64,000 bases of DNA from Faecalibacterium prausnitzii (GTDB lineage Bacteria > Bacillota > Clostridia > Oscillospirales > Ruminococcaceae): positions 62,001 through 126,000 of the forward strand of contig NZ_PRLD01000005.1 of the NCBI RefSeq assembly GCF_003287405.1. Direction: 5' to 3'. Each line of letters starts with the position of its first letter. Positions within the stretch are counted from its first letter, which is position 1. The notes below the pieces were generated by a model. That model saw only the letters and a list, made by a program, of their open reading frames with translations, was not told where the DNA came from and made no database searches. Below, one piece after another: positions 1 to 64,000 of this stretch. A program made the translations under genes and the position numbers.

Positions 1-847
1 AGCCCGTGGGCTTGACCAGCAGCACGATGATCAGAATTGCAAACGTAACAGCGTCCTTCCAAGCGGAAAGGCCGATGGCGGAAACAAAGCACTCGCACAG
101 GCCGATGGCAATGCCGCCGATCATGGCGCCCGGAATGGAGCCGATGCCGCCCAGCACGGCGGCAACGAAGGCTTTCAGACCCAGCATGGAGCCCATGGTG
201 GGGGTAGCCTGCGGGTAGGAGCAGCAGTACAGCACGCTGCCGATGCCCGCCAGCGCCGAGCCAACGGCAAAGGTAAAGGAAATGGTGCTGTTGACGTTGA
301 TGCCCATCAGGCGGGCAGCATCCATATCCTCCGAAACGGCGCGCATGGCCTTGCCAAGCTTAGTCTTTTGCACCAGAAAGGTGAGCACCAGCATGGACAG
401 CACGGTGACCACCAGCGTGATGATGGAGGTAAGACCCAGCGGCACCTTGCCCAGATGGAAGGTCTGGTTGGTGTAGTAGGCGGGGATCACCTTTGCACCC
501 GAGCCGAGGATCAGTTCTGCCGTGTACTCCAGAAAGAAGGAGACACCAATGGCGGTGATCAGCAGCGAGATGCGGGGTGCGCTGCGCAGGGGGGTGTAGG
601 CGATTTTTTCGATCACCACGCCCAGCAGCGTACAGGTGATGATGGTGGCGCACACAGCGGTGACCGGGCCAAGACCCAGCTGGTTCATGACGAACCACGA
701 CATGTATGCGCCCACCATGATGACATCGCCGTGGGCAAAGTTCAGCAGCAGGATAATGCCGTACACCATGCTGTAGCCCAGTGCGATCAGTGCATAGATG
801 CTGCCAAGGGACAAGCCGTTGATCAGCTGGCTAAAGAACACTGTCAT
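1..847 (-). CDS. livH: Branched-chain amino acid ABC transporter permease, LivH type (3' end outside window)
   Basis: Integral membrane permease for high-affinity uptake of leucine, isoleucine and valine. The N-terminus reads MTVFFSQLINGLSLGSIYAL, the typical LivH opening, followed by alternating hydrophobic helices. About 282 codons are visible before the left edge, so only a few residues are missing compared with the usual ~290-300. The start is the ATG at 847, with an AAAGGAAG ribosome site just upstream. It lies downstream of livJ on the same strand, separated by a strong hairpin that probably lowers permease expression relative to the binding protein. LivM, LivG and LivF would be expected beyond the edge. 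Confidence 0.88.
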   Translation of the reverse strand, partial: MTVFFSQLINGLSLGSIYALIALGYSMVYGIILLLNFAHGDVIMVGAYMSWFVMNQLGLGPVTAVCATIITCTLLGVVIEKIAYTPLRSAPRISLLITAIGVSFFLEYTAELILGSGAKVIPAYYTNQTFHLGKVPLGLTSIITLVVTVLSMLVLTFLVQKTKLGKAMRAVSEDMDAARLMGINVNSTISFTFAVGSALAGIGSVLYCCSYPQATPTMGSMLGLKAFVAAVLGGIGSIPGAMIGGIAIGLCECFVSAIGLSAWKDAVTFAILIIVLLVKPTG

Positions 848-891
848 GGTTGGATACTTCCTTTCTTTGCGGCGTTTACACTTTTTGATAT

Positions 892-939
892 AAAAAACGG
901 AGAACGCCTGACCAGAAAAAAGCTGTTCCGGCGTTCTCC
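892..939 (-). terminator. Hairpin terminator/attenuator between livJ and livH
   Basis: Perfect 10-bp stem (arms 899-908 and 930-939) followed, on the minus strand, by a run of six T (892-897). It lies just after livJ and before livH. This is a common arrangement for making more binding protein than permease. Confidence 0.75.
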
Positions 940-1001
940 AGAAAATCATGGGGTTTGCTCTGTGCGGGCGGCTCCATCACCGGTGGATGGAACGGCGCAG
1001 A

Positions 1002-2213
1002 TCAGAACATTTCCTTCAGCACGGGGGTTGCGCCGTCGAAGCACAGGATAGCAGTCTGCTTGACGGGGTTGTGGTGCTCGTCGAAGGTAAAGGTGCCGGT
1101 GATGCCCTCGATGGTGCCGCCGGCAATGGCATCGATGACGGCCTGCTTGTACTCGTCAGAGCCAGCCTCGAGACCCTGCTCCTCAGCTGCCTTGATGCCG
1201 TACACAACGGTCATGGCTGCATCGTAGCCCAGAGGTGCAAAGCCGTTGGGGTACTCCTCGCCGTACTCGGCCTTGTAGGCGTTCTCAAAGTCGGGATTGG
1301 AGCCCTTTGCGTAGTTTGCGCAGAAGTAAGCATCCTTCAGCTGGTCGGCGGTAGCGTAGCCCTCCAGACCATCCCAGCCGTCGCCGCCCAGGAAGGGAAC
1401 GGTCAGGCCGACGCTCTCGGCCTGCGCAAGGATCTGACCAATTTCCTGATAGTAGTTGGGGCAGAACACTACCTCGGGACCCTTGCCCAGAATGGTGGTC
1501 AGCTGGGTCTTGTAGTCCACATCGCCCTCGGAGTAGGTCTCCTGATCGACAACGGTGCCGCCCAGGCTCTCGAACTCGGTCACGAAATTCTCGGCCAGAC
1601 CCTCGTTGTAGTCAGCGCCCTTCTGGAAAATAACGGCTGCCTTGGTGTAGCCCAGCTTCTTGTAAGCGTAGTCAGCCATCTTGATGCCCTGGAACGGGTC
1701 GGTGAAGGTTGCACGGAACACGTTGGCGTTCACGGTGTCGGTCTCGGCATCGTAGGTGACAGCCTCGGCAGTAGCGGAAGCGGTGACCATGGGCATATTG
1801 TAATCGGCGCTCTCAGCGGCGACAGCCAGCGTCGGGGTGGTGGTAACATCGCCCACCAGAGCGGTGATGCCCTGATCCACCATCTTGGTAAAGCAGGTAA
1901 CAGCCTGCGTAGCATCGCCCTGCTCGTCCATGGTGATGATCTCCAGCTGCTTGCCGTTGACACCGCCATCGGCATTGACCTGCTTCATATACAGGCTTGC
2001 GCCGTTGATAACAGCCAGACCGTAAACGGAAGCATCGCCGGTCATGGGGCCCAGAACACCCACCTTGATGGTGCTGCCGGAAGCAGCAGCGGAACCGGCA
2101 GCAGAAGAAGCGGCCGTGCTTGCGGAAGAACCGCCGCAGGCAGTCAAAGCGCTTGCTGCGGCAACAACACCGGCAGCGGCCATGAACTGACGACGAGTGA
2201 TCATCTTTTTCAT
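1002..2213 (-). CDS. livJ: Branched-chain amino acid ABC transporter substrate-binding lipoprotein
   Basis: 403-residue periplasmic-binding-protein family I receptor that should deliver branched-chain amino acids to the LivH permease. The signal peptide holds a twin-arginine-like TRRQFM followed by an Ala-rich core and the lipobox LTAC, with Cys about residue 25, then a Ser/Ala linker. The mature part begins with KVGVLGPMTGDASVYG, the characteristic start of the Leu/Ile/Val-binding fold. GGAGGAG precedes the ATG. A good promoter lies about 100 bp upstream. The Tat-like motif may be coincidental; lipidation is well supported. Confidence 0.92.
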   Translation of the reverse strand: MKKMITRRQFMAAAGVVAAASALTACGGSSASTAASSAAGSAAASGSTIKVGVLGPMTGDASVYGLAVINGASLYMKQVNADGGVNGKQLEIITMDEQGDATQAVTCFTKMVDQGITALVGDVTTTPTLAVAAESADYNMPMVTASATAEAVTYDAETDTVNANVFRATFTDPFQGIKMADYAYKKLGYTKAAVIFQKGADYNEGLAENFVTEFESLGGTVVDQETYSEGDVDYKTQLTTILGKGPEVVFCPNYYQEIGQILAQAESVGLTVPFLGGDGWDGLEGYATADQLKDAYFCANYAKGSNPDFENAYKAEYGEEYPNGFAPLGYDAAMTVVYGIKAAEEQGLEAGSDEYKQAVIDAIAGGTIEGITGTFTFDEHHNPVKQTAILCFDGATPVLKEMF

Positions 2214-2313
2214 AAAAATCTCCTCCTTCGGAGTGTTCTATAAAATAAATTGATAAAAACGGAAGCAAGGCCCTTCCCCTCTAAAAGCGGCCTTGCTCCT
2301 GTTCTTGTCTGTT

Positions 2314-2342
2314 ATTATAGCTATCTGGGTTCAAATCCGCAA
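2314..2342 (-). promoter_or_regulatory. Promoter of livJ
   Basis: Minus-strand -35 TTGCGG (2337-2342), 17-bp spacer, -10 TATAAT (2314-2319). An 8-bp hairpin (2265-2272 with 2289-2296) lies in the leader. Confidence 0.7.
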
Positions 2343-2487
2343 TTCACAAACCGTCCATACTTTTGGACGCATTTTCTCGGCTTTGTTGATACTTTATACA
2401 AAAATTAGAGCACGATTTTGTGCACTATTTCAAATTGTTCATTTTGTTTATCTGTGAGATGAAACAGATTCACGGATTGCGAAATGG

Positions 2488-3909
2488 TTACAGGGTTTCC
2501 ATCTCGGCGTCGGCGGCAAATTCGGCCTCGGCGCGGATCTCTGCGGCTTGTCCCTCAGCCTCGACAGCGGCCAACGGCTCTGCCAGTGCCTTGCGGATGG
2601 CGGTGACGTAGAACACCATGGAAAGCACCGTGCCGATGCACCAGCCAACAGGCCATGCCATCCAGATGCCGGTGGAGCCCAGCGCGGTGGCGCTGAGCAC
2701 GGCGGCAATGCCCACGCGCAGGATCAGGTCGGTGAAGGTGGCGATCATGAACCGCACCATCAGGCCGCAGCCGCGCAGGATGCCGTCTGCCACTAGCTTG
2801 ACCGATACCACAAAGTAGAAGGGAGAAAGAATGCGCAAAAACAGCATACCGGTGTCAATGGCAGGGCCCTGCGGGTCGTTCATGAACAGCAGCAGCAGGA
2901 AACGGCCAAAGAAGAAGTACAGCACCACCAGCGGCACGCACAGCAGCCACACCAGATTGCGGCCTGCGCCAAAACCTTCCTTGACGCGGTCCATCTTGCC
3001 TGCACCCATGTTCTGGGAGGTGTAGTTGGAGATGCCGTTGCCCAAGGTGGTAAAGGAGGTGATGACCATGTTGTTCAGCTTGACGGCGGCAGAATAGCCT
3101 GCAATGACGCTGGCACCAAAGGTGTTGATGATGCTCTGCAGGATGATGTTGCCCACCGAGACAAAGCTCTGCTGCAGGATGCTGGGTATAGCCACCACGG
3201 CCACCTTGCCCAGCATATTCCACGAGAACAGCTGCACATGACCCTCGGTGTGGAAGGCGCGGATGCGGCGGAACACCACCACCATGGCCAGCACGCAGCT
3301 GACACCCTGACACAGGAAGGTAGCCCATGCCACACCGGCAATGCCCATCTTGAAACCGGCGACGAACAGGATGTCCACGCCAATGTTGGACAAAGAAGAG
3401 ACTGCAAGGAAGTAGAAGGGGGTCTTACTGTCGCCAAGGGCAGAGAAGATGCCGGTGGCAATGTTGTAGAAGAACATGAAGGGCAAGCCCAGAACGTAGA
3501 TGTCCAGATACAGCGCAGAGCCCGCAAGGATCTCCTCCGGGGTGTTGATGAGCTCCAGCAGGGCATCGCAGCCAAACAGGCCAATGCCCATCAGCACCGC
3601 GCACAGCACGGCAGAGCCGATGAGGGAGGTGTAGACCGAGGTCTTCATCTCGCCGTATTCCTTTGCGCCGAAGTAGCGGGACACGATGACCGAGCAGCCG
3701 ATGTTGCAGCCAAAGGCAAAGGCGATGAAGATCAGGGTGATCTCGTAGCTGTTGCCCACCGCAGCCAGCGCGTTCTCACCGATGAACTTGCCTGCCACCA
3801 GACTGTCGGCGATGTTGTACAGCTGCTGGAAAATGATGCTGCCGAACATGGGCAGACAGAATTGCCACAATACCTGTGACGGCTTGCCCACCGTCAGATC
3901 CTTATTCAT
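2488..3909 (-). CDS. MATE family efflux transporter
   Basis: 473-residue, roughly 12-helix exporter of the MATE (MatE/DinF) class, which extrudes cationic or aromatic compounds against Na+ or H+. It opens with the family hallmark of a short tail, then PSQVLWQFCLPMFGSIIFQQ; the repeated half appears near NMLGKVAVVAIPSILQQ. The C-terminal ~30 residues are Ala/Glu-rich and hydrophilic. The start at 3909 has GAGGAGG upstream. It is transcribed alone and divergently from eno. The substrate cannot be told from sequence. Confidence 0.9.
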   Translation of the reverse strand: MNKDLTVGKPSQVLWQFCLPMFGSIIFQQLYNIADSLVAGKFIGENALAAVGNSYEITLIFIAFAFGCNIGCSVIVSRYFGAKEYGEMKTSVYTSLIGSAVLCAVLMGIGLFGCDALLELINTPEEILAGSALYLDIYVLGLPFMFFYNIATGIFSALGDSKTPFYFLAVSSLSNIGVDILFVAGFKMGIAGVAWATFLCQGVSCVLAMVVVFRRIRAFHTEGHVQLFSWNMLGKVAVVAIPSILQQSFVSVGNIILQSIINTFGASVIAGYSAAVKLNNMVITSFTTLGNGISNYTSQNMGAGKMDRVKEGFGAGRNLVWLLCVPLVVLYFFFGRFLLLLFMNDPQGPAIDTGMLFLRILSPFYFVVSVKLVADGILRGCGLMVRFMIATFTDLILRVGIAAVLSATALGSTGIWMAWPVGWCIGTVLSMVFYVTAIRKALAEPLAAVEAEGQAAEIRAEAEFAADAEMETL

Positions 3910-3967
3910 TGCAAAAATCCTCCTCTATAACGACTATAAATGGGAAAACGGCGTAAATGCCGCAACC

Positions 3968-3996
3968 AGTATAGAACCGAACTGCCAAAAAGTAAA
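3968..3996 (-). promoter_or_regulatory. Promoter of the MATE gene
   Basis: Minus-strand -35 TTTACT (3991-3996), 17-bp spacer, -10 TATACT (3968-3973), about 60 bp before the start codon. Confidence 0.6.
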
Positions 3997-4144
3997 GAGA
4001 ATTTTTGGTATATCTGCCATATAAAAAACACATGGTAAGCATAACGTATCCCCACTGCCGCAAAGGGGCAGACTGTAAACGGGTTTTCCACGGCGGTTTG
4101 CGCTCCTGTTAAAAATTTAGGGCCGCAAACATCCGCCCGGGCTC

Positions 4145-4200
4145 TTGCACCGGGGCGCAAAGCGTGGTAGGATATTGATGGTTAGCTATATATAACCATC
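4145..4200 (+). promoter_or_regulatory. Probable eno promoter with a dyad at the transcript start
   Basis: -35-like TTGCAC (4145-4150), 18 bp, TAGGAT (4169-4174). An inverted repeat GATGGTTA/TAACCATC (4177-4184 and 4193-4200) falls at the expected start of the RNA and may be an operator. The rest of the 363-bp gap between the MATE gene and eno shows nothing else recognisable. Confidence 0.45.
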
Positions 4201-4203
4201 TAA

Positions 4204-5559
<1,356 letters not shown>

Positions 5560-5563
5560 GTAA

Positions 5564-5696
5564 GACGATTTGGAATGCCCTCCGCGCTGCTATGGGCATT
5601 TTCAGCGGAAATAGTATTTTGGATTTGTTGCTCAGAAACGCCTGCGGGCGTTTCTGAGCAACTTTTTCATGGGAAGGGGTCGTAAGGCAGACGGCA
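5564..5696. repeat. Family B palindromic element, copy B1 (left half); also serves as eno terminator
   Basis: Begins GACGATTTGGAATG right after eno. End stem ATGCCC (5575-5580) pairs with GGGCAT (5594-5599). Next come TCAGCGGAA and a perfect 16-bp hairpin (5627-5642 with 5647-5662, loop TGCG) followed by five T, which can terminate eno transcription. It ends with the linker motif GGGAAGGGGTCGTAAGGC. The right half seen in other copies is absent. Confidence 0.75.
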
Positions 5697-5712
5697 GCTG
5701 CGAATAATTTCA

Positions 5713-5854
5713 GCGGGCTCGCCCTCTCCGTCACCTACGGTGACACCTCTCCCAAAGGGAGAGGCCTTGGCAAAGAGATGAAGTTTGCGTGGACTGCCAA
5801 GGGCTCCCACTTTGGGGGAGCTGGCATCGCGCAGCGATGACTGAGAGGGCGAGG
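5713..5854. repeat. Family A palindromic repeat, copy A1
   Basis: About 140 bp bounded by inverted GGGCTCGCCCTCTC / GAGAGGGCGAG ends. Inner blocks are CCTCTCCCAAAGGGAGAGG, GCCTTGGCAAAGAGATGAAG and a right-hand hairpin CATCGC-GCA-GCGATG. Near-identical blocks recur at 12283 and, inverted, at 63451. No open reading frame looks real within it. Confidence 0.85.
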
Positions 5855-5990
5855 ATGCTGACCTTGTGCAATAGAAACGATTTGAATTGATTCTTCCCAA
5901 TATTTACCACCATGGTATTTGCAATCCTGCGGCGGGCTGGTTCGTATATAAGGCAGACCGACACCCGACAGCAGCCGGGACGGAATGATA

Positions 5991-6032
5991 GCAATTCAAC
6001 TTTTTAATGCAACGGCAACAGCGTTGAATTGC
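5991..6032. repeat. Inverted repeat upstream of the micro-peptide genes
   Basis: Perfect 10-bp inverted repeat GCAATTCAAC (5991-6000) and GTTGAATTGC (6023-6032), about 70 bp before the first small ORF. It could be an operator or a leader-RNA hairpin. No convincing -35/-10 pair was found in this gap. Confidence 0.45.
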
Positions 6033-6104
6033 ATGGCGCAAATATGCTGTTTGAATGTTGCACTGATTTCTTGACTTGCGAAAAACGAAAGGAGCAAACC
6101 TTCC

Positions 6105-6197
6105 ATGTTTCAAGGCCTTGGGCCGCTGCTCAACCTTTTGGGCGGCGGCAGCTTGACTAAGCTGCTTCTGTTTTTGCTAAAGGGGCTGTTCGGCTGA
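6105..6197 (+). CDS. 30-residue hydrophobic micro-peptide
   Basis: ATG preceded by GAAAGGAG at good spacing. It encodes 30 residues, mostly Leu, Gly and Phe, with two Lys and one polar GGGSLTK turn (MFQGLGPLLNLLGGG at the start). The composition suggests a single membrane-inserting helix pair, as in type I toxins, membrane micro-proteins or leaderless bacteriocins, but no family is recognised. It is followed 26 bp later by a second small ORF and then a terminator, so the two look like a real two-gene transcript. It sits between repeats A1 and A2. Confidence 0.5.
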   Translation: MFQGLGPLLNLLGGGSLTKLLLFLLKGLFG

Positions 6198-6223
6198 AAC
6201 GGACGGTCTGAAAGGAGAATACC

Positions 6224-6304
6224 ATGCTGATCGTATTGGAGCATCTGCTGGGTCGGATCAATCTGCCCGGTATGTGGTGGATCATCGCAGAGCGCTGGCT
6301 GTGA
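6224..6304 (+). CDS. 26-residue hydrophobic/Trp-rich micro-peptide
   Basis: ATG with AAAGGAG 7 nt upstream. It encodes 26 residues rich in Leu, Ile and Trp (ends MWWIIAERWL) with a few charged residues, so amphipathic. It is second in a tandem with the 30-residue ORF and directly followed by an intrinsic terminator. No known family was recognised. The independent ribosome sites and shared terminator are the reason for calling it a gene. Confidence 0.48.
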   Translation: MLIVLEHLLGRINLPGMWWIIAERWL

Positions 6305-6320
6305 GGTGACACCCCGCAAA

Positions 6321-6351
6321 GCCGCTGCACTTTTTGTGCGGCGGCTTTTTT
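6321..6351 (+). terminator. Terminator of the micro-peptide unit
   Basis: Stem 6321-6330 with 6336-6345 (one G-U pair), then six T. Confidence 0.8.
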
Positions 6352-6371
6352 GCTGCGCGGAACGATTTCAC

Positions 6372-6546
6372 TAGGCTCGCCCTCTCCGTCAGTTCGCTTC
6401 GCTCACTGCCACCTCTCCCAAAGGGAGAGGCCTTGGCATGGCGGAAAAGTTTCCGGTCAAACTGCAAAGTTCGTGGTTTCGCCAGAGGCTCTCCCTTTGG
6501 GAGAGCTGGCAAATCCGCAGGATTTGACTGAGAGGGCGAGCCCGCT
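6372..6546. repeat. Family A palindromic repeat, copy A2
   Basis: Same ends as A1 (GGCTCGCCCTCTCCGTCA and TGACTGAGAGGGCGAGCC). The centre differs, and the right-hand hairpin is AAATCC-GCA-GGATTT instead of CATCGC-GCA-GCGATG, so the stem sequence has changed while staying self-complementary. Confidence 0.85.
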
Positions 6547-6610
6547 GCCCTTGTAACTTTTTCTGATACATTTTACTTGCCACCCCATTGGCAAAATTGG
6601 CAAAAAATGC

Positions 6611-6639
6611 TTGCATCTAGGCGGTTTTGATGATAAAAT
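6611..6639 (+). promoter_or_regulatory. Promoter of the signalling operon
   Basis: -35 TTGCAT (6611-6616), 17-bp spacer, -10 TAAAAT (6634-6639). A 9-bp hairpin GTGTACCGC/GCGGTACAC (6700-6708 with 6722-6730) lies in the ~110-nt leader. It does not match a c-di-GMP riboswitch as far as I can see. Confidence 0.65.
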
Positions 6640-6754
6640 TACACTGTTACAGTACGCCCAAAATCGGGGCATCATAGGAAGGTAAATTGCGGCAACAGGG
6701 TGTACCGCGTGCTGTCAAGGTGCGGTACACAGAGAAAGAGACAGGGAAAACCAG

Positions 6755-8860
6755 ATGGAAACAGGCGAGACGATAAAAAAAGGACTTCTGCGGCTGGAAC
6801 GCTATGCACAGAATATACCGGGTGGTTTTCACTGCTGCGCAGAGGACCCGGAAAACGGCTATCCGTTTGCTTATATCAGCGACCGTTTTCTGGAGATACT
6901 GGGCTGGGAGCGGGCAGAATTTGCGGCAAGGTTCGATAACCGCTATACAGCGCTGGTACACCCGGATGATCTGGCGGACGGGCTGCGCTACCGGAACGCA
7001 GAAAACAGCGCGACTTACGCACAGGAGGGCGACAACATCTTCCGGATGTTGGGCAAAAACGGCTACCGCTGGGTCTCCAGTGCTGCCAACCGGGTGGAAT
7101 GGCGCGGCGATGGCTATATCGTGGGCACTATCACGGATATCACCCCCTATATGGAGCTGCGGGAAAAGCTGGAACAGCAGAACCGCACCCAGCGGGAAGC
7201 ACTGGAAACCGCCAACCGCAACCTGCTGCGGATGATGCAGCAGATGGAGGAGCAAAAGACTCAGTTTGCCCAGACCACCGCTCGGAATATGGAAAAAGAA
7301 GAGCGCTACCGGCAGCGGCTGAACCATGACGCTTTGACCGGCACCTACAACCGCCGCTATTACGAGGATGTGGTGCGCAATAACATCGGCCCGGCGGGCA
7401 TTGCCCTGATGGATATCGACGATTTCAAGATCTGCAACGATACCTACGGCCACCACGCCGGAGATCTGGCACTGGAAACCGTTGCAAAGGCCATCCGCAG
7501 CTGTATCCGGGAGACGGATCTGCTGATCCGCTACGGCGGCGATGAATTTTTGCTGGTGCTGTCCGGCATCCCGGCAGATTACCTCAAGACAAAGCTGGAG
7601 CAGATCCGCGATGCCGTGCAAAAGGCTGTGGTGCCGGGCTACCCTCACTTCCGGCTTTCGCTGAGCATCGGCGGCGCGATGCAGACCCTTGCCGACCCCA
7701 TGGAGAATGTGGTGCGCCGGGCAGACCTTTTGATGTATCAGGCCAAGAACCACAAGGACGCGGTGGCGGTGGACACACAGGACAGCCGGTTGGCGGCTCA
7801 GGAGCAAGTCTTGGAGGAAAAGCCCGTCATCCTGCTGGTGGACGATGCCATGATGAACCGCATGATGCTGACCGGCATTCTGGGCGGGGACTACCGTATT
7901 CTGGAAGCCGGGAACGGCAAACAGTGTCTGGAGCTGCTGCGGGAAAAGGCGGGGCAGATCTCGCTGGTGCTGCTGGATATCAATATGCCGGTCATGGACG
8001 GCTTTGAGGTGCTGCGCACCATGAACACCAACCACACCATCGAGGATGTGCCGGTGATCATGATCTCCAGCGACGACTCGGAAGAAGCCATCCGCAAGGC
8101 GTATGAGCTGGGCGCAAGCGATTACGTTAGCCGCCCCTTTGACGCCAAGATCGTCTACCGCCGGGTGGTCAACACCATCAAGCTGTATGCCAAGCAGCGG
8201 CGGCTGGTGCAGATGGTGTCCGACCAGATCCGCGCCCGCGAAAAGAACACCGATGTGCTGGTAGGCGTGCTGAGCCAGATCGTGGAGTTCCGCAACGGCG
8301 AGTCCGGCTCTCATGTGCGGCACATCCGCGTCATCACCGAGACGCTGCTGCACCGGCTGATGGAGCTGACCAGCCGCTACGACCTGACCCCGGAGCAGCA
8401 GGATGATATCCCGCTTGCGTCGGCGCTGCACGATATTGGCAAAATAGGCATTGACGAAGCCATCCTGAATAAGCCCGGCAAGCTGACCGCAGAGGAATTT
8501 GCGGTGATCAAGACCCACAGTATGCTGGGCGCAGAGATGCTGCAAAAGACCGAAAGCTTTGCAGACCAGCCGCTTTTGCAGACTGCCTACGAGATCGCCC
8601 GCTGGCACCACGAGCGCTGGGACGGCAAGGGCTACCCGGACGGGCTGAAAGGGGACGATATCCCCATCAGTGCGCAGCTGGTCTCCATGGCGGATGTGTA
8701 CGATGCGCTGACCAGCGAGCGGTGCTACAAAAAGGCGTTCCCGCACGAGACTGCTGTCCAGATGATCACAAACGGCGCGTGCGGGGCGTTCAACCCGCTG
8801 CTGATCCAGTGCCTGCTGGATGTGCAGGGGGAACTGAAGCAGGATATTTTACAATGGTAA
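6755..8860 (+). CDS. PAS-GGDEF-receiver-HD-GYP protein, predicted bifunctional c-di-GMP enzyme
   Basis: 701 residues, no membrane segment. Order: PAS (~20-130), coiled linker (~135-190), GGDEF diguanylate cyclase (~190-340) with intact GGDEF at 261-265 and an I-site RETD at 252-255, receiver domain (~356-475) with phospho-acceptor Asp in LLDINMPVMDG (~408), and HD-GYP phosphodiesterase (~495-690) with HD at 559-560 and GYP at 626-628 in HHERWDGKGYP. It should make and degrade cyclic di-GMP under control of phosphorylation and a PAS signal. The receiver's usual Lys before Pro is Arg (SRPFD, 460). The next gene follows after 17 bp, so a shared transcript with the sensor genes is likely. Confidence 0.92.
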   Translation: METGETIKKGLLRLERYAQNIPGGFHCCAEDPENGYPFAYISDRFLEILGWERAEFAARFDNRYTALVHPDDLADGLRYRNAENSATYAQEGDNIFRMLGKNGYRWVSSAANRVEWRGDGYIVGTITDITPYMELREKLEQQNRTQREALETANRNLLRMMQQMEEQKTQFAQTTARNMEKEERYRQRLNHDALTGTYNRRYYEDVVRNNIGPAGIALMDIDDFKICNDTYGHHAGDLALETVAKAIRSCIRETDLLIRYGGDEFLLVLSGIPADYLKTKLEQIRDAVQKAVVPGYPHFRLSLSIGGAMQTLADPMENVVRRADLLMYQAKNHKDAVAVDTQDSRLAAQEQVLEEKPVILLVDDAMMNRMMLTGILGGDYRILEAGNGKQCLELLREKAGQISLVLLDINMPVMDGFEVLRTMNTNHTIEDVPVIMISSDDSEEAIRKAYELGASDYVSRPFDAKIVYRRVVNTIKLYAKQRRLVQMVSDQIRAREKNTDVLVGVLSQIVEFRNGESGSHVRHIRVITETLLHRLMELTSRYDLTPEQQDDIPLASALHDIGKIGIDEAILNKPGKLTAEEFAVIKTHSMLGAEMLQKTESFADQPLLQTAYEIARWHHERWDGKGYPDGLKGDDIPISAQLVSMADVYDALTSERCYKKAFPHETAVQMITNGACGAFNPLLIQCLLDVQGELKQDILQW

Positions 8861-8877
8861 TGTGAGGAAAATTACGC

Positions 8878-9705
8878 GTGACAAACCAGAGATCCAACCA
8901 TAAAATACCCCGCCGCACCTTTTTAAAAGTGTGCGCGGCGGCAGCGGCAGCCGGGCTGACCGCCTGCGGCAAAACGCAGGCGGCGGCAGCACTGCCCGAA
9001 CTTACGGTGGGCAGCGATTCCTACCCGCCTTTTGTTTACCTGAGCAATGACAGCACCCCCACCGGCATTGATGTGGACATTGCCACCGAAGCCTTTGCCC
9101 GCATGGGGTATGCGCTGCAGATCGAGATCATTGACTGGGAGCAGAAAACCAATCTGGTGGAAAGCGGCGCCATCGACTGCATCTGGGGCTGCTTTTCCAT
9201 GGACGGGCGGGAGCAGCTGTACCGCTGGGCAGGGCCGTATATGACTAGCCGTCAGGTGGTGGCGGTCAATGCGGACAGCGGCATTGAAACGCTTGCCGAC
9301 CTTGCGGGCAAGACCATGATGGTGCAAAGCACCACCAAGCCGGAGGAAATTTTCCTTGCCGGTACTGACCCCCGCATCCCGCAGCTGGGCGAAGTGCTGA
9401 GCACCGAGGACCGCAGCGTGCAGTACGCTATGCTGAACTGCGGCTATGTGGACGCCGTTGCCGCCCACGAGACTGCCATTTTGCAGTATATGCAGGATTG
9501 CAATGCCGATTTCCGCATTCTGGAAGAGCCGCTGCTGGTCACCGGCATCGGCGTGGCTTTTGCACTGAACGACACCCGCGGGCTGGACGAACAGCTGACC
9601 AAGACCTTTGCCGCCATGCGCGCCGATGGCACGATGAAGCAGATCGTAGGCAAGTATCTGCCGGACCCGGAAAAATATCTGGAGGTGGACGCCCTTGAAC
9701 CGTAA
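8878..9705 (+). CDS. Extracellular solute-binding lipoprotein (family 3 type), probable sensor partner
   Basis: 275 residues. GTG start preceded by GTGAGGAAAA. The signal has a Tat-like PRRTFLK, an Ala-rich core and lipobox LTAC. The mature part starts [20 protein letters not shown] and contains [16 protein letters not shown], the standard opening of amino-acid-type binding proteins. No permease or ATPase gene lies nearby. The next gene, a hybrid histidine kinase, overlaps it by 11 bp, so it probably presents a ligand to that kinase rather than feeding a transporter. The ligand is unknown. Confidence 0.88.
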
Positions 9706-12268
9706 AAAGAAAACGTTCACTCCCAATATGCGGATGGCGGCGCTCTATCTGCTGATGGGCGTGCTGCTTTTGCTGACAGTGACCCTCTTCTCCGGGCAGG
9801 AGTCCATACGTGCTACCGAGGATTACTTTGCCCGCACCATCAGCTTTGTAAAGGTGCAGTCCACCAGCTTCGAAAAACATAACGACACCATCACCGCAAA
9901 GGCGCTGCGCCGGATGGCGGTGGCGGTGCGGCAGCTGGCTGAAAATGATGCCTTAGACCTCTACGACCCCGAAAGCCTCCGGGCAGAAACGGAGTCCCTC
10001 TGGCTTACCGGCATTGCCGTACTGGACGAAAACGGAAAAGCACTGTGTGAATATACAAGTGGTAATGTTAGCTATGCGCAGTTTGCGGAGTCGCTGCGGG
10101 AGAAAGCCGCGCTGAACGTGCTGCAAAACCCGCAAAAGACCTATCTCAAGCGCATTCTGTTACAGGATGGCACGGCGGTGGATGTTGCCACCCACCGCGC
10201 CGCAGCAGGGGATGCCATACTGCTGGCTTACCGGGTGACCCCGCCGGAGTTTGTGGAGGGCGCAGCCCTGTCCATCCAGAGCGTGCTGGACGGCTACCCG
10301 CAGGACATCAGCGGCACCATCTTTATCGTGCAGGATAACAAGGTGATCGCCGCAAACGACCCGAGCCTCATCGGACTGTACACCACGAACAGCCCGCTGG
10401 TGCAGGGCATCCGCAAGGCCGGTGCGCCCGATACCTTGACCCATACCCACGACTGGGCAAATTCCGGCTGTTATTTTGGGATGTACAGCAACGGACAGAA
10501 TTTTGATCTGTATATCTATATCAACGAAAAAGCGGTGTTCCGTAATTCCAGCAGTACACTGCTGGCAACGCTGATCCTTTATCTGATCTTTGTGGCAGTG
10601 CTGCAAACGCTGCGCCATCGCTCCATAAAGGCTGCGGAGCAGCAAAAGCGGGAGCAGAAATACCATGCCCAGCTGGAGGAGCAGAACCGCAAGCTGGAAA
10701 AGGCTGTCCGGCACGAGGCAGCGGCAAACCGCGCCAAGCGGGAGTTCTTGTTCAACATGAGCCACGACATCCGCACCCCGATGAACGCCATCATCGGCTT
10801 CACCTCGCTGGCGGCGACCCATATTGATAATAAGGAACAGGTGCTGGACTACCTGAAAAAGATCTCCACTTCCAGCCAGCACCTGCTCTCCCTCATCAAC
10901 GATGTGCTGGACATGAGCCGCATCGAGAGCGGAAAAGTAAAGATCGAGGAAAAGGCGGTGCATCTGCCGGATCTTGTGCACGATGTGCGCTCCATCATCC
11001 AGCCCAACATCAGCTCCAAGCGCCTGTCGCTGTTCATCGACACCATGGACGTGGTGGACGAGGACATCATCACCGACCCGCTGCGGCTGAATCAGGTACT
11101 GCTGAACATCCTTTCCAATGCCATCAAGTTCACCCCCACCGGCGGCATGGTGAGCATCCGCATCGCCCAGAAGCCCGGTGCGCCCAAGGGCTGCGGCAAC
11201 TACGAGTTCCGCATTAAAGACAACGGCATCGGCATCAATAAGGAGTTCCAGAAGCATATCTTTGAGGAGTTCACCCGGGAAGAGAATTCTACTGTCAGCG
11301 GCATTCAGGGCACGGGTCTGGGCCTTTCCATCACCAAGAATATCGTAGACCTGATGGGCGGCACCATCACCCTTGAAAGCGAGCCGGGCAAGGGGAGCGA
11401 GTTCATTGTGAATCTCTGCTTCCCCCTCAGCGGGCAGAAGGCGGAGATCAAGCAGCTGCCCCAGCTGGAAGGGCTGCGGGCGCTGGTGGCAGATGACGAC
11501 ACCAACACCTGCCTGAGCGTCAGCACCATGCTTTCCAAGATCGGGATGCGCCCGGAGTGGACCATCTCCGGCAAGGAAGCGGTCATCCGCACCAAGTACG
11601 CCGTGGAGCAGGGCGATGCTTTCAGCGTGTATATCATCGACTGGCTCATCCCGGATATGAACGGCATCGAGATCGTGCGGCAGATCCGCAAGGTCATCGG
11701 GGACAGCTGCCCCATCATCATCCTGACCGCCTACGACTGGGCGGATATCGAGGAAGAAGCGCGCGCCGCCGGTGTGACCGCCTTCTGCGAAAAGCCGCTG
11801 TTCCTCTCGGAGCTGCGCAAGGTGCTGGCAGAACCCTTCCGGGTGCAGCCGGAGCAGACGCCCGCCCAGCAGCCCAAGGTGGACTTCAGCGGTAAGCACC
11901 TGCTGCTGGTGGAGGACAACGCCCTGAACCGGGAGATCGCCATAGAGATCTTAAAGGAAGCGGGCTTCCTTGTGGACACCGCCGAGGACGGCGTTGAAGC
12001 GGTGGAAAAGATGGAACAGTCCGCGCCCGGGCAGTACGACCTGATCCTGATGGACATCCAGATGCCCCGCATGGACGGCTACGAAGCCACCCGGCGCATT
12101 CGCGCCCTGCCCGACCCCCGCAAGGCGGGCGTCCCCATTTTTGCCATGACTGCCAACGCCTTTGAGGAGGATAAGCAGAACGCCTTGAATGCGGGCATGA
12201 ACGGCCACATCGCAAAGCCGCTGGATATCCCGCACCTGCTGAAGGTGCTGGAAGAAGCGCTGAAATAA
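9695..12268 (+). CDS. Hybrid sensor histidine kinase with two receiver domains
   Basis: 857 residues. TTG start inside the end of the preceding gene, with GGAGGTG upstream. TM1 ~12-34, an extracellular Cache-like region ~35-285, TM2 ~286-306, coiled coil, then HisKA with phospho-His in [17 protein letters not shown] (His 357), HATPase (DNGIGI and GTGLGLSI), REC1 (ADDDTN, acceptor in [11 protein letters not shown]) and REC2 ([23 protein letters not shown]). It likely senses the bound lipoprotein upstream and passes phosphate to the receiver of the GGDEF/HD-GYP protein; that link is inferred from gene order. Confidence 0.92.
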
Positions 12269-12282
12269 GACGGAAAAGGGCA

Positions 12283-12481
12283 GCGGGCTCGCCCTCTCCG
12301 TCTGCTCACTTTGTTCGCATCCACCTCTCCCAAAGGGAGAGGCCTTGGCAAAGAGATGAAGTTTGCGTGGACTGCCAAGGGCTCCCACTTTGAGGGCCGA
12401 CTTCCCCCGGCCGGGGGAAGATGTCGCGCAGCGACAAAAGGGGGAATCTGGCATCGCGCAGCGATGACTGAGAGGGCGAGG
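12283..12481. repeat. Family A palindromic repeat, copy A3, with extra internal segment
   Basis: Shares both ends and the AAGAGATGAAG centre with A1. Between GGGCTCCCACTTT and CTGGCATCGC it carries about 50 extra bases that form two more hairpins: CTTCCCCCGGCCGGGGGAAG and GTCGC-GCA-GCGAC. Confidence 0.85.
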
Positions 12482-12494
12482 ACGCTAAAAATAA

Positions 12495-12557
12495 AGCATC
12501 GGCAACCAATTCGCTGAGTTTCTGAAATTCAGCGGCGAAGGCTGCCGGTGCTTTTTT
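12495..12557 (+). terminator. Terminator after the hybrid kinase
   Basis: Long stem 12495-12507 with 12540-12552, with an inner CGCTGA/TCAGCG stem, followed by a T run. It ends the three-gene signalling transcript. Confidence 0.7.
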
Positions 12558-12622
12558 GTTTTATCCCGCTGGACAGAAAAGCATGGTTTTGCGTCTATTC
12601 TGCAAACTTTTTGTGAACCCTA

Positions 12623-12651
12623 TTGACAAAGCAGGTGGACAGGAGTATATT
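12623..12651 (+). promoter_or_regulatory. Promoter of clpB
   Basis: Consensus -35 TTGACA (12623-12628), 17-bp spacer, -10 TATATT (12646-12651). The CIRCE element begins 2 bp later. Confidence 0.88.
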
Positions 12652-12652
12652 C

Positions 12653-12679
12653 TTAGCAGTCGAGCAGATAGAGTGCTAA
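12653..12679. promoter_or_regulatory. CIRCE operator (HrcA binding site)
   Basis: TTAGCAGTC, 9-bp spacer, GAGTGCTAA. This matches the CIRCE consensus except for one base in the left arm (G for C). Its position over the transcription start implies repression of clpB by HrcA and release on heat shock. Confidence 0.92.
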
Positions 12680-12717
12680 AAACAAAACGAACTGCCCCGC
12701 AGGAGGTGTGCAAGACC

Positions 12718-12780
12718 ATGAAGAAGAATATCGATACAATCAACGCAAGGCTCTGCCGCCGCCGGGCACGGAGCTGTTAG
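12718..12780 (+). CDS. 20-residue Arg/Cys-rich leader peptide upstream of clpB (putative)
   Basis: ATG with a perfect GGAGGTG site upstream encodes MKKNIDTINARLCRRRARSC, stopping 58 nt before clpB on the same heat-shock transcript. It holds two Cys and a run of Arg codons near the end. It may be a regulatory leader peptide whose translation speed reports amino acid supply, or simply a spurious ORF. No family is recognised. Confidence 0.35.
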   Translation: MKKNIDTINARLCRRRARSC

Positions 12781-12838
12781 CAAAGAACTTATCCGTCCGC
12801 TAAAATAAACCTTCCGGTATGAATGGAGGCTTGACTTT

Positions 12839-15451
12839 ATGAATACCAATCAATATACCCAAAAGACCCTTGAGGCTTTGCAGACAGCCCAGCAGCTGGC
12901 TGTGGAGTACCAGCACAACGCGCTGGAGCCCGCCCACCTGCTGCACGCACTGGCTGCGCAGGAAAACGGCCTGATCCCTCAGCTGCTGCAAAAGCTGAAC
13001 GTTGACCCCGGCAGCTTTGCCGCCGCCGTGGCGGAAAAGCTGTCCGCGCTGCCCCGGGTGTCCGGCTCCGGCCGTGACCCCGATAAGGTCTATATCTCGC
13101 AGGCCACCGATAAGGTACTCAGCGCTGCCGCCCGCGAAGCCAAGGCCATGAAGGACGACTTCATCAGTGTGGAGCACCTGTTCCTTGGCCTGCTGGACGA
13201 GCAGGACCAGACCACCAGTGAGCTGTTCCGCGCCTTTAACCTGAAAAAGGATGCCTTTTTACAGCAGCTTACCGCCGTGCGCGGCAACCAGCGGGTGACC
13301 ACCGATAACCCGGAGGACACCTACAACGCCTTGCAGAAGTACGGTCAGGATCTGGTGGAGCTTGCCCGCAAGCAGAAGCTGGACCCCGTCATCGGCCGTG
13401 ATCAGGAGATCCGCAATGTGATCCGTATCCTGTCCCGTAAGACCAAAAACAACCCCTGCCTGATCGGCGAGCCCGGCGTTGGTAAAACCGCCATCGCCGA
13501 GGGTCTGGCGCAGCGTATCGTGCGCGGCGATGTGCCCGAAAACCTGAAAGACCGCACCGTGTTCAGTCTGGACATGGGCGCTCTGGTGGCCGGTGCAAAG
13601 TACCGCGGCGAGTTCGAGGAGCGCTTGAAGAGCGTGCTGAACGAGGTGAAGAAGAGCGAGGGCAAGATCATCCTCTTCATTGATGAGCTGCACACCATCG
13701 TGGGTGCCGGTAAGACCGACGGTGCCATGGACGCAGGCAACCTGCTCAAGCCCATGCTGGCCCGGGGCGAGCTGCACTGCATCGGCGCGACCACGCTGGA
13801 CGAGTACCGCCAGTATATTGAAAAAGACCCCGCACTGGAGCGCCGGTTCCAGCCGGTGCAGGTGGATGAGCCTACCGTAGAGGATACTATCTCCATTCTG
13901 CGCGGCTTGAAGGAGCGGTATGAGGTGTTCCACGGCGTAAAGATCAACGACAACGCCCTGATCGCCGCTGCTACCCTTTCCGACCGCTATATCACCGACC
14001 GCTTTCTGCCGGATAAGGCCATCGACCTTGTGGATGAAGCCTGCGCCATGATCAAGACCGAGATGGACAGTATGCCCAGCGAGATGGACGATCTGGCACA
14101 CCGCATCACCCAGCTGCAGATCGAGCAGGTGAGCCTGAAAAAGGAGACCGATGCCCTGAGCCAGAGCCGTTTGAAGGATCTGGAAAAGGAGCTTGCCGAG
14201 TTGCAGGATAAGTTCCGCAGCATGAAGGCAAAGTGGGAGAACGAGAAGAACGCCATTGGCAAGGTGCAGACTCTGCGTGAGCAGATCGAGCAGACCAATG
14301 CCGCCATCGAAAAAGCCCAGCGCGAGTACGACCTGAACAAGGCCGCCGAGCTGAAATATGGCAAGCTGCCCCAGCTGCAAAAGCAGCTGGCCGAAGAGGA
14401 AAAGGTGGCTGCCGCCAAGAAGGAGGACAGCCTGCTGCGCGACCGCGTGACCGATGAGGAGATCGCCCGCATCGTGGCACGCTGGACCGGCATCCCGGTG
14501 GAGAAGCTGGTGGAGGGCGAACGCGAGAAGCTGCTGCATCTGGACGATGTGCTGCACCAGCGGGTCATCGGTCAGGACGAGGCTGTGACCAAGGTGAGCG
14601 AAGCTATCCTGCGCAGCCGCGCCGGTATCGCCAACCCCAACCGCCCCATCGGCAGCTTCCTGTTCCTCGGCCCCACCGGCGTGGGCAAGACCGAACTGGC
14701 CAAGGCGCTGGCACAGGCACTGTTTGACGATGAGCGCAACATGGTGCGTATCGACATGACCGAATATATGGAGAAGTTCAGCGTCAGCCGCCTGATCGGC
14801 GCGCCTCCGGGATATGTCGGTTATGAAGAGGGCGGCCAGCTGACCGAGGCTGTGCGCCGCAAACCTTACAGCGTGGTGCTGTTCGATGAGGTGGAAAAAG
14901 CCCACCCCGATGTGTTCAACATCCTGCTGCAGGTGCTGGACGATGGCCGCATCACGGACAGTCAGGGACGCACCGTGGACTTCAAGAACACGGTCATCAT
15001 CCTGACCTCCAACCTTGGCAGTGACATCATCCTGAATGATCTGGAGCAGCGCCGTGCGCAGGGCTCCAACGAGCTGAGCGAGGACGCAAAGCACCAGATC
15101 GACCTGCTGCTCAAGAGCAAGTTCCGCCCCGAATTCCTGAACCGTCTGGACGAGATCGTCTACTACAAGAGCCTGACCAAGGACGAAATGCGCAAGATCG
15201 TGGATCTGCAGCTGCAGGATCTGCGCAGCCGCATGGAGGAGGGCAAGCACCTCAAGCTGGAGGTGACCACCGCCGCCAAGGACTTCATCATTGATTCTGC
15301 CTACGACAGCGTTTATGGTGCACGTCCCATCAAGCGCTTCATCCAGAGCCGCGTAGAGACCCTGATCGCCAAGGCCATCATCAAGGGCAGTTATGCCGAG
15401 GGCAACACCCTGACGGTGGATTATGACGGCAGCGCATTGGTTCTGCGCTAA
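12839..15451 (+). CDS. clpB: ATP-dependent disaggregase ClpB
   Basis: 870 residues, the family length. Works with DnaK to extract and refold aggregated proteins; cytoplasmic hexamer. Visible parts: N-domain (1-~145), NBD1 with Walker A GEPGVGKT and Walker B LFIDELHT, the coiled-coil middle domain (~400-525) with [17 protein letters not shown], which marks ClpB rather than ClpC, NBD2 with GPTGVGKT, and the C-terminal domain ending [13 protein letters not shown]. Start chosen at the ATG with GGAGG 8 nt upstream. The CIRCE element gives HrcA control. Confidence 0.97.
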
Positions 15452-15489
15452 ACTTTACCGGTTTTGTACATGGAGTACAGGTCAAACGC

Positions 15490-15518
15490 TTGCACCTGTG
15501 TGCAGAATATGTTATTAT
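15490..15518 (+). promoter_or_regulatory. Promoter upstream of the CNNM/CorC gene
   Basis: -35 TTGCAC (15490-15495), 17 bp, -10 TATTAT (15513-15518). Confidence 0.65.
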
Positions 15519-15532
15519 AGAAAATAACATTG

Positions 15533-15578
15533 ATGTGCTTTTCATCGCGGAAATGGCAACGATGGAAAGCACATTTTT
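15533..15578 (+). terminator. Terminator-like hairpin immediately after a promoter (possible attenuator)
   Basis: 15-bp stem ATGTGCTTTTCATCG (15533-15547) with its complement at 15560-15574 (one G-U), then T's. It could terminate clpB, but it also sits only ~10 nt downstream of the predicted start from the 15490 promoter. Confidence 0.6.
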
Positions 15579-15680
15579 GTATACGGAAAAGCCCGCGTGG
15601 CACGGTTGAAGCACAATGAAAATACAACGGGCAAATAAAACTAAATTTAAAACAGAAAGTTGAGTGTGATTTCCCTTTTT

Positions 15681-16985
15681 ATGGACGATGGCAGTATGAC
15701 GCTCTGGGTAGCGCTGGTAGTATTGGTGGCACTCTCTGCCTTTTTCTCCGCCTCCGAGACCGCATTTTCTTCCCTGAATCAGATCCGCCTGAAAAGCCGC
15801 GCCGAGGACGGCGATAACTCTGCCGCCCGGGTGCTGGCAATGGCTGAAAAATACGATAAGCTGCTTTCCACCATCCTTATCGGCAACAATATCGTGAACA
15901 TTGCCGCAGCTTCCATCGGCACCATCATTTTCACCAAGATGCTGGGTGCAGAGCGTGGCGCTACGGTGTCCACCATGGTGCTGACCGTGGTGGTGCTGAT
16001 CTTTGGCGAGGTGACCCCCAAGAGCCTTGCCAAGGAGATGCCGGAAACGGTAGCCACCGCAGTTGCACCGGTGCTCAGCCTGCTGATGCTGGTATTTACC
16101 CCGCTGACATGGCTGTTCAGCCAGTGGAAGCGCTTTCTGGGACACTTTGTCCACAGCACCGAGGAGGACACCATCACCGAGGGCGAGCTGATGACCATGG
16201 TCAGCGAAGCCGAGAATGACGGCGAGCTGACCGACCGGGAAAGCGAGCTGATCCGCAGCGCCATCGAGTTTGATGACGTGGAGGTGGAAGAGATCCTGAC
16301 CCCCCGCGTGGATGTGATCGCGGTGGAGGACGATCTGCCGCTGGAAGAGGTGGCGCAGACCTTTGCCGAGTCCGGCTACTCCCGTCTGCCGGTGTACCAC
16401 GACACCATTGATAACATCATTGGTGTGGTACATGAAAAGGACTTCTACATGGCACGCCTGAAAAAGGAGGTCAAGCTGGAGGATCTGGTCAAGCCCACCC
16501 TCTACACCACCGGTTCCACCCAGATCTCCCAGCTGCTGCGCACCCTGCGCGAGCAGCACCACCACATGGCTGTGGTGGTGGACGAGTACGGCGGCACCGA
16601 GGGTATCATCACGCTGGAGGACATTCTGGAGGAGCTGGTAGGCGAGATCTGGGATGAGCACGACGAGGTGACCGAGGACTTCCGCAAGCAGTCGGACGGC
16701 AGCTGGATCGTGCTGGGCAGCGCCGGTGTGGATGACCTGTACGAGCGGCTGGGACTGCCGGAGGACGAGGATATCGACTCCAACACGGTGAACGGTCTGG
16801 TGCAGGAAAAGACCTGCCGTCTGCCCAAGGTGGGCGACCGCTTTACGCTGGGCAGCTACGACGGCGTGGTCACCCGCACCGCCAAGCGCCGCGTGACCGA
16901 GGTGCGCTTGACCCCCGCAGAAAAGCCCGACTCCAAAAAGGACGAAGAGGAAAAAGGCCACTTTGGCAGAATGACCTCTAAATAA
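15681..16985 (+). CDS. CNNM/CorC-type membrane protein with CBS pair (hemolysin C family)
   Basis: 434 residues from the chosen ATG. Order: DUF21/CNNM membrane domain of 3-4 helices starting [21 protein letters not shown], paired CBS domains (~200-320; [36 protein letters not shown]), and a C-terminal CorC_HlyC domain. Family members act in Mg2+ or other divalent cation export. The Shine-Dalgarno is weak; in-frame TTG at 15660 and GTG at 15666 would add 5-7 residues. I chose the ATG because family proteins begin a few residues before the first helix. Confidence 0.88.
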
Positions 16986-17001
16986 AACGGTATAAAACAC
17001 A

Positions 17002-17045
17002 ACACCCCCGGCACTGCAAAAGCAGCGCTGGGGGTGTATTTTTAT
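17002..17045. terminator. Bidirectional terminator between the CNNM gene and kduD
   Basis: Stem ACACCCCCGGC (17002-17012) with GCTGGGGGTGT (17027-17037), T's on the plus side and an A-rich tract on the other side. It serves two convergent genes. Confidence 0.8.
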
Positions 17046-17051
17046 GTGCTT

Positions 17052-17852
17052 TTACTTAGGCTGGCGGCCGATATAAGCCAGAATGCCGCCGTCGGCGTAG
17101 AGGATCTGGCCGTTCACAAAGTCGGATGCGTGACTGGCAAGGAACACGCAGGGGCCAACCATGTCCTCCGGGTCACCCCAGCGGCCTGCGGGGGTCTTGG
17201 CAACGATGAACTGGTCAAAGGGGTGGCGGCTGCCGTCCGGCTGGATCTCGCGCAGGGGAGCGGTCTGGGCGGTGGCAATGTAGCCGGGGCCCATGCCGTT
17301 GCACTGGATGTTGTACTCGCCGTACTCGGAGGCGATGTTCTTGGTCAGCATCTTCAATGCACCCTTGGCGGCGGCGTAGGCAGAGACGGTCTCGCGGCCC
17401 AGCTCGCTCATCATGGAGCAGATGTTGATGATCTTGCCCTCGCGCTTTTCCATCATGTCGGGCAGCACGGCCTTGGAGCAGTTGAAAGCACCGCCTACAT
17501 GGACGTCGATCACACGCATAAAGTCGGCGTGGCTCATCTCGATCATGGGCACGCGCTTCATCAGGCCGGCGTTGTTCACCAGAATATCCACAGAGCCGAC
17601 CTCGGCCTTGATCTTTGCCACCATGGCGTTCACGGCGTCCTCGTCGGAAACGTCTGCCACATAGCCGTGGGCGTCGATGCCGGCAGCCTTGTAGGCGGCC
17701 ATGCCCTTTTCTAAGCTGGCCTCAGAGGAGCAGTTGAAGCAGATGACGGCGCCGCACTTGGCCATGCCCTCTGCGATGGAAAAACCGATGCCGTGGGCAC
17801 CGCCGGTGATCAGGGCTACTTTGCCCTGCAGGTTGAATGCAGACAGATCCAT
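17052..17852 (-). CDS. kduD: 2-dehydro-3-deoxy-D-gluconate 5-dehydrogenase (SDR family)
   Basis: 266 residues. NAD(P)-dependent short-chain dehydrogenase that reduces 3-deoxy-D-glycero-2,5-hexodiulosonate to 2-keto-3-deoxygluconate. Cofactor motif TGGAHGIG near residue 17, NNAG at ~92-95, and the catalytic Ser with Tyr-x3-Lys in SAYAAAKGALKM. It is last in the operon kdgA-kdgK-kduI-kduD, next to kduI, which favours KduD over gluconate 5-dehydrogenase (a very similar SDR). A hairpin between kduI and kduD may reduce its expression. Confidence 0.82.
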   Translation of the reverse strand: MDLSAFNLQGKVALITGGAHGIGFSIAEGMAKCGAVICFNCSSEASLEKGMAAYKAAGIDAHGYVADVSDEDAVNAMVAKIKAEVGSVDILVNNAGLMKRVPMIEMSHADFMRVIDVHVGGAFNCSKAVLPDMMEKREGKIINICSMMSELGRETVSAYAAAKGALKMLTKNIASEYGEYNIQCNGMGPGYIATAQTAPLREIQPDGSRHPFDQFIVAKTPAGRWGDPEDMVGPCVFLASHASDFVNGQILYADGGILAYIGRQPK

Positions 17853-17891
17853 GATGTTCTCCTTTTTTCACAGTATCCAAGTTAATTTTTT

Positions 17892-17932
17892 AGCAAAACG
17901 CCCCGTACCGGTTTCCCGGTACGGGGCGTTTG
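17892..17932 (-). terminator. Hairpin between kduI and kduD
   Basis: Near-perfect GC-rich stem built on CGCCCCGTACCG and its complement around a short loop, with GTTTT following on the minus strand. It probably gives partial termination before kduD. Confidence 0.6.
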
Positions 17933-17943
17933 ATTGGTGCTTT

Positions 17944-18792
17944 TTAGCGCAGGTCAGTGGTAGCGATGTTGTCCATGTCGTCAAACTCCATGTTCTCGCC
18001 GCCCATTGCCCAGATAAACGTATAGTTCGAGGTGCCTACGCCGCTGTGAATGCTCCAGGAGGGGCTGATGACAGCATCCTCGTTGTGCATCACGATGTGG
18101 CGGGTCTGGGTAGGCTCGCCGCACATATGGAACACCACCTGCCCCTCGGGCAGTTCAAAGTAGGTATAGATCTCCATGCGCCGCTCGTGGGTGTGGCTGG
18201 GCATCGTGTTCCAGTTGGAACCCGGTGCAAGCTCGGTCATACCCATGCTCAGCTGGCAGGTCTTGAGCACATCCGGGTGGATGAACTGGTTGATGGTGCG
18301 CTTGTTGCAGGTGTCCACGCTGCCCAGCGGGCGGTGGTTTGCATCAGCCATTTTGATCAGACGGGTCTGGTAAGCGCAGTGCGCCGGAGCAGAGACCATG
18401 TAGAACTTGGCGGGATGCTCCGGGTCGGCGGAAGCAAAGGTGACTTCCTTGGTGCCCTGCGTGATGTATAAGCAGTCCTTATAGCCCAGCTCGTACTTTA
18501 CGCCGTCAGCCACCACGATGCCGGTGGAATCCTTGCCGATATTGAACATACCGATCTCGCGGCGCTCCAGGAAGTAGTGGGTGCCGAAGTTGGCCCAGAT
18601 GTCGATGCCCTTGTCGATGGACACGGTCTCGTGCACCGGCATACAGCCCAGCGTGACCATACGGTCCACATGGCTGTAAACGGCCACCACTTCATCAGCC
18701 TTGTACAGGCCGGTGATCAGCATCTCGTCCCGCATTTCCTCGGTAGTATAGCGCTTGAAATCCTTCTGGTTGCAGGAATAACGGATATCCAT
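17944..18792 (-). CDS. kduI: 5-dehydro-4-deoxy-D-glucuronate isomerase
   Basis: 282 residues, full length for KduI, a zinc-dependent cupin-fold isomerase acting on unsaturated uronates from pectin or glycosaminoglycan oligomers. The metal site is visible as SHTHERRMEIY (His, His, Glu) plus a later His in SIHSGVG. GGAGGGAG lies just before the ATG. It sits between kdgK and kduD on the same transcript, so its product can go via KduD, KdgK and KdgA into central metabolism. Confidence 0.95.
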   Translation of the reverse strand: MDIRYSCNQKDFKRYTTEEMRDEMLITGLYKADEVVAVYSHVDRMVTLGCMPVHETVSIDKGIDIWANFGTHYFLERREIGMFNIGKDSTGIVVADGVKYELGYKDCLYITQGTKEVTFASADPEHPAKFYMVSAPAHCAYQTRLIKMADANHRPLGSVDTCNKRTINQFIHPDVLKTCQLSMGMTELAPGSNWNTMPSHTHERRMEIYTYFELPEGQVVFHMCGEPTQTRHIVMHNEDAVISPSWSIHSGVGTSNYTFIWAMGGENMEFDDMDNIATTDLR

Positions 18793-18811
18793 AGCGGACT
18801 CCCTCCTGCTC

Positions 18812-19837
18812 TTAGCGCTGGATACGGCCGGAACCGTCGCCGCCGGCCAGCTTCTCGACCTCGGACACGGTCATCATGTTGTAGTCGCCCTCGATGGAGT
18901 GCTTCAGAGCGGAAGCTGCAACTGCGAACTCCACAGCCTCCTGAGTGCTCTTGCCGGTCAGCAGGCTGTAGATCAGGCCGCCGCCGAAGGAGTCGCCGCC
19001 GCCAACGCGGTCGATGATGTGCAGGTCGTACTTCTTGGAGAAGCAGTACTCGCCCGAAGCAACATCGTACAGCATAGCGCTCCAGCCGTTGTCGAATGCG
19101 CTGTGGCTCTCACGCAGGGTGATAGCGACCTTCTCGAAGTGGAACTTGTCAGCCAGCTGCTTGGCAACGCTCTTGTAGCCCTCAGCGTTCAGCTTGCCGC
19201 CGTAGATATCGGTAGCCTCGGCCTCGATGCCGAACACGTCCTTTGCGTCCTCCTCGTTGGAGATGCAGACGTCAACATACTGGCACAGATCGGTCATGGC
19301 AGCGCGGGCCTGCTCACGGGTCCACAGCTTGCCGCGGTAGTTCAGGTCGCAGCTGATCTTCACGCCATGAGCCTTAGCAGCCTTGCAGGCCTCGCGGCAG
19401 ATCTCGACAACATTCTCGCCCAGAGCCGGGGTGATGCCGGTGAAGTGGAACCAATCCACGCCCTCGAAGATCTTATCCCAATCAAAGTCGGAGGGCTGAG
19501 CCAGCTGGATGGCGCTGTTGGCACGGTCGTAGATGCAGACGGAACCACGCTGAGAAGCGCCCTTCTCGTTGTAGTAGATGCCCACACGGTCACCGCCGCG
19601 GGTGATCATGCTGGTATCAACGCCGTAACGGCGCAGGCTGTTGACAGCGGCCTGACCGATTGCGTGTGCGGGGAGCTTGGTAACGAAAGCTGCGTCCAGA
19701 CCGTAGTTGGCCAGAGAAACAGCAACGTTAGCCTCGCCGCCGCCGAAGGTAAACTCCAGGCTGTTGGCCTGAACGAAACGCTCGTAGTTGAAGGGCTGCA
19801 GACGGACCATCAGTTCGCCAAAAGTAACGACTTTCAT
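18812..19837 (-). CDS. kdgK: 2-dehydro-3-deoxygluconokinase (PfkB family)
   Basis: 341 residues. Phosphorylates 2-keto-3-deoxygluconate to KDPG with ATP. PfkB/ribokinase motifs: N-terminal GELMVRLQPFNYERFVQAN with FGGGEANVAVSLA, and the C-terminal anion-hole block DRVGGGDSFGGGLIYSLL with the catalytic Asp. Good AAAGGAGAA site. Second gene of the kdg operon. Confidence 0.93.
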   Translation of the reverse strand: MKVVTFGELMVRLQPFNYERFVQANSLEFTFGGGEANVAVSLANYGLDAAFVTKLPAHAIGQAAVNSLRRYGVDTSMITRGGDRVGIYYNEKGASQRGSVCIYDRANSAIQLAQPSDFDWDKIFEGVDWFHFTGITPALGENVVEICREACKAAKAHGVKISCDLNYRGKLWTREQARAAMTDLCQYVDVCISNEEDAKDVFGIEAEATDIYGGKLNAEGYKSVAKQLADKFHFEKVAITLRESHSAFDNGWSAMLYDVASGEYCFSKKYDLHIIDRVGGGDSFGGGLIYSLLTGKSTQEAVEFAVAASALKHSIEGDYNMMTVSEVEKLAGGDGSGRIQR

Positions 19838-19930
19838 TGGTTATTCTCCTTTATATCAGGTGTTTCATTCATCCCGCCGCAGGGCATACCCGCTGCGGTG
19901 GGGCTTTTACGGGTAAAAGGGGACAGGCGC

Positions 19931-20893
19931 TTATGCCTGCACCAGATGGAAGGCAAAGCCGGCGATCTCGTCTGCCATGTAGCAGGCAACGGTCTTGCCG
20001 TTCTTCACGTTCTTGCTGTCCAGATCGAACTTCACGCCGCGCTGAGACAGGTGGTAGATGGCGCGGTCCACGTTGTTGCAGCCGATGGCGATGTGGCCAT
20101 TGGTGCCGCGGCCGGGCTTCTTCATGATCTCGAACTCCTTGTTGCCGACAAAGATGCTGGAGTTGCCGGGAGCGATCTTCATGTTCAGCATAGCGCCGAT
20201 CAGGTTAGCCACCTTCATGGCCTCTTCCTCGTTATCGGTGTTGATGCCGACGTGCAGCAGCTTCAGGCCCAGCATGGTGTCAACAGCTTCCTTGCTCTGT
20301 GCGGTGATCTTTGCCCAGTCGCCGGCCTTGATCACGTCGCTCTTGCACATCCAGGTGCCGCCAACAGCGAAGATCTGGTCGTAGCCCAGATAATCATTGA
20401 CGTTCTTGGCGTTGACGCCGCCGGTGCACATCCAGCGAGCGCCCTTCAGGGCAGCGCCGATGTTCTTCAGCATACCCACGCCGCCGTTTGCCTCGGCGGG
20501 GAAGAACTTCAGAGCCTCGCAGCCCATGTTCATGGCCTGCTGCATCTCGCCTGCGGAGCAGGTGCCGGGCATCATGATGCCGCCCTTGTCAATGACGTGC
20601 TTGCAGACCTCGGGGTCGAAGCCGGGAGCAACGATGAAGGAAGCACCGGCAGCCATAGCACGGTCAGCCTGCTCGCAGGTCAGAACGGTGCCGGCACCCA
20701 GCAGCATCTCGGGCATCTCCTCGTGGATCTTGCGGATGCACTCTTCAGCACAGGCAGTGCGGAAGGTGACCTCGGCTGCGGGCAGACCGCCCTCAGCCAG
20801 AGCCTTGCACAGGGGCAGGGCCTCATCAACGCTGTTAAAAGCGATAACAGGGATAATGCCGATCTGATAGACCTTTTCTACGATGGGATTCAT
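19931..20893 (-). CDS. kdgA: KDPG/KHG aldolase with fused C-terminal VOC-like domain
   Basis: 320 residues, about 110 longer than the usual ~210. Residues 1-~210 are the class I aldolase: catalytic Glu in AAEVTFRT and Schiff-base Lys in EALKFFPAE. It splits KDPG to pyruvate and glyceraldehyde-3-phosphate. Residues ~212-320 (LLHVGINTDNEEEAMKVANL, then GHIAIGCNNVDRAIYHLSQR) look like a vicinal-oxygen-chelate/glyoxalase-type module of unknown role. First gene of the operon; AAAGGAGAA precedes the ATG. Confidence 0.92.
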   Translation of the reverse strand: MNPIVEKVYQIGIIPVIAFNSVDEALPLCKALAEGGLPAAEVTFRTACAEECIRKIHEEMPEMLLGAGTVLTCEQADRAMAAGASFIVAPGFDPEVCKHVIDKGGIMMPGTCSAGEMQQAMNMGCEALKFFPAEANGGVGMLKNIGAALKGARWMCTGGVNAKNVNDYLGYDQIFAVGGTWMCKSDVIKAGDWAKITAQSKEAVDTMLGLKLLHVGINTDNEEEAMKVANLIGAMLNMKIAPGNSSIFVGNKEFEIMKKPGRGTNGHIAIGCNNVDRAIYHLSQRGVKFDLDSKNVKNGKTVACYMADEIAGFAFHLVQA

Positions 20894-20976
20894 AACGCAT
20901 TTCTCCTTTTATATTTGAACTCTCTCGGTGCGTCGGGCTTGCTCCTGTGGGCGCAATACCCCCATACGCGCTTATG

Positions 20977-21051
20977 ATACTAGTATAAACGAACAGCCCG
21001 TCTTTGGTAATACTCAACAAGCACAATGTTTGGCATAATAGCTTGTATACA
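20977..21051. promoter_or_regulatory. Candidate control region of the kdg operon (GntR-like dyads)
   Basis: Palindromes ATACTAGTAT (20977-20986) and TGTATACA (21044-21051) lie upstream of kdgA. They resemble half elements of GntR-type operators such as the known gluconate operator core ATACTTGTATACAAGTAT. The first overlaps a minus-strand TATACT -10. The likely regulator is not identified; a GntR/FCD gene lies at 22928. Confidence 0.4.
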
Positions 21052-21130
21052 TTGCACAAAAATGACGAACGACCCGAAAAATCGGGGCAAAACCCGGTGA
21101 AAATGCTGTGAAATTGCTGTAAAAACTGGC

Positions 21131-22039
21131 TCAGATGCCAAGTGTTTCCAGTATCTCTGCCACGCCGTCGTGGTCGCAGTCGGCCTTGCTGACAAGGCGC
21201 GCCAGCGCCTGAATTTCCGGCATTCCGTTGGCCATTACAGCGGCGACCCCTGCCTTTTGCAGCATGGCGCGGTCGTTCTCACTGTCGCCCACCGCAAGGG
21301 TACTTTCGTGCGGGACGCCCAGCCGGTCTGCCAGCGCGCGCAGCGCTTCGCCCTTGTCCACACCGGCGGCGGTCACCTCCACATTTTTCGGCGACCCCTG
21401 CACGACCTCCACGCCCGGGACGGCGTAAAAGCGGGGCAAGGCAGCCGCAGCCTGCTGCGGGTCCTCAAAGAACACGCAGAGCTTTTCAATGGCAAAGGCG
21501 TTGCGGCTCATCCACTCGGCTGCGTCCCGCAGGATGGTAAAGCGTCCGTCATTGGGCTGGCGCGCTTCGGTGCTGTCCTTCTGCGCCGCCCGGGCAGCGG
21601 CCAGCGCAATGCTGTGGGCATCGGTGCAGGCGTATCCGTCCGAGAAAATGCGCAGGTCGGCGTGGAAGCTCTCGCAGACGGCAAAGGCTTCGCGGGCAGT
21701 CTCCACCGGCATCAGGCTGTGCAGCAGGCAGACCGGGGTGCTGGTGCGGTGCTCTTTCGCGTTGGAATAGCGGCTGTACACTGCGCCCACGGGGTCTGCG
21801 CCCAAGTCCCACACGGCGGCACCGTTGCAGGTGATAACGTAGCGGATGCCGGGCAGCTGCGCCACCTCCGGCGGCAGGCTGGCCAGCGGACGGCCGGTGG
21901 CGGGCACGATGTACACGCCCTTGTCCACGGCGGCCTGCAATGCGGCGCGGGTGCGGGGAGTGACGTGTCCCTCGCGGTTCAGCAGAGTGCCGTCCAGATC
22001 CAGTGCGACCAGACGGATGGCGGGAAATTGTTGTGGCAT
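21131..22039 (-). CDS. HAD-superfamily Cof-type hydrolase
   Basis: 302 residues. Motif I LDLDGTLLNREGHV with both Asp, motif II TGR (VPATGRPLA), motif III Lys, and motif IV GDSENDRAMLQKAG near the end. The large C2 cap and this layout fit Cof/YidA sugar-phosphate or nucleotide phosphatases; the substrate cannot be predicted. Single gene, divergent from the PAP2 gene. GGAGTACCC site upstream. Confidence 0.87.
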   Translation of the reverse strand: MPQQFPAIRLVALDLDGTLLNREGHVTPRTRAALQAAVDKGVYIVPATGRPLASLPPEVAQLPGIRYVITCNGAAVWDLGADPVGAVYSRYSNAKEHRTSTPVCLLHSLMPVETAREAFAVCESFHADLRIFSDGYACTDAHSIALAAARAAQKDSTEARQPNDGRFTILRDAAEWMSRNAFAIEKLCVFFEDPQQAAAALPRFYAVPGVEVVQGSPKNVEVTAAGVDKGEALRALADRLGVPHESTLAVGDSENDRAMLQKAGVAAVMANGMPEIQALARLVSKADCDHDGVAEILETLGI

Positions 22040-22097
22040 AGGGTACTCCTTTTATAATAAGATCCAGCTTGTTTTTATTGTATCGCAGGGGCGGCAA

Positions 22098-22131
22098 TTG
22101 CGCAAGTGGACGGAATGTGCTATAATAGCAC
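22098..22131 (+). promoter_or_regulatory. Promoter of the PAP2 gene with overlapping dyad
   Basis: -35 TTGCGC (22098-22103), 17 bp, -10 TATAAT (22121-22126). A 15-bp palindrome GTGCTAT-A-ATAGCAC (22117-22131) overlaps the -10 and could be an operator. Confidence 0.65.
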
Positions 22132-22162
22132 GTCAATTCACATAAAAAATAGGAGAAACGAC

Positions 22163-22804
22163 ATGAAGCTTAGCCAACTGCGCAGCCGGTGCCGCCCGCA
22201 CCTGTGGTACCAGCTGTACTGGGTGGTGTACCTGATCTGGTTCTTCTGGCTGGATCTCACCGTTACCGCCCCGAAATATATCCTGCACAGTCCGCTGGAC
22301 GATCTGATCCCCTTCAACGAGTGGTTCGTGCTCCCCTATTGCAGCTGGTTTTTGCTGCTGGCGGGGGTGACGGCGGCACTGTGGTGGTGCGATACCGCCA
22401 GCTACGATAAGCTTTGCCTGACCATGTTTTCCGGCATGACCTTCTGCCTGATCGTGTACATGATCCTGCCCAACGGGCTGGAGCTGCGTCCCGCTGTGGA
22501 GTCCCTTGGCCGGGATAACCCGGCGCTGCGGATCATGCAGCTGCTGTGGAAAGCGGACGCCGCCGTGAACGTCTGCCCCTCCATCCACTGCCAAAGCTCT
22601 GCCTGCATGGCAATGGCCTTCAGCCACAGTAAGCTGGCAGAGGGCAAGCCCCTGCGCAAGGCGCTGGCATGGGTTTGGGCGGCGCTGATCTGCCTGTCCA
22701 CCGTGTTCACCAAGCAGCACTCGGTCATTGACGTGGCCTGCGGCTTGGCAGTGGCTTTTGTGTGGCTGCCGGTGGCGTACCGCCGGGTGCGGGCACTTCA
22801 TTGA
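22163..22804 (+). CDS. PAP2-superfamily membrane phosphatase
   Basis: 213 residues, about six helices. It carries the PAP2 core motifs CPSIHCQSSA (second motif with catalytic His) and TVFTKQHSVIDVACGL (third motif with the nucleophilic His and Asp). Likely acts on a lipid phosphate such as phosphatidate or undecaprenyl pyrophosphate, or as an inositol-phosphotransferase-like enzyme; the exact substrate is open. Start at the ATG with AGGAGAAA upstream; earlier in-frame codons lack a ribosome site. Confidence 0.82.
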   Translation: MKLSQLRSRCRPHLWYQLYWVVYLIWFFWLDLTVTAPKYILHSPLDDLIPFNEWFVLPYCSWFLLLAGVTAALWWCDTASYDKLCLTMFSGMTFCLIVYMILPNGLELRPAVESLGRDNPALRIMQLLWKADAAVNVCPSIHCQSSACMAMAFSHSKLAEGKPLRKALAWVWAALICLSTVFTKQHSVIDVACGLAVAFVWLPVAYRRVRALH

Positions 22805-22849
22805 ACAAAATAGCAAAAAATTGCCTTTGATTTTCGGTTGCTCCTGCTA

Positions 22850-22900
22850 TTGACAGTTGCCCGGCAGTTGGGTAATATGGTCATATACTAATATATCACC
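22850..22900 (+). promoter_or_regulatory. gntR promoter and imperfect operator
   Basis: -35 TTGACA (22850-22855), 17 bp, -10 TAATAT (22873-22878). A 22-bp imperfect dyad begins right after (22879-22900, GGT...ATATA...TATAT...ACC), suggesting autorepression. Confidence 0.6.
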
Positions 22901-22927
22901 AACTGACCCCGAAGGGAGAACACTGCA

Positions 22928-23602
22928 ATGGCATCTTTGAGTGCGAGGGAACAGGCGTATCAGACCATCCGAAGCCGGATCATCACCATGGAGCTGAAGC
23001 CCGGCGACCCCCTGAACGACAGGGAGCTTGCGGAGCAGATGGGCATCAGCCGCACCCCCATGCGGGAAGCGCTGATCATGCTCAACATTGCCCACATGGT
23101 GGACATCAAGCCCCAGAGCGGCACCCATGTGGCTCCTATCGACCTGAAGCGGATGGAGCTGGAGCAGTTTGCCCGTTTTACCCTTGAAAAAGAGATCCTG
23201 AACCGGGTGCGCGGCCATCTGACCGACCAGCAGGAGCAGGAGTACCGGCAGATCATTGAGAACTACCGCCTGCTGGAGGCCGACCAGACCCAGCCGAACC
23301 GGGAGACCCGCCTGCTGGAGCTGGACAACCAGTTCCACCGCAAGGCGTTTGAGATCACCGGCATGGAAGCACATTTTGACCATATGCTCGGCGAGCTGCA
23401 GCACGTGGAGCGCATCCGCAAGTTCAGCCTGCAGACCAACGAGAACAAGTCCGTCTGCGATGCGCACACCCGCATTCTGGAAATGGTGCTGCACGGCACC
23501 GCCGAAGAGCTTGGCGAAGCGCTGGAAAGCCACCTGAACCGCTATAAGCTTTCGGTGGAGCAGGCCCGCAGCGTCCACCCGGAATACTTTACCGAGGGTT
23601 GA
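22928..23602 (+). CDS. GntR family regulator, FadR/FCD subfamily
   Basis: 224 residues. N-terminal winged helix (~8-75; QAYQTIRSRIITMELKPGDP and ELAEQMGISRTPMREAL) and an all-helical FCD ligand domain (~90-220) with likely metal-binding His/Asp residues (LDNQFHRKAF). Such regulators usually control sugar-acid or organic-acid catabolism. No target operon adjoins it, but the kdg operon is 2 kb away and has dyads of plausible type. Monocistronic, with a strong terminator. Confidence 0.9.
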   Translation: MASLSAREQAYQTIRSRIITMELKPGDPLNDRELAEQMGISRTPMREALIMLNIAHMVDIKPQSGTHVAPIDLKRMELEQFARFTLEKEILNRVRGHLTDQQEQEYRQIIENYRLLEADQTQPNRETRLLELDNQFHRKAFEITGMEAHFDHMLGELQHVERIRKFSLQTNENKSVCDAHTRILEMVLHGTAEELGEALESHLNRYKLSVEQARSVHPEYFTEG

Positions 23603-23605
23603 TTG

Positions 23606-23642
23606 AAAAGCCCCTGTCTGCAAGGCGGACAGGGGCTTTTTT
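23606..23642 (+). terminator. Terminator of gntR
   Basis: Stem of AAGCCCCTGTC with GACAGGGGCTT around a short loop, followed by a T run. Confidence 0.85.
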
Positions 23643-23703
23643 CATCCGGCATCCGGCAGGCATAAAAACAGCCCCGCAGACGGGGCGCAAGGAGACCAAA
23701 GCT

Positions 23704-24708
23704 ATGTATGATCAGGCAAACCGTGATATCCATTGCCTGCGGCTCTCGCTGACCGAGAGCTGCAACCTGCGCTGCTGCTACTGCCGCCCGCAGGAGCCTG
23801 CCGCGCTGCCGCCGCAGGAGCTTACCGATGCAGAGCTGCTGCATCTGGTGCAGCTGTTTGCCGCCTGCGGCATCGATACCCTGCGGCTGACCGGCGGCGA
23901 GCCTTTGCTGCGCGCCGGCGTACCGCAGCTGACCGCCCGGCTCAAGGCTGTGCCCGGCATCCGCAAGGTGACCCTGACCACCAACGGCACTCTGCTGTCG
24001 GCGCAGCTGCCGGCGCTGAAGGAAGCCGGGCTGGACGGCATCAATCTGAGCCTGAACAGCCTGAGCTATACACGGAACAAGCGCATCTCCCGCCTTACGC
24101 CGCAGCAGCACGCCGCCGTGAAGCAGGCTTTTGAGGATGCCATGTTCTGCGGCATCCCGCTCAAGCTCAACTATATGGCGCTGCGGGGCTATAATGAGCA
24201 GGACTACCGCTGGCTCGTCCGGCGGTATGTCCGGTTTTTCCCCGTCCGGCTGCGGTTTCTGGAGCTGATGCCCGTGGGCTGCGCCCGGGAACTGCAGGAA
24301 CTGGGCATCCCCAACAGCGAGATCCTGCAGCAGCTGCGGCAGGATTATCCCCGGCTGTACAGCCTGCCCCCGGCGCAGAGCGCCGCTTTTGGGGACGGGC
24401 CGGCGGTATACTACACAAACCCCGGCTGGGCGGGCAGTGTGGGCTTTATCAGCCCGGTGCACGGCAAAGAGCCTTTCTGCACCCGCTGCAACCGGGTGCG
24501 GCTGTCGGCCTCCGGTTTCCTGCGGCCCTGTCTGGCCAGCGAGGAAGGCGTAGAGCTGGGAAAAATGCTGCGCGGCGGCGCATCGGATGTGCAGCTGCTG
24601 GAAGCCATCCGGGCGGCTGTCCGCAGCAAGCCCCTGCAGCATCCCTTCCACCCGTGGGACTGCCTTGATATCCCGGTGACCCGGGATATGTACCGCATCG
24701 GGGGATGA
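23704..24708 (+). CDS. moaA: GTP 3',8-cyclase MoaA-like radical SAM enzyme
   Basis: 334 residues. Radical-SAM motif CNLRCCYC near residue 20; second cluster motif CTRCNRVRLSASGFLRPCL; C-terminal Gly-Gly (RIGG) as in true MoaA. It would start molybdopterin synthesis by converting GTP to 3',8-cyclo-dihydro-GTP. GCAAGGAG precedes the ATG at 23704; the longer frame upstream runs through the gntR terminator and is not used. No other molybdenum cofactor gene is in the window. Confidence 0.85.
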   Translation: MYDQANRDIHCLRLSLTESCNLRCCYCRPQEPAALPPQELTDAELLHLVQLFAACGIDTLRLTGGEPLLRAGVPQLTARLKAVPGIRKVTLTTNGTLLSAQLPALKEAGLDGINLSLNSLSYTRNKRISRLTPQQHAAVKQAFEDAMFCGIPLKLNYMALRGYNEQDYRWLVRRYVRFFPVRLRFLELMPVGCARELQELGIPNSEILQQLRQDYPRLYSLPPAQSAAFGDGPAVYYTNPGWAGSVGFISPVHGKEPFCTRCNRVRLSASGFLRPCLASEEGVELGKMLRGGASDVQLLEAIRAAVRSKPLQHPFHPWDCLDIPVTRDMYRIGG

Positions 24709-24720
24709 CGGTGTTGCCGG

Positions 24721-25683
24721 TCAATCTGTTTTGGTAGGACGGATAGTCACTTCGCCGCAGCGCAGCGCTTCGATGCGGCCGCCCTCCCGCTGCACCACCA
24801 GCCGCCCGGTGCCGTCGATAGAAAGCGCCTGTGCGGCGTAGGTCTCGGTGCCGGTGCACACGGTCACCCAGTGGCCGGGCACAAAGCAGCGGGCGCGGTA
24901 CTCGTCCAGACATTCAAAACCCGGGCACAGCGCTAACAGCTCCCGCCCGATGGCACCCGCCAGCGCCGCCCGGCTTACCGGGGCAGGGCCGCCGGGGTAT
25001 AAGCTGCCTGCTTTGGCGGTCAGCTCCGGGGGAAAGTCCTCAGCCGTGGCGGTCAGATTCAGCCCAATGCCCACCACCAGCCATTCCAGCTGGCCGCTTT
25101 CAAGGTCAGTACCGGCTTCGGTCAGGATGCCGCACACCTTTTTGCCCTTGTAATACAGGTCGTTCACCCACTTGATGGCAAGTTCCAGCCCGCACAGCGT
25201 CCGCACCGCCCGGCACACCGCCACCGCCGCGCCGATGGTGGCGGTCTGGGCGTTGGCGGCAGGCAGCGGCGGGCGCAGCACTACCGAACAGTACACCCCT
25301 TTGCCCGCCGGGCTGGCAAAGCTGCGTCCCAGCCGCCCGCGCCCGGCGGTCTGCCCGCCCGCCAGCACCAGCGTGCCGTGGGCAGCGCCTTCCAGCGCCA
25401 GCAGCTTTGCGGTGCGGTTGGTGCTTTCCAGCGTGTCGTACAGCTGCACCGGGGCAGGGTAGGGGCCTACCGCTTCGGCGCAGAAGGGGTCGCCGCCCAG
25501 CAGACGGTACCCCCGGCGGGAGACGGCTTCCAGCGCATAGCCCTGCGCGGTAAGCGCCGCCGCCGCCTTGTGCACGGCGGCGCGGCTGACCCCCAGCTGC
25601 TGCGCCAGCTGCTGGCCGGAAATATACGCGCCCTCGGCGGCGCTGAGCGCCTGTAAAAGCGCCTGACGGGTGGTAGAAGCCAT
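24721..25683 (-). CDS. birA: Biotin--protein ligase with N-terminal HTH (BirA)
   Basis: 320 residues. N-terminal winged helix (~1-65; ISGQQLAQQLGVSRAAVHKA), catalytic domain with the biotinyl-AMP motif GRGRLGRSFASPAGKGVY, KWVNDLYYKGKKVCGIL, and a C-terminal SH3-like domain. It attaches biotin to carboxylase or decarboxylase carrier subunits and, with the HTH, probably represses biotin uptake or synthesis genes. It ends 12 bp from moaA, convergently, with no clear terminator between them. Confidence 0.93.
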   Translation of the reverse strand: MASTTRQALLQALSAAEGAYISGQQLAQQLGVSRAAVHKAAAALTAQGYALEAVSRRGYRLLGGDPFCAEAVGPYPAPVQLYDTLESTNRTAKLLALEGAAHGTLVLAGGQTAGRGRLGRSFASPAGKGVYCSVVLRPPLPAANAQTATIGAAVAVCRAVRTLCGLELAIKWVNDLYYKGKKVCGILTEAGTDLESGQLEWLVVGIGLNLTATAEDFPPELTAKAGSLYPGGPAPVSRAALAGAIGRELLALCPGFECLDEYRARCFVPGHWVTVCTGTETYAAQALSIDGTGRLVVQREGGRIEALRCGEVTIRPTKTD

Positions 25684-25769
25684 GGCGTAAATCCTCCCTG
25701 TGTGCTATACTGCTATTGTACCATATCTGTGGGAGAAGAAAAAGTTTGAAAATATTTTAGTTTTTTGCA

Positions 25770-25791
25770 GGAACTGCCGCCGCTCCCTCGT
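25770..25791 (+). promoter_or_regulatory. Possible autoregulatory ECF-sigma promoter
   Basis: GGAACT (25770-25775) and CGTATTA from 25789. This resembles the GGAAC...CGT pattern of ECF promoters, with a slightly short spacer (14 bp after GGAAC). It lies ~65 bp before the sigma gene, so autoregulation is possible. Confidence 0.35.
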
Positions 25792-25855
25792 ATTAAAGAC
25801 AGAAGGGCGGCGCAGAGCACCGCATCCAGAACCGGAAAGGAGGCCGTGCAGCGCG

Positions 25856-26401
25856 TTGACAACACAGGAATTCAGCACGATGGTGCAGAAATATCAGGCG
25901 CTCGTGTACACGGTCTGCCACCAGCTGGTACCGGATGTACAGGAAGCGCAGGACCTGACGCAGGAGACTTTTCTGGCGGCGTGGCGGGCCATCGACCGCT
26001 GCCCGCCCGGCTTTGAAAAGCAGTGGCTGGCGCGCATCGCCGCCAACAAAGCCAAGGACTATCTGCGCAGCGCATGGGTGCGCAAGATGAACACCCCCGG
26101 CGACGAGGTGCTGGCGCTGGAAGGCGCGCCGCCCGGTATGCAGCCGGAACAGCAGGTGCTGGATGCGCTGGGCGAGGAGGAGCTTACGGAGATGATCTTA
26201 AATCTGCGTGAGCCCTACTGCACGCCCTGCCGTCTGGTGCTGCTGGAGCAGCACACCATGGCCGAAGCTGCAAGGCTGTGCGGCCGACCGCCCAAAACGG
26301 TGGAAGCACAGGTCTACCGCGCCAAAAAGATGCTGGCGCAGCAGATCTTGCAAAACGACCGCGTACCCTGTGAAAGGAGGAGCGTACATGGAACTGTTTG
26401 A
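25856..26401 (+). CDS. ECF-type RNA polymerase sigma factor
   Basis: 181 residues. Region 2 spans ~5-75 (MVQKYQALVYTVCHQLVPD and DLTQETFLAAWRAI) and region 4 ~125-175 with a helix-turn-helix (TMAEAARLCGRPPKTVEAQV). Start taken as the TTG at 25856 after AAAGGAGG; the longer upstream frame has no domain content. The last 14 bp overlap the next gene, which has anti-sigma features, so the pair is probably translationally coupled. The inducing signal is unknown. Confidence 0.88.
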   Translation: MTTQEFSTMVQKYQALVYTVCHQLVPDVQEAQDLTQETFLAAWRAIDRCPPGFEKQWLARIAANKAKDYLRSAWVRKMNTPGDEVLALEGAPPGMQPEQQVLDALGEEELTEMILNLREPYCTPCRLVLLEQHTMAEAARLCGRPPKTVEAQVYRAKKMLAQQILQNDRVPCERRSVHGTV

Positions 26402-26909
26402 CGCAAAAGGCTGTCTGAGCGAGGAAGGCTTACAGGCACTGGTCGGCGGGCAATTGGACGAAACGCAGCGGCTGGAAGCCGCCGAACACCTTGCCTACTG
26501 CGACCGCTGCATGGACCGCTATACCGCCCTGCTGACCGATGATGTGCTGGAACAGCCGCCGCGCTCCGCCCGGGGCGCGGTGATGGGCACCATCTGGATA
26601 CGGCTGATGCAGAACACATGGGGACGCGCCGCTGTGGCGACCGTAGCCGCCGTGCTGGCGCTGACGCTGTGGCGTGCCGGTACGCTGGAACAGATCCTGC
26701 ACACCGGGCAGCAGCTGAACACATGGCTGCCGCAGACTACTCAGCAGACCGAACCGGAGCTGCTGGGCAAGCCGGTGAACCACAAAGCCCCGCAGCCATC
26801 CACCGCCCCGCTGGGCAAGCCCATAGAGGACAAAAAACAGCTGACCGAGAAACTATCCGATGCACTGGATGCGCTTTTGCACCACAGTGCAGACACCACT
26901 GAGAAATGA
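26388..26909 (+). CDS. Anti-sigma factor with zinc-finger (ZAS-like) domain
   Basis: 173 residues. The N-terminal cytoplasmic domain carries His34-x3-Cys38-x2-Cys41 (EHLAYCDRC), the signature of zinc anti-sigma domains. One membrane helix follows (~79-95) and a ~75-residue outer tail rich in Pro, Gln and Lys. It would hold the ECF sigma at the membrane until a signal alters the outer part. AAAGGAGG lies upstream; the start is inside the end of the sigma gene. Confidence 0.82.
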   Translation: MELFDAKGCLSEEGLQALVGGQLDETQRLEAAEHLAYCDRCMDRYTALLTDDVLEQPPRSARGAVMGTIWIRLMQNTWGRAAVATVAAVLALTLWRAGTLEQILHTGQQLNTWLPQTTQQTEPELLGKPVNHKAPQPSTAPLGKPIEDKKQLTEKLSDALDALLHHSADTTEK

Positions 26910-26920
26910 GGGAACTGATT

Positions 26921-27646
26921 ATGAAGAAAAACGGGATCCTGACCCTGCTGTTTGCCTGCATCCCCGGTGCGGGGCAGATGTATCAGGGCTATATGAAGCG
27001 GGGGCTCTCGCTCATCACAATGTTCTGCCTGTTCATCATCCTAGGCAGCACCACGGGGCTGGACGCACTGGTAGTCGGCTGCATCGTTGTGTATATGTAC
27101 AGCTTTTTCGATACCTTGAACCTCCGCGCGCAGCTGGCGGCAGAAAAAGCCCCGGAGGACGATTATCTGGTGCACTTTAACTGGCACGATGCCCGCATGA
27201 CCCAGTTCATGGGCGAAAGCCACAAGCTGGTGGGCTGGGGGCTCATCGCGCTGGGCGCGATCGTGTTCTATAACAACATCATCATGCGGGTGCTGGGCGA
27301 TGTGATGTGGCGCTGGGGACAGGATAACCCGGTTTTCCGCGCCATCTACCTGATGCTGGACGCCCTGCCGCAGATCGTGGTCTGCGTGGCATTGATCGTG
27401 TGCGGTATGTGGCTGGTGCGCGGCCCGAAAAACAAAAAGGGCAAGCAGCTCCCTGAAGAGGAGACTGAGGAAGCCGAGGATTTCCACGCCTACACGGCTG
27501 CGCCGCAGGCTGAGGATGCAGAGGACACCGCAGACACGGATACCCATTTTGCCATGCCGGAGCTTTCGGCACTGCTGGGGGAGCCGGTGACCGACGCAGA
27601 ACAGAACGAAACCCCTGCGGAGGATGACGATGACCGAGCAGAATAA
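26921..27646 (+). CDS. Membrane protein of the ECF operon (TM2-like N-terminus)
   Basis: 241 residues. The first ~75 residues form a helical hairpin with the PGAGQMYQGYMKRG motif seen in TM2-type small membrane proteins. Two more helices lie around ~105-125 and ~150-170, then a long acidic cytoplasmic tail rich in Glu/Asp. Function unknown. Start at 26921 favoured (GAGGG 8 nt upstream); an ATG at 26906 overlaps the previous stop. Placement suggests a role in, or a target of, the sigma/anti-sigma circuit. Confidence 0.7.
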   Translation: MKKNGILTLLFACIPGAGQMYQGYMKRGLSLITMFCLFIILGSTTGLDALVVGCIVVYMYSFFDTLNLRAQLAAEKAPEDDYLVHFNWHDARMTQFMGESHKLVGWGLIALGAIVFYNNIIMRVLGDVMWRWGQDNPVFRAIYLMLDALPQIVVCVALIVCGMWLVRGPKNKKGKQLPEEETEEAEDFHAYTAAPQAEDAEDTADTDTHFAMPELSALLGEPVTDAEQNETPAEDDDDRAE

Positions 27647-28481
27647 GACCCCCTTGACGGCACAGCCGGGCAGCGCGCCCGCGCCGGAGCAGAAACCGGC
27701 AGAAAAACGACCCGCTGAAAAGCCCTTGCGCCGGGTGGGCAGCCTGACCTTGGGCGCGTGTCTCATTGCGGCGGGCGTGTTCTTTCTGCTGTATTTCTTT
27801 GTGCCGGGCTTTGATGTGCAGTTGACCCTGAAAATTGCCCCGGCGGTGGCGCTGGTGCTGCTGGGGTGCGAGGTGCTGTTTTTTGCCGCCCGCCCCGGCC
27901 GCTGGAAGTACGATTTTGTGTCCGTGCTGGTCTGTCTGGTGCTGATGGCGGGCTGCTTTTGCATGGCAATGCTGCCCATGCTATGGGACGAGTTGAGCGG
28001 CGAAAATCAGCAGACGATGAACCGTCTGAGCGCACAGGCCATTGACGAACTGTACTCCGCCTGCAAGCAAGACGCGCAGGACATCGCCATCCAGAACATC
28101 AGCGGCTGGCTGTACCTGAGCGGCCCGCAGGTCGAGACGTTGCAGCAGGCCGCCGCCCTGCCCGCCGGGGATACCTGCCTGACCTTGACTGTGGAGCTGT
28201 TTGGCCCCTACGACAGCGCCGCCGCCTTTGCCCGGGACTGCTACACCCTGACCGCACTGGCAAAGCAGTGCACCGTGCCGCCGGAAAAGCTGCACTTTAC
28301 ATGGGATGCCCGCAGCCCGGCAGAAAGCAGCCTGAACACCGGCAGTCTGCTGTACACCGAGGACTATTCGCTGGACCTGAGCGGCGCTGTGCAGCTGGAC
28401 TGGACAGTGCAGCAGATGGAGCAGCAGACCGAGACCGAGTATCTGCTGGACGCAGAAAATATCCCCGATGGGGAAGAATGA
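27630..28481 (+). CDS. Hypothetical membrane protein of the ECF operon
   Basis: 283 residues. Hydrophilic N-tail with Ala/Pro/Glu, then three helices (~38-58, ~66-83, ~95-112) and a ~165-residue probably extracellular domain with no recognised family. It overlaps the previous gene by 17 bp. Start at the second ATG (27630), which has GGAGG 6 nt upstream. Last gene of the operon; the stop codon abuts a perfect palindromic terminator. Confidence 0.65.
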   Translation: MTEQNKTPLTAQPGSAPAPEQKPAEKRPAEKPLRRVGSLTLGACLIAAGVFFLLYFFVPGFDVQLTLKIAPAVALVLLGCEVLFFAARPGRWKYDFVSVLVCLVLMAGCFCMAMLPMLWDELSGENQQTMNRLSAQAIDELYSACKQDAQDIAIQNISGWLYLSGPQVETLQQAAALPAGDTCLTLTVELFGPYDSAAAFARDCYTLTALAKQCTVPPEKLHFTWDARSPAESSLNTGSLLYTEDYSLDLSGAVQLDWTVQQMEQQTETEYLLDAENIPDGEE

Positions 28482-28516
28482 AAAATACCGCCGCACAGCT
28501 GTGCGGCGGTATTTTT
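28481..28516. terminator. Bidirectional terminator, perfect 36-bp palindrome
   Basis: AAAAATACCGCCGCACAG and its exact reverse complement with no spacer, giving A/T runs on both sides. It ends the ECF operon on the plus strand and can back up the tRNA terminator on the minus strand. Confidence 0.88.
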
Positions 28517-28539
28517 GCGGTGCGGCTGAAAGGATAAAC

Positions 28540-28575
28540 AAAAAACACCCCGAAGTCCTAAGACTTCGAGGTGTT
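28540..28575 (-). terminator. Terminator of the tRNA-Asp/tRNA-Thr transcript
   Basis: Arms 28544-28557 and 28562-28575 (one G-U pair), then a T run on the minus strand, directly after tRNA-Thr. Confidence 0.85.
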
Positions 28576-28581
28576 TGCCTT

Positions 28582-28657
<76 letters not shown>

Positions 28658-28660
28658 AAA

Positions 28661-28737
28661 TGGCGACCCGGATCGGGCTCGAACCGACGACCCCCAGCGT
28701 GACAGGCTGGTGCTCTAACCAACTGAGCTACCGGGCC
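28661..28737 (-). tRNA. tRNA-Asp (anticodon GTC)
   Basis: Acceptor GGCCCGG/CCGGGTC, encoded CCA, anticodon stem CCAGC/GCTGG around CTGTCAC (anticodon GTC), and T-loop GTTCGAGCC. 77 nt. Confidence 0.97.
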
Positions 28738-28857
28738 ATGATCGCTCAAGTTCGTGCGGCGTCTTACCGCGGGAACGTGCTCTATTATATCGAAAAGTCG
28801 GCCTGTTGTCAAGCACAAATTTGCAGAAAATGCAATTTTTTGCAGAAGGGGGTAAAG

Positions 28858-28994
28858 ACCCCTTCCGTCTGCTCCCTTTGGTCGCAGCCACCTTCCCCAA
28901 GGGGACGGCTTTTGGCGGTGGCGGTAAAGTTTCCGGGCGCGCCAAAGGCCCCATCTTAGAGGGGGCTGTCGAGCGCAGCGAGACTGGGGGAGTT
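28858..28994. repeat. Family A-like palindromic repeat, diverged copy A5
   Basis: Lies in the 300-bp gap between tRNA-Asp and tRNA-Trp. It has CCTTCCGTCTGCTCCCTTTG at one end, a CTTCCCCAAGGGGA block, a centre similar to A2 (GGTAAAGTTTCCGG), and a right end TCGAGCGCAGCGAGACTGGG. It is shorter and less conserved than A1-A4. Confidence 0.65.
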
Positions 28995-29038
28995 TTACTA
29001 AAAACAAAACGCACAAGTTCCGAAGAACCTGTGCGTCA

Positions 29039-29114
29039 TGGCAGGGGTAGTAAGTTTCGAACTCACGGCACGCGGTTTTGGAGACCGCTGCTCTACCAGC
29101 TGAGCTATACCCCT
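29039..29114 (-). tRNA. tRNA-Trp (anticodon CCA)
   Basis: Acceptor AGGGGTA/TACCCCT, encoded CCA, anticodon stem GCGGT/ACCGC around CTCCAAA (anticodon CCA), and T-loop GTTCGAAAC. 76 nt. Confidence 0.97.
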
Positions 29115-29181
29115 ATATACATTCGCTGAATGCTTGATTATTATAGCCGATGCAAAGGGGAATGTCAAGCCTTATTTTTAC

Positions 29182-29652
29182 TTATTTCTCATTTTTTGTG
29201 CCGCCGCAGCTGCAGCAGCTCTCCTGCGCGGCGGAATCCGGTGCGGGCAGCTGGCTTGCCAGCTGTTCCAGTGTGACGCTGTCGATATACTGGTTGATCA
29301 CCTCGTCCAGCCCCGCCCAGAACGGCAGGGTGAAGCACTGCTCGGACATGGGGCACTCGTTGGTCACGCTGCCAAGGCACGGAATGGGCGCTACGCTGCC
29401 CTCGATGGCGCGCAGGATCTCGCCGGCGGTGTAGTCGGCAGGGTCTTTTGTCAGGCGGTAGCCGCCCTGACTGCCCCGCTCGCTCTTGACCAGCCCCACC
29501 CGCGCCAGCGGGGTGACGATCTGCTCCAGATATTTCAGGCTCAGGTTCTGCCGTTCGCTGATCTCCTTCAGGCTGACGGTGGTGCCCGGCGCATAGCGCG
29601 CCAGCTCCGCCATCAGGCGCAGGGCGTAGCGGCTCTTGGTGGAAAATTTCAT
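29182..29652 (-). CDS. Rrf2 family regulator, IscR-like
   Basis: 156 residues. Winged helix (~1-65; STKSRYALRLMAELARYA, ISERQNLSLKYLEQI) followed by three Cys at 92, 100 and 106 (PCLGSVTNEC, PMSEQC) that match the 2Fe-2S ligand positions of IscR-type Rrf2 proteins. A CCSC motif lies near the C-terminus. It probably senses Fe-S status and controls the nifS-nifU genes ~1.4 kb away. Start is the ATG with GGAGAGG upstream; the longer frame has no support. Confidence 0.85.
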   Translation of the reverse strand: MKFSTKSRYALRLMAELARYAPGTTVSLKEISERQNLSLKYLEQIVTPLARVGLVKSERGSQGGYRLTKDPADYTAGEILRAIEGSVAPIPCLGSVTNECPMSEQCFTLPFWAGLDEVINQYIDSVTLEQLASQLPAPDSAAQESCCSCGGTKNEK

Positions 29653-29679
29653 GGTCGTCCTCTCCTTGCTGTATTTCAT

Positions 29680-29748
29680 AGTATAGCACGTTACTCGGAT
29701 TTTGCAAAGGAGAAACCTCTTGTGCAAACAAAAAAGGTCTGTTATCAT
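29680..29748. promoter_or_regulatory. Divergent promoters of the Rrf2 and rhodanese genes
   Basis: Minus strand: -10 TATACT (29680-29685) with -35 TTGCAA (29702-29707, 16-bp spacer) or TTTGCA (17 bp). Plus strand: -35 TTGTGC (29720-29725), 17 bp, -10 TATCAT (29743-29748). Confidence 0.65.
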
Positions 29749-29784
29749 AGGATGGAACAGAACCTATTTTTGAGGAGTGAGAGT

Positions 29785-30108
29785 ATGACAGAGAAGATCA
29801 CCGCCGCAGACGCCATCCGTCTGCTGGATTCCGGCAAGGCCGTGGCTGTGGATGTGCGCGAGCCGGACGAATACGCCGTGGGGCACATCCCCGGGGCAAA
29901 GCTGCTGCCGCTGGGACAGGTCACCGACCGCGCCGCCGAGGTGCTGCCGGACAAAAACGCCCTGTGGCTGGTGTACTGCCGCACCGGACGCCGCAGCGCC
30001 GATGCCGTGCAGAAGCTGGAAGCCCTTGGCTACACCGACCTGCGGGACCTCGGCGGCATTTTAAGCTGGCCCTACGAGATCGAGGGCGATTTTGAGGGGC
30101 ATTTTTAA
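29785..30108 (+). CDS. Single-domain rhodanese (sulfurtransferase-like)
   Basis: 107 residues, one rhodanese domain. Active-site loop YCRTGRRSADAV with the catalytic Cys, plus DVREPDEYAVGHIPGA. It probably handles persulfide sulfur. Its position between the Fe-S regulator and nifS/nifU fits a sulfur-transfer role. TGAGGAGTGAG precedes the ATG. Confidence 0.9.
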   Translation: MTEKITAADAIRLLDSGKAVAVDVREPDEYAVGHIPGAKLLPLGQVTDRAAEVLPDKNALWLVYCRTGRRSADAVQKLEALGYTDLRDLGGILSWPYEIEGDFEGHF

Positions 30109-30111
30109 GGA

Positions 30112-30357
30112 AAACCATTGAAATGCCCTCCGCTTACGCTCTGGGCATAAATAGCGGAAAATTTATTTTTATTTCGCGTTTGTCGCGGCCTGCGGGCCGC
30201 TCCAAACGCATTTTCACAAAAGGGGCTTAGAAAACCGGCGCCCTCCACTCGTGAAAAAGAGCATCTGAAAAGCCCGCAGGCTTTTCAGATGCTCAAATAA
30301 AAAATCCAATTCCGCTAAAAATATCCAGAGCGCAGCGGAGGATATTCCAAATCGTCC
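30112..30357. repeat. Family B palindromic element, copy B2 (both ends present)
   Basis: Left end stem ATGCCC/GGGCAT (30123-30128, 30143-30148); hairpin 30176-30190 with 30195-30209, loop TGCG; linker with TTTTCAC...GTGAAAA; hairpin 30259-30274 with 30279-30294 (16 bp, loop CGCA); right end stem ATATCC/GGATAT (30321-30326, 30340-30345). It fills the gap between the rhodanese and the 30419 gene. Confidence 0.82.
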
Positions 30358-30418
30358 CGCCAAAAAGCCGCTTATTATAATAAGAAGCGCAAAACCACAA
30401 CAGAAAGGAAACCATGCC

Positions 30419-30850
30419 ATGTCGTTCCATGCAAAAGAGTTCGCGGGCAGCCACTGCGGCTGCCGTTACCAGCAGGATTACCGCCCTACTTTAGGTCGGG
30501 ACGGCAAAAAGGAATCCGGCACGCTGGAGGTCATCAAGTTCTACTATGATGGCGCTATCCGCTTTGAGCAGCACTGCTACGGCGAAGCTGCCACCTTTGT
30601 GTTCGGCGTGTGGGCGTCCGGCATGGACGAGGACGGTACCCTGCACTGGGTGCTGCCGGACCGCCGCAAAAGCTACTATGACGAAAGCTATCTGCCCAAA
30701 AAGCTGGACCGGGTGGACGAAGCCGGCAATCTGTACTTTGACGGCGGGGTGTTCCCGTGGAAGCTGGCAGACGACTTTGCCGAGGATAAGCGCTGGGGCT
30801 ACCCCAAGTGGAAGGTGGCGCTGGGCAAGCTGACCGGAAAAGGCAAATAA
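30419..30850 (+). CDS. Hypothetical protein, 143 residues
   Basis: No family recognised. Soluble, no signal or membrane segment, rich in Tyr, Trp, Lys and Asp, with an N-terminal SHCGCRYQQDYRP segment (two close Cys). AAAGGAAACC precedes the ATG and codon use resembles its neighbours, so it looks like a real gene. It sits between the rhodanese and nifS but is separated from both by non-coding DNA, so a link to sulfur metabolism is only positional. Confidence 0.6.
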   Translation: MSFHAKEFAGSHCGCRYQQDYRPTLGRDGKKESGTLEVIKFYYDGAIRFEQHCYGEAATFVFGVWASGMDEDGTLHWVLPDRRKSYYDESYLPKKLDRVDEAGNLYFDGGVFPWKLADDFAEDKRWGYPKWKVALGKLTGKGK

Positions 30851-30913
30851 TGGTTCTTTCCGGCTTTGCGGGCGCAAAAAATTGCTTTTGAACCGGGAAT
30901 TCCAGTATTCCTA

Positions 30914-30943
30914 TTGACATACTAGGGAATGATATGGTATAAC
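30914..30943 (+). promoter_or_regulatory. nifS-nifU promoter with flanking dyad
   Basis: -35 TTGACA (30914-30919), 18 bp, -10 TATAAC (30938-30943). The -35 is embedded in the dyads ATTCC-N14-GGAAT and CCTA-N9-TAGG, placed as an operator would be, possibly for the Rrf2 regulator. Confidence 0.6.
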
Positions 30944-31024
30944 TTATCCGTTGAAAGGATTCCGCGCGTGCGTGCGGGGGTGCCGCCCTGTGGCACACGC
31001 ATTCAATGAGAAAGGGTCATTCTT

Positions 31025-32242
31025 ATGGAAAACACAGAAAAAGTGGTTTATGTAGATAATGCTGCCACCACAGCCTGTGCACCGGAGGTGCTGGAGGTAA
31101 TGGTGCAGGCGCTCAGCGGTGCCTGCGGCAACCCCAGCAGCCATTACAGTGTGGGCTACGAGGCCAAGGAATTCGTGGACACCGGCCGTGCGCAGGTGGC
31201 AAAGGCCATCAATGCAAGTCCGGCGGAGCTCTTCTTTACCAGCTGCGGCTCCGAGGCCGACAACTGGGCCGTAAAGGGCACCGCCTTCACCAAGGCACGC
31301 CAGAACAAAAAGCACCTCATCACCAGCGCTTTCGAGCACCACGCCATCATGCACAGCATGGCTGCACTGGAGCGCATAGGCTTTGAGGTGACCTATATCC
31401 GCCCCACCTCCGAGGGCTACATCCGCCCCGAGGACGTGGAAGCCGCCATCCGTCCCGATACCGCACTGGTCAGCATCATGATGGCCAACAACGAGATCGG
31501 CACTATCCAGCCCATCAAGGAGATCGCCGAGATCGCCCACAAGCATGGCGTGTGGATGCACACCGATGCCGTGCAGGCTGTGGGTGCCATCCCTGTGGAT
31601 GTGAAGGAGCTGGGCGTGGATATGCTGTCCATGAGCGCCCACAAGTTCAATGGCCCCAAGGGCATGGGTGCACTGTACTGCCGCAAGGGCGTATGGCCCC
31701 AGAACCTGATCGATGGCGGCAGTCAGGAGGCCCGCCACCGCGCCGGTACTGAGAACGTAGCCGGTATTGCCGGTATGGGCAAGGCACTGGAAATGGCTAC
31801 CACGCATCTGGATGAGCGCATGGCCCACGAGAGCGAGCTGCGCGATTACGTCATCGACCGCATCCTCAAGAACATCCCGGAAGCCCGCCTGAACGGCGGC
31901 CGCAGCCCCCGTCTGCCCAACAATGTGAACATCAGCTTCCCGGGTCTGGAGGGCGAGACCATCCTGCTGGATCTGGATATGCACGGCATCTGCGCCTCTA
32001 CCGGCTCCGCCTGCAACTCCGACAGTCTGGACCCCAGCCATGTGCTGCTGAGCATCGGCCTGCCGGAGGAGATCGGCCACGGTTCCATGCGGTTCACCTT
32101 TGGCCCGCAGAACACCATGGAGGAAGCAAAATATCTGTGTGACGTGCTGGAGGAGGTCATCCCCCGCCGCCGCGCTATGAGTTGTATGTGGCTGCAGGGT
32201 CAGAACAAGGCCCGCCAGTTCAGCCTGAAGGGAGAGCAGTAA
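31025..32242 (+). CDS. nifS: Cysteine desulfurase (NifS/IscS class)
   Basis: 405 residues. PLP enzyme that takes sulfur from cysteine for Fe-S assembly. PLP Lys in MSAHKFNGPKGMG, N-terminal YVDNAATTACAPEV, and active-site Cys loop STGSACNSDSLDPSHVL. AGAAAGGGTC lies upstream. The scaffold gene starts 2 bp after its stop, so a two-gene operon. Confidence 0.95.
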   Translation: MENTEKVVYVDNAATTACAPEVLEVMVQALSGACGNPSSHYSVGYEAKEFVDTGRAQVAKAINASPAELFFTSCGSEADNWAVKGTAFTKARQNKKHLITSAFEHHAIMHSMAALERIGFEVTYIRPTSEGYIRPEDVEAAIRPDTALVSIMMANNEIGTIQPIKEIAEIAHKHGVWMHTDAVQAVGAIPVDVKELGVDMLSMSAHKFNGPKGMGALYCRKGVWPQNLIDGGSQEARHRAGTENVAGIAGMGKALEMATTHLDERMAHESELRDYVIDRILKNIPEARLNGGRSPRLPNNVNISFPGLEGETILLDLDMHGICASTGSACNSDSLDPSHVLLSIGLPEEIGHGSMRFTFGPQNTMEEAKYLCDVLEEVIPRRRAMSCMWLQGQNKARQFSLKGEQ

Positions 32243-32244
32243 TT

Positions 32245-32688
32245 ATGGCAAGTATGTATAGTGCCAAGGTCATGGAGCATTTCGCAAATCCGCACAACGT
32301 AGGTGAACTGCCCGACGCAAACGGCGTGGGTGAAGTGGGCAACCCCAAGTGCGGCGACATCATGCGGATGTACCTGAAGATCGAGAACAATGTGATCGTG
32401 GACGTTAAGTTCCTCACCTTTGGCTGCGGCGCAGCCATTGCCACCAGCAGCATGGCCACCGACCTGATCAAGGGCAAGACCGTGGACGAGGCGCTGAAGC
32501 TGACCAACAAGGCCGTTGTGGAGGCTCTGGAAGGTCTGCCTCCGGTCAAGGTGCACTGCTCTGTTCTGGCGGAGCAGGCTGTCAAGGCTGCTCTGTCCGA
32601 CTACTACCGCCGTCAGGGCATCGACCCGGAACCCATCGTGGGCAAGCTGGAAGAGGATTGTGAGCACTGCGAGAGCTGCGGCCACTGA
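32245..32688 (+). CDS. nifU: Fe-S cluster scaffold protein (NifU/IscU N-terminal type)
   Basis: 147 residues. The three scaffold Cys are present: NPKCGDIM, TFGCGAAIATSS and VHCSVLAEQA. Asp after the first Cys motif is kept. A short C-terminal tail CEHCESCGH adds three more Cys. It receives sulfur from NifS and iron to build clusters. Start at 32245 (GGGAGAGC upstream), not the earlier frame overlapping nifS. Confidence 0.94.
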   Translation: MASMYSAKVMEHFANPHNVGELPDANGVGEVGNPKCGDIMRMYLKIENNVIVDVKFLTFGCGAAIATSSMATDLIKGKTVDEALKLTNKAVVEALEGLPPVKVHCSVLAEQAVKAALSDYYRRQGIDPEPIVGKLEEDCEHCESCGH

Positions 32689-32711
32689 TCCTGACAATAT
32701 CATAAGCAGCA

Positions 32712-32748
32712 AAAAGAGGACACCGCTTCGTGCGGCGTCCTCTTTTTT
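32712..32748 (+). terminator. Terminator of nifS-nifU
   Basis: Stem 32712-32726 with 32732-32746 (one mismatch), TTCG-type loop, T run. Confidence 0.85.
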
Positions 32749-32775
32749 GTTACAGCGCGCTTGCGGCGCTAAGTT

Positions 32776-34173
32776 TTACAGCTTGCTCAGCTGGGGACCC
32801 TGTGCGGTGTCCTTGACAGCCCAGCCCAGCTCGGTCAGCTGTGCGCGGATGGCGTCTGCGGTGGCCCAGTCCTTGGCCTTCTTGGCGGCAGCGCGCTTTT
32901 CCACCAGTTCGGTCACCTCGGCGGGCACCTCGTCCTTCTTGCGGTTGTACAGCAGACCCAGCACGCCGGTGATCTCGTCAAAGGCGGCGGCTGCGGTCTC
33001 CAGGGCAGCCTTGCTGGAAGCGGCGGACAGGGTGTTGATCTCCTTGACCAAATCAAACACGGCAGCAAGCGCATCCGGGGTGTTCAGGTCGTCGTCCATG
33101 GCGGTGCAGAACTTGGTGCGTGCCTCGGCGGCCTTTTCTTTCAAAGTCTCGTCGGTGCCGAAGTCGGTCTTGCTCAGGGCAAAGTCCAGATTCTCGCGGC
33201 AGGTGTACAGGCGCTCCAGACTGTTCTTGCAGCTTTCGATGAGGTCCACGGTGTAGTTCAGGGGCATCCGGTAGCCGGCGGTCAGCATGAAATAGCGGAT
33301 GGGCTCGTAGCCGTAGAGGTTTGCCACATCCCGCACGGTAAAGAAGTTGTGCAGGCTCTTGGACATTTTCTGGTTGTCCACGTTGATGAAACCGTTGTGC
33401 ATCCAGTAGCGGGCAAACTCGCAGCCGTTGGCGCACTCGCTCTGGGCGATCTCGTTTTCGTGGTGGGGGAAGATCAGATCCTGACCGCCGCAGTGCAGGT
33501 CGATGGTCTTGCCCAGATGGGTGCGGCTCATGGCGCTGCACTCGATGTGCCAGCCCGGGCGGCCCATGCCGTAGGGGCTTTCCCATGCGGGCTCACCGGG
33601 CTTTGCGGCCTTCCAGACGGCAAAGTCGGCGGGGTCCTCCTTCAGGTCGTCCTCCATGCGGCTGCGCAGTTCGCGGTTGCCGCTTTCCAGATCGTCCAGA
33701 TTCAGGTGGCTCAGCTTGCCGTAGCCGGGGTCGCTCTTCACCCGGAAGTATACATCGCCGTTCTTGGCAACGTAGGCGTGGCCGGAGTCGATCAGATCCT
33801 TGACGATATCCAGGATCTGGGGGATATGCTCGGTGGCGCGGGGCTGTACAGTGGGCTTTTCGCAGTTCAGACCGGCGGCATCCTTCAGGTACTCGGCCTC
33901 AAAGCGCTGTGCCACCTCCTTCATGGAGGTGCCCTCTTCCTGTCCCTTCTTGATGAGCTTATCGTCGATATCGGTGATGTTGGAAACGTAGATCACCTTG
34001 TTGCCCCGGTATTCCAGATAGCGGCGCAGGGTGTCGAACACGATCAGCGGGCGTGCGTTGCCGATGTGGATATAGTTGTACACGGTAGGGCCGCAGACGT
34101 AGATGCGGTACTCGCCGGGCACCTGCGGCACAAATTCTTCCTTCTGTCGGGTCAGGGTGTTGAAGATCTGCAT
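32776..34173 (-). CDS. cysS: Cysteinyl-tRNA synthetase
   Basis: 465 residues, full length. Class I signature HIGNARP (HIGH), zinc ligands starting with YVCGPTVYN, and KMSKSLHN (KMSKS). Ends with the anticodon-binding helical domain. Start at 34173 with AAAGGAG upstream. Its mRNA starts with a T-box leader, so it is induced when tRNA-Cys is uncharged. Confidence 0.97.
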   Translation of the reverse strand: MQIFNTLTRQKEEFVPQVPGEYRIYVCGPTVYNYIHIGNARPLIVFDTLRRYLEYRGNKVIYVSNITDIDDKLIKKGQEEGTSMKEVAQRFEAEYLKDAAGLNCEKPTVQPRATEHIPQILDIVKDLIDSGHAYVAKNGDVYFRVKSDPGYGKLSHLNLDDLESGNRELRSRMEDDLKEDPADFAVWKAAKPGEPAWESPYGMGRPGWHIECSAMSRTHLGKTIDLHCGGQDLIFPHHENEIAQSECANGCEFARYWMHNGFINVDNQKMSKSLHNFFTVRDVANLYGYEPIRYFMLTAGYRMPLNYTVDLIESCKNSLERLYTCRENLDFALSKTDFGTDETLKEKAAEARTKFCTAMDDDLNTPDALAAVFDLVKEINTLSAASSKAALETAAAAFDEITGVLGLLYNRKKDEVPAEVTELVEKRAAAKKAKDWATADAIRAQLTELGWAVKDTAQGPQLSKL

Positions 34174-34199
34174 GGTCAATTCTCCTTTTTGTTCCAAAC

Positions 34200-34476
34200 A
34201 GAAGCCGCAAAAAAACGCCCCCGGAGCAGTGCACAGGGCACAGCTCCGAAGGCGGTTTTAAAATCAAAATCGCGGTTCCACTTCTGTTTGTCGCTCAAAG
34301 CCGGTAACGGCGGCGCACCGCACGGCGATACTTCCCCGCAGGGGTTCCCGCCGCGTGCTGTCCGGGCGCACTTTGCGCAGCGGTCTGCAAACAGGCTTCC
34401 AGCCAGCGGCCTGTTCTCTCTGCGCAGACGGTGTGCGGCGCTACTCTGCCCGGATAAACGCATTTATCCTTTTACC
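34200..34476 (-). promoter_or_regulatory. T-box riboswitch of cysS
   Basis: ~275-nt leader with the T-box antiterminator motif TGGAACCGCG (minus strand, 34271-34280), a competing terminator (CGCC..CGGAGC, 34216-34227, with 34243-34254) ending in seven T (34209-34215), and Stem I features (AGAGAG..., GCTGGCTGGAAGC). Expected specifier is a Cys codon (UGC); I did not pin its position. Confidence 0.9.
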
Positions 34477-34481
34477 CTTTT

Positions 34482-34510
34482 ATTATAGCGGTGCGGCACA
34501 GGGAAGTCAA
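34482..34510 (-). promoter_or_regulatory. cysS promoter
   Basis: Minus strand -35 TTGACT (34505-34510), 17 bp, -10 TATAAT (34482-34487). Confidence 0.85.
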
Positions 34511-34739
34511 GGAGGGAACGAAGAACCGGGAGGGGCTGTAAAGGCAAACGGCATCGCAAGATTTTTCCGCAGCGCCGCACTTCCGAAGGAAGCGGCGCTG
34601 CAAATGTCGCTTACCGCTGCGACCCTTCCCGTGAAAATGGACTCCCGGAGCGTCCGCAGACGCTCCGGGAGTCCGAAATCATAGATATTCTTTCCGCTGA
34701 ACTTGCGCAGAGCGAAGCGGAGCGCAATTAAAATCGTCT
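34511..34739. repeat. Family B palindromic element, copy B3 (right portion and linker)
   Basis: Contains the linker GGGGCTGTAAAGGC, a bulged hairpin (GCAGCGCCGC...), a perfect 16-bp hairpin (34639-34654 with 34659-34674, loop CGCA), TTCCGCTGA, and end stem TTGCGC/GCGCAA (34703-34708, 34722-34727). It abuts the cysS -35 on one side and pflA on the other and could terminate pflA. Confidence 0.72.
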
Positions 34740-34743
34740 TTCT

Positions 34744-35496
34744 TTACCCGGGATACCGGCTCACTTCCAGCAGTTCTTCTGCCCGCTTTACCTGCTCTGC
34801 GGTGGGCGGTACTGCGTCCGGCAGGGGGTAGGAAATGCCCAGTTTCTGCCACTTGAACAGCCCTAAGGTGTGGTAGGGCAGCACCTCCACCCGCTGCACC
34901 GTTTTCAGGCTGCGGATAAAGTCTGCTGTTTTGCGCAGACCCTCCTCGTCGTCGGTCAGACCGGGCACAAGGACGTGCCGCACCCACAGCGGGATGCCGA
35001 GGTCGGAGATGCGGCGCGCCATGGCAAGAATGTTGGCGTTGTCTTTGCCGGTGAGCTGCCGGTGGCGCTCCGGGTCGATCTCCTTGAGGTCGAGGATCAC
35101 CAGATTGGTGTTAGCCATCAGACGGTCGAACGCCGCCAGATACGCCGGGTCATCCGGGCGGAAGGGCTGCCCGGCGGTGTCCAGCGCCGTGTGCACGCCC
35201 TTGGCGCGCGCCAGCGTGAAGAACTCGGTCAGAAAGTCCAGCTGCCGCAGTGGCTCGCCGCCGCTGACCGTGATGCCGCCCTTTTTGCCCCAGTAGTTGC
35301 GGTAGCGGTATACCCGCTGGAACAGCGCTTCCGCCGTCCATTCCTCGCCGCCCTCTGCCCATGTTTCGGGGTTGTGGCAGTACTTGCACCGCAGGGCACA
35401 CCCCTGCAAAAACACCACAAAGCGCACGCCGGGGCCGTCCACCGAGCCGAAGGATTCCAGCGAGTGGACGTACCCAAGGGTCTTACAGGACGCCAT
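34744..35496 (-). CDS. pflA: Pyruvate formate-lyase activating enzyme
   Basis: 250 residues. Radical SAM with [10 protein letters not shown] (CxxxCxxC, first Cys in GCALRCKYC). It installs the glycyl radical on PflB. N-terminus [20 protein letters not shown] is typical. Start at 35496, inside the last codons of pflB (14-bp overlap), indicating translational coupling; there is no separate strong ribosome site. Confidence 0.95.
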
Positions 35497-37735
35497 GGCA
35501 GGTACGGGCCAGCACGTCCAGCTGCTGCTCACGGGTCAGGTCAATGAACTTGACGGCGTAGCCGGAAACGCGGATGGTGAAGTTGGCGTACTCTTCCTTC
35601 TCGGGGTGCTCCATGGCGTCCAGCAGCTTCTCCTTGCCAAAGACGTTCACGTTCAGGTGGTGTGCGCCCTGATCAAAGTAGCCGTCCAGTACCTGCACCA
35701 GATTCTCCACGCGCTCGTCCTCGCTGTGACCCAGTGCCTCGGGGTTGATGGTCTGGGTGTTGGAGATGCCGTCCAGTGCCCAGTGGTAGGGCAGCTTTGC
35801 CACCGAGTTCAGCGAGGCCAGCAGACCGTTCTGCTCTGCACCGTAGCTGGGGGTAGCGCCGGGGGCAAACGGGGTAAAGGCGGCGCGGCCGTCCGGCAGA
35901 GCGCCGGTGTACTTGCCGTACACCACGTTGGAGGTGATGGTCAGGATGGAGGTGGTAGCCTCGGAGTTGCGGTAGGTGTGGCGCTTCTTGATCATCTCAA
36001 GGAAGGTCTTGAGCAGCCACACGCCGATCTCGTCGGCGCGGTCGTCATCGTTGCCGTACTTGGGGAAGTCGCCCTCAATCTCAAAGCCGGTGGCAAGGCC
36101 GTTTTCATCGCGCACCACCTTCACCTTGGCGTACTTGATGGCGCTCAGGGAGTCAATCACGTGGGAGAAGCCTGCAATGCCGGTGGCAAAGGTGCGGCGC
36201 ACATCGGTGTCGATGAGTGCCATCTCGGCTTCCTCGTAGTAGTACTTGTCGTGCATATACTGGATGAGGTTCAGCACGTTGACGTACAGCCCGGCCAGCC
36301 AGTCCAGCATCTGCACATACTTGGGCAGCACCTCGTCATAGGTCAGGTACTCGCTGGTGATGGGGGCGTAGTTGGGGCCGCACTGCTCGTGGCTCTTCTC
36401 GTCCACGCCGCCGTTGATGGCGTACAGCAGGCACTTGGCAAGGTTGGCGCGTGCGCCGAAGAACTGCATCTCCTTGCCGGTCTGGGTGGCAGACACGCAG
36501 CAGCAGATGGAGTAATCATCGCCCCAGACGGGCTTCATCACATCGTCGTTCTCGTACTGGACGCTGCTGGTGTTGACGGACACCTTGGCGGCGTACTTCT
36601 TAAAGGCCTCCGGCAGGGCAGAGGAGTACAGCACGGTCAGGTTGGGCTCCGGTGCGGGGCCCATGTTCTCCAGCGTGTGCAGGAAGCGGTAGCAGTTCTT
36701 GGTGACCATGCTGCGGCCGTCCATGCCGATGCCGCCCACCTCCAGCGTTGCCCACACGGGGTCGCCGGAGAACAGCTGGTTGTAGCTGGGAATGCGGGCG
36801 AACTTGACCATGCGGAACTTCATGACCATGTGGTCGATGAGCTCCTGTGCCTGACTTTCGGTCAGGATGCCCTTGTCCAGATCACGCTGGATATAAATGT
36901 CAAGGAAGGTGGAGATGCGGCCCACGCTCATGGCGGCGCCGTTCTGGGTCTTGATGGCGGCCAGATAGCCGAAGTACAGCCACTGGCAGGCTTCCTTGGC
37001 GTCCTTGGCGGGCTGGGAGATGTCGTAGCCGTAGGCTTCGGCCATCTTCTTCATGCCCTTCAGGGCGCTGATCTGGCGGGCGATCTCCTCGCGCAGACGG
37101 ATGACGTCATCGGTCATGGTGCCGTCGCCGCAGTTGGCAAGATCCTCCTGCTTGAACTGGATCAGGGCGTCGATGCCGTACAGGGCAACGCGGCGGTAGT
37201 CACCCACGATGCGGCCGCGGCCATAGGTATCTGGCAGACCGGTGATGATGTGGGTGTGGCGTGCCTTCTTCATCTCGGGGGTGTAGGCATCGAACACGGC
37301 CTGATTGTGGGTGCGGGTGTAGTCGGTAAAGATCTTGTGCAGCTCGGCAGAGGGCTGGTAGCCGTAGGTGGTGCAGGCCTGCTCTGCCATCTTGATGCCG
37401 CCGTAGGGCATAAAGGCGCGCTTGAGGGGCTTGTCGGTCTGTAAGCCAACGATCTGCTCCAGATCCTTCAGGTTTTCGTCAATATAGCCGGGGCCGTAGG
37501 AGGTCAGGCTGCTGACCACCTCGGTCTCCATATCCAGCACGCCGCCCTTGGCGCGCTCGGCCTTCTGCAGCTGCTGCAAAGCACCCCAAAGCTTATCGGT
37601 AGCCTCGGTGGGGCCTGCCAGAAAGCTTTCGTCGCCGTCATAGGGGGTGTAGTTTTTCTGGATGAAGTCACGCACATTGACCTCTTCCTTCCAGATGCGG
37701 CCTTCAAAGCCTTCCCACTGTTCAAACTGGATCAT
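35483..37735 (-). CDS. pflB: Formate C-acetyltransferase (pyruvate formate-lyase)
   Basis: 750 residues, full length. Splits pyruvate with CoA into acetyl-CoA and formate under anaerobic conditions. Catalytic adjacent Cys in [15 protein letters not shown]-terminal glycyl-radical motif [13 protein letters not shown]. Begins [27 protein letters not shown] before the ATG. First gene of pflB-pflA. Confidence 0.98.
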
Positions 37736-37760
37736 TGGAACCTCCTTGCTCCATTACGCA

Positions 37761-37776
37761 GTTAGCGTTTTCTAAC
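37761..37776. promoter_or_regulatory. Dyad GTTAG-N6-CTAAC in the pflB leader
   Basis: Perfect inverted repeat 20 bp upstream of the pflB ribosome site, repeated with the same 6-bp spacing at 38099-38114. Likely a binding site for an unidentified regulator. Confidence 0.5.
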
Positions 37777-37790
37777 TAATGAGCCTTTGA

Positions 37791-37815
37791 AAAACCGCTC
37801 TGTCTGGGCGGTTTT
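37791..37815 (-). terminator. Terminator-like hairpin in the pflB leader
   Basis: Minus-strand stem AAAACCGC/GCGGTTTT (arms 37808-37815 and 37791-37798) with T's, lying between the pflB promoter and the gene. Possible attenuator. Confidence 0.5.
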
Positions 37816-37910
37816 CTGGGGGCGAAACGGTCTTGCGCTGCCGACTGCGGCAGCCCTTACTACAAGGTGTAGACAAAAATAAAAACCTGCCCACAAAATC
37901 TTGCGTTACT

Positions 37911-37939
37911 ATAATAGCAAGAACCGTTTTAAAAAGCAA
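37911..37939 (-). promoter_or_regulatory. pflB promoter
   Basis: Minus strand -35 TTGCTT (37934-37939), 17 bp, -10 TATTAT (37911-37916). Confidence 0.65.
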
Positions 37940-38054
37940 TAGAAAACAAGTGGGTTTTCTTCCAGCGGAAAGGCTATTCTTTGGGCAGAATGTAGAAAAA
38001 CCGCCGAAACCCCGGCGGTGCATACAATTTGCGAAAAAATTTGCAAATTAAGGG

Positions 38055-38083
38055 TTGACAAGACTAACCGTCTGTGGTATCCT
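38055..38083 (+). promoter_or_regulatory. Plus-strand promoter of an orphan transcript
   Basis: -35 TTGACA (38055-38060), 17 bp, -10 TATCCT (38078-38083). No protein gene lies downstream on this strand; a CTAAC half site sits in the spacer and a full GTTAG-N6-CTAAC dyad at 38099-38114. Confidence 0.6.
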
Positions 38084-38088
38084 GTTCT

Positions 38089-38312
38089 CGCAGCGGTGGT
38101 TAGCTAATTCTAACCACGTTGCACCAGAAAAAAGGAGCGTCTGCAAGCGCTCCGCTCCATTCCTCCATTCCTTTCTCTTTTCTACGGGAAGCGGCAGCAC
38201 GGTTTGCTCTGCTGCTTCCGGCGCGGCACCGGCTGTGTTTGGTACCACAGCCGACGCAAAGAAAACAAAAACGGGACGTGCAGCTTGACCACCTGCACGC
38301 CCCGATTTTTGT
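38089..38312 (+). ncRNA. Candidate structured small RNA, ~220 nt
   Basis: Between the 38055 promoter and an intrinsic terminator (38272-38283 with 38293-38304, then T's) lie four hairpins: GTGGTTAG/CTAACCAC (38097-38116), GGAGCG/CGCTCC (38134-38153), GGAAGCGGCAG/CTGCTGCTTCC (38187-38219) and CGGCTGTG/CACAGCCG (38230-38253). ORFs across it lack ribosome sites. It does not match 6S, SRP, tmRNA, RNase P or a T-box by eye. The second hairpin could instead end minus-strand transcription, having six T on that side. Confidence 0.45.
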
Positions 38313-38316
38313 TTTT

Positions 38317-38634
38317 GTGAAGAAACGCCTGCGGGCGTTTCTGAATCTGGCTTTCACAGAGGAGAGCGCAGGGAAAAGGACAAATATGCCATCTGCCTTT
38401 ACGACCCCACCCGTGAAAAGGCAGTTCGGGAAAATCCGCAGATTTTCCCGAACTGCAAATTATAAAATATTCTTTCCGCTGAATATGCCCAGAGCGCAAC
38501 GACGACGACCGCCGCCAGCGGCGGAAACAGGGAGGAGTTGTTGGGGCAGCGGCCAGCAAGACGCGAGTGCCGCCCAAGGCACGATGCGGATGCTGGGTGC
38601 CGCAACCCGATAAGCGGAGGGCATTCAAAATCAT
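38317..38634. repeat. Family B palindromic element, copy B4, carrying the 117-bp insert
   Basis: Short hairpin AGAAACGCC-TGCG-GGCGTTTCT (38321-38342), linker CCTTTACGACCCCACCCGTGAAAA, perfect 16-bp hairpin (38421-38436 with 38441-38456, loop CGCA), TTCCGCTGA, then end stem ATGCCC (38485-38490) pairing with GGGCAT (38619-38624) across a 117-bp loop insert (38496-38612) that also occurs in copy B5. Confidence 0.78.
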
Positions 38635-38637
38635 TTT

Positions 38638-39093
38638 TTACTGCCCCATCCCCGCCAGCTGTTCATACAGCTGCGCTGCGCCGCCGGGGTATTTTACGCT
38701 GACATAGGCGCTGTTCAGGATGCACACGCCGTCGGAGTACACCGTCAGCAGAAACTTCTGGTTTTCGGCATCGTCATAAAAGCTGACGGTGACCGACTGC
38801 ACCGGGAAGGTATCGTGGGTGTAGGCAGAATAGTTCTGGTTCAGCTTTTTGCGGCAGGAGACGGTGGAAAGCAATTCTGCCGTTTGTTGGAACTCTTCGC
38901 TGTCCATGGAGAGGAGGTGATAGTCCATGTCGTTTGTGCTGCCAAAATGCGCCACTTCCTCGGTGCGGAGCGTGCCCTGCGAGCTGGCGCGTACCAGTGC
39001 TTTCAGGTCGATGGGATGGTAAAGCACCGCAAAAGCTGCCAGTGCAAACAGGATAAAAAATAAAGCGGTGCGGGGAATGTGGAAGCTTTTCAT
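38638..39093 (-). CDS. Hypothetical membrane-anchored protein
   Basis: 151 residues. One N-terminal membrane helix (~8-24; TALFFILFALAAFAVLY) then an outer domain of ~125 residues with no known family. Start at 39093 (GGAGGGGTGAG upstream), 4 bp after the stop of the flippase-like gene, so the two are co-transcribed and possibly cooperate at the membrane. Confidence 0.68.
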   Translation of the reverse strand: MKSFHIPRTALFFILFALAAFAVLYHPIDLKALVRASSQGTLRTEEVAHFGSTNDMDYHLLSMDSEEFQQTAELLSTVSCRKKLNQNYSAYTHDTFPVQSVTVSFYDDAENQKFLLTVYSDGVCILNSAYVSVKYPGGAAQLYEQLAGMGQ

Positions 39094-39097
39094 CTGC

Positions 39098-40135
39098 TCA
39101 CCCCTCCTTTGGCGGCTCCATTTGCGCCAGATGCCGCTGAGCGATGAAGAAGCCCACGGCACTGGCGGCAAATACCACATAATAGCTGGCGATGCGGTAG
39201 AGCATCAGCACGCTCATCACCTCGCCCCGTTCCAGAAAGCTGCCGAACACCAGCAGAAAGGCGGTTTCGATGGAACCCATCCCGGCTACGTTGGGCAGGG
39301 CGTTGGAGACGAAGAGCATCAGGCTGGTGAGCAGCTGCACCTGCCAGAAGCCCAGCGGCGAAAGCCCCATGAACCGGATGCACAGGTAGGGCAGGCAGAA
39401 CAGCCCGAACAGCTTGAGCGCCTGCAGGGCAAAAATTTTCAGGCAGCGGGGCTTATCTGCCAGCAGGCGGCGGCTCTCGGTGCCCAGCACCTCCAGCTGT
39501 TCCAGCCAGTCGGCGCGGCGCTGCTGCCACTTTTCGGTCTTGGGCAAAAAGCCCAGCAGCCAGCGGGCGAGGTTCTGCACCAGCGGCGAGACGCACAGCA
39601 GCACCAGCGCCACGATAATTACCGCTACCACAGCGTATGCCATGGGCAGATAGCGCATGACACCAGTGGTGTTGGCGGCAAGCCAGCGGCGCTGCAACAG
39701 CAGCATCACGGTGGCGTACAAAAGCACCGTGCTCTTGTGGAAAACGTATTCCAGCGTCATCAGTCCTGCGCCGGGGCCCAGCGGCAGCCCGACCTTGTGC
39801 AGGTAGTACAGCTGCACCGGCACCGCACCGGCACCCAGCGTGACCACGTTGCCAAAGGTGCCGCACCAGCCTACATCCAGCCCCTGCCGCAGGGTGAACT
39901 GCGGCAGACGGCTGCGCACGATGACCCACGCCACGCACCCTTCCAGCAGGGGGTAGCTGATGCCGACCGCCAGCACCGCCAGCACCTGCCACACCGACAG
40001 CTGTGCCAGCGCCGTGGTGATCTCGGCCCAGTGATCCTTAAAAGTGAACACGATGATGCAGGTAAGTGCCAGCAGCACCAGCAGAGAGATCACGGTCTTT
40101 TTGCGGGAGGGCTGCTGCGCGGCGGCTTGGCTCAT
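39098..40135 (-). CDS. Lysylphosphatidylglycerol synthase-type transmembrane protein (UPF0104/flippase domain)
   Basis: 345 residues, about eight helices. It contains the family features GAGAVPVQLYYLHKVG in the middle and GMGSIETAFLLVF near the C-terminus. It resembles the flippase half of MprF without the synthase half, so it may move a lipid or glycolipid rather than lysylate phosphatidylglycerol. Start at 40135 (GAAAGGAG upstream); the longer frame is not supported. Confidence 0.85.
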   Translation of the reverse strand: MSQAAAQQPSRKKTVISLLVLLALTCIIVFTFKDHWAEITTALAQLSVWQVLAVLAVGISYPLLEGCVAWVIVRSRLPQFTLRQGLDVGWCGTFGNVVTLGAGAVPVQLYYLHKVGLPLGPGAGLMTLEYVFHKSTVLLYATVMLLLQRRWLAANTTGVMRYLPMAYAVVAVIIVALVLLCVSPLVQNLARWLLGFLPKTEKWQQRRADWLEQLEVLGTESRRLLADKPRCLKIFALQALKLFGLFCLPYLCIRFMGLSPLGFWQVQLLTSLMLFVSNALPNVAGMGSIETAFLLVFGSFLERGEVMSVLMLYRIASYYVVFAASAVGFFIAQRHLAQMEPPKEG

Positions 40136-40269
40136 GGAAACAAAACTCCTTTCATAACCGGAAATTCTGGAATCAGTATAGCACATCTCCCGCCGCCCTT
40201 TGTGAACGGAAGCGGAACTTTGTTGGGCAATTTGGGGGATTTGATAAAAAGGAAGGACCCGGCTGCGGC

Positions 40270-40318
40270 ATGAAAAAAGGATCGCTGTACCCATAAGGTG
40301 CAGCGATCCTTTTTGTTT
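40270..40318 (-). terminator. Terminator of the NRPS-like operon
   Basis: Stem AAAAAGGATCGCTG with CAGCGATCCTTTTTT around a ~13-nt loop, A/T runs on both sides. It lies 16 bp after the condensation-protein stop. Confidence 0.85.
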
Positions 40319-40333
40319 TTTTTTATGTACTTC

Positions 40334-41542
40334 TCAGTCCAGATCGGCGGCTTCCAGCACGGTGACACCTTCGTTTTCAAAGGTCTTGCGGAGAATATCG
40401 GCCAGACCCGGGTGGGGTGCCTTGTTGTGGATGCACAGGATGATCTTTCCGTTCAGGCTGGCGGCTTCCACGCCCACGGATGCGCCATCCGGCGGCACCC
40501 AGACACCAAAATCCGTGGTGTACTGTGCCAGCTCCGGGGTGGCGGGCATCAGCGGATTGCCCAGATAGCTGAGCCAGAAATCCGAAATAGTGCCACCAAT
40601 GTACTCGCCCATCTGGAACACCCGCTGCTTGATGCGCAGGGGGGCTTTTTGCTGATTCACCTTGTACACCCAGCCCATCTGCTCGGTCATGCGGCGGCGC
40701 TTGGATTGCGGCTGCAAGTCCCGCTTGATGTCTGCATCTACGTCAGATATAAAATCCGCAAGGCGGGTCTGAGCTTGCAGCTGCACTGTATGCTCAAAGC
40801 TGCATACGCAGTTGTACAGCGCATTCGGCACACCAGCCACATCGCGGGTATCGGAGGAGTAGGAATACTGGATCTTCTCCTTGCCCAGATACTCCCGCAT
40901 GGCCATGCACAGCAGACCCATCAGGGCGCTTACCGGCTTTGCGTTGTTTGCCAGTGCTTTTTCCACAAGGCTCTGCTTGCTCAGGCACACCCGGGTGCGG
41001 CGCAGCGTACCCTCGTAGGTCTGCACCACGTCCCGCTGGATGGCATCACTTCCGCATTCCACGGGTGGATACTCTGCCAGCATGGCATCCATATCATAGG
41101 GCGGGTCGCACACGATCTGCTGCACCGCAAAGGCAGTGCCGTAACGCAGGTTGCAGTACTGCTCCAGAATGCTGGTGAACAGGGGCGATACCCCGTGGCC
41201 GTCCAGTAGGAAGTGATGCCAGTCAAAGTAGATGGTATCCCCTTCGCAGCTGACGCAGAACAGGTAGCCGTTCGTCTGTTCCGGGATATTGCGCATGGTG
41301 CTGCCGTGGTACACAAGGCAGGGCTCAGTGTTGGGCTCCAGCCACATCTCCCGCTTTTCCTGCACCAGACGCTGGGTATAATAAGGCGCACTTGCCAAGG
41401 CCGTTGTCAGTGCCCGCTGCAAAAGGGTGAGATCCACCGCATCCCGCAGCGAGAACTGGTACCGGCACTGGACTTTTTCCCGACGGAAAAAATACATAAC
41501 ACCCTGAAAGTTATATTCCGTCGAGCGCTGTTGTGTTTCCAT
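40334..41542 (-). CDS. Free-standing condensation-domain acyltransferase
   Basis: 402 residues. Condensation/chloramphenicol-acetyltransferase fold with active-site HHFLLDG at ~109-115 and a late DFGVW motif like the DFGWG of NRPS C domains. It should join a carrier-bound acyl or aminoacyl group to a second substrate as amide or ester. It follows the carrier-protein gene by 5 bp, with GTGGGG as ribosome site. Most gut clostridial C domains are parts of large NRPSs; this one stands alone, last in a four-gene operon with two AMP ligases. Confidence 0.82.
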   Translation of the reverse strand: METQQRSTEYNFQGVMYFFRREKVQCRYQFSLRDAVDLTLLQRALTTALASAPYYTQRLVQEKREMWLEPNTEPCLVYHGSTMRNIPEQTNGYLFCVSCEGDTIYFDWHHFLLDGHGVSPLFTSILEQYCNLRYGTAFAVQQIVCDPPYDMDAMLAEYPPVECGSDAIQRDVVQTYEGTLRRTRVCLSKQSLVEKALANNAKPVSALMGLLCMAMREYLGKEKIQYSYSSDTRDVAGVPNALYNCVCSFEHTVQLQAQTRLADFISDVDADIKRDLQPQSKRRRMTEQMGWVYKVNQQKAPLRIKQRVFQMGEYIGGTISDFWLSYLGNPLMPATPELAQYTTDFGVWVPPDGASVGVEAASLNGKIILCIHNKAPHPGLADILRKTFENEGVTVLEAADLD

Positions 41543-41547
41543 TGGTT

Positions 41548-41790
41548 TTACCCCACGTTTGCTGCCAGATAATCCACCAGATCACCCATGGTGACAAAGT
41601 TGCGCAGCTCCTTTTCCGGGATGCGCAGACCAAAGGTCTCCTCAAGATCTGCCACAATGGTCAGGATCTCCATAGAGGACAGATCCAGATCGTCCATCAG
41701 GACGCTGCTTTCGGTCACATCCTCCGGTGATACCTCTGCGACATCCTCCAGAATAGCCGTGATCTGAGAAATGATTTCTGCACGTTCCAT
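41548..41790 (-). CDS. Acyl/peptidyl carrier protein
   Basis: 80 residues, acidic four-helix carrier. The phosphopantetheine Ser is in DLDLSSMEIL (Ser39 by alignment to the usual DSL motif; the preceding Asp is Ser here). It is flanked by AMP-ligase and condensation genes, so it probably carries the activated substrate between them, not the fatty-acid synthase ACP. AAAGGAAG upstream. Confidence 0.9.
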   Translation of the reverse strand: MERAEIISQITAILEDVAEVSPEDVTESSVLMDDLDLSSMEILTIVADLEETFGLRIPEKELRNFVTMGDLVDYLAANVG

Positions 41791-41817
41791 CGTATTATGC
41801 TTCCTTTCTGTTGCGTT

Positions 41818-43296
41818 TTACTTGCGTACCAGCTTACCCGTAGCGTTGCGGGGCAGCGGCGTTTCGCTGAACTCCACCACGCCGATGCGCTTGTACAGGG
41901 GGACAGTACGGTTCATCTGGGTAACAAAGTCCCGCACGGTCTGCTGGTGCTCCTTTTCACAGTATACCACAACACCTATCTTTTTGCCCAGTTCTTTTAC
42001 GATACATTCCTGTACGACGGGACATTTTTCTACCATGCCCTCCAGCTCCTCGGGGCTGATGTTCTCGCCGCTGTCCAGAATGATCAGGTTCTTCTTGCGG
42101 CCGATGATGTAGTAGTAGCCGTCCTCGTCCACTCGGGCAAGGTCGCCGGTATGCACCCAGCCGTCCTTGTCGATGACCTCTGCGGTGCCCTCCGGGTCCT
42201 TATAGTAGCCCATCATCACGCAGTCGCCGCGCATACACAGCTCTCCGTCCGGCTCGATCTTGTAGTCCATGTACTCGCTGCCCTGACCCACGGCGCCAAT
42301 GTGCTTTTCGTCCTGTGCAAAGTTGATGATGCCGGCGGCGCAGGTCTCGGTAGCACCGTAGCACTGGATGACGAACATCCCGTTGTGCACCATATCCAGC
42401 AGCACCTGCGGGTCAAACATGGCAGAGGAGCCGATGGGCACCCACAGATCGCCCAGACGGTCACGGTGTCCGCGCATCACATCCTTATGCAGGGCGTTCA
42501 TGATCATCGGCACCACAGACATGATCTGGCTGGGCATCTTCTGGATATCGCGGTAGAAGTCGCGGATATCGCTGCCCAGATTCAGCGGCCAGCCCATGAC
42601 GGTGGTGGAGAACAGGTCGATGAAAGCACCCAGATGGAACATGGGCAGCACCATGTAGTGGCCGGGCAGGGGCTTTGTCAGATCGATCTTGTCTGCCAGC
42701 TGTGCGGAGATGGCCCACAGCACCTGACCTGCACTGAACAGGTTGCGCTCGCTCATCATAACGCCCTTGCTCAGGCCGGTGGTGCCGGAGGTGAACATCA
42801 GCACCATCAGGTCGTCGTGACCGATGGGGTGCAGCTCCGCCGCCGGCTCATAGCGGCGGAACTCGTCCATGGGATGCAGCAGACTGCCGTAGGCGGCTTC
42901 CAGCTGTGCCTTATTGCCGTAGTCCTCGCCGTCGGTCAGGATGACGGCGGGCTCAACCAGCTCCAGCTCGTGGGACATCTCTGCCCAGCTCTTGCGCTGG
43001 TTCATCGGCACCAGCACGCAGCCTGCCATGATCGCGCCGAAGGTGTTTACCACATACTCGTAGCTGTTCTTGCTCAGCAGGCAGACCTTTTTGCCCTTCG
43101 CGTCCGGGATGGTGCTCTGCAGATAGGTGACCGTCCGGCGGACATCCTGTGCCAGCTCCTTAAAAAGGACGGTGGTCACCATGTCGGTCTCCTCGGTGTA
43201 GTAACGGAAGGCCACGCGCTCGGGAAATTCCTTTTCCATGCCCTGCGTAATGGCATCGTACATCGTGCTCACGAATTTTTCCATTGTAGATTCCAT
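41818..43296 (-). CDS. AMP-forming acyl/aminoacyl ligase, second of a tandem pair
   Basis: 492 residues, ANL superfamily. P-loop FTSGTTGLSKGVM, A5-like YGATETCA, hinge HTGDLARVDEDGYYYIIGR, and catalytic Lys in LPRNATGKLVRK. It activates a carboxylate as adenylate and probably loads the adjacent carrier protein. About the same length as, and clearly paralogous to, the ligase at 43323. Start at 43296; a second ATG (43284) is possible. Confidence 0.87.
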   Translation of the reverse strand: MESTMEKFVSTMYDAITQGMEKEFPERVAFRYYTEETDMVTTVLFKELAQDVRRTVTYLQSTIPDAKGKKVCLLSKNSYEYVVNTFGAIMAGCVLVPMNQRKSWAEMSHELELVEPAVILTDGEDYGNKAQLEAAYGSLLHPMDEFRRYEPAAELHPIGHDDLMVLMFTSGTTGLSKGVMMSERNLFSAGQVLWAISAQLADKIDLTKPLPGHYMVLPMFHLGAFIDLFSTTVMGWPLNLGSDIRDFYRDIQKMPSQIMSVVPMIMNALHKDVMRGHRDRLGDLWVPIGSSAMFDPQVLLDMVHNGMFVIQCYGATETCAAGIINFAQDEKHIGAVGQGSEYMDYKIEPDGELCMRGDCVMMGYYKDPEGTAEVIDKDGWVHTGDLARVDEDGYYYIIGRKKNLIILDSGENISPEELEGMVEKCPVVQECIVKELGKKIGVVVYCEKEHQQTVRDFVTQMNRTVPLYKRIGVVEFSETPLPRNATGKLVRK

Positions 43297-43322
43297 CCTG
43301 TTTTGTTCTGTTTGCTTTATAC

Positions 43323-44774
43323 TCAGCGTATCAGCTTGCCCGTAGCATTGCGGGGCAGCGGCTCTGCACTGAACTCCACCACACCGATGCGCTTATACAG
43401 CGGCAGGGTACGGTTCATCTCGGTAATATGATCCTGCACAGTCTGCTGCTTGTCCTGCGGGCAGTACACCACAGCGCCGATCTTTTTGCCCATTTCCTTC
43501 ACGATGCATTCCTTCACGGCGGGGCATTTTTCCACAAGATCCTCCAGCTCCTCGGGGCTGATGTTCTCGCCGCTGTCCAGAATGATCAGGTTCTTCTTGC
43601 GGCCAGTCAGGTACATATAGCTGTCCTCTTCCAGCCGGGCGATGTCGCCGGTGTGGAACCAGCCGTCCTTGTCGATGACCTCAGCCGTGGCCTCGGGGTC
43701 CTTATAGTAGCCCAGCATGATGGGGGTGCCGCGCATACACAGCTCGCCATCGTCCAGCTTATACTCGCAGCTGTTGTCCACATGGCCCACGCTGGTCAGG
43801 TGCTTTTCCTCCTGGGAGGAGTTCCAGGCACCATCGCCGCAGGTCTCGGTCAGGCCGTACATCTGGGCAATAAAGAAGCCCTTGTCCATCAGGTCCTTGA
43901 GCATCTTGGGGTCGAACATGGCTGCGCCGCAGGTCAGGACGCACAGGCCATTCAGACGGTCGCGGCGGCCCTTCATCACATCCTTATACAGGCTCTTCAG
44001 CAGCACCGGCACCACAGCCATCACCTCGCTGTGCATCGCGCCGATATCGCGGTAGAAATACTTGAGGTCGTTGCACAGGTTGATGCAGTGGCCGGTAATG
44101 CTCCAGGATACTAGGCTGGTCATGGCCGAGATGTGGAACATGGGCAGCGCGGACAGCGAGCAGAACTTATCGGTGTCCCAGCCGGTCGCCTTGCGCACAT
44201 CATCAAACGGATTCAGGAAGGCGGGCATGGCCGCAAACAGGTTCTTCTGGCTCAGCATAACGCCCTTGCTGCGGCCGGTGGTGCCGGAGGTAAACATGAT
44301 AAAGGCCATCGCGGCAAGATCTTCCACTTCCTTTACATCCTGTGCGGGGGCAAAGGCGGTAAAGGCATCCATCGGCTCCAGCTTTGCACTGTAGGCATCC
44401 GCCAGGGCAGGCTCCCACTGCAGATACTCACCGTCCTGCAGCACACAGACCGGCTCCACCAGATCCAGCTCGTACTGGATCTCGTCCCAGTTCTTGCCCA
44501 TATTCAGCGGCACTGCCACACCGCCCGCCAGCACGGTGCCGTACATACAGATGACGTAGTGGTAACTGTTGCGGGCCAGGATCGCGACCCGCTGCCCCTT
44601 GACATCCCCTGCCTTACTGCGCAGGAAGCTGACGAACCTGCGCAGATCCTGGGCATACTGGCGGTAGTACACCTCCGTTACGCCCTGTTTTGTCTCGTCA
44701 TAATACCGGATCGCCACGTGGTCCGCATAGATCGTTTCCATATTACAAAGTGACTGATACAGCGATGTGACCAT
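43323..44774 (-). CDS. AMP-forming acyl/aminoacyl ligase, first of a tandem pair
   Basis: 483 residues, ANL superfamily. P-loop FTSGTTGRSKGVM, YGLTETCGDG, HTGDIARLEEDSYMYLTGR, LPRNATGKLIR. First gene of the operon; CGGGAGG precedes the ATG at 44774 and a clear promoter lies ~90 bp upstream. Shares long blocks with the next ligase (e.g. LPLYKRIGVVEFS), so the pair arose by duplication and may activate two different substrates. Confidence 0.87.
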   Translation of the reverse strand: MVTSLYQSLCNMETIYADHVAIRYYDETKQGVTEVYYRQYAQDLRRFVSFLRSKAGDVKGQRVAILARNSYHYVICMYGTVLAGGVAVPLNMGKNWDEIQYELDLVEPVCVLQDGEYLQWEPALADAYSAKLEPMDAFTAFAPAQDVKEVEDLAAMAFIMFTSGTTGRSKGVMLSQKNLFAAMPAFLNPFDDVRKATGWDTDKFCSLSALPMFHISAMTSLVSWSITGHCINLCNDLKYFYRDIGAMHSEVMAVVPVLLKSLYKDVMKGRRDRLNGLCVLTCGAAMFDPKMLKDLMDKGFFIAQMYGLTETCGDGAWNSSQEEKHLTSVGHVDNSCEYKLDDGELCMRGTPIMLGYYKDPEATAEVIDKDGWFHTGDIARLEEDSYMYLTGRKKNLIILDSGENISPEELEDLVEKCPAVKECIVKEMGKKIGAVVYCPQDKQQTVQDHITEMNRTLPLYKRIGVVEFSAEPLPRNATGKLIR

Positions 44775-44857
44775 AATTTTAACCTCCCGGAGCATTTTGT
44801 CCTGCCCAGCGTCCGGCTCCGTCCTTCGGGGCGCAGCCCGGGCGCTCAACTGTGCCC

Positions 44858-44886
44858 AGTATACAATATTTTCCAGCGCAATGCAA
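44858..44886 (-). promoter_or_regulatory. Promoter of the NRPS-like operon
   Basis: Minus strand -35 TTGCAT (44881-44886), 17 bp, -10 TATACT (44858-44863). Confidence 0.75.
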
Positions 44887-45010
44887 TACTTCTGCAACAT
44901 TTAATTTCTTATCTTGACAAGTTTTTGTTGCGTATCTTTTGGCGCAGTCTGGCCAAATTCTACCTTTCGTTGCAATCCGCCGGTTCCTGTGCTACAATTT
45001 TTAGCGCAAA

Positions 45011-45076
45011 ATACCAGTTCCGGTATGGCGCGGACTGCAAAACAAAATTGACAGTCTCCCCAAAAAGCATTATACT
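45011..45076 (+). promoter_or_regulatory. Promoter of the acyltransferase gene with nearby dyad
   Basis: -35 TTGACA (45048-45053), 17 bp, -10 TATACT (45071-45076). A dyad ATACC-N6-GGTAT (45011-45026) lies between this and the divergent NRPS-like promoter and could coordinate both. Confidence 0.65.
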
Positions 45077-45177
45077 AGCCATATATCATAGCAATGCTGC
45101 ATAAAAACTGATCATTTGCGCCGTATCCGGCTTTTTCTCGAGGGGGGTATCTGCCCGGCGCAGGGAAGGAATCTTTC

Positions 45178-46293
45178 ATGGAAACAACCAAGCCCCGCAC
45201 TGTCAGCTCCATCGGGATGTTTGATATGCTCAAGGGCGCAGGGATGCTGTCCATCGTGCTGGGGCATACCGTAGAGCTTTATCCGCTCCAGCTGTCGAAC
45301 GGCCTGTCACTGACCGCCTTTTTTTGCTTTATCTACCGCGAAACGCTGATGGCAGCCTTTTTTATTGCCAGCGGCTACGGCTTCCGCAAGCGCTCTATCC
45401 ACAAATGCATCCACCAGCAGCTCAAAAGTCTGCTCAAGCCCTTTTGCTATACTGCGGTGTTCACCACAGTGCTGCATTTTATCATTCATTATAAGACCTT
45501 TCACTACCTGCCCGGCTCGCTGACCGAGAGCATCAAGGTGGCGGGCGGCTTTCTGCTGGGTCTGCCCCATACGGCCACCTACTTTGGGCAGGAGTTCTTT
45601 TCCTGCGGGCCCATGTGGTATCTGCTGGCGCTGCTGGTGGGCTGGATCCTGCTGGACGTCATCCTGAACATCTTCCCGGAGCGGTACGTTTCGTGGGTAG
45701 TGGGCGGTGCCGCCCTGCTGGGCTGGGGCACCAGCCTTGCGTGGGAGCTGCCTTTCTGCCTGATTCAGGGCGCGGTGATCACGCCGTATTTGTACATCGG
45801 CTACCTTGCCAAGCGGCAGCACTGGCTGGATCAGCCCTTGTCCCGCCGGATGTCCTGCATCCTGTGGGCAGCTGTTCTGCTGATCCCGGTGGCTGCCTTT
45901 GCCACCGGCAGCACCGACTGCGTTTCCATGGCAGAGTGGACCTTAGGCCCCATCAGCATCCTGCTGGACGGCCTTGCCGGCCTGCTGTTCGTCCGGCTGT
46001 TTCTGCGGCTGAACCGGCACCGGAACGCGCTGGTGAGCTTTTTTGAGGCCGTCGGACGCCGCTCTTTGTATATCTTCTGTATACATACCGTGGAGCTTAC
46101 CGCCATTCCGTGGTATCTGCTTGCGGCAAAATACGCCGACCGCCCGTTTGTGGGCATCGGGCTGGAATATGCCTTTTCTTTGGGCTCCATCTGGCTGGTC
46201 TGTGCCCTGCTGCAGCGGCGGCGGGAGCTGATCATCCGGCTGTTCCCCGCCCGGCGGCACACCCCGCAGGTGCACTACACTGCGCGGCACTGA
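45178..46293 (+). CDS. Acyltransferase-3-type membrane protein
   Basis: 371 residues, ~10 helices. N-terminal FDMLKGAGMLSIVLGHTVEL has the conserved His of OafA-like O-acyltransferases, and ASGYGFRKRS follows a few helices later. Such enzymes transfer acetyl or other acyl groups to surface sugars. It leads a plus-strand run with a coiled-coil protein and a glycosyltransferase, divergent from the NRPS-like operon. GGGAAGGAA upstream. Confidence 0.8.
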   Translation: METTKPRTVSSIGMFDMLKGAGMLSIVLGHTVELYPLQLSNGLSLTAFFCFIYRETLMAAFFIASGYGFRKRSIHKCIHQQLKSLLKPFCYTAVFTTVLHFIIHYKTFHYLPGSLTESIKVAGGFLLGLPHTATYFGQEFFSCGPMWYLLALLVGWILLDVILNIFPERYVSWVVGGAALLGWGTSLAWELPFCLIQGAVITPYLYIGYLAKRQHWLDQPLSRRMSCILWAAVLLIPVAAFATGSTDCVSMAEWTLGPISILLDGLAGLLFVRLFLRLNRHRNALVSFFEAVGRRSLYIFCIHTVELTAIPWYLLAAKYADRPFVGIGLEYAFSLGSIWLVCALLQRRRELIIRLFPARRHTPQVHYTARH

Positions 46294-46397
46294 TCTTTCG
46301 GAAGCTGCTTGCAATGCTTATGCAAACGGCTTTTCAGCACATTGCGGCTGCGGCGGCGCAGCTGAGCTTATAGGATAAGGAAGAGGAGGATCCCGTT

Positions 46398-47192
46398 ATG
46401 AACCATGAACTCCCCGCGACCCCTGCTGCCCTGCAGGCGCATATTGCAGAGCTGGAGCAGCAGCTCAGGCTCTCGGACGAGGGTGTTTCCCAGCTGGCAC
46501 AGCGGTGTCTGGAGCTGGAGCAGCAGCTGCTGGTCTGCCAGACCGAGCTTGCCAAGCACAGCACGGAGACGGATAACTTTACCCTCACCCTGCCGCAGCT
46601 GTTCTACGACACCGGCAGCGGCTTTTCGCCCCGGGAATGCCTGATCGCAGCCGAGGACGCCCACAACGAGCTGACCCATGAGGTGTCGGTCACCTTTGTT
46701 CTGCCGGAGGACGCCCGCGCTGTCCGGCTGGATCCCGGCGAGCTGGCCTGCTGCATCACCGATCTTGCCATTTCGGACGAGCGCATCAGCTTTCAGTCGG
46801 TCAACGGCCTTATGCTGCAGGAGGACTGCCTGCTGTTTTTGGATGTGGACCCGAACCTTTCGCTGCATTGCACCACCGGCTTTAGCGCCGGCATGAAGTT
46901 TGCGGTAAACTACCACTACTACCCGCTGGGGCGTTTTCTGCACGAGCAGCCCGGCAAATCTCTGCTGCGGGCACTGAACGAGCTGAAGCTGAAGAATGCT
47001 GCCGCCGCGCAGGAGGCTGATGAGATGCTGCAGGCCAGCCGCGCCGAATGTATGCGGCTGAACCAGCAGCTGCTGACTTTGCAGGGCATCCAGCACGAAT
47101 ATCAGGTCTCGCTGGAAACGATACGCGCCAGCAGCAGCTGGCGGCTGACCGCTCCGCTGCGCAGACTGCTGACCCTGCTGCGCGGCCACTGA
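46398..47192 (+). CDS. Coiled-coil protein associated with a glycosyltransferase
   Basis: 264 residues. Coiled coil ~10-60, a ~140-residue beta-rich middle region, a second coiled coil ~195-245, and a C-terminal SSSWRLTAPLRRLLTLL segment. The SWRLTxPLR motif is common at the ends of glycan-synthesis proteins and next to glycosyltransferases. It probably organises or anchors the neighbouring enzyme. AGGAGGATC upstream. Confidence 0.68.
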   Translation: MNHELPATPAALQAHIAELEQQLRLSDEGVSQLAQRCLELEQQLLVCQTELAKHSTETDNFTLTLPQLFYDTGSGFSPRECLIAAEDAHNELTHEVSVTFVLPEDARAVRLDPGELACCITDLAISDERISFQSVNGLMLQEDCLLFLDVDPNLSLHCTTGFSAGMKFAVNYHYYPLGRFLHEQPGKSLLRALNELKLKNAAAAQEADEMLQASRAECMRLNQQLLTLQGIQHEYQVSLETIRASSSWRLTAPLRRLLTLLRGH

Positions 47193-47227
47193 GCCCGCCC
47201 GATATTCTGCCCGGAGGAGTTGGATCG

Positions 47228-48829
47228 ATGTACACCAGTTACAGTACCCTGCAGCGCAAGCAATTGTCCAAGCAGGCCTATACCGATACCCAGAGCACCT
47301 ATCTTCTGGTCTATGCGCCGGGGCGTCACAAGGCGCTGGAAACGGCGCTGCAAAACCAGCTGCACCGCAAGTTCCGTCTGGTGACTGCGCTGGAGGGCGA
47401 GCTGACCCCCGATGTGGCAGGGGTGCTGCTGGTGAGCGAGGATGTGGAATGCATCCCTACCGCCCTGACCTATTTTGCCGCTGCCCTGCGGGAGGGTGCA
47501 GACCTTGCAGTCTGCGATGCCTCCTTTGGCTTTGACGGCTCTACCGCCCTGTACCTGAGCACCCGGCACCTGCCCGGCAGCAGCTGCGCCATGGTGTCCC
47601 GGGCACTGCTGGACAAGGTGCGCGCCGCCGCCCGGGGCAGGGACAGCGTTACCGAGCTGCTGCGCCTGTCCCACGCCATGGCGCAGCACAGCTGCTGCAT
47701 CCCGCAGGCGCTGCTGCACTTCCGCCGGGAGCTGTGCGCCGAGGACGTATTCTCCGCCAAGGGACGCCGCGCGCTGATCCTGAGCCACGAGCTGACCATG
47801 ACCGGCGCGCCCATCGTGCTGGTAAGCGCCGTGCCGGTGCTGCGCAGCCTTGGCTTTGAGGTAGTAGTGCTGGGCCCTGCGGACGAGGGCCCGCTGCAGC
47901 TGTTTCTGGACGCCGGTGCCGCCGTGGTCACCCGCCCGGACTGCGTTACTTCCAGCGCCCTGTGGGGGCTGGCCACCAGCGCAGACCTTGTGCTGGCCAA
48001 CACGGTGGTGGAAGCGCCGGTGGTGAACACCCTGAACGGCTCCTTTGTGCCGGTGCTGTGGTGGCTGCACGATGCCTTTGCGGGCTACCCCTTCATCTCT
48101 CACAGCATCCCCAAGGCGCTGGGCAAAAATATCCATGTCTGCGCCGTAGGCTCCCACGCCACCGCCGCCATGCACTCCGTCCGGCCGGATTTTGAAATCG
48201 AGCAGCTGATCTACGGTCTGCCGGACTACGCCGCCGAGCAGTTCCCCCGCTATGACATCAGCTTTGCCGGGGGACGCACCCTCTTTGTAACGGTCGGCTC
48301 GCTGGAGCCCCGCAAGGGCCCGGATATCTTCTGCAATGCCATCCGGCTGCTGCCCTCTGCGGTGCGGGAAAAAGCCGCCTTCCTCTTTGTGGGCAAAGCC
48401 GCCGACAAGGGGATGTACAACGCCGTGGACAGTCTGGTGCGGGATTACCCACAGACGGTGTTCTACCGCAAGCGGCTGGAGCGCCCGGAGGTGAAATCCC
48501 TGATGGAGCAGTGCAATTGCGTGGTGTGCGCTTCCCGCGATGATCCCATGCCTACCTTTGTCACCGAGGGTCTGATCTTCGGCAAGCCCTCCATCGTATC
48601 AGAGCACACCGGCACGGCGGGACTTGTGACCGAGGGCGTGGACGGCTTTTTGTACAAGGACGACGACCCGCAGCAGCTGGCCGACAAGCTGGCTTGGGCG
48701 ATCGAGCACCCGGAGATGCTGGCTGCCATGCACGATGACTGCCGCCGGCTGTATGAGCAGCAGTTCTCCAACGAGTCCTATGTAGCCACCCTGACAAGGC
48801 TTGTAAAAGAGCTGACGGACGGCGAATGA
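47228..48829 (+). CDS. Glycosyltransferase, family 4-like (GT-B)
   Basis: 533 residues from the ATG at 47228 (GGAGGAG upstream). The N-terminal ~190 residues have a nucleotide-sugar-like sub-domain. GT-B follows: N half with LILSHELTMTGAPIVL, C half with VTVGSLEPRKGPDIFCNAI and the donor-site region SRDDPMPTFVTEGLIFGKP. It probably adds a sugar to a cell-surface polymer. It lies 35 bp after the coiled-coil gene and ends with a strong terminator. Confidence 0.85.
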   Translation: MYTSYSTLQRKQLSKQAYTDTQSTYLLVYAPGRHKALETALQNQLHRKFRLVTALEGELTPDVAGVLLVSEDVECIPTALTYFAAALREGADLAVCDASFGFDGSTALYLSTRHLPGSSCAMVSRALLDKVRAAARGRDSVTELLRLSHAMAQHSCCIPQALLHFRRELCAEDVFSAKGRRALILSHELTMTGAPIVLVSAVPVLRSLGFEVVVLGPADEGPLQLFLDAGAAVVTRPDCVTSSALWGLATSADLVLANTVVEAPVVNTLNGSFVPVLWWLHDAFAGYPFISHSIPKALGKNIHVCAVGSHATAAMHSVRPDFEIEQLIYGLPDYAAEQFPRYDISFAGGRTLFVTVGSLEPRKGPDIFCNAIRLLPSAVREKAAFLFVGKAADKGMYNAVDSLVRDYPQTVFYRKRLERPEVKSLMEQCNCVVCASRDDPMPTFVTEGLIFGKPSIVSEHTGTAGLVTEGVDGFLYKDDDPQQLADKLAWAIEHPEMLAAMHDDCRRLYEQQFSNESYVATLTRLVKELTDGE

Positions 48830-48846
48830 GATAGCAAAAACAAAAG

Positions 48847-48896
48847 ACCGGAGCTGTAAAGCCCTTTCAGGGCTTGATACAGCTCCGGTCTTTTTG
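48847..48896 (+). terminator. Terminator of the glycan genes
   Basis: Long stem AAAGACCGGAGCTGTA with its complement, an inner AGCCCT/AGGGCT stem, then five T. Confidence 0.85.
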
Positions 48897-48920
48897 CCGG
48901 GTCTTGTGCGCCCCTTTGTG

Positions 48921-49088
48921 TTAAGGTGTATCTGAAAACAAAGAAAATGACGAATATTTCGCAAACACAAGCGGGATTTAAGGCAAATAGCCGCAGGAAT
49001 CCTTTGTGGATTTCAAGGCTATTTAACGCAAAATCCAGCTGTGCTTGTAGAAATAGACTAAATTTTCGACTTTTCAGATACACCCTAA
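48921..49088. mobile_element. 168-bp MITE-like element with 18-bp terminal inverted repeats
   Basis: Ends TTAAGGTGTATCTGAAAA (48921-48938) and TTTTCAGATACACCCTAA (49071-49088) are inverted copies with one mismatch. The interior can fold back (GGCAAATAGCC with GGCTATTT). It encodes no protein. It looks like a small non-autonomous transposon; no parent transposase is in the window. Confidence 0.7.
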
Positions 49089-49108
49089 GCAGCGGGGGAG
49101 GTGCAGGC

Positions 49109-49783
49109 TCAGTTCTGCTTGCCGGTTTCGGCCTTCATGGCGTTGTAGCCGATGAGCACGGTCCAGACGTAGGCGCAGGTCTTGGGAATCATCAGCATCC
49201 CGATCAGGGGGTTGACGTCTGCCCACAGTACCACGGGGATATAGAAGCCGAAGCTCAGCACGATGGTCAGCCACATCCAGCGGAAAGCCTTATCGTTGTT
49301 CTGTTTGGCGCTGCGGTAGAACAGCACGATGATCAGCAGACCCAGCAGGGCAAAGGGTACATTGCGCAGGATGCCCCATGCCAGCGGGGTGTGGTTGGTG
49401 AGCCACTGGTTCTGCGGCATCATGCACAGCACGATGCGCACAGCGGACAGGGCGTACACAGCGGCGGTCACGTTCTTCTGCCCTTCGATCTGGTAGCGCT
49501 TGCGCCAGACGTAGTACAGCAGCACATAGAACACGGTCATGGTCACAGAGGTGATCCACTTGCCCAGACCCAGCGGCACAGCGTAGTTTTCCAGACCGGT
49601 GGTGCACAGTGCCAGTGCGCGGGGCACCAGATGGAAAGAGTCGCCCGCGCCCAGCACAACGGCCATCAGGCCGAACAGGCGGAACTGGGTGCCAGCCTTG
49701 CTGCCGCGGATCATGCGGATGCCCACCGTAAGCACGGTGACCAGATAGAAGATGTCGAAAACGGTTTCAATGATTGCTCGCAT
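49109..49783 (-). CDS. Hypothetical seven-helix membrane protein
   Basis: 224 residues, about seven helices, Arg/Lys-rich short loops, no family recognised. CAAAGGGGAC precedes the ATG at 49783. The start codon is ~140 bp from a TGAAC-N3-GTTCA site identical in form to one at the tetR promoter, so the upstream TetR protein probably represses it. Confidence 0.72.
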   Translation of the reverse strand: MRAIIETVFDIFYLVTVLTVGIRMIRGSKAGTQFRLFGLMAVVLGAGDSFHLVPRALALCTTGLENYAVPLGLGKWITSVTMTVFYVLLYYVWRKRYQIEGQKNVTAAVYALSAVRIVLCMMPQNQWLTNHTPLAWGILRNVPFALLGLLIIVLFYRSAKQNNDKAFRWMWLTIVLSFGFYIPVVLWADVNPLIGMLMIPKTCAYVWTVLIGYNAMKAETGKQN

Positions 49784-49923
49784 ACGTTTGTCCCCTTTGT
49801 TTGTTTTAGATCGCAGGTTTTGTTTTTGATTTTTATAGCGAACCGGCGCGGCAGAGCCGTACCGGAAGCATCGTAGGGAAAAGGGCTGGTGATAGTATGT
49901 TTCGAGGGGTGCAAAAACCAAAT

Positions 49924-49936
49924 TGAACAGTGTTCA
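49924..49936. promoter_or_regulatory. TetR operator candidate (membrane-protein gene)
   Basis: TGAAC-AGT-GTTCA, 13 bp, located just upstream of a possible minus-strand -10 (CATACT, 49894-49899) of the 49109-49783 gene. Confidence 0.6.
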
Positions 49937-49954
49937 CATTCGGACTTAAAAAAC

Positions 49955-49973
49955 TCCCACAAGACTTGTGGGA
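49955..49973 (-). terminator. Terminator of tetR
   Basis: TCCCACAAG/CTTGTGGGA stem with T's on both strands, 12 bp after the tetR stop. Confidence 0.7.
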
Positions 49974-49984
49974 TGTTTTTTTGT

Positions 49985-50533
49985 TTAATAAATGGTTCTG
50001 CGCACGATCTCCAGCACTGCAGAGGGGTCGAAGCTCTGCTGCACCACCGCAGACAGCATCAGGGAGAACAGGATGCCCGCAAACTGCTCCGGGGTGAACT
50101 GCTCGGTAAAGGCGTCAGGACGGATCTTGGCATCGTGGCGCAGCACGCTGCACAAAGCGTCCAGAATGTGCTGCCATGTCTGCCGCATCTGCTGCTTGCC
50201 GCCGGCAGTGTCCTGCTGCACAAAGCCCAGCGCGTGGTGGGTGAAGAAGCCGGGATACTGCTGGCAGCCGTATTCCATCTGCCGGTACATCCACTGGATG
50301 CAGGACAGGGTGTCCTGAAACACGGCTTCGTCCTCCGGGTGGTGGAAGATGTCGTTCCAGATGCTTTCCACTGCCGCGCTTACCAGCTCGGTCTTGGAGC
50401 CGAAGTAGTTGTAGATGCAGCCCACGGAGACCCCGCAGGCTGCGGCGACCGCACGGATGTTGACCGCTGCCCAGCCGTTCTGCTGGATCAGCTCCCGGCT
50501 GGTTTTCAGGATGTCCGCTTTGGACGTTGCCAT
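49985..50533 (-). CDS. TetR/AcrR family regulator
   Basis: 182 residues. N-terminal helix-turn-helix (TSRELIQQNGWAAVNIRAVA, then CGVSVGCIYNYFGSKTELV) and an all-helical ligand domain. A matching 13-bp dyad lies in its own promoter and in front of the adjacent membrane-protein gene, so it probably autoregulates and controls that gene. Start at 50533; GGAGGTGAG is a little far upstream (13 nt). Confidence 0.88.
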   Translation of the reverse strand: MATSKADILKTSRELIQQNGWAAVNIRAVAAACGVSVGCIYNYFGSKTELVSAAVESIWNDIFHHPEDEAVFQDTLSCIQWMYRQMEYGCQQYPGFFTHHALGFVQQDTAGGKQQMRQTWQHILDALCSVLRHDAKIRPDAFTEQFTPEQFAGILFSLMLSAVVQQSFDPSAVLEIVRRTIY

Positions 50534-50559
50534 TGGATTCGTAAGCTCACCTCCCAACA

Positions 50560-50572
50560 TGAACGCTGTTCA
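50560..50572. promoter_or_regulatory. TetR operator candidate (tetR promoter)
   Basis: TGAAC-GCT-GTTCA, same half sites and spacing as 49924-49936, directly downstream of the tetR -10. Confidence 0.7.
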
Positions 50573-50580
50573 CGATGCAT

Positions 50581-50609
50581 AGTATACAGCGGCGGCTGGC
50601 GGCTGTCAA
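50581..50609 (-). promoter_or_regulatory. tetR promoter
   Basis: Minus strand -35 TTGACA (50604-50609), 17 bp, -10 TATACT (50581-50586). Confidence 0.85.
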
Positions 50610-50757
50610 GGGGAAAATAAAATTATCTGCGCCGTTATCCCGCAGCCACATAGGGAAAAAACAGCCGGAATGTCAACGATATGATTCAAGTTTACATCTC
50701 CTAAAATGTGCCAAATTCATGTCAAAATAGTAACAATTCTTATTTTATCGTTGATTT

Positions 50758-50799
50758 TTGACGAAAAAAGCTTGCTTTTTTCGTCAACGTGCGTATAAT
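50758..50799 (+). promoter_or_regulatory. Lipoprotein-gene promoter overlapped by a perfect palindrome
   Basis: TTGACGAAAAAAGC (50758-50771) and its exact complement (50774-50787) surround the likely -35 TTGCTT (50772-50777); -10 TATAAT is at 50794-50799. Probably an operator. The remaining ~150 bp back to the tetR promoter is AT-rich with nothing else recognised. Confidence 0.6.
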
Positions 50800-50882
50800 G
50801 GAAGAATATCAGCCCAACCAAGGCAGTTGGTATGCTGCCGGGGGCCTGACACCAACAAAAGACGAAAAAGGAGATAATCCCT

Positions 50883-51362
50883 ATGAAGCTCAAGACTGTT
50901 GCAATTGCCGCTGCCGCTCTGGCACTGGCTGTTGGCATGACCGCCTGCGGCGGCTCTGCCTCTACCGCTGCATCCTCTACCGCATCCTCTGCTGCTGCCT
51001 CTTCCGAGGCTGCTTCCTCCGAGGCTGCTTCCTCTGAGGCTGAGGCTGCTTCTGCCGAGTACACCGTGTACAACACCACCGGCAGCAAGGTGACCGAGCT
51101 GTACCTGTACGATGCAGGCTCTGAGGACAAGGGCGAGAACCTGGCAGGCGAGGGTCTGGCTGACGGCGAGAGCCTCGTCATCACCCGCGATGTCGAGGCT
51201 GACAAGCAGGCTGACGTTGTTTACGTTCTGGAGTTCACCACCGAGGACGGCAATACCCAGAGCTTTGACACCCTGCACTACGAGGTGGCTCCCATCTCTC
51301 TGAAGAGCGTGGACGCCGCTGCCGGTGCTACCGCCATCGCTTTCGAAGCTCCCCAGAAGTAA
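50883..51362 (+). CDS. Small lipoprotein with Ser/Ala/Glu linker
   Basis: 159 residues. Signal peptide with lipobox GMTAC (Cys 22), a ~35-residue low-complexity SSEAASSEA linker, then a ~100-residue beta-type domain starting EYTVYNTTGSKVTELYLYDA. No function assigned. AAAGGAGAT before the ATG, an own promoter and a strong terminator make it a well-expressed single gene. Confidence 0.85.
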   Translation: MKLKTVAIAAAALALAVGMTACGGSASTAASSTASSAAASSEAASSEAASSEAEAASAEYTVYNTTGSKVTELYLYDAGSEDKGENLAGEGLADGESLVITRDVEADKQADVVYVLEFTTEDGNTQSFDTLHYEVAPISLKSVDAAAGATAIAFEAPQK

Positions 51363-51388
51363 GAGCATCCCCTTACATTTGTAAGCAG

Positions 51389-51428
51389 AAAAAAGGCTGC
51401 TGCACCGTGCGTGCAGCAGCCTTTTTTG
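51389..51428 (+). terminator. Terminator of the lipoprotein gene
   Basis: AAAAAGGCTGCTGCAC with its complement around CGTGC, then T's. Confidence 0.88.
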
Positions 51429-51436
51429 GCAGAGTG

Positions 51437-51812
51437 GACGATTTGGAATGCGCTCCGCGATGCTCTGCGCATCAATAGCGGAATTTTATTTTTATTTGTA
51501 AATCGGGAAAATCTGCGGATTTTCCCGATTTACTTTTTCACGGGGAGGGACGCAGCGGCTGACAGGTAGTTTCCCTTTACGACCCCTCCTGTGAAAATGG
51601 GATAGCGGAACGCCCGCAGGCGTTCCGCTATCCCGAAATTTAAAATAATTTTTCCGCTGAAAATGGCTAGAGTGCAACGACGACGACCGCCGCCAGCGGC
51701 GGAAACAGGGAGGAGTTGTTGGGGCAGCGGCCAGCAAGACGCGAGTGCCGCCCAAGGCACGATGCGGATGCTGGGTGCCGCAACCCGATAGCGGAAGCCA
51801 TTTCAAATCGTC
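51437..51812. repeat. Family B palindromic element, copy B5 (complete, with 117-bp insert)
   Basis: Both ends GACGATTT/AAATCGTC. Left end stem ATGCGC/GCGCAT (51448-51453, 51467-51472); hairpin 51498-51513 with 51518-51533 (16 bp, loop TGCG); linker bounded by TTTTCACGGGG and CCTGTGAAAA; hairpin 51599-51614 with 51619-51634 (16 bp, loop CGCA); right end stem ATGGCT/AGCCAT (51663-51668, 51796-51801) interrupted by the insert 51674-51790. The best template for the family. Confidence 0.85.
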
Positions 51813-51821
51813 TACTTCCCA

Positions 51822-52574
51822 TTACATTCTGAACCCACGGAAGCCCCAGCCGCCGCAGCAGCAGTTGCACAGCAGGTTCAGTAAAATCATGCTCCAGCAC
51901 CAGCGCAAAAGCCCGCCGGGCTGGGCGTAGGTGGTCTGGGTGCGGTAGGTCTGGCCGGGGTTCTGCATCCGGCGCAGGTGCATCTGGTACTCGGTGTTGT
52001 TCGGGTCCAGCTGCACGGCGCGGCGGGCATCCTGCAAAGCGTCCACGCTTTTGCCAAGCCCCTGATTGGCCAGCGAGGAGAGATAGTACCACCGCGCGTT
52101 GCGGCCGGTCATGCCGTCCAGCACCCGGCGCGCTTCGGCGTAACGGCCGCTGGCCACAAAGTTGCGGGCGGCCTGCATTTCCGGGGTGTCGGTGCCGGAA
52201 GCACTGGGCCCGGCCTGCTGGTAGCCGCCAAAGCCAAAACCAAAGCCAAAGGGGTCGAAGCCCTCAAACCCGTCAAAGCCGTCAAAACCGGTATAGCCGT
52301 AGTTCTGCTGGCCGTAACCCTGCTGCCCATAGCTCTGCCGGTTATAGCTTTGCTGCTGGTAGCCGCCGTAGGGGTTGCCGCCCATCTGGGGGCCGGTATC
52401 GCCCTTGGTAATAGCGTCGTAGGCGGCCTGCACCTCCTTGAAGTGCTCCTCGGCCGTGGGGTCGTTGGGGTTCAAATCCGGGTGCCAGCGCTTGCACTTG
52501 GCGCGGTATGCTTTTTTGATCTCATCGTCGCTTGCGCCGCGCTGAACGCCCAGCACCTCATAGGGATCTCTCAT
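51822..52574 (-). CDS. DnaJ-domain protein with TPR-like C-terminus
   Basis: 250 residues. J domain 1-~62 with the HPD motif (KRWHPDLNP) in MRDPYEVLGVQRGASDDEIK. A Gly/Tyr/Gln-rich linker of ~55 residues (GYQQQSYNRQSYG) follows, then helical repeats (~130-200) like a TPR, and a hydrophobic C-terminal stretch. It lacks the zinc and substrate domains of true DnaJ, so it is a specialised DnaK co-chaperone, perhaps at the membrane. Confidence 0.88.
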   Translation of the reverse strand: MRDPYEVLGVQRGASDDEIKKAYRAKCKRWHPDLNPNDPTAEEHFKEVQAAYDAITKGDTGPQMGGNPYGGYQQQSYNRQSYGQQGYGQQNYGYTGFDGFDGFEGFDPFGFGFGFGGYQQAGPSASGTDTPEMQAARNFVASGRYAEARRVLDGMTGRNARWYYLSSLANQGLGKSVDALQDARRAVQLDPNNTEYQMHLRRMQNPGQTYRTQTTYAQPGGLLRWCWSMILLNLLCNCCCGGWGFRGFRM

Positions 52575-52661
52575 GCTCGGTATACTTCCTCACTCATTAT
52601 ACTGACGGTACAGCGCCGCTGCACCATATCCGTTTTATTTTACCGGAATATCGGCACAAAA

Positions 52662-53507
52662 TCAAGACACATCGGGCTTTCCGGTGCGTTTTGCGTTTTT
52701 GCAGTTGTATTTCAGCCACACGCCGGAATACAGGATGTTGCGCAGCAGATCTGCGTCCTCCACGCAGGGCAGACGCTCAAAGTTCTGTGCGCAGCGTGCC
52801 AGCAGCAGCTCAAAGATGTCCAGCATCTCTTCCTCATAGTCCGGGTGGGTGCTCAGCTCCCGCAGGGGGTTGTACGCGTCCCGGCGCTTGTCGCGGGGCA
52901 GGTCGTCGTAGGCGTCCAGCAGGTAGATGAACTTGCCCAGATGGAAGCCGATGCTGCGCAGCTCCGGTGCCCAGCGGTCCTGCCGGTAGTCGAACAGCTC
53001 CGCCATCAGGGTGCCGAAGCAGCCGGACACTGCATCAAGGTCGGTGCTGCCGGCGGCTTCGTACTCGGCAAGCTTGGCGAGACACGAGCGGATCGCATTG
53101 CACTGGCGCGGCCAGCGCAGGGCGGCTTCGGCGGTGCTGTTGTCCAGCAGGGCGCTGTACCCCAGCGCCAGCAGATTGCGGTCGTCCTGCCATTTGTCCT
53201 GCGCGTTGTAGTAATGCAGCGCCACGCTCAGGTCGGCGCAGTAGTCGGTAGGGTCGGCGCTGCGCCAAAGTACACCGTGTACCGGGTGGATGGGACAGCG
53301 GTTTATACCGCTGTCTGCGGGGGTTTCGCCCTCGTACAGACTGCACAGCAGAATGTTCAAAAAGGTCAGGTCATAGCTCAGGCTGAACCGTCCCCGCAGC
53401 CCGTGCAAAGCGTCGATGCGGCGGCACAGCCCGCAGTAGGCCGAGCGGTAGCGGCTCTGCGCTTCGGGGCTGAGGGTGGCCCGATCCGGGATCACATATC
53501 CGAACAT
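52662..53507 (-). CDS. DUF5685-like protein
   Basis: 281 residues, soluble, mostly helical, with conserved-looking Cys pairs near the N-terminus (AYCGLCRRID) and at NRCPIHPVHG, suggesting a metal site. It matches my memory of DUF5685 proteins of clostridia (MFGYVIPDRATLSPEAQSRY), for which no function is known. Clustered with a zinc-ribbon protein and a J-domain protein on the same strand. Confidence 0.65.
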   Translation of the reverse strand: MFGYVIPDRATLSPEAQSRYRSAYCGLCRRIDALHGLRGRFSLSYDLTFLNILLCSLYEGETPADSGINRCPIHPVHGVLWRSADPTDYCADLSVALHYYNAQDKWQDDRNLLALGYSALLDNSTAEAALRWPRQCNAIRSCLAKLAEYEAAGSTDLDAVSGCFGTLMAELFDYRQDRWAPELRSIGFHLGKFIYLLDAYDDLPRDKRRDAYNPLRELSTHPDYEEEMLDIFELLLARCAQNFERLPCVEDADLLRNILYSGVWLKYNCKNAKRTGKPDVS

Positions 53508-53513
53508 GGCGGC

Positions 53514-53909
53514 TCAGCTTTTTTTGATGAACTGGGTGCCGCAGCGCGGGCAGGAGATCTGGATGCGTCCGCGTCCCCGGGGCACGCGCAGCTTCTGGCG
53601 GCACTGAGGGCAGCGGTAGTAGTGGTACAGCTTGCGGTTGGCCCACTGCTCCTTCAGGCTGCGGAACTTGTTATTGAACCGATCCTTCAGGCTGTAAAAG
53701 CGGTAGTTCTCCTCGGTGCGCTTGGAGATATTGCGGCTCAGGCTGCGGTAGTAGCACAAAATCAGCAGCGCCGCGCCCAGCCATGTGAACAGGGAAACGC
53801 GGGTGAGCAGCGATACCAGCAGCATCACGATGGAACTCATGCTCAAAAACTGGTTCAGGCCATCGGTGCCGTAGCGGCCGATCATGAATTGACGGAATTT
53901 TTCTCTCAT
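53514..53909 (-). CDS. Small membrane protein with C-terminal zinc ribbon
   Basis: 131 residues. Two close hydrophobic helices (~25-60), a basic linker, and two CxxC pairs at the end (YRCPQCRQ and ISCPRCGTQF), a zinc-ribbon. Function unknown. Six bp upstream of the DUF5685-like gene, so probably co-transcribed. Start at 53909 preferred; an ATG 12 codons earlier has its ribosome site too close. Confidence 0.7.
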   Translation of the reverse strand: MREKFRQFMIGRYGTDGLNQFLSMSSIVMLLVSLLTRVSLFTWLGAALLILCYYRSLSRNISKRTEENYRFYSLKDRFNNKFRSLKEQWANRKLYHYYRCPQCRQKLRVPRGRGRIQISCPRCGTQFIKKS

Positions 53910-54056
53910 AGGTTTTCGCATCCTCTTCTCTGGGGCTTTACACACGGAAACGCAGGGCAGCAGCGCCGCCCTGCGGAATACTTTGTACCTCTAGAATATC
54001 AGCCAACCATGATAAAATTTTGAACAGACTGCAAATCTATCATGAAAGGACGAAAA

Positions 54057-56456
54057 TTAAACGTTTTGCTCCTCCCGGCTGCGCACGGTGAGCACCGCTT
54101 CGGTGTCCAGTGCTCCCTCCATGCGGCAGTGCAGCACGGCGCGTCCGGCCTTGCCGGTGGTGGCAAGGTAGGTGCCCGCCATGCCGCCCCGCAGGGGCAC
54201 TACGCAGGGGCCTAAAATTTTCAGCGGCCCTTCCACGGACAGGCAGACGGCCTCGCCGCAGTAGGGCAGCAGGTTGCCGTTCTGGTCGATGGCGCGCAGG
54301 CTGACCGCGGCGCAGTCCCATGTGGGGCCATCGGTCAGCAAGGGGTTGTGCACGGTGCATTCCAGCCGGACGCTCTGCACCGGCTCCCGCACCACGGTGC
54401 GCACGGCGCGGCCATGCCACACCGCTTCGAACCGGTACACCGGCGCGGAGCTGCCCAGCACACCGATGTACTTGTAGTACATCCGCAGCAGCTCATTCCA
54501 GCTCAGCCGCAGCGAGAGCATCCGCGCCTTGGACAGGGGTGAAAGCGCCATGGCGTCCCGCCGCAGCTCGTTGAGGATGGCGGCAGCCTGCACGGCGGTG
54601 GCGTGATCCATGCCCTCGTATTTTTCCAGCAGCGAGCCCACAAAATCGTTGATCTCGATGGGCGGGTGGGGCAGGGCGGCAAAGCGTCCCCGGCGGTCGG
54701 GGGTAAACTCGGCCACAAAGTCGTTGCCGCGGTACAGCCGCACGCTCTCGGCGTTGGTGAACACCCAGCAGGCGGCGGCTGCGCCGCCGGGCAGGTCGCC
54801 CAGCGTCATGGCAGAGGAGACCTCCAGCACGATGTCGGAGGGGGCGCGGGGCGTTTTCTGGCTGGCATAGACGGCGGCGGAGAGCTTCGGGTTGCGGAAC
54901 GGATCCATCACGCCGTGGTAGCAGATGCGGTCGCCGCTGCCGAATTCCCGGTGGGTGTTGTAGTCGGTCATGCACCAGCCAAAGCTGCCCGCAACGCCCG
55001 GCTGGGCGATGCTGTCGTTCAGCACGGCGGCGTGGTGCAGTGCCTGCACCAGACGGTGCGGCTCATCGTCAAAGGGCTTGGCGGGGAAGTTCTGCCCGCC
55101 GAACTCGCTGATAAGGTAGCCCTTGCGGGTGTCGGGGGTCACGGCGGCGCGGTTCTCGCAGCCCGCGCCGCGCCCGGCGTAGGAATAATCATTGTAGGCG
55201 TAAACGTCCTCCAGCAGCTGGCTCTTGCGGGTGCTGCGGCTGCCCGCCGTAGGGCGGGTGGGGTCCAGCCGGTGGATGGCTTCGTTGGTGCGCTTATAAA
55301 AGGCCTCGTTGTCGGGGCTGCCGCAGATGCGGGCACCCCACAAAAAGATGCTGGGATGGCTGCGGCACTGGCACACCATCTCCCGGCAGTTCTGCAGCGC
55401 CTGCGCCTGCCAGACCTCGTCACCGATGTGCTGCCAGCCGGGCATCTCGGGGAACACCAGCAGACCCAGCTCGTCGCAGGCGTCCAGAAACGCCGGGCTG
55501 GGGGGCGCATAGCAGGTGCGCACGGCGTTGCAGCCCAGCTCCTTTTTCAGCAGCTGGGCGTCCAGCCGCTGGATGCTGTCCGGCATGGCGTAGCCCTGAT
55601 AGGGGTAGCTCTGGTGCCGGTCAAGGCCGCGCAATTCCACCCGCTGTCCGTTCAGGTACAGCCCACCCGCCACGAACTGCACGGTGCGGAAGCCGAACCG
55701 CACCGTCTTTTCGTCCAGCACCCGGTCGGGCAGACCGCCGGTGCCGGGGCGGATGAGCCGCACGGTCAGGGTGTACAGGGTAGGGTGCTCTAAGCTCCAC
55801 GGGTGCACGTTGTTCAGCGTGCCGGTGATGGGCAGGGAAAGCTCGCCGCTGTACACCGCCCGGCTCCCGGCGGGGCTGCGGATCTCGGCCTGCAGGGTGC
55901 AGCCGACCGTCTCGCCCACGGTGGCGGTGTAGATGCGGAAATCGCCCTCCGCCTTTGCTTCAATAAACACGTCCCGCAGGTAGGCGGGCTCCTTGATATC
56001 CAGACTGACGGCGCGGTAGATGCCGCCGTAGGTCAGCGCATCCAGCTGCCCGCCGAAGGGCGGGATGTTCAGATCCTCCCGGCTGTCGCAGCGCACAGCC
56101 ACCACATTCTTCTGCCCCAGACGCAGCGCACCGGTCAGGTCTACCGTAAAGGCGGTGTAGCCGCAGCCGTGGTGGAACATCCGCCGCCCGTTGCAGAACA
56201 CAGTGGCATCGTGTGCCACTGCCCCGAAAGTAAGCAGCACGGTGCGGCCCAGCCACTCCTTGGGCGCAAAAAACTCCCGCCGGTAGCCGCACAGGCGCTG
56301 GTAGTCGTTCTCATTGCAGTAGTTATAAGGCAGGGGTTTGACCGTGTGCGGCAGCCGCACCGGGGTAAGGGAAAGCTCCGGGCACTCCGGGCGCACCAGC
56401 GCCGGGTCGAATGTGGGGGTGAACAGCCAGCCCTCGTTCCAATCGTAGTGTTCCAT
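54057..56456 (-). CDS. Glycoside hydrolase family 2 protein (beta-galactosidase-like) with altered acid/base site
   Basis: 799 residues. GH2 layout: sugar-binding domain (~1-170), immunoglobulin-like domain, and TIM barrel (~270-560) with RGLDRHQSYPYQGYAMPD, HPSIFLWGARICGSPDNEAFY and nucleophile region LISEFGGQNFPAKPFDDEP. In this subfamily the acid/base Glu normally sits in an RINES motif; here it reads RICGS, so Asn-Glu is replaced by Cys-Gly, while the nucleophile Glu is kept. Extra C-terminal Ig-like domains follow. No signal peptide, so cytoplasmic. Substrate uncertain; no transporter nearby. Confidence 0.85.
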   Translation of the reverse strand: MEHYDWNEGWLFTPTFDPALVRPECPELSLTPVRLPHTVKPLPYNYCNENDYQRLCGYRREFFAPKEWLGRTVLLTFGAVAHDATVFCNGRRMFHHGCGYTAFTVDLTGALRLGQKNVVAVRCDSREDLNIPPFGGQLDALTYGGIYRAVSLDIKEPAYLRDVFIEAKAEGDFRIYTATVGETVGCTLQAEIRSPAGSRAVYSGELSLPITGTLNNVHPWSLEHPTLYTLTVRLIRPGTGGLPDRVLDEKTVRFGFRTVQFVAGGLYLNGQRVELRGLDRHQSYPYQGYAMPDSIQRLDAQLLKKELGCNAVRTCYAPPSPAFLDACDELGLLVFPEMPGWQHIGDEVWQAQALQNCREMVCQCRSHPSIFLWGARICGSPDNEAFYKRTNEAIHRLDPTRPTAGSRSTRKSQLLEDVYAYNDYSYAGRGAGCENRAAVTPDTRKGYLISEFGGQNFPAKPFDDEPHRLVQALHHAAVLNDSIAQPGVAGSFGWCMTDYNTHREFGSGDRICYHGVMDPFRNPKLSAAVYASQKTPRAPSDIVLEVSSAMTLGDLPGGAAAACWVFTNAESVRLYRGNDFVAEFTPDRRGRFAALPHPPIEINDFVGSLLEKYEGMDHATAVQAAAILNELRRDAMALSPLSKARMLSLRLSWNELLRMYYKYIGVLGSSAPVYRFEAVWHGRAVRTVVREPVQSVRLECTVHNPLLTDGPTWDCAAVSLRAIDQNGNLLPYCGEAVCLSVEGPLKILGPCVVPLRGGMAGTYLATTGKAGRAVLHCRMEGALDTEAVLTVRSREEQNV

Positions 56457-56635
56457 AGCAGGATCTCCGTCTGAGTGATAAGCTTATAGAGGTATGGTAT
56501 CACAAAGTTATGAACGAAAAAAGCATTCGCGCCCCTTTTGTGCCGGAACAGCAGAAATTTTGCAGTGCGCGGAAGCTGCCGGGTGGCAGGTTGCCCAAGA
56601 AATACTTGGAAAAATTGTACAAAATCGCCCATAGA

Positions 56636-56807
56636 AATGGAGCCCCGGAACGCCAGCGGCGTTCCGGGGCTCTGAAATCATTTTCACGAGAGGGGCTGTA
56701 TGTGAAAAAATGGATTGGGAAACTCTGTAGAGTTTCCCAATCCATAAATTTAAAATAATTCTTCCGCTGAAGATGCGCAGAGCAACGCGGAGCGCATAAC
56801 AAATCTT
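56636..56807. repeat. Family B palindromic element, copy B6
   Basis: Hairpin 56640-56654 with 56658-56672 (15 bp, 3-nt loop AGC), linker TTTTCACGAGAGGGG, hairpin 56710-56725 with 56730-56745 (16 bp, loop TGTA), TTCCGCTGA, right end stem ATGCGC/GCGCAT (56773-56778, 56792-56797). It lies between the GH2 and flavoprotein genes; the left end is missing. Confidence 0.8.
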
Positions 56808-56812
56808 TTATC

Positions 56813-57433
56813 TCAGCGGATAAAGCTGGTCATGGGGCGGGGCGGGTTCTGCGGGTGGTCGATGCCTGCAGCCTTACCGGCCTCGATGCAGCGCAGCAGC
56901 CATGCCATGTTGCGGCCCAGTTCCTGCATCACGGCGCAGCCCTCGGCGTCCTGCAATACCTGCTCGGGGTTGGAGCCATGTACCATCGCCCAGTAGGAGC
57001 CGTTGACCAGCGGCATATGGAAGAACTGGGGGTATTTGACCAGCTGGTCAAGAGTGGAGGTGGTACCGGCGCGGCGGGCAGAGCAGCAGATGGCGGCGGG
57101 CTTGTAGGCCAGATACTTGCCGCCCGCGTAGGCCAGACGGTCCATAAAGCTGGCCATGTTGCCCGCAGCGGAGGCGTAGTGCACCGGGCTGCCGAACACG
57201 AAGGCGTCGGCGGTCTTGGCCTTCTCAATGGCTTCGTTGACGACGCCGCCGAACACGCACCCGTTGCCGCTGCGGCAGCCGCCGCAGCCGATGCAGCCGC
57301 CCACGGGCTGACCGCCGACGTGCAGGATCTCGGTCTCGATGCCCTGTGCCTTCAGCTCCCCGGCAATGAGGGAAAGGGCGGTGTAGGTGCAGCCCTTCTC
57401 GTGGGGGCTGCCGTTGATGAGCAGAACTTTCAT
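56813..57433 (-). CDS. Flavodoxin-like NAD(P)H oxidoreductase with Cys cluster
   Basis: 206 residues. FMN-binding flavodoxin fold: VLLINGSPHEKGCTYTAL (phosphate loop) and FVFGSPVHYASAAGNMASFM. Cys-rich GGCIGCGGCRSGNGC after the second strand resembles the compact 4Fe-4S motif of iron-sulfur flavoproteins. Likely an electron-transfer or quinone/nitro-reductase-type enzyme. Single gene, divergent from rsmD; GGAGAGT upstream. Confidence 0.85.
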   Translation of the reverse strand: MKVLLINGSPHEKGCTYTALSLIAGELKAQGIETEILHVGGQPVGGCIGCGGCRSGNGCVFGGVVNEAIEKAKTADAFVFGSPVHYASAAGNMASFMDRLAYAGGKYLAYKPAAICCSARRAGTTSTLDQLVKYPQFFHMPLVNGSYWAMVHGSNPEQVLQDAEGCAVMQELGRNMAWLLRCIEAGKAAGIDHPQNPPRPMTSFIR

Positions 57434-57527
57434 GCTGTATACTCTCCTTTGCTGAAATGCGCCGTAAAATGCGCAATATTGCTGCTATGATTGTAGCACA
57501 AAGCCGCCCGCAGCGCAATGCGGGCTC

Positions 57528-57556
57528 TTGACAATGCTATGCAGATGGGAGATAAT
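57528..57556 (+). promoter_or_regulatory. rsmD promoter
   Basis: -35 TTGACA (57528-57533), 17 bp, -10 GATAAT (57551-57556). A minus-strand TTGCGC-N18-TACAAT pair for the flavoprotein lies at 57489-57518. Confidence 0.7.
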
Positions 57557-57621
57557 AAAGGATACGAAAGAGTTCAAACTGGCTGCCGCGGGGGCGGCAG
57601 CTACGGCAAGGAGGTAACATC

Positions 57622-58197
57622 ATGCGCGTGATCGCAGGAGAAGCCCGGGGCCGCAGGCTGGAAGCACTGCCCGGCACCGATGTGACCCGCCCCACCCTCT
57701 CGCAGGTGAAGGAGGCGATGTTCAGCATCGTACAGTTCGACCTGCCCGGGGCACGGGTACTGGATCTGTACGCCGGCAGCGGCCAGCTGGGCATCGAGGC
57801 GCTGAGCCGGGGTGCGGCCCGGTGCGTCTTTCTGGACGAGAGCCGGGAGGCGGTAAGCATCGTGATGCGCAACTGCAAGGCCTGCGGCGTGTTTGACCGC
57901 AGCCGGGTGAATATCGGCGAGGCTGCGCGGTTTTTATCGGCCTGCCGGGAGCAGTTCGATCTGGTGCTGCTGGACCCGCCCTTCCGCGGCGGCACGCTGG
58001 AAAAGATCCTGCCCGCCGTGGAAAAGTGCGTTGCTCCGGGCGGCATCGTGCTGTGCGAGAGCAAAACAGGCATCGTGCTGCCCGCGCAGGCGGGCAGTCT
58101 GACCCTGCAGAAACAGTATAAATACGGCAAGGTGCTGCTGTGGAAGTACACAAAGCCCATGCAGCCCGCCGCTGAGCAGGAGGGAGAAGCCTTATGA
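57622..58197 (+). CDS. rsmD: 16S rRNA (guanine-966 N2)-methyltransferase
   Basis: 191 residues. N-terminal MRVIAGEARGRRLEALPG and RPTLSQVKEAMFSI are diagnostic, with SAM motif VLDLYAGSGQLGIEALSRG and catalytic LLDPPF. Methylates G966 of 16S rRNA during 30S assembly. CAAGGAGG upstream. Its last 4 bp overlap the next start (ATGA). Confidence 0.95.
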   Translation: MRVIAGEARGRRLEALPGTDVTRPTLSQVKEAMFSIVQFDLPGARVLDLYAGSGQLGIEALSRGAARCVFLDESREAVSIVMRNCKACGVFDRSRVNIGEAARFLSACREQFDLVLLDPPFRGGTLEKILPAVEKCVAPGGIVLCESKTGIVLPAQAGSLTLQKQYKYGKVLLWKYTKPMQPAAEQEGEAL

Positions 58198-58655
58198 ACG
58201 TGAACGAGCTTTTGGATACCATTGAGGATGCACTGGAAGAGAGCGCAAATGTGCCCCTTTCCGGCGGCAAGCGCATCGTGGATGTGGAGCAGATCCGGGA
58301 TTATCTGGACGAGGTGCGGGCGGCTCTGCCCGGCGAACTGCGGCAGGCGCAGCAGATCGTGAACGACCGTGCACAGATCGTGGACAGCGCCAACGCACAG
58401 GCACAGGCCATTGTGAAAAAGGCCGAGGAGCGCGCCCGCATTCTGGTCAGCGATGCCGAGATCGTCAAGGCTGCCCAGCAGCGCGCTTCTGAGATCACCT
58501 CCGCAGCCCAGACCGAGGCACGCACCCTGCGCCAGACCGTGACCGACTACTGCGAGAATATGCTGCGCACCACCGAGGACACCATGGTGGAAAACGCCGC
58601 ACAGGTCAAAAACATCCGCAACAGCCTGCGCCAGAACGCCAAGAAAAACGGCTGA
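58194..58655 (+). CDS. Coiled-coil protein coupled to rsmD
   Basis: 153 residues, soluble, nearly all helix with a long coiled coil (~45-130; QAQQIVNDRAQIVDSANAQA), Ala/Glu/Gln-rich, resembling the stalk of ATP synthase subunit b or DivIVA-like proteins without their membrane or N-terminal domains. Function unknown. Translationally coupled to rsmD by ATGA overlap; AGGAGGGAG upstream; strong terminator downstream. Confidence 0.75.
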   Translation: MNVNELLDTIEDALEESANVPLSGGKRIVDVEQIRDYLDEVRAALPGELRQAQQIVNDRAQIVDSANAQAQAIVKKAEERARILVSDAEIVKAAQQRASEITSAAQTEARTLRQTVTDYCENMLRTTEDTMVENAAQVKNIRNSLRQNAKKNG

Positions 58656-58696
58656 TAACGGCCAACTTTCCACACAAATTCCACACATTGCGGAAA

Positions 58697-58742
58697 ACGA
58701 AGTCCCTGCGAGCAAAAATGACGGCTCACAGGGACTTTTTTT
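58697..58742 (+). terminator. Terminator of rsmD and the coiled-coil gene
   Basis: AAGTCCCTGCGAGC with GCTCACAGGGACTT (one mismatch), then seven T. Confidence 0.88.
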
Positions 58743-58777
58743 GTGGACTTTTGCGGCAAAAAGCCGCCCGAAAACCC

Positions 58778-58806
58778 TTGCATTCACAGGCTTGATTTGC
58801 TACAAT
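58778..58806 (+). promoter_or_regulatory. Promoter of the dcw cluster (mraZ)
   Basis: -35 TTGCAT (58778-58783), 17 bp, -10 TACAAT (58801-58806). Confidence 0.8.
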
Positions 58807-58818
58807 AAAGATGTATCA

Positions 58819-58843
58819 GTGGGGCAAAGTGGGTAAAAGTAGG
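58819..58843 (+). promoter_or_regulatory. MraZ-binding repeats
   Basis: GTGGG at 58819, GTGGG at 58829 and GTAGG at 58839, exactly 10 bp apart, between the -10 and mraZ. This is the known arrangement of MraZ operator boxes for autorepression of the dcw cluster. Confidence 0.82.
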
Positions 58844-58883
58844 GCATACACCCTGAAAACGCCCCTGAAAGGGGGAGCAGCGC

Positions 58884-59303
58884 GTGTTTTTTGGCCGTTA
58901 TGATTACACCATCGATGCCAAGGGGCGGCTGAACTTCCCCGCAAAATTCCGCGACGCCATGGGCGAGAGCTTTGTGGTGCTGGAATGGGTGGACAACTGC
59001 CTGTTCGCACTGCCCATGGAGGAAGTCCAGCGGCTGGCGGACAAGCTGGAAAGCGATGAGCTGATGAACAGCTGGGCTGTCTCCGGCGATCTGTTCAGCA
59101 CCGCCTGCGAGGTGGTGCCGGACAAGCAGGGACGCATCCTGCTGCCCGCAGAGCTGCGCGCCTACGCCGGGCTGGAAAAGGACGTGACCATCATCGGCAA
59201 CCGCAACCACGCCGAGATCTGGGCCACCGAGGTCTGGAACGCCCGCCGCGCCGCCGTGACCAACGACCAGCGCGCCGAGCAGCTGCGCAAGCTGCACCTC
59301 TGA
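58884..59303 (+). CDS. mraZ: Transcriptional regulator MraZ
   Basis: 139 residues, two AbrB-like SpoVT halves: FFGRYDYTIDAKGRLNFPAK and DKQGRILLPAELRAYAGL (the DxKGR...P repeats). It binds the repeated boxes upstream. GTG start preceded by AAGGGGGAG. First gene of the division and cell-wall cluster. Confidence 0.96.
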   Translation: MFFGRYDYTIDAKGRLNFPAKFRDAMGESFVVLEWVDNCLFALPMEEVQRLADKLESDELMNSWAVSGDLFSTACEVVPDKQGRILLPAELRAYAGLEKDVTIIGNRNHAEIWATEVWNARRAAVTNDQRAEQLRKLHL

Positions 59304-59338
59304 TGCAAAAAATTAAACCGAGAAAGGAGGCCGTGCCA

Positions 59339-60304
59339 ATGGCCTTTGAAGAACAGCAGCCCTTTGACCCGGCCTCGTTTGAGCATATCCCCGTTTTGCT
59401 GAACGAGTGCCTGACAGGGCTTGCCATCGACCCGGCGGGCACCTATCTGGACGGCACCGCCGGCGGCGCGGGACATTCCCGCCAGATCGCTTTGCGGCTG
59501 GATGCCGCCAAGGGCGGCAGACTCATCTCGCTGGATCAGGATCCGGACGCGGTGCAGACCGCGCGGGCGCGTCTTGCCGGGCTGCCTGCCACCGTGGTGC
59601 AGATCAATTTCCGCTATGCGGGGCAGGCGCTGGAGCAGCTGGGCATTGAAAAGATCAACGGCGCACTGCTGGATCTTGGCGTTTCCAGCCACCAGCTGGA
59701 CGATGCCGCCCGGGGCTTTTCCTACCGGGCAGACGCACCGCTGGATATGCGCATGAGCCAGCAGGGCGAGACCGCCGCAGACCTTGTGAACACCGAAAGC
59801 CGCGAGGAACTGGCCCGCATCCTGCGGGACTACGGCGAGGAACCCTACGCATGGCAGATTGCAGGAAAGATCGTGGAGGCGCGGGAAACTGCTCCTATCC
59901 TGACCACCCTGCAGCTGGCAGATACCGTAGCAAGCGCGATGCCCCCGGCAGAGCGCCGCAAAAACAAGAACCCCTCCCGCCGCACCTTTCAGGCACTGCG
60001 CATTGCAGTGAACCATGAACTGGATGCGCTGGAAGAGGGCTTGGATACCATTTTCGATCACCTTGCACCGGGCGGCCGGTTGTGCGTGATCACCTTCCAC
60101 TCTCTGGAGGACCGGCTGGTCAAGAACAAGTTCCGCCGCTGGTCCACGGCCTGCACCTGCCCGCCGGAGTTTCCGGTGTGTGTATGCGGCGGCAAGGCAA
60201 AGGCAAAGCTTATCACCCGCAAACCCATTGAAGCTGATACGCAGGAGCTGGAGGAGAACCGGCGCAGCCGTTCTGCCCACCTGCGTGTACTGGAAAAATG
60301 CTGA
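59339..60304 (+). CDS. rsmH: 16S rRNA (cytosine-1402 N4)-methyltransferase
   Basis: 321 residues (MraW). N-terminal HIPVLLNECLTGL, SAM site LDGTAGGAGHS, and LLDLGVSSHQLDDAARGFSY are diagnostic. Start at 59339 with AAAGGAGG 8 nt before; an ATG overlapping the mraZ stop at 59303 has no ribosome site. Confidence 0.96.
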   Translation: MAFEEQQPFDPASFEHIPVLLNECLTGLAIDPAGTYLDGTAGGAGHSRQIALRLDAAKGGRLISLDQDPDAVQTARARLAGLPATVVQINFRYAGQALEQLGIEKINGALLDLGVSSHQLDDAARGFSYRADAPLDMRMSQQGETAADLVNTESREELARILRDYGEEPYAWQIAGKIVEARETAPILTTLQLADTVASAMPPAERRKNKNPSRRTFQALRIAVNHELDALEEGLDTIFDHLAPGGRLCVITFHSLEDRLVKNKFRRWSTACTCPPEFPVCVCGGKAKAKLITRKPIEADTQELEENRRSRSAHLRVLEKC

Positions 60305-60343
60305 GATACCGGAAGCACCGGCATCATGAGGAGGAGAGGAACC

Positions 60344-60823
60344 ATGGGTCAGCCAGCATACGATCGTAACGCGGCGCGCCGCCGCAGGGCGCCGCAGCCG
60401 CAGCGCAAAGCAAACCTGCGGGTAGCAAAGGGCGGCAAGCGGCGGTTGAACCCGCTGCAGGCCGCCGTACATAACGCCATGAATCTGGTGGCGGCAGCAC
60501 TGCTGGTGGGTTTTGCCATCAGTCTGCTGTGGAGCGAGGCACAGCTGGTGGAGCTGAACGACCAGATCCAGGACGCAAAAGCGCAGCTGGTCAGCGAGCA
60601 GAGCCAGTATACCTACTACAACAGCACTCTGAACAGCAAGACCAACATTGCCAGCGTGGAGGAGACCGCAGGGCGGCTGGGTCTGATGAAAGTAGACCCC
60701 AGCCAGATCACCTACATCCGCCTGGGCGAGAGCGGCGCACTGGTGCGCCGGGAGTCCACCGTGCGGCAATGGACCGACTTTTTGTACACCGGCGCGGTGA
60801 ACATTCTGGGCACCGTGAGATAA
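60344..60823 (+). CDS. ftsL: FtsL-like division protein
   Basis: 159 residues. Basic cytoplasmic N-tail (~1-48), one membrane helix (~50-68), coiled coil with a zipper (LVELNDQIQDAKAQLVSEQS), and a short outer tail. Size, topology and position between rsmH and the PBP gene identify it as the FtsL position in dcw, although FtsL sequences are poorly conserved. GAGGAGAGG upstream. Confidence 0.75.
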   Translation: MGQPAYDRNAARRRRAPQPQRKANLRVAKGGKRRLNPLQAAVHNAMNLVAAALLVGFAISLLWSEAQLVELNDQIQDAKAQLVSEQSQYTYYNSTLNSKTNIASVEETAGRLGLMKVDPSQITYIRLGESGALVRRESTVRQWTDFLYTGAVNILGTVR

Positions 60824-60827
60824 ACGG

Positions 60828-60858
60828 AAAAAGCGTGCGGCGGCGCACGCTTTTTTCG
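60828..60858 (+). terminator. Terminator between ftsL and the PBP gene
   Basis: AAAAGCGTGCG-GCGG-CGCACGCTTTTTT. A strong intrinsic hairpin inside the dcw cluster, implying separate or attenuated expression of downstream genes. Confidence 0.8.
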
Positions 60859-60936
60859 GTTTATGGACACCGAAGTCTGAACAAATAACAGCGCAGGGCG
60901 TGCGGAATGCAGTGCACGCCCCGCAGGAGAGAACCA

Positions 60937-63414
60937 ATGCAAGAACCTTTCCGTAACAAAAAAAGCAGGGGCTACCGCCTGCGTCCGGCTTCTGGACGGG
61001 ATCGGCTGGACAGCCGGGTGCGGCGGATTTGCAGCCGTCTGGGCATCCTTGCGGTGGTGGTGGCAGCCGCCATCGTCATCCGCAGCCTGTATAATATCCA
61101 GATCGTCCACGGGGCAGAGTACCGCCAGTACGCTGCCCAGCAGCAGCTGCTGGATACCACCATCAAGGCCACCCGCGGCGAGATCTACGATGCTTCCGGC
61201 ATCACCCTTGCTTCCACCAGCGTGGTGTGGACTATCTGGGCAGACCCCAGTTACAGCAGCATCCTTTATACCAGCAAGACCAATGATGACGACACCGTGA
61301 CCAAAACGCTGGACCCCGCCATGTGCGCCGAGGTGAGCCGGGAGCTGACGTTGCGTCTGCTCTCTGGGGACGGCGAAAGCATGGACAGCGTGGATACCTC
61401 CTCGGCAGAGTACCAGCAGCAGTACCAGACCGTTTACGATGCACTTTCCCGGCTGGATTCTGCCTACGTCACCCTTGCCACCAAGGTGAACAACGCGGTG
61501 AAGCTTTCCATTGAAAAATACGTCACCAGCTTCAACAAGACGCATAAAAAGGCCACCGATACCTCCCGTAAGGGGCGCATCTCGGTGTCCTCGGAAAAGA
61601 GCTTCCAGCGCAACTACCCCTACGGCGCCTTTGCCGCAGCGGTGCTGGGCTTTACGGATGCGGACGGCGTCGGCACCTACGGACTGGAAAAATCCTACCA
61701 GTCCACCTTGGCCGGTGTAGATGGCCGCACCATCACCCAGCGCAACGCGGTGGGCAACGCCATTGCAGACGCCAATGCTACCACCTTTGCCGCCAAGGAC
61801 GGCTCCAATCTGGTGCTGTCGCTGGACGTGAACGTGCAGGAGATCGCGGAGCGGTACCTGAACGAAGCTATTGCAGCCAACACGGTGGAAAACCGCGGCT
61901 GCGCCATTGTGATGAACGTCAAGACCGGTGCCATCCTTGCCATGGCTTCCAAGCCGGACTTTGACCCCAACGACCCGCTGAACTACACCGCCAACGAGGC
62001 TTATCTCAACGAGCTGGTGCACGCAGAGCCGGAGCTTTACGGCGTCTATAAAAAGGACGCCGACGGCAACTACATCACCGATGAACAGGGCAACAAAATT
62101 CTGGACGAGGAAGCGGACTATTCCGGCTACTACCGGGATATCCTGTGGAAAAACAAGGCCATCACCGAACTGTACTACCCCGGCTCTGTGTTCAAGGTCA
62201 TCACCTCCGCCATGGGCATCGACTCCGGCGTGGCGACCATGAACACTACCTTTACCTGCTCCGGCGCGTACGGTGTTGCCAAGGAGACCTACCACTGCGC
62301 AGGGCGCAAGGCGCACGGCCTGCTCAATATGGCCGAGGCGCTGCGCAAGAGCTGCAACATCTACTACATCCAGCTGGGGCAGCGCGTCGGCTCGCAGCAG
62401 TTCTATAACTACTTCGATGCCTTCGGTTTTACCGCCCGCACCGGGGTGGACCTGCCCAGCGAGACCAACTTTATGCAGTACTACCGCGCCGACCAGCTGG
62501 GCGAGGTGCAGCTGGCTTCCTCCTCCTTCGGTCAGGCCATGGCCATCACCCCGCTGCAGATGTGCACCGCCATTGCGGCCACCGTCAACGGCGGGTATCT
62601 GGTCACCCCCCATGTGGTGGATAAGATCACCGATGCCAACGGCAACGTCATTCAGGAGATCGGCGCAAACGTGCGCCGTCAGGTCATCAGTCAGAGCGCC
62701 AGCGAGGTCATCCGGGAGATGATGGAGTATGAGGTAGGCAACGGCACCGGCGGCGGCAAAAACGCCTATGTGTCCGGCTACCGCATCGGCGGCAAGTCCG
62801 GTACTTCCGAGCAGCTGAATATGCACCGCCGCGCCGACGGCGACTATAAAAAGGTGGCTTCCTTCGTGGCAGTGCTGCCCGCCAACGACCCGGAAATTTT
62901 GGTCTACGTCATGCTGGACGACCCCAACAACGCAAAGACGGACTATTCCTCCATCCTTGCAGCCCCTGTGGCGGGCAATATCATCAGCGAGGTAGCCCCC
63001 TATCTGGGCATCGCCACCGACGGCGAGGACCGCAGCGGTACCATCGTTACGGTGCCGAACCTTGTGGGCACCGAGTGGAGCAACGCACAGGTGAGCCTGA
63101 ACATTCAGGGCTTAAAGCATCAATTGCAGGAGAGCCAGAGCAGCCAGTCCGCTGCCCCGGTCACCTATCAGTACCCCCACGCGGGCGCAAAGGTGCCCTA
63201 CGGCACCACCATCTACCTGTATACCGATACCTATGAGGGCAGCCGCACCGAGGTGCCGGATGTGACAGGCAAGAGCCCGGACTTTGCCCGCCAGATGCTG
63301 AGCGCCGCCGGGCTGAACTGCGTGGTGGAGGGCAGCGGCACGGTGCAGGCGCAAAGCGCCGAGCCCGGCTCCAGCGTGCAGCGCGGCACCATCATCACCC
63401 TGACCTGTGGGTAA
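60937..63414 (+). CDS. Penicillin-binding protein 2 / SpoVD-type transpeptidase with PASTA domains
   Basis: 825 residues. Short cytoplasmic tail, membrane helix (~38-55), dimerisation domain, transpeptidase domain with SVFK (YYPGSVFKVI), SCN (RKSCNIYY) and KSGTSE, then two PASTA domains (VPNLVGTEWSNAQVSLN, VPDVTGKSPDFARQML). It crosslinks septal or sporulation peptidoglycan. Start at 60937 with CAGGAGAG upstream. Position after ftsL suggests the FtsI role; PASTA domains also occur in SpoVD. Confidence 0.92.
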   Translation: MQEPFRNKKSRGYRLRPASGRDRLDSRVRRICSRLGILAVVVAAAIVIRSLYNIQIVHGAEYRQYAAQQQLLDTTIKATRGEIYDASGITLASTSVVWTIWADPSYSSILYTSKTNDDDTVTKTLDPAMCAEVSRELTLRLLSGDGESMDSVDTSSAEYQQQYQTVYDALSRLDSAYVTLATKVNNAVKLSIEKYVTSFNKTHKKATDTSRKGRISVSSEKSFQRNYPYGAFAAAVLGFTDADGVGTYGLEKSYQSTLAGVDGRTITQRNAVGNAIADANATTFAAKDGSNLVLSLDVNVQEIAERYLNEAIAANTVENRGCAIVMNVKTGAILAMASKPDFDPNDPLNYTANEAYLNELVHAEPELYGVYKKDADGNYITDEQGNKILDEEADYSGYYRDILWKNKAITELYYPGSVFKVITSAMGIDSGVATMNTTFTCSGAYGVAKETYHCAGRKAHGLLNMAEALRKSCNIYYIQLGQRVGSQQFYNYFDAFGFTARTGVDLPSETNFMQYYRADQLGEVQLASSSFGQAMAITPLQMCTAIAATVNGGYLVTPHVVDKITDANGNVIQEIGANVRRQVISQSASEVIREMMEYEVGNGTGGGKNAYVSGYRIGGKSGTSEQLNMHRRADGDYKKVASFVAVLPANDPEILVYVMLDDPNNAKTDYSSILAAPVAGNIISEVAPYLGIATDGEDRSGTIVTVPNLVGTEWSNAQVSLNIQGLKHQLQESQSSQSAAPVTYQYPHAGAKVPYGTTIYLYTDTYEGSRTEVPDVTGKSPDFARQMLSAAGLNCVVEGSGTVQAQSAEPGSSVQRGTIITLTCG

Positions 63415-63450
63415 AAGTGACACGTTGCAAAGGCTTGTTGCGCAGGGCAA

Positions 63451-63591
63451 CGGCCTCGCCCTCTCAGGCGCTTACGCGCCAGCTCCCCCAAAGTGGGAGC
63501 CCTTGGCAGTCCACGCAAACTTCATCTTTTTGCCAAGGCCTCTCCCTTTGGGAGAGGTGTCACCGTAGGTGACGGAGAGGGCGAGCCCGCT
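63451..63591. repeat. Family A palindromic repeat, copy A4 (inverted relative to A1)
   Basis: Reverse orientation of A1: GCCAGCTCCCCCAAAGTGGGAG, GCAGTCCACGCAAACTTC, then CTCTCCCTTTGGGAGAGG and GTCACCGTAGGTGACGGAGA. The variable hairpin here is GGCGC-TTAC-GCGCC. It separates the PBP gene from murF. Confidence 0.85.
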
Positions 63592-63668
63592 TAAAAATAG
63601 CAAGAAATTCAGTTGATAACAATCGTATGGATTGAGAACTTTTATCAATATAGAGAGGGGATAGAACA

Positions 63669-64000
63669 ATGGAAAAGATTCATGCAAGCAAGCTTCTGGC
63701 AGGGCTGGTGCCTGCCGGAAAACTGACCAGTGACCCGGAGGTGGCACTGGTCACCACCGACAGCCGCGAGGTAAAACCCGGCTGCATTTTTGTGGCCTTC
63801 CCCGGCGAGCGGTTCGACGGACATGATTTCGCCGCCCGTGCGCTGGAGCAGGGCGCGGAGTATGTGGTGGTCAACCATCCCGTGCCCGGTGTGCCGGAAG
63901 AAAAGGCCATCCTTTGCCCGGACAGCTACCACGCCATGATGGTGATGGGCGCAAACTACCGCAGCCAGTACCACCCCAAAATGGTGGGTGTGACCGGCAG
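63669..64000 (+). CDS. murF: Mur ligase, probably MurF (3' end outside window)
   Basis: First 110 residues only. N-terminal domain with TTDSREVKPGCIFVAFPGER and FDGHDFAARALEQGAEYVVV, running into VGVTGS, the start of the ATP-binding GVTGSxGKT loop. Mur ligases E and F share this layout; the SYHAMMVMGANYRSQYHPKM stretch before the loop looks more like MurF. It adds D-Ala-D-Ala to the UDP-MurNAc-tripeptide. GAGAGGGG upstream. Confidence 0.7.
   Translation, partial: MEKIHASKLLAGLVPAGKLTSDPEVALVTTDSREVKPGCIFVAFPGERFDGHDFAARALEQGAEYVVVNHPVPGVPEEKAILCPDSYHAMMVMGANYRSQYHPKMVGVTG

Follow-up and report, generated by a model that had tools for sequence, protein, structure and literature searches.

A Faecalibacterium Family of Intergenic Hairpin Repeats with Variable Stems of Near Constant Length, Probably REPIN-like in Arrangement and Behavior

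Introduction

REPINs and REP dimers are described, in passages of two papers (PMC3116915, PMC3733652), as high copy intergenic repeats that occur as inverted doublets and as solo units, and clover or long-hairpin folds are discussed there. The passage on dimers in PMC3733652 reports that REP heterodimers with different stems are preferred and gives no obvious explanation; the legend of Fig. S11 of PMC3116915 proposes that the clover, not the more stable long hairpin, is the fold that a transposase can use. The RHE repeats of sponge mitochondria are also dispersed intergenic hairpin repeats, sometimes double hairpins, and in the part of PMC2800124 that describes them they combine conserved stems with variable loops.

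A 64,000-nt stretch of Faecalibacterium prausnitzii DNA (termed the window) contains seven perfect hairpins with 16-bp arms and a 4-nt loop (termed 16-4-16) that are members of one Faecalibacterium repeat family. As with REPINs, there are many copies, these are intergenic, and both inverted doublets and solo units are present, for which clover or long-hairpin folds can be considered. In contrast to RHE, a conserved loop goes with variable stems. The family resembles MITEs in being short and non-autonomous and in displaying terminal inverted repeats and presence/absence polymorphism; unlike MITEs, it appears to exchange internal cassettes, and target overlaps at one site are 2 bp or 0. This hairpin family is arranged like a REPIN and probably behaves like one. 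Among the best-ranked titles of a literature search, mostly outside subscription journals, no description of the family was found, and passages of PMC12306157 and PMC2267715 hold nothing about it.

Elements in the Window

The elements of the family in the window are the following.

5564..5699, + strand: solo unit with an outer hairpin, an AT-rich tract, the 16-4-16 hairpin 5627-5662 (GTTGCTCAGAAACGCC, loop TGCG), then TTTTTCATGGGAAGGGGTCG
30117..30340, both orientations: convergent pair with hairpins 30175-30210 (+, TC/TC-mismatch class) and 30259-30294 (-, GAGCATCTGAAAAGCC)
34525..34735, - strand: truncated element with hairpin 34639-34674 (GGACTCCCGGAGCGTC)
38317..38635, - strand: element with hairpin 38421-38456 and a short left hairpin near 38321-38342
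51437..51812, both orientations: full convergent pair with hairpins 51498-51533 (+) and 51599-51634 (-)
56636..56800, - strand: a 15-3-15 hairpin (56640-56672), then the unit hairpin 56710-56745 (ATGGATTGGGAAACTC, loop TACA in unit orientation)

A first-pass annotation of this DNA had reported seven perfect 16-4-16 hairpins with the loop TGCG, its complement CGCA, or TGTA, as well as shared flanks around them, and both observations are confirmed. Its inventory overlooked an imperfect eighth stem (30175-30210) and the short hairpin near 38321-38342. With loops of 3-8 nt and arms no shorter than 10 bp, perfect hairpins number 14 in the window; nine are 16-4-16, and seven of these belong to the family. 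The perfect 16-4-16 hairpins at 17896-17931 and 28481-28516 are without family flanks, and the latter adjoins a tRNA cluster. A scan of the window with Rfam 15 shows three tRNAs only. On the element every Rfam 15 match is far under its gathering score, and the reading as a known RNA family was rejected.

Paired elements have variable terminal inverted repeats (GACGATTT...AAATCGTC) at both ends. The pair at 51437..51812 displays these together with a central stem, TTTTCACGGGGAGGG...CCCCTCCTGTGAAAA, and an extra repeat at about positions 51671-51790. The element at 38317..38635 also has an extra repeat of about 115 nt within the loop of its outer hairpin. This ~115-nt repeat (window 51671-51790 and 38500-38620; query 235-351) lies inside the outer hairpin loop of some units, and other sites of the genome of the window, as well as unannotated faecal phage records, have matches confined approximately to it. 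Window positions 48912-49090 contain another, distinct repeat, about 165-175 nt long, with 91-99% identical copies in the genomes termed G013, G017, G029 and G030.

The presence of elements varies between sister species. The sites of 38317..38635 and 51437..51812 are examples: the former is empty in three sister genomes, and at the latter the element is present in G017, inverted in G029 and absent from G013. The inverted G029 copy (locus L083, hairpins at 8695 and 8888) has the same flanks as the copies in G017 and in the genome of the window. The unit 5564..5699 has an orthologue in three sister genomes, with the stem replaced in one (G017). The pair 30117..30340 is found as the same pair in G017, and G013 and G029 are without it. 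At the site of the truncated element 34525..34735, G017 and G030 have full pairs, and G013 and G029 each have a solo hairpin of smaller size. Sites orthologous to 56636..56800 in other species have different hairpins or none. One further orthologous site (L087:19135, L103:10659, L107:3319, L141:19342) has a solo hairpin, GCAGTTCCGAAACGCC, whose loop is CTTG, TATG or CATG depending on the genome and which has a single stem mismatch in three of the four.

Unit Structure and Stem Geometry

Toward the T-run, a unit consists of GGACGATTTGAA, an outer 6-bp hairpin, CAGCGGAA, about 16 nt of AT-rich sequence, the 16-bp stem with loop TGCG, TTTTCAC, and GGGAGGGGTCGTAAAGG; GCGGAA sits between the outer hairpin and the AT-rich tract. 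In a lax scan the outer stem is perfect in its main register in 88/153 units, as ATGCGC (33), ATGCCC (24), ATGGCC (15), ATGGCT (8) and six rarer forms (8). The forms differ, and therefore the outer stem too varies on both sides.

Two sets of units were used. The first, 49 units from the genome of the window, was chosen by a pattern requiring the loop T[GA][CT][GA] and at most six mismatches, so that its loop and pairing statistics are partly by construction. The second consists of 153 signature units from eight genomes, selected from 220 candidates by at least two of three signature features and at most four mismatches, with no demand on the loop. Pairing counts are conditional on detection at these limits (six or four mismatches), which misses badly decayed copies.

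The two arms covary. In the 49 units, 98.1% of 781 pair cells are paired, six of them as G-U, and there are 240 two-sided changes versus 63.5 in shuffled data, with 15 of the 16 pairs changed on both sides. The first-pass annotation's strict geometry holds as a rule and not as an absolute 16-4: a scan of fetched loci of the same genome (arms 8-25, loops 3-8) gave 50 matches, of which 38 are 16-4 (33 perfect and five with one mismatch), two are 17-4 and the rest are shorter or non-family. Two other genomes supplied 40 units from convergent pairs; 23 of these have a best arm of 16, and for the remainder it ranges over 12-18. The longer stems amount to the two of 17 bp in the first scan and one of 18 bp in the paired units.

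Stem length is limited near 16 bp, and pairing just beyond the stem is avoided. Pairing at position 17 is possible in 4/137 units, compared with a shuffled mean of 36.1; with one unit per distinct arm the figures are 1/83 and 21.5, and with one unit per cluster 1/30 and 7.4-8.2. A passage of PMC3733652 that quotes earlier work gives the shortest hairpin stem that SbcCD cleaves as 8-16 bp. Cleavage of the SbcCD type may set both the length limit and the need for unlike stems.

Relationship and Change of Stem Sequences

Perfect stems are present in 114 of the 153 signature units. These all fall among the 137 units outside a stem class with an internal TC/TC mismatch, and they represent 70 distinct arms. 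The first-pass annotation regarded the arms as completely different. However, the stems at 38421 and 51498 differ at 3/16 pairs, and 38 of the 70 distinct perfect arms (eight genomes) have a neighbor one base pair off. The nearest neighbor of a distinct arm is 1.96 pairs away versus 3.32 for column-shuffled arms, 62 of the 70 link into one network by steps of at most three base pairs, and the eight stem bases near the loop display a small vocabulary. The network and this vocabulary show that the stems are a radiating family and are not unrelated. Stem type and the outer 48 nt are unlinked (rho -0.005). For the AT-rich tract (-0.13) and the right tract (-0.14) the link is weak, with values close to the edge of the range from 100 permutations.

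Several stems display stepwise change, e.g. GGGTTACAG to GGGTCACAG, and at window position 34657 the series GGACTCCC, GGGCCCCC, GGAACCCC. At one pair the series is C-G in G013, C.A in G017 and T-A in G029. Pairs of arms one step apart differ by 16 transversions and 15 transitions, and some single copies decay through transitions. The stems had also been taken to lack the mismatches that ordinary point mutation leaves. This is not supported: of the 137 stems that are not of the TC/TC class, 23 have 1-4 mismatches (four being the detector limit), and 13/91 orthologous pairs show one-sided changes only. The 25 mismatches (in 2160 cells) comprise 10 G.T, 11 A.C and 4 others. There is thus no wobble preference, and therefore no sign of an RNA stem on the T-run strand kept via G-U steps; RNA wobble selection is unsupported by the G.T and A.C counts. 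As counter-evidence to its own reading the annotation had named either arms that are alike within subfamilies and decay by mismatches, which is what is found, or wide variation in arm length, which is not.

A mutation in one arm could be copied to the other by template switching (quasipalindrome correction), a process described for RNA hairpins in part of PMC8794818, so that stems drift and stay perfect. The nearly equal numbers of one-step transversions and transitions agree with this, since no G-U step is needed, as does the C-G, C.A, T-A series. The inverted loop CGCA, a listed signature of the process, is however seen in 0/153 signature units, 1/67 low-signature candidates and 1/40 further units, and extension past 16 bp is rare. 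The stem class CGCGTTTGTCGCGCTC (window 30175-30210 and others) has kept its internal TC/TC mismatch uncorrected in about 15 units of several genomes, with a perfect version at L244, and one-sided mismatches persist at orthologous sites. Template switching alone also gives no different family stem in one step. As the main explanation it is rather unlikely.

Genomic Context

The units are intergenic: 3/102 classified units lie within called genes. The gene-context counts are based on home-made gene calls, with orthologous loci counted separately. Among 134 detected clusters there are 110 single units, 22 convergent pairs and 2 others, and in G029 11/12 neighbors less than 500 nt apart are convergent.

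Intrinsic terminators are a hairpin and a T-run near gene ends. If the units were ordinary terminators, with an RNA hairpin, a C(UNCG)G loop and a U-run, the stem sequence would be free and compensatory mutation expected. Several properties are consistent with this. The loop is TGCG in 140/153 signature units and the closing pair C-G in 148/153, with the T-run on the same side; the hairpin 51498-51533 scores as terminator-like; and an outer gene ends toward 60 units, with its stop codon, for 37 of these, 54-85 nt ahead of the stem and near the unit's outer GACGATTT end. Where a gap contains an element, it is convergent in 32/84 and divergent in 12/84 cases, versus 138/571 and 133/571 for gaps without. 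Against this, the 60 genes are out of 99 classified units, of the hairpin pair at 51437 just a single member is terminator-like (shuffles give 0.9), and the T-run is only 4-5 nt long. The six G-U cells in 781 and the mismatches without wobble preference are unlike the expectation for a selected RNA stem. A terminator also needs no outer hairpin, terminal repeats or presence/absence polymorphism. The Faecalibacterium units differ from terminators in having a fixed length, in forming part of a mobile composite, and in the near absence of G-U pairs. That they are simply terminators is possible but doubtful.

Stem Replacement at Orthologous Sites

Whole stems have been replaced at one genomic site between sister species, as the first-pass annotation had supposed from copies within the window. 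Outer flanks were aligned between genomes, which gave 91 orthologous pairs that are not independent. Of these, 47 have no two-sided change (34 have identical arms and 13 one-sided changes only), nine have 1-4 two-sided changes and 35 have five or more, a bimodal distribution. Four of the 91, from two loci, lack the family signature (window 29023 and L091/L093/L094; one identical, three one-sided). Counted per locus (n = 33), 17 are the same, three differ by 1-4 pairs and 13 are swapped; this count leaves out four low-signature loci and loci where all stems have at least three mismatches outside the TC/TC class.

Two examples will be given. At L116:16693, the cleanest swap, the flank and outer hairpin are common to G000, G029, G013, G017 and G030, and the AT tract is common to all five but G013. 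The stem is GGGGTTCAGAAACGCC in G000 and G029, of the TC/TC class in G013, and GGGTTACAGGAAAGTC or GGGTCACAGGAAAGTC in G017 and G030; these three types are 5-12 pairs apart. G013 and G017 have the inner flank in common as well, which may contain another repeat, and their stems differ at 11 pairs. The second clean swap is at window position 5642, where the G017 stem is seven pairs off that of G000, G013 and G029, and the similarity over the outer 48 nt is 0.94-0.98.

Unlike stems at a single site might also represent separate copies that entered a hotspot independently, the earlier one being lost. Elements do vary in presence and orientation at one site, and the outer 48 nt differ as well (match below 0.8) in 9/13 swapped loci, where whole-element replacement or independent insertion is therefore possible. 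Only two loci reach 0.85; the other 11 have an outer match of 0.50-0.82 in their best pairs, the next-best swaps being L119:11959, where the outer match is 0.82 and the inner match long, and the left unit of 34511, at 0.81. The two clean loci contradict insertion into a hotspot: the clean pairs have the junction and the outer hairpin with its variable loop in common (0.92-0.98) and differ in the stem, and at L116:16693 the inner flank shared by G013 and G017 adds to this. As a general account, independent insertion is improbable.

Seven stems from swapped loci were compared with the fetched sequence, which covers the genomes in part; four are found identical elsewhere (three of them in the same genome) and three are not. 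The lone candidate donor compared (in G017) differs directly beside the stem, so that no donor tract was traced. The first-pass annotation had proposed a copying mechanism that regenerates palindromes. The swaps do not require it, because a swapped stem has the geometry of the family and in most cases its loop as well, and 4/7 of those compared have an identical counterpart elsewhere. Selection on a measured structure, its other proposal, fits better, with template switching a possible helper. Thus its observation is real and its interpretation half right.

Paired Stems and Predicted Folds

The predicted RNA fold of the 51437 pair has a closing stem and three arms (z = -9.1 versus shuffles). 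In predicted folds of 30 pairs, which include one false pair (L096, a hairpin without the family signature), a closing stem of at least 8 pairs is present in 24, a central stem in 27 and all features in 16. No native element has more than 5 predicted pairs between its two hairpins (n = 30). When the two stems are made identical the predicted clover turns into one long hairpin in 30/30 cases, as is expected of perfect inverted repeats. Covariation of the closing stem between the two AT tracts was not found; the closing stem is without such support because the AT and right tracts are less alike within an element than between elements.

The two stems of one element differ in ways that are suggestive of an avoidance of similarity. 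In 33 non-redundant elements (L096 left out), none has stems within 5 pairs of each other versus 4.3 expected (shuffle P = 0.0095, at a threshold picked after seeing the data; P = 0.04 for the mean). At 3 pairs the P value is 0.20. With orthologues left in (32 pairs) the mean gives P = 0.004, and with orthologues collapsed into sets of 23, 30, 27 and 34 pairs it gives 0.28, 0.11, 0.07 and 0.09, where the detector missed known pairs in the 27-pair version and one pair with a poor stem was dropped from the 34-pair version.

Distribution and Mobility

In the genome of the window, 71 pieces match 51437-51812 by BLAST. A covariance model (R1) built on the 49 units gives at least 133 family matches there, with 144 candidates scored. 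Among 31 Faecalibacterium genomes the model matches 12; eight are element-rich, with at least 70-142 matches each, and four others have 1-3. With stricter filters and 18 candidates scored per genome, no match was found in samples of 125 other genera, and 2/247 genomes of the bacterial family matched, both of them Faecalibacterium. An exact-pattern search yielded 22 stretches, all Faecalibacterium (own or near records may be missing), and zero matches in IMG/VR. Plasmids gave no match to the repeat family. There are 28 matching faecal phage records; of the best 10 listed, eight match only in the ~115-nt extra repeat.

Samples of 100 kb from three genomes with few or no units have 1, 2 and 6 perfect hairpins of at least 12 bp, one being 16-4-16. 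The corresponding sample of element-rich G017 has 7, also with a single 16-4-16, and the spread of units is thus uneven. In the complete sequence G029:C1, 94 of the 143 units listed (49/66 of those with at least 80 bits) lie in the origin half, with the origin placed by the first gene, dnaA-like by eye; 88/143 are oriented against the presumed fork direction, with gene orientation uncontrolled.

In comparison with G013 at one site, the G029 copy at L109 has a 2-bp overlap (GG) and the G017 copy at L102 has 0. The 38317 site lies in T5, and other sites carry extra bases or have 11-12 or more bases replaced. No link between a transposase and the repeat family was found. The Y1 transposase domain PF01797 is present in 6/8 element-rich genomes, and also in G002 (0 units) and G018 (1 unit). 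It has no match in G017 and G028, which have at least 142 and at least 84 units, and a RAYT was rejected as an obligate carrier on the basis of these two genomes. The genome of the window has a Y1 transposase gene (PF01797) at L051:1474-1980, with one in-frame TAG, which we take to be IS200-like; no family unit lies inside its 3.4-kb locus. In comparisons of window positions 5700-6534 and 18500-57900 with G013, G017 and G029, synteny breaks and local inversions are seen, seemingly at or near elements, which suggests that they come from recombination between element copies.

With more than 100 short palindromic intergenic copies, the family is of the REP/REPIN type in number and location. Three other defining properties are absent. 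The GTAG/CGTC tag is found in 0/153 units within 10 nt of the 16-bp stem on either strand, the RAYT association fails in the two genomes named above, and the stems are not conserved; they are highly variable, mostly perfect and 16 bp long (70 arms in 114 perfect stems). The family is therefore not filed as a REPIN.

Proposed Mode of Evolution

On balance the family seems to be a REPIN-like non-autonomous repeat in which copies exchange stems with one another and the stems, selected for structure, drift by one pair at a time. Length and shape are near constant while the letters change, which suggests that shape rather than sequence matters. The convergent pair would be the probable functional form: a nested palindrome, a strand of which is predicted to fold as a clover with a central arm, two 16-bp hairpins of unlike sequence and a closing stem formed by GCGGAA and the AT-rich tract. 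Any machinery that propagates the element, or makes use of it, would read the shape and length of the hairpin, not its letters, and stems could therefore change in two ways. One, which is seen, would be pair by pair on both sides. The other would be exchange of a short hairpin tract with another copy of the family; the replacement itself is seen, and ectopic gene conversion is its probable route, possibly triggered by a stalled or cleaved palindrome. The lower bound on length may reflect a need for a full stem. The upper bound of about 16 bp and the lack of similar stems within an element would probably reflect removal of longer perfect palindromes.

A bolder version, offered tentatively, is that in this mobile or structural DNA element a hairpin of measured length is recognized without sequence specificity and that the stems are interchangeable cassettes, with unlike stems locking the clover and so driving exchange and diversification.

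Significance

The family makes both the REP heterodimer preference (as given in the passage of PMC3733652) and the clover proposal (Fig. S11 legend of PMC3116915) testable in a natural system. The basis for such a test is that the stems differ in every tested pair, that their length is limited near 16 bp, and that stems are replaced at orthologous sites, including between complete genomes. The family could separate selection on structure from templated palindrome repair, and could be a clear example, in a common gut bacterium, of DNA hairpins being recognized by structure alone.
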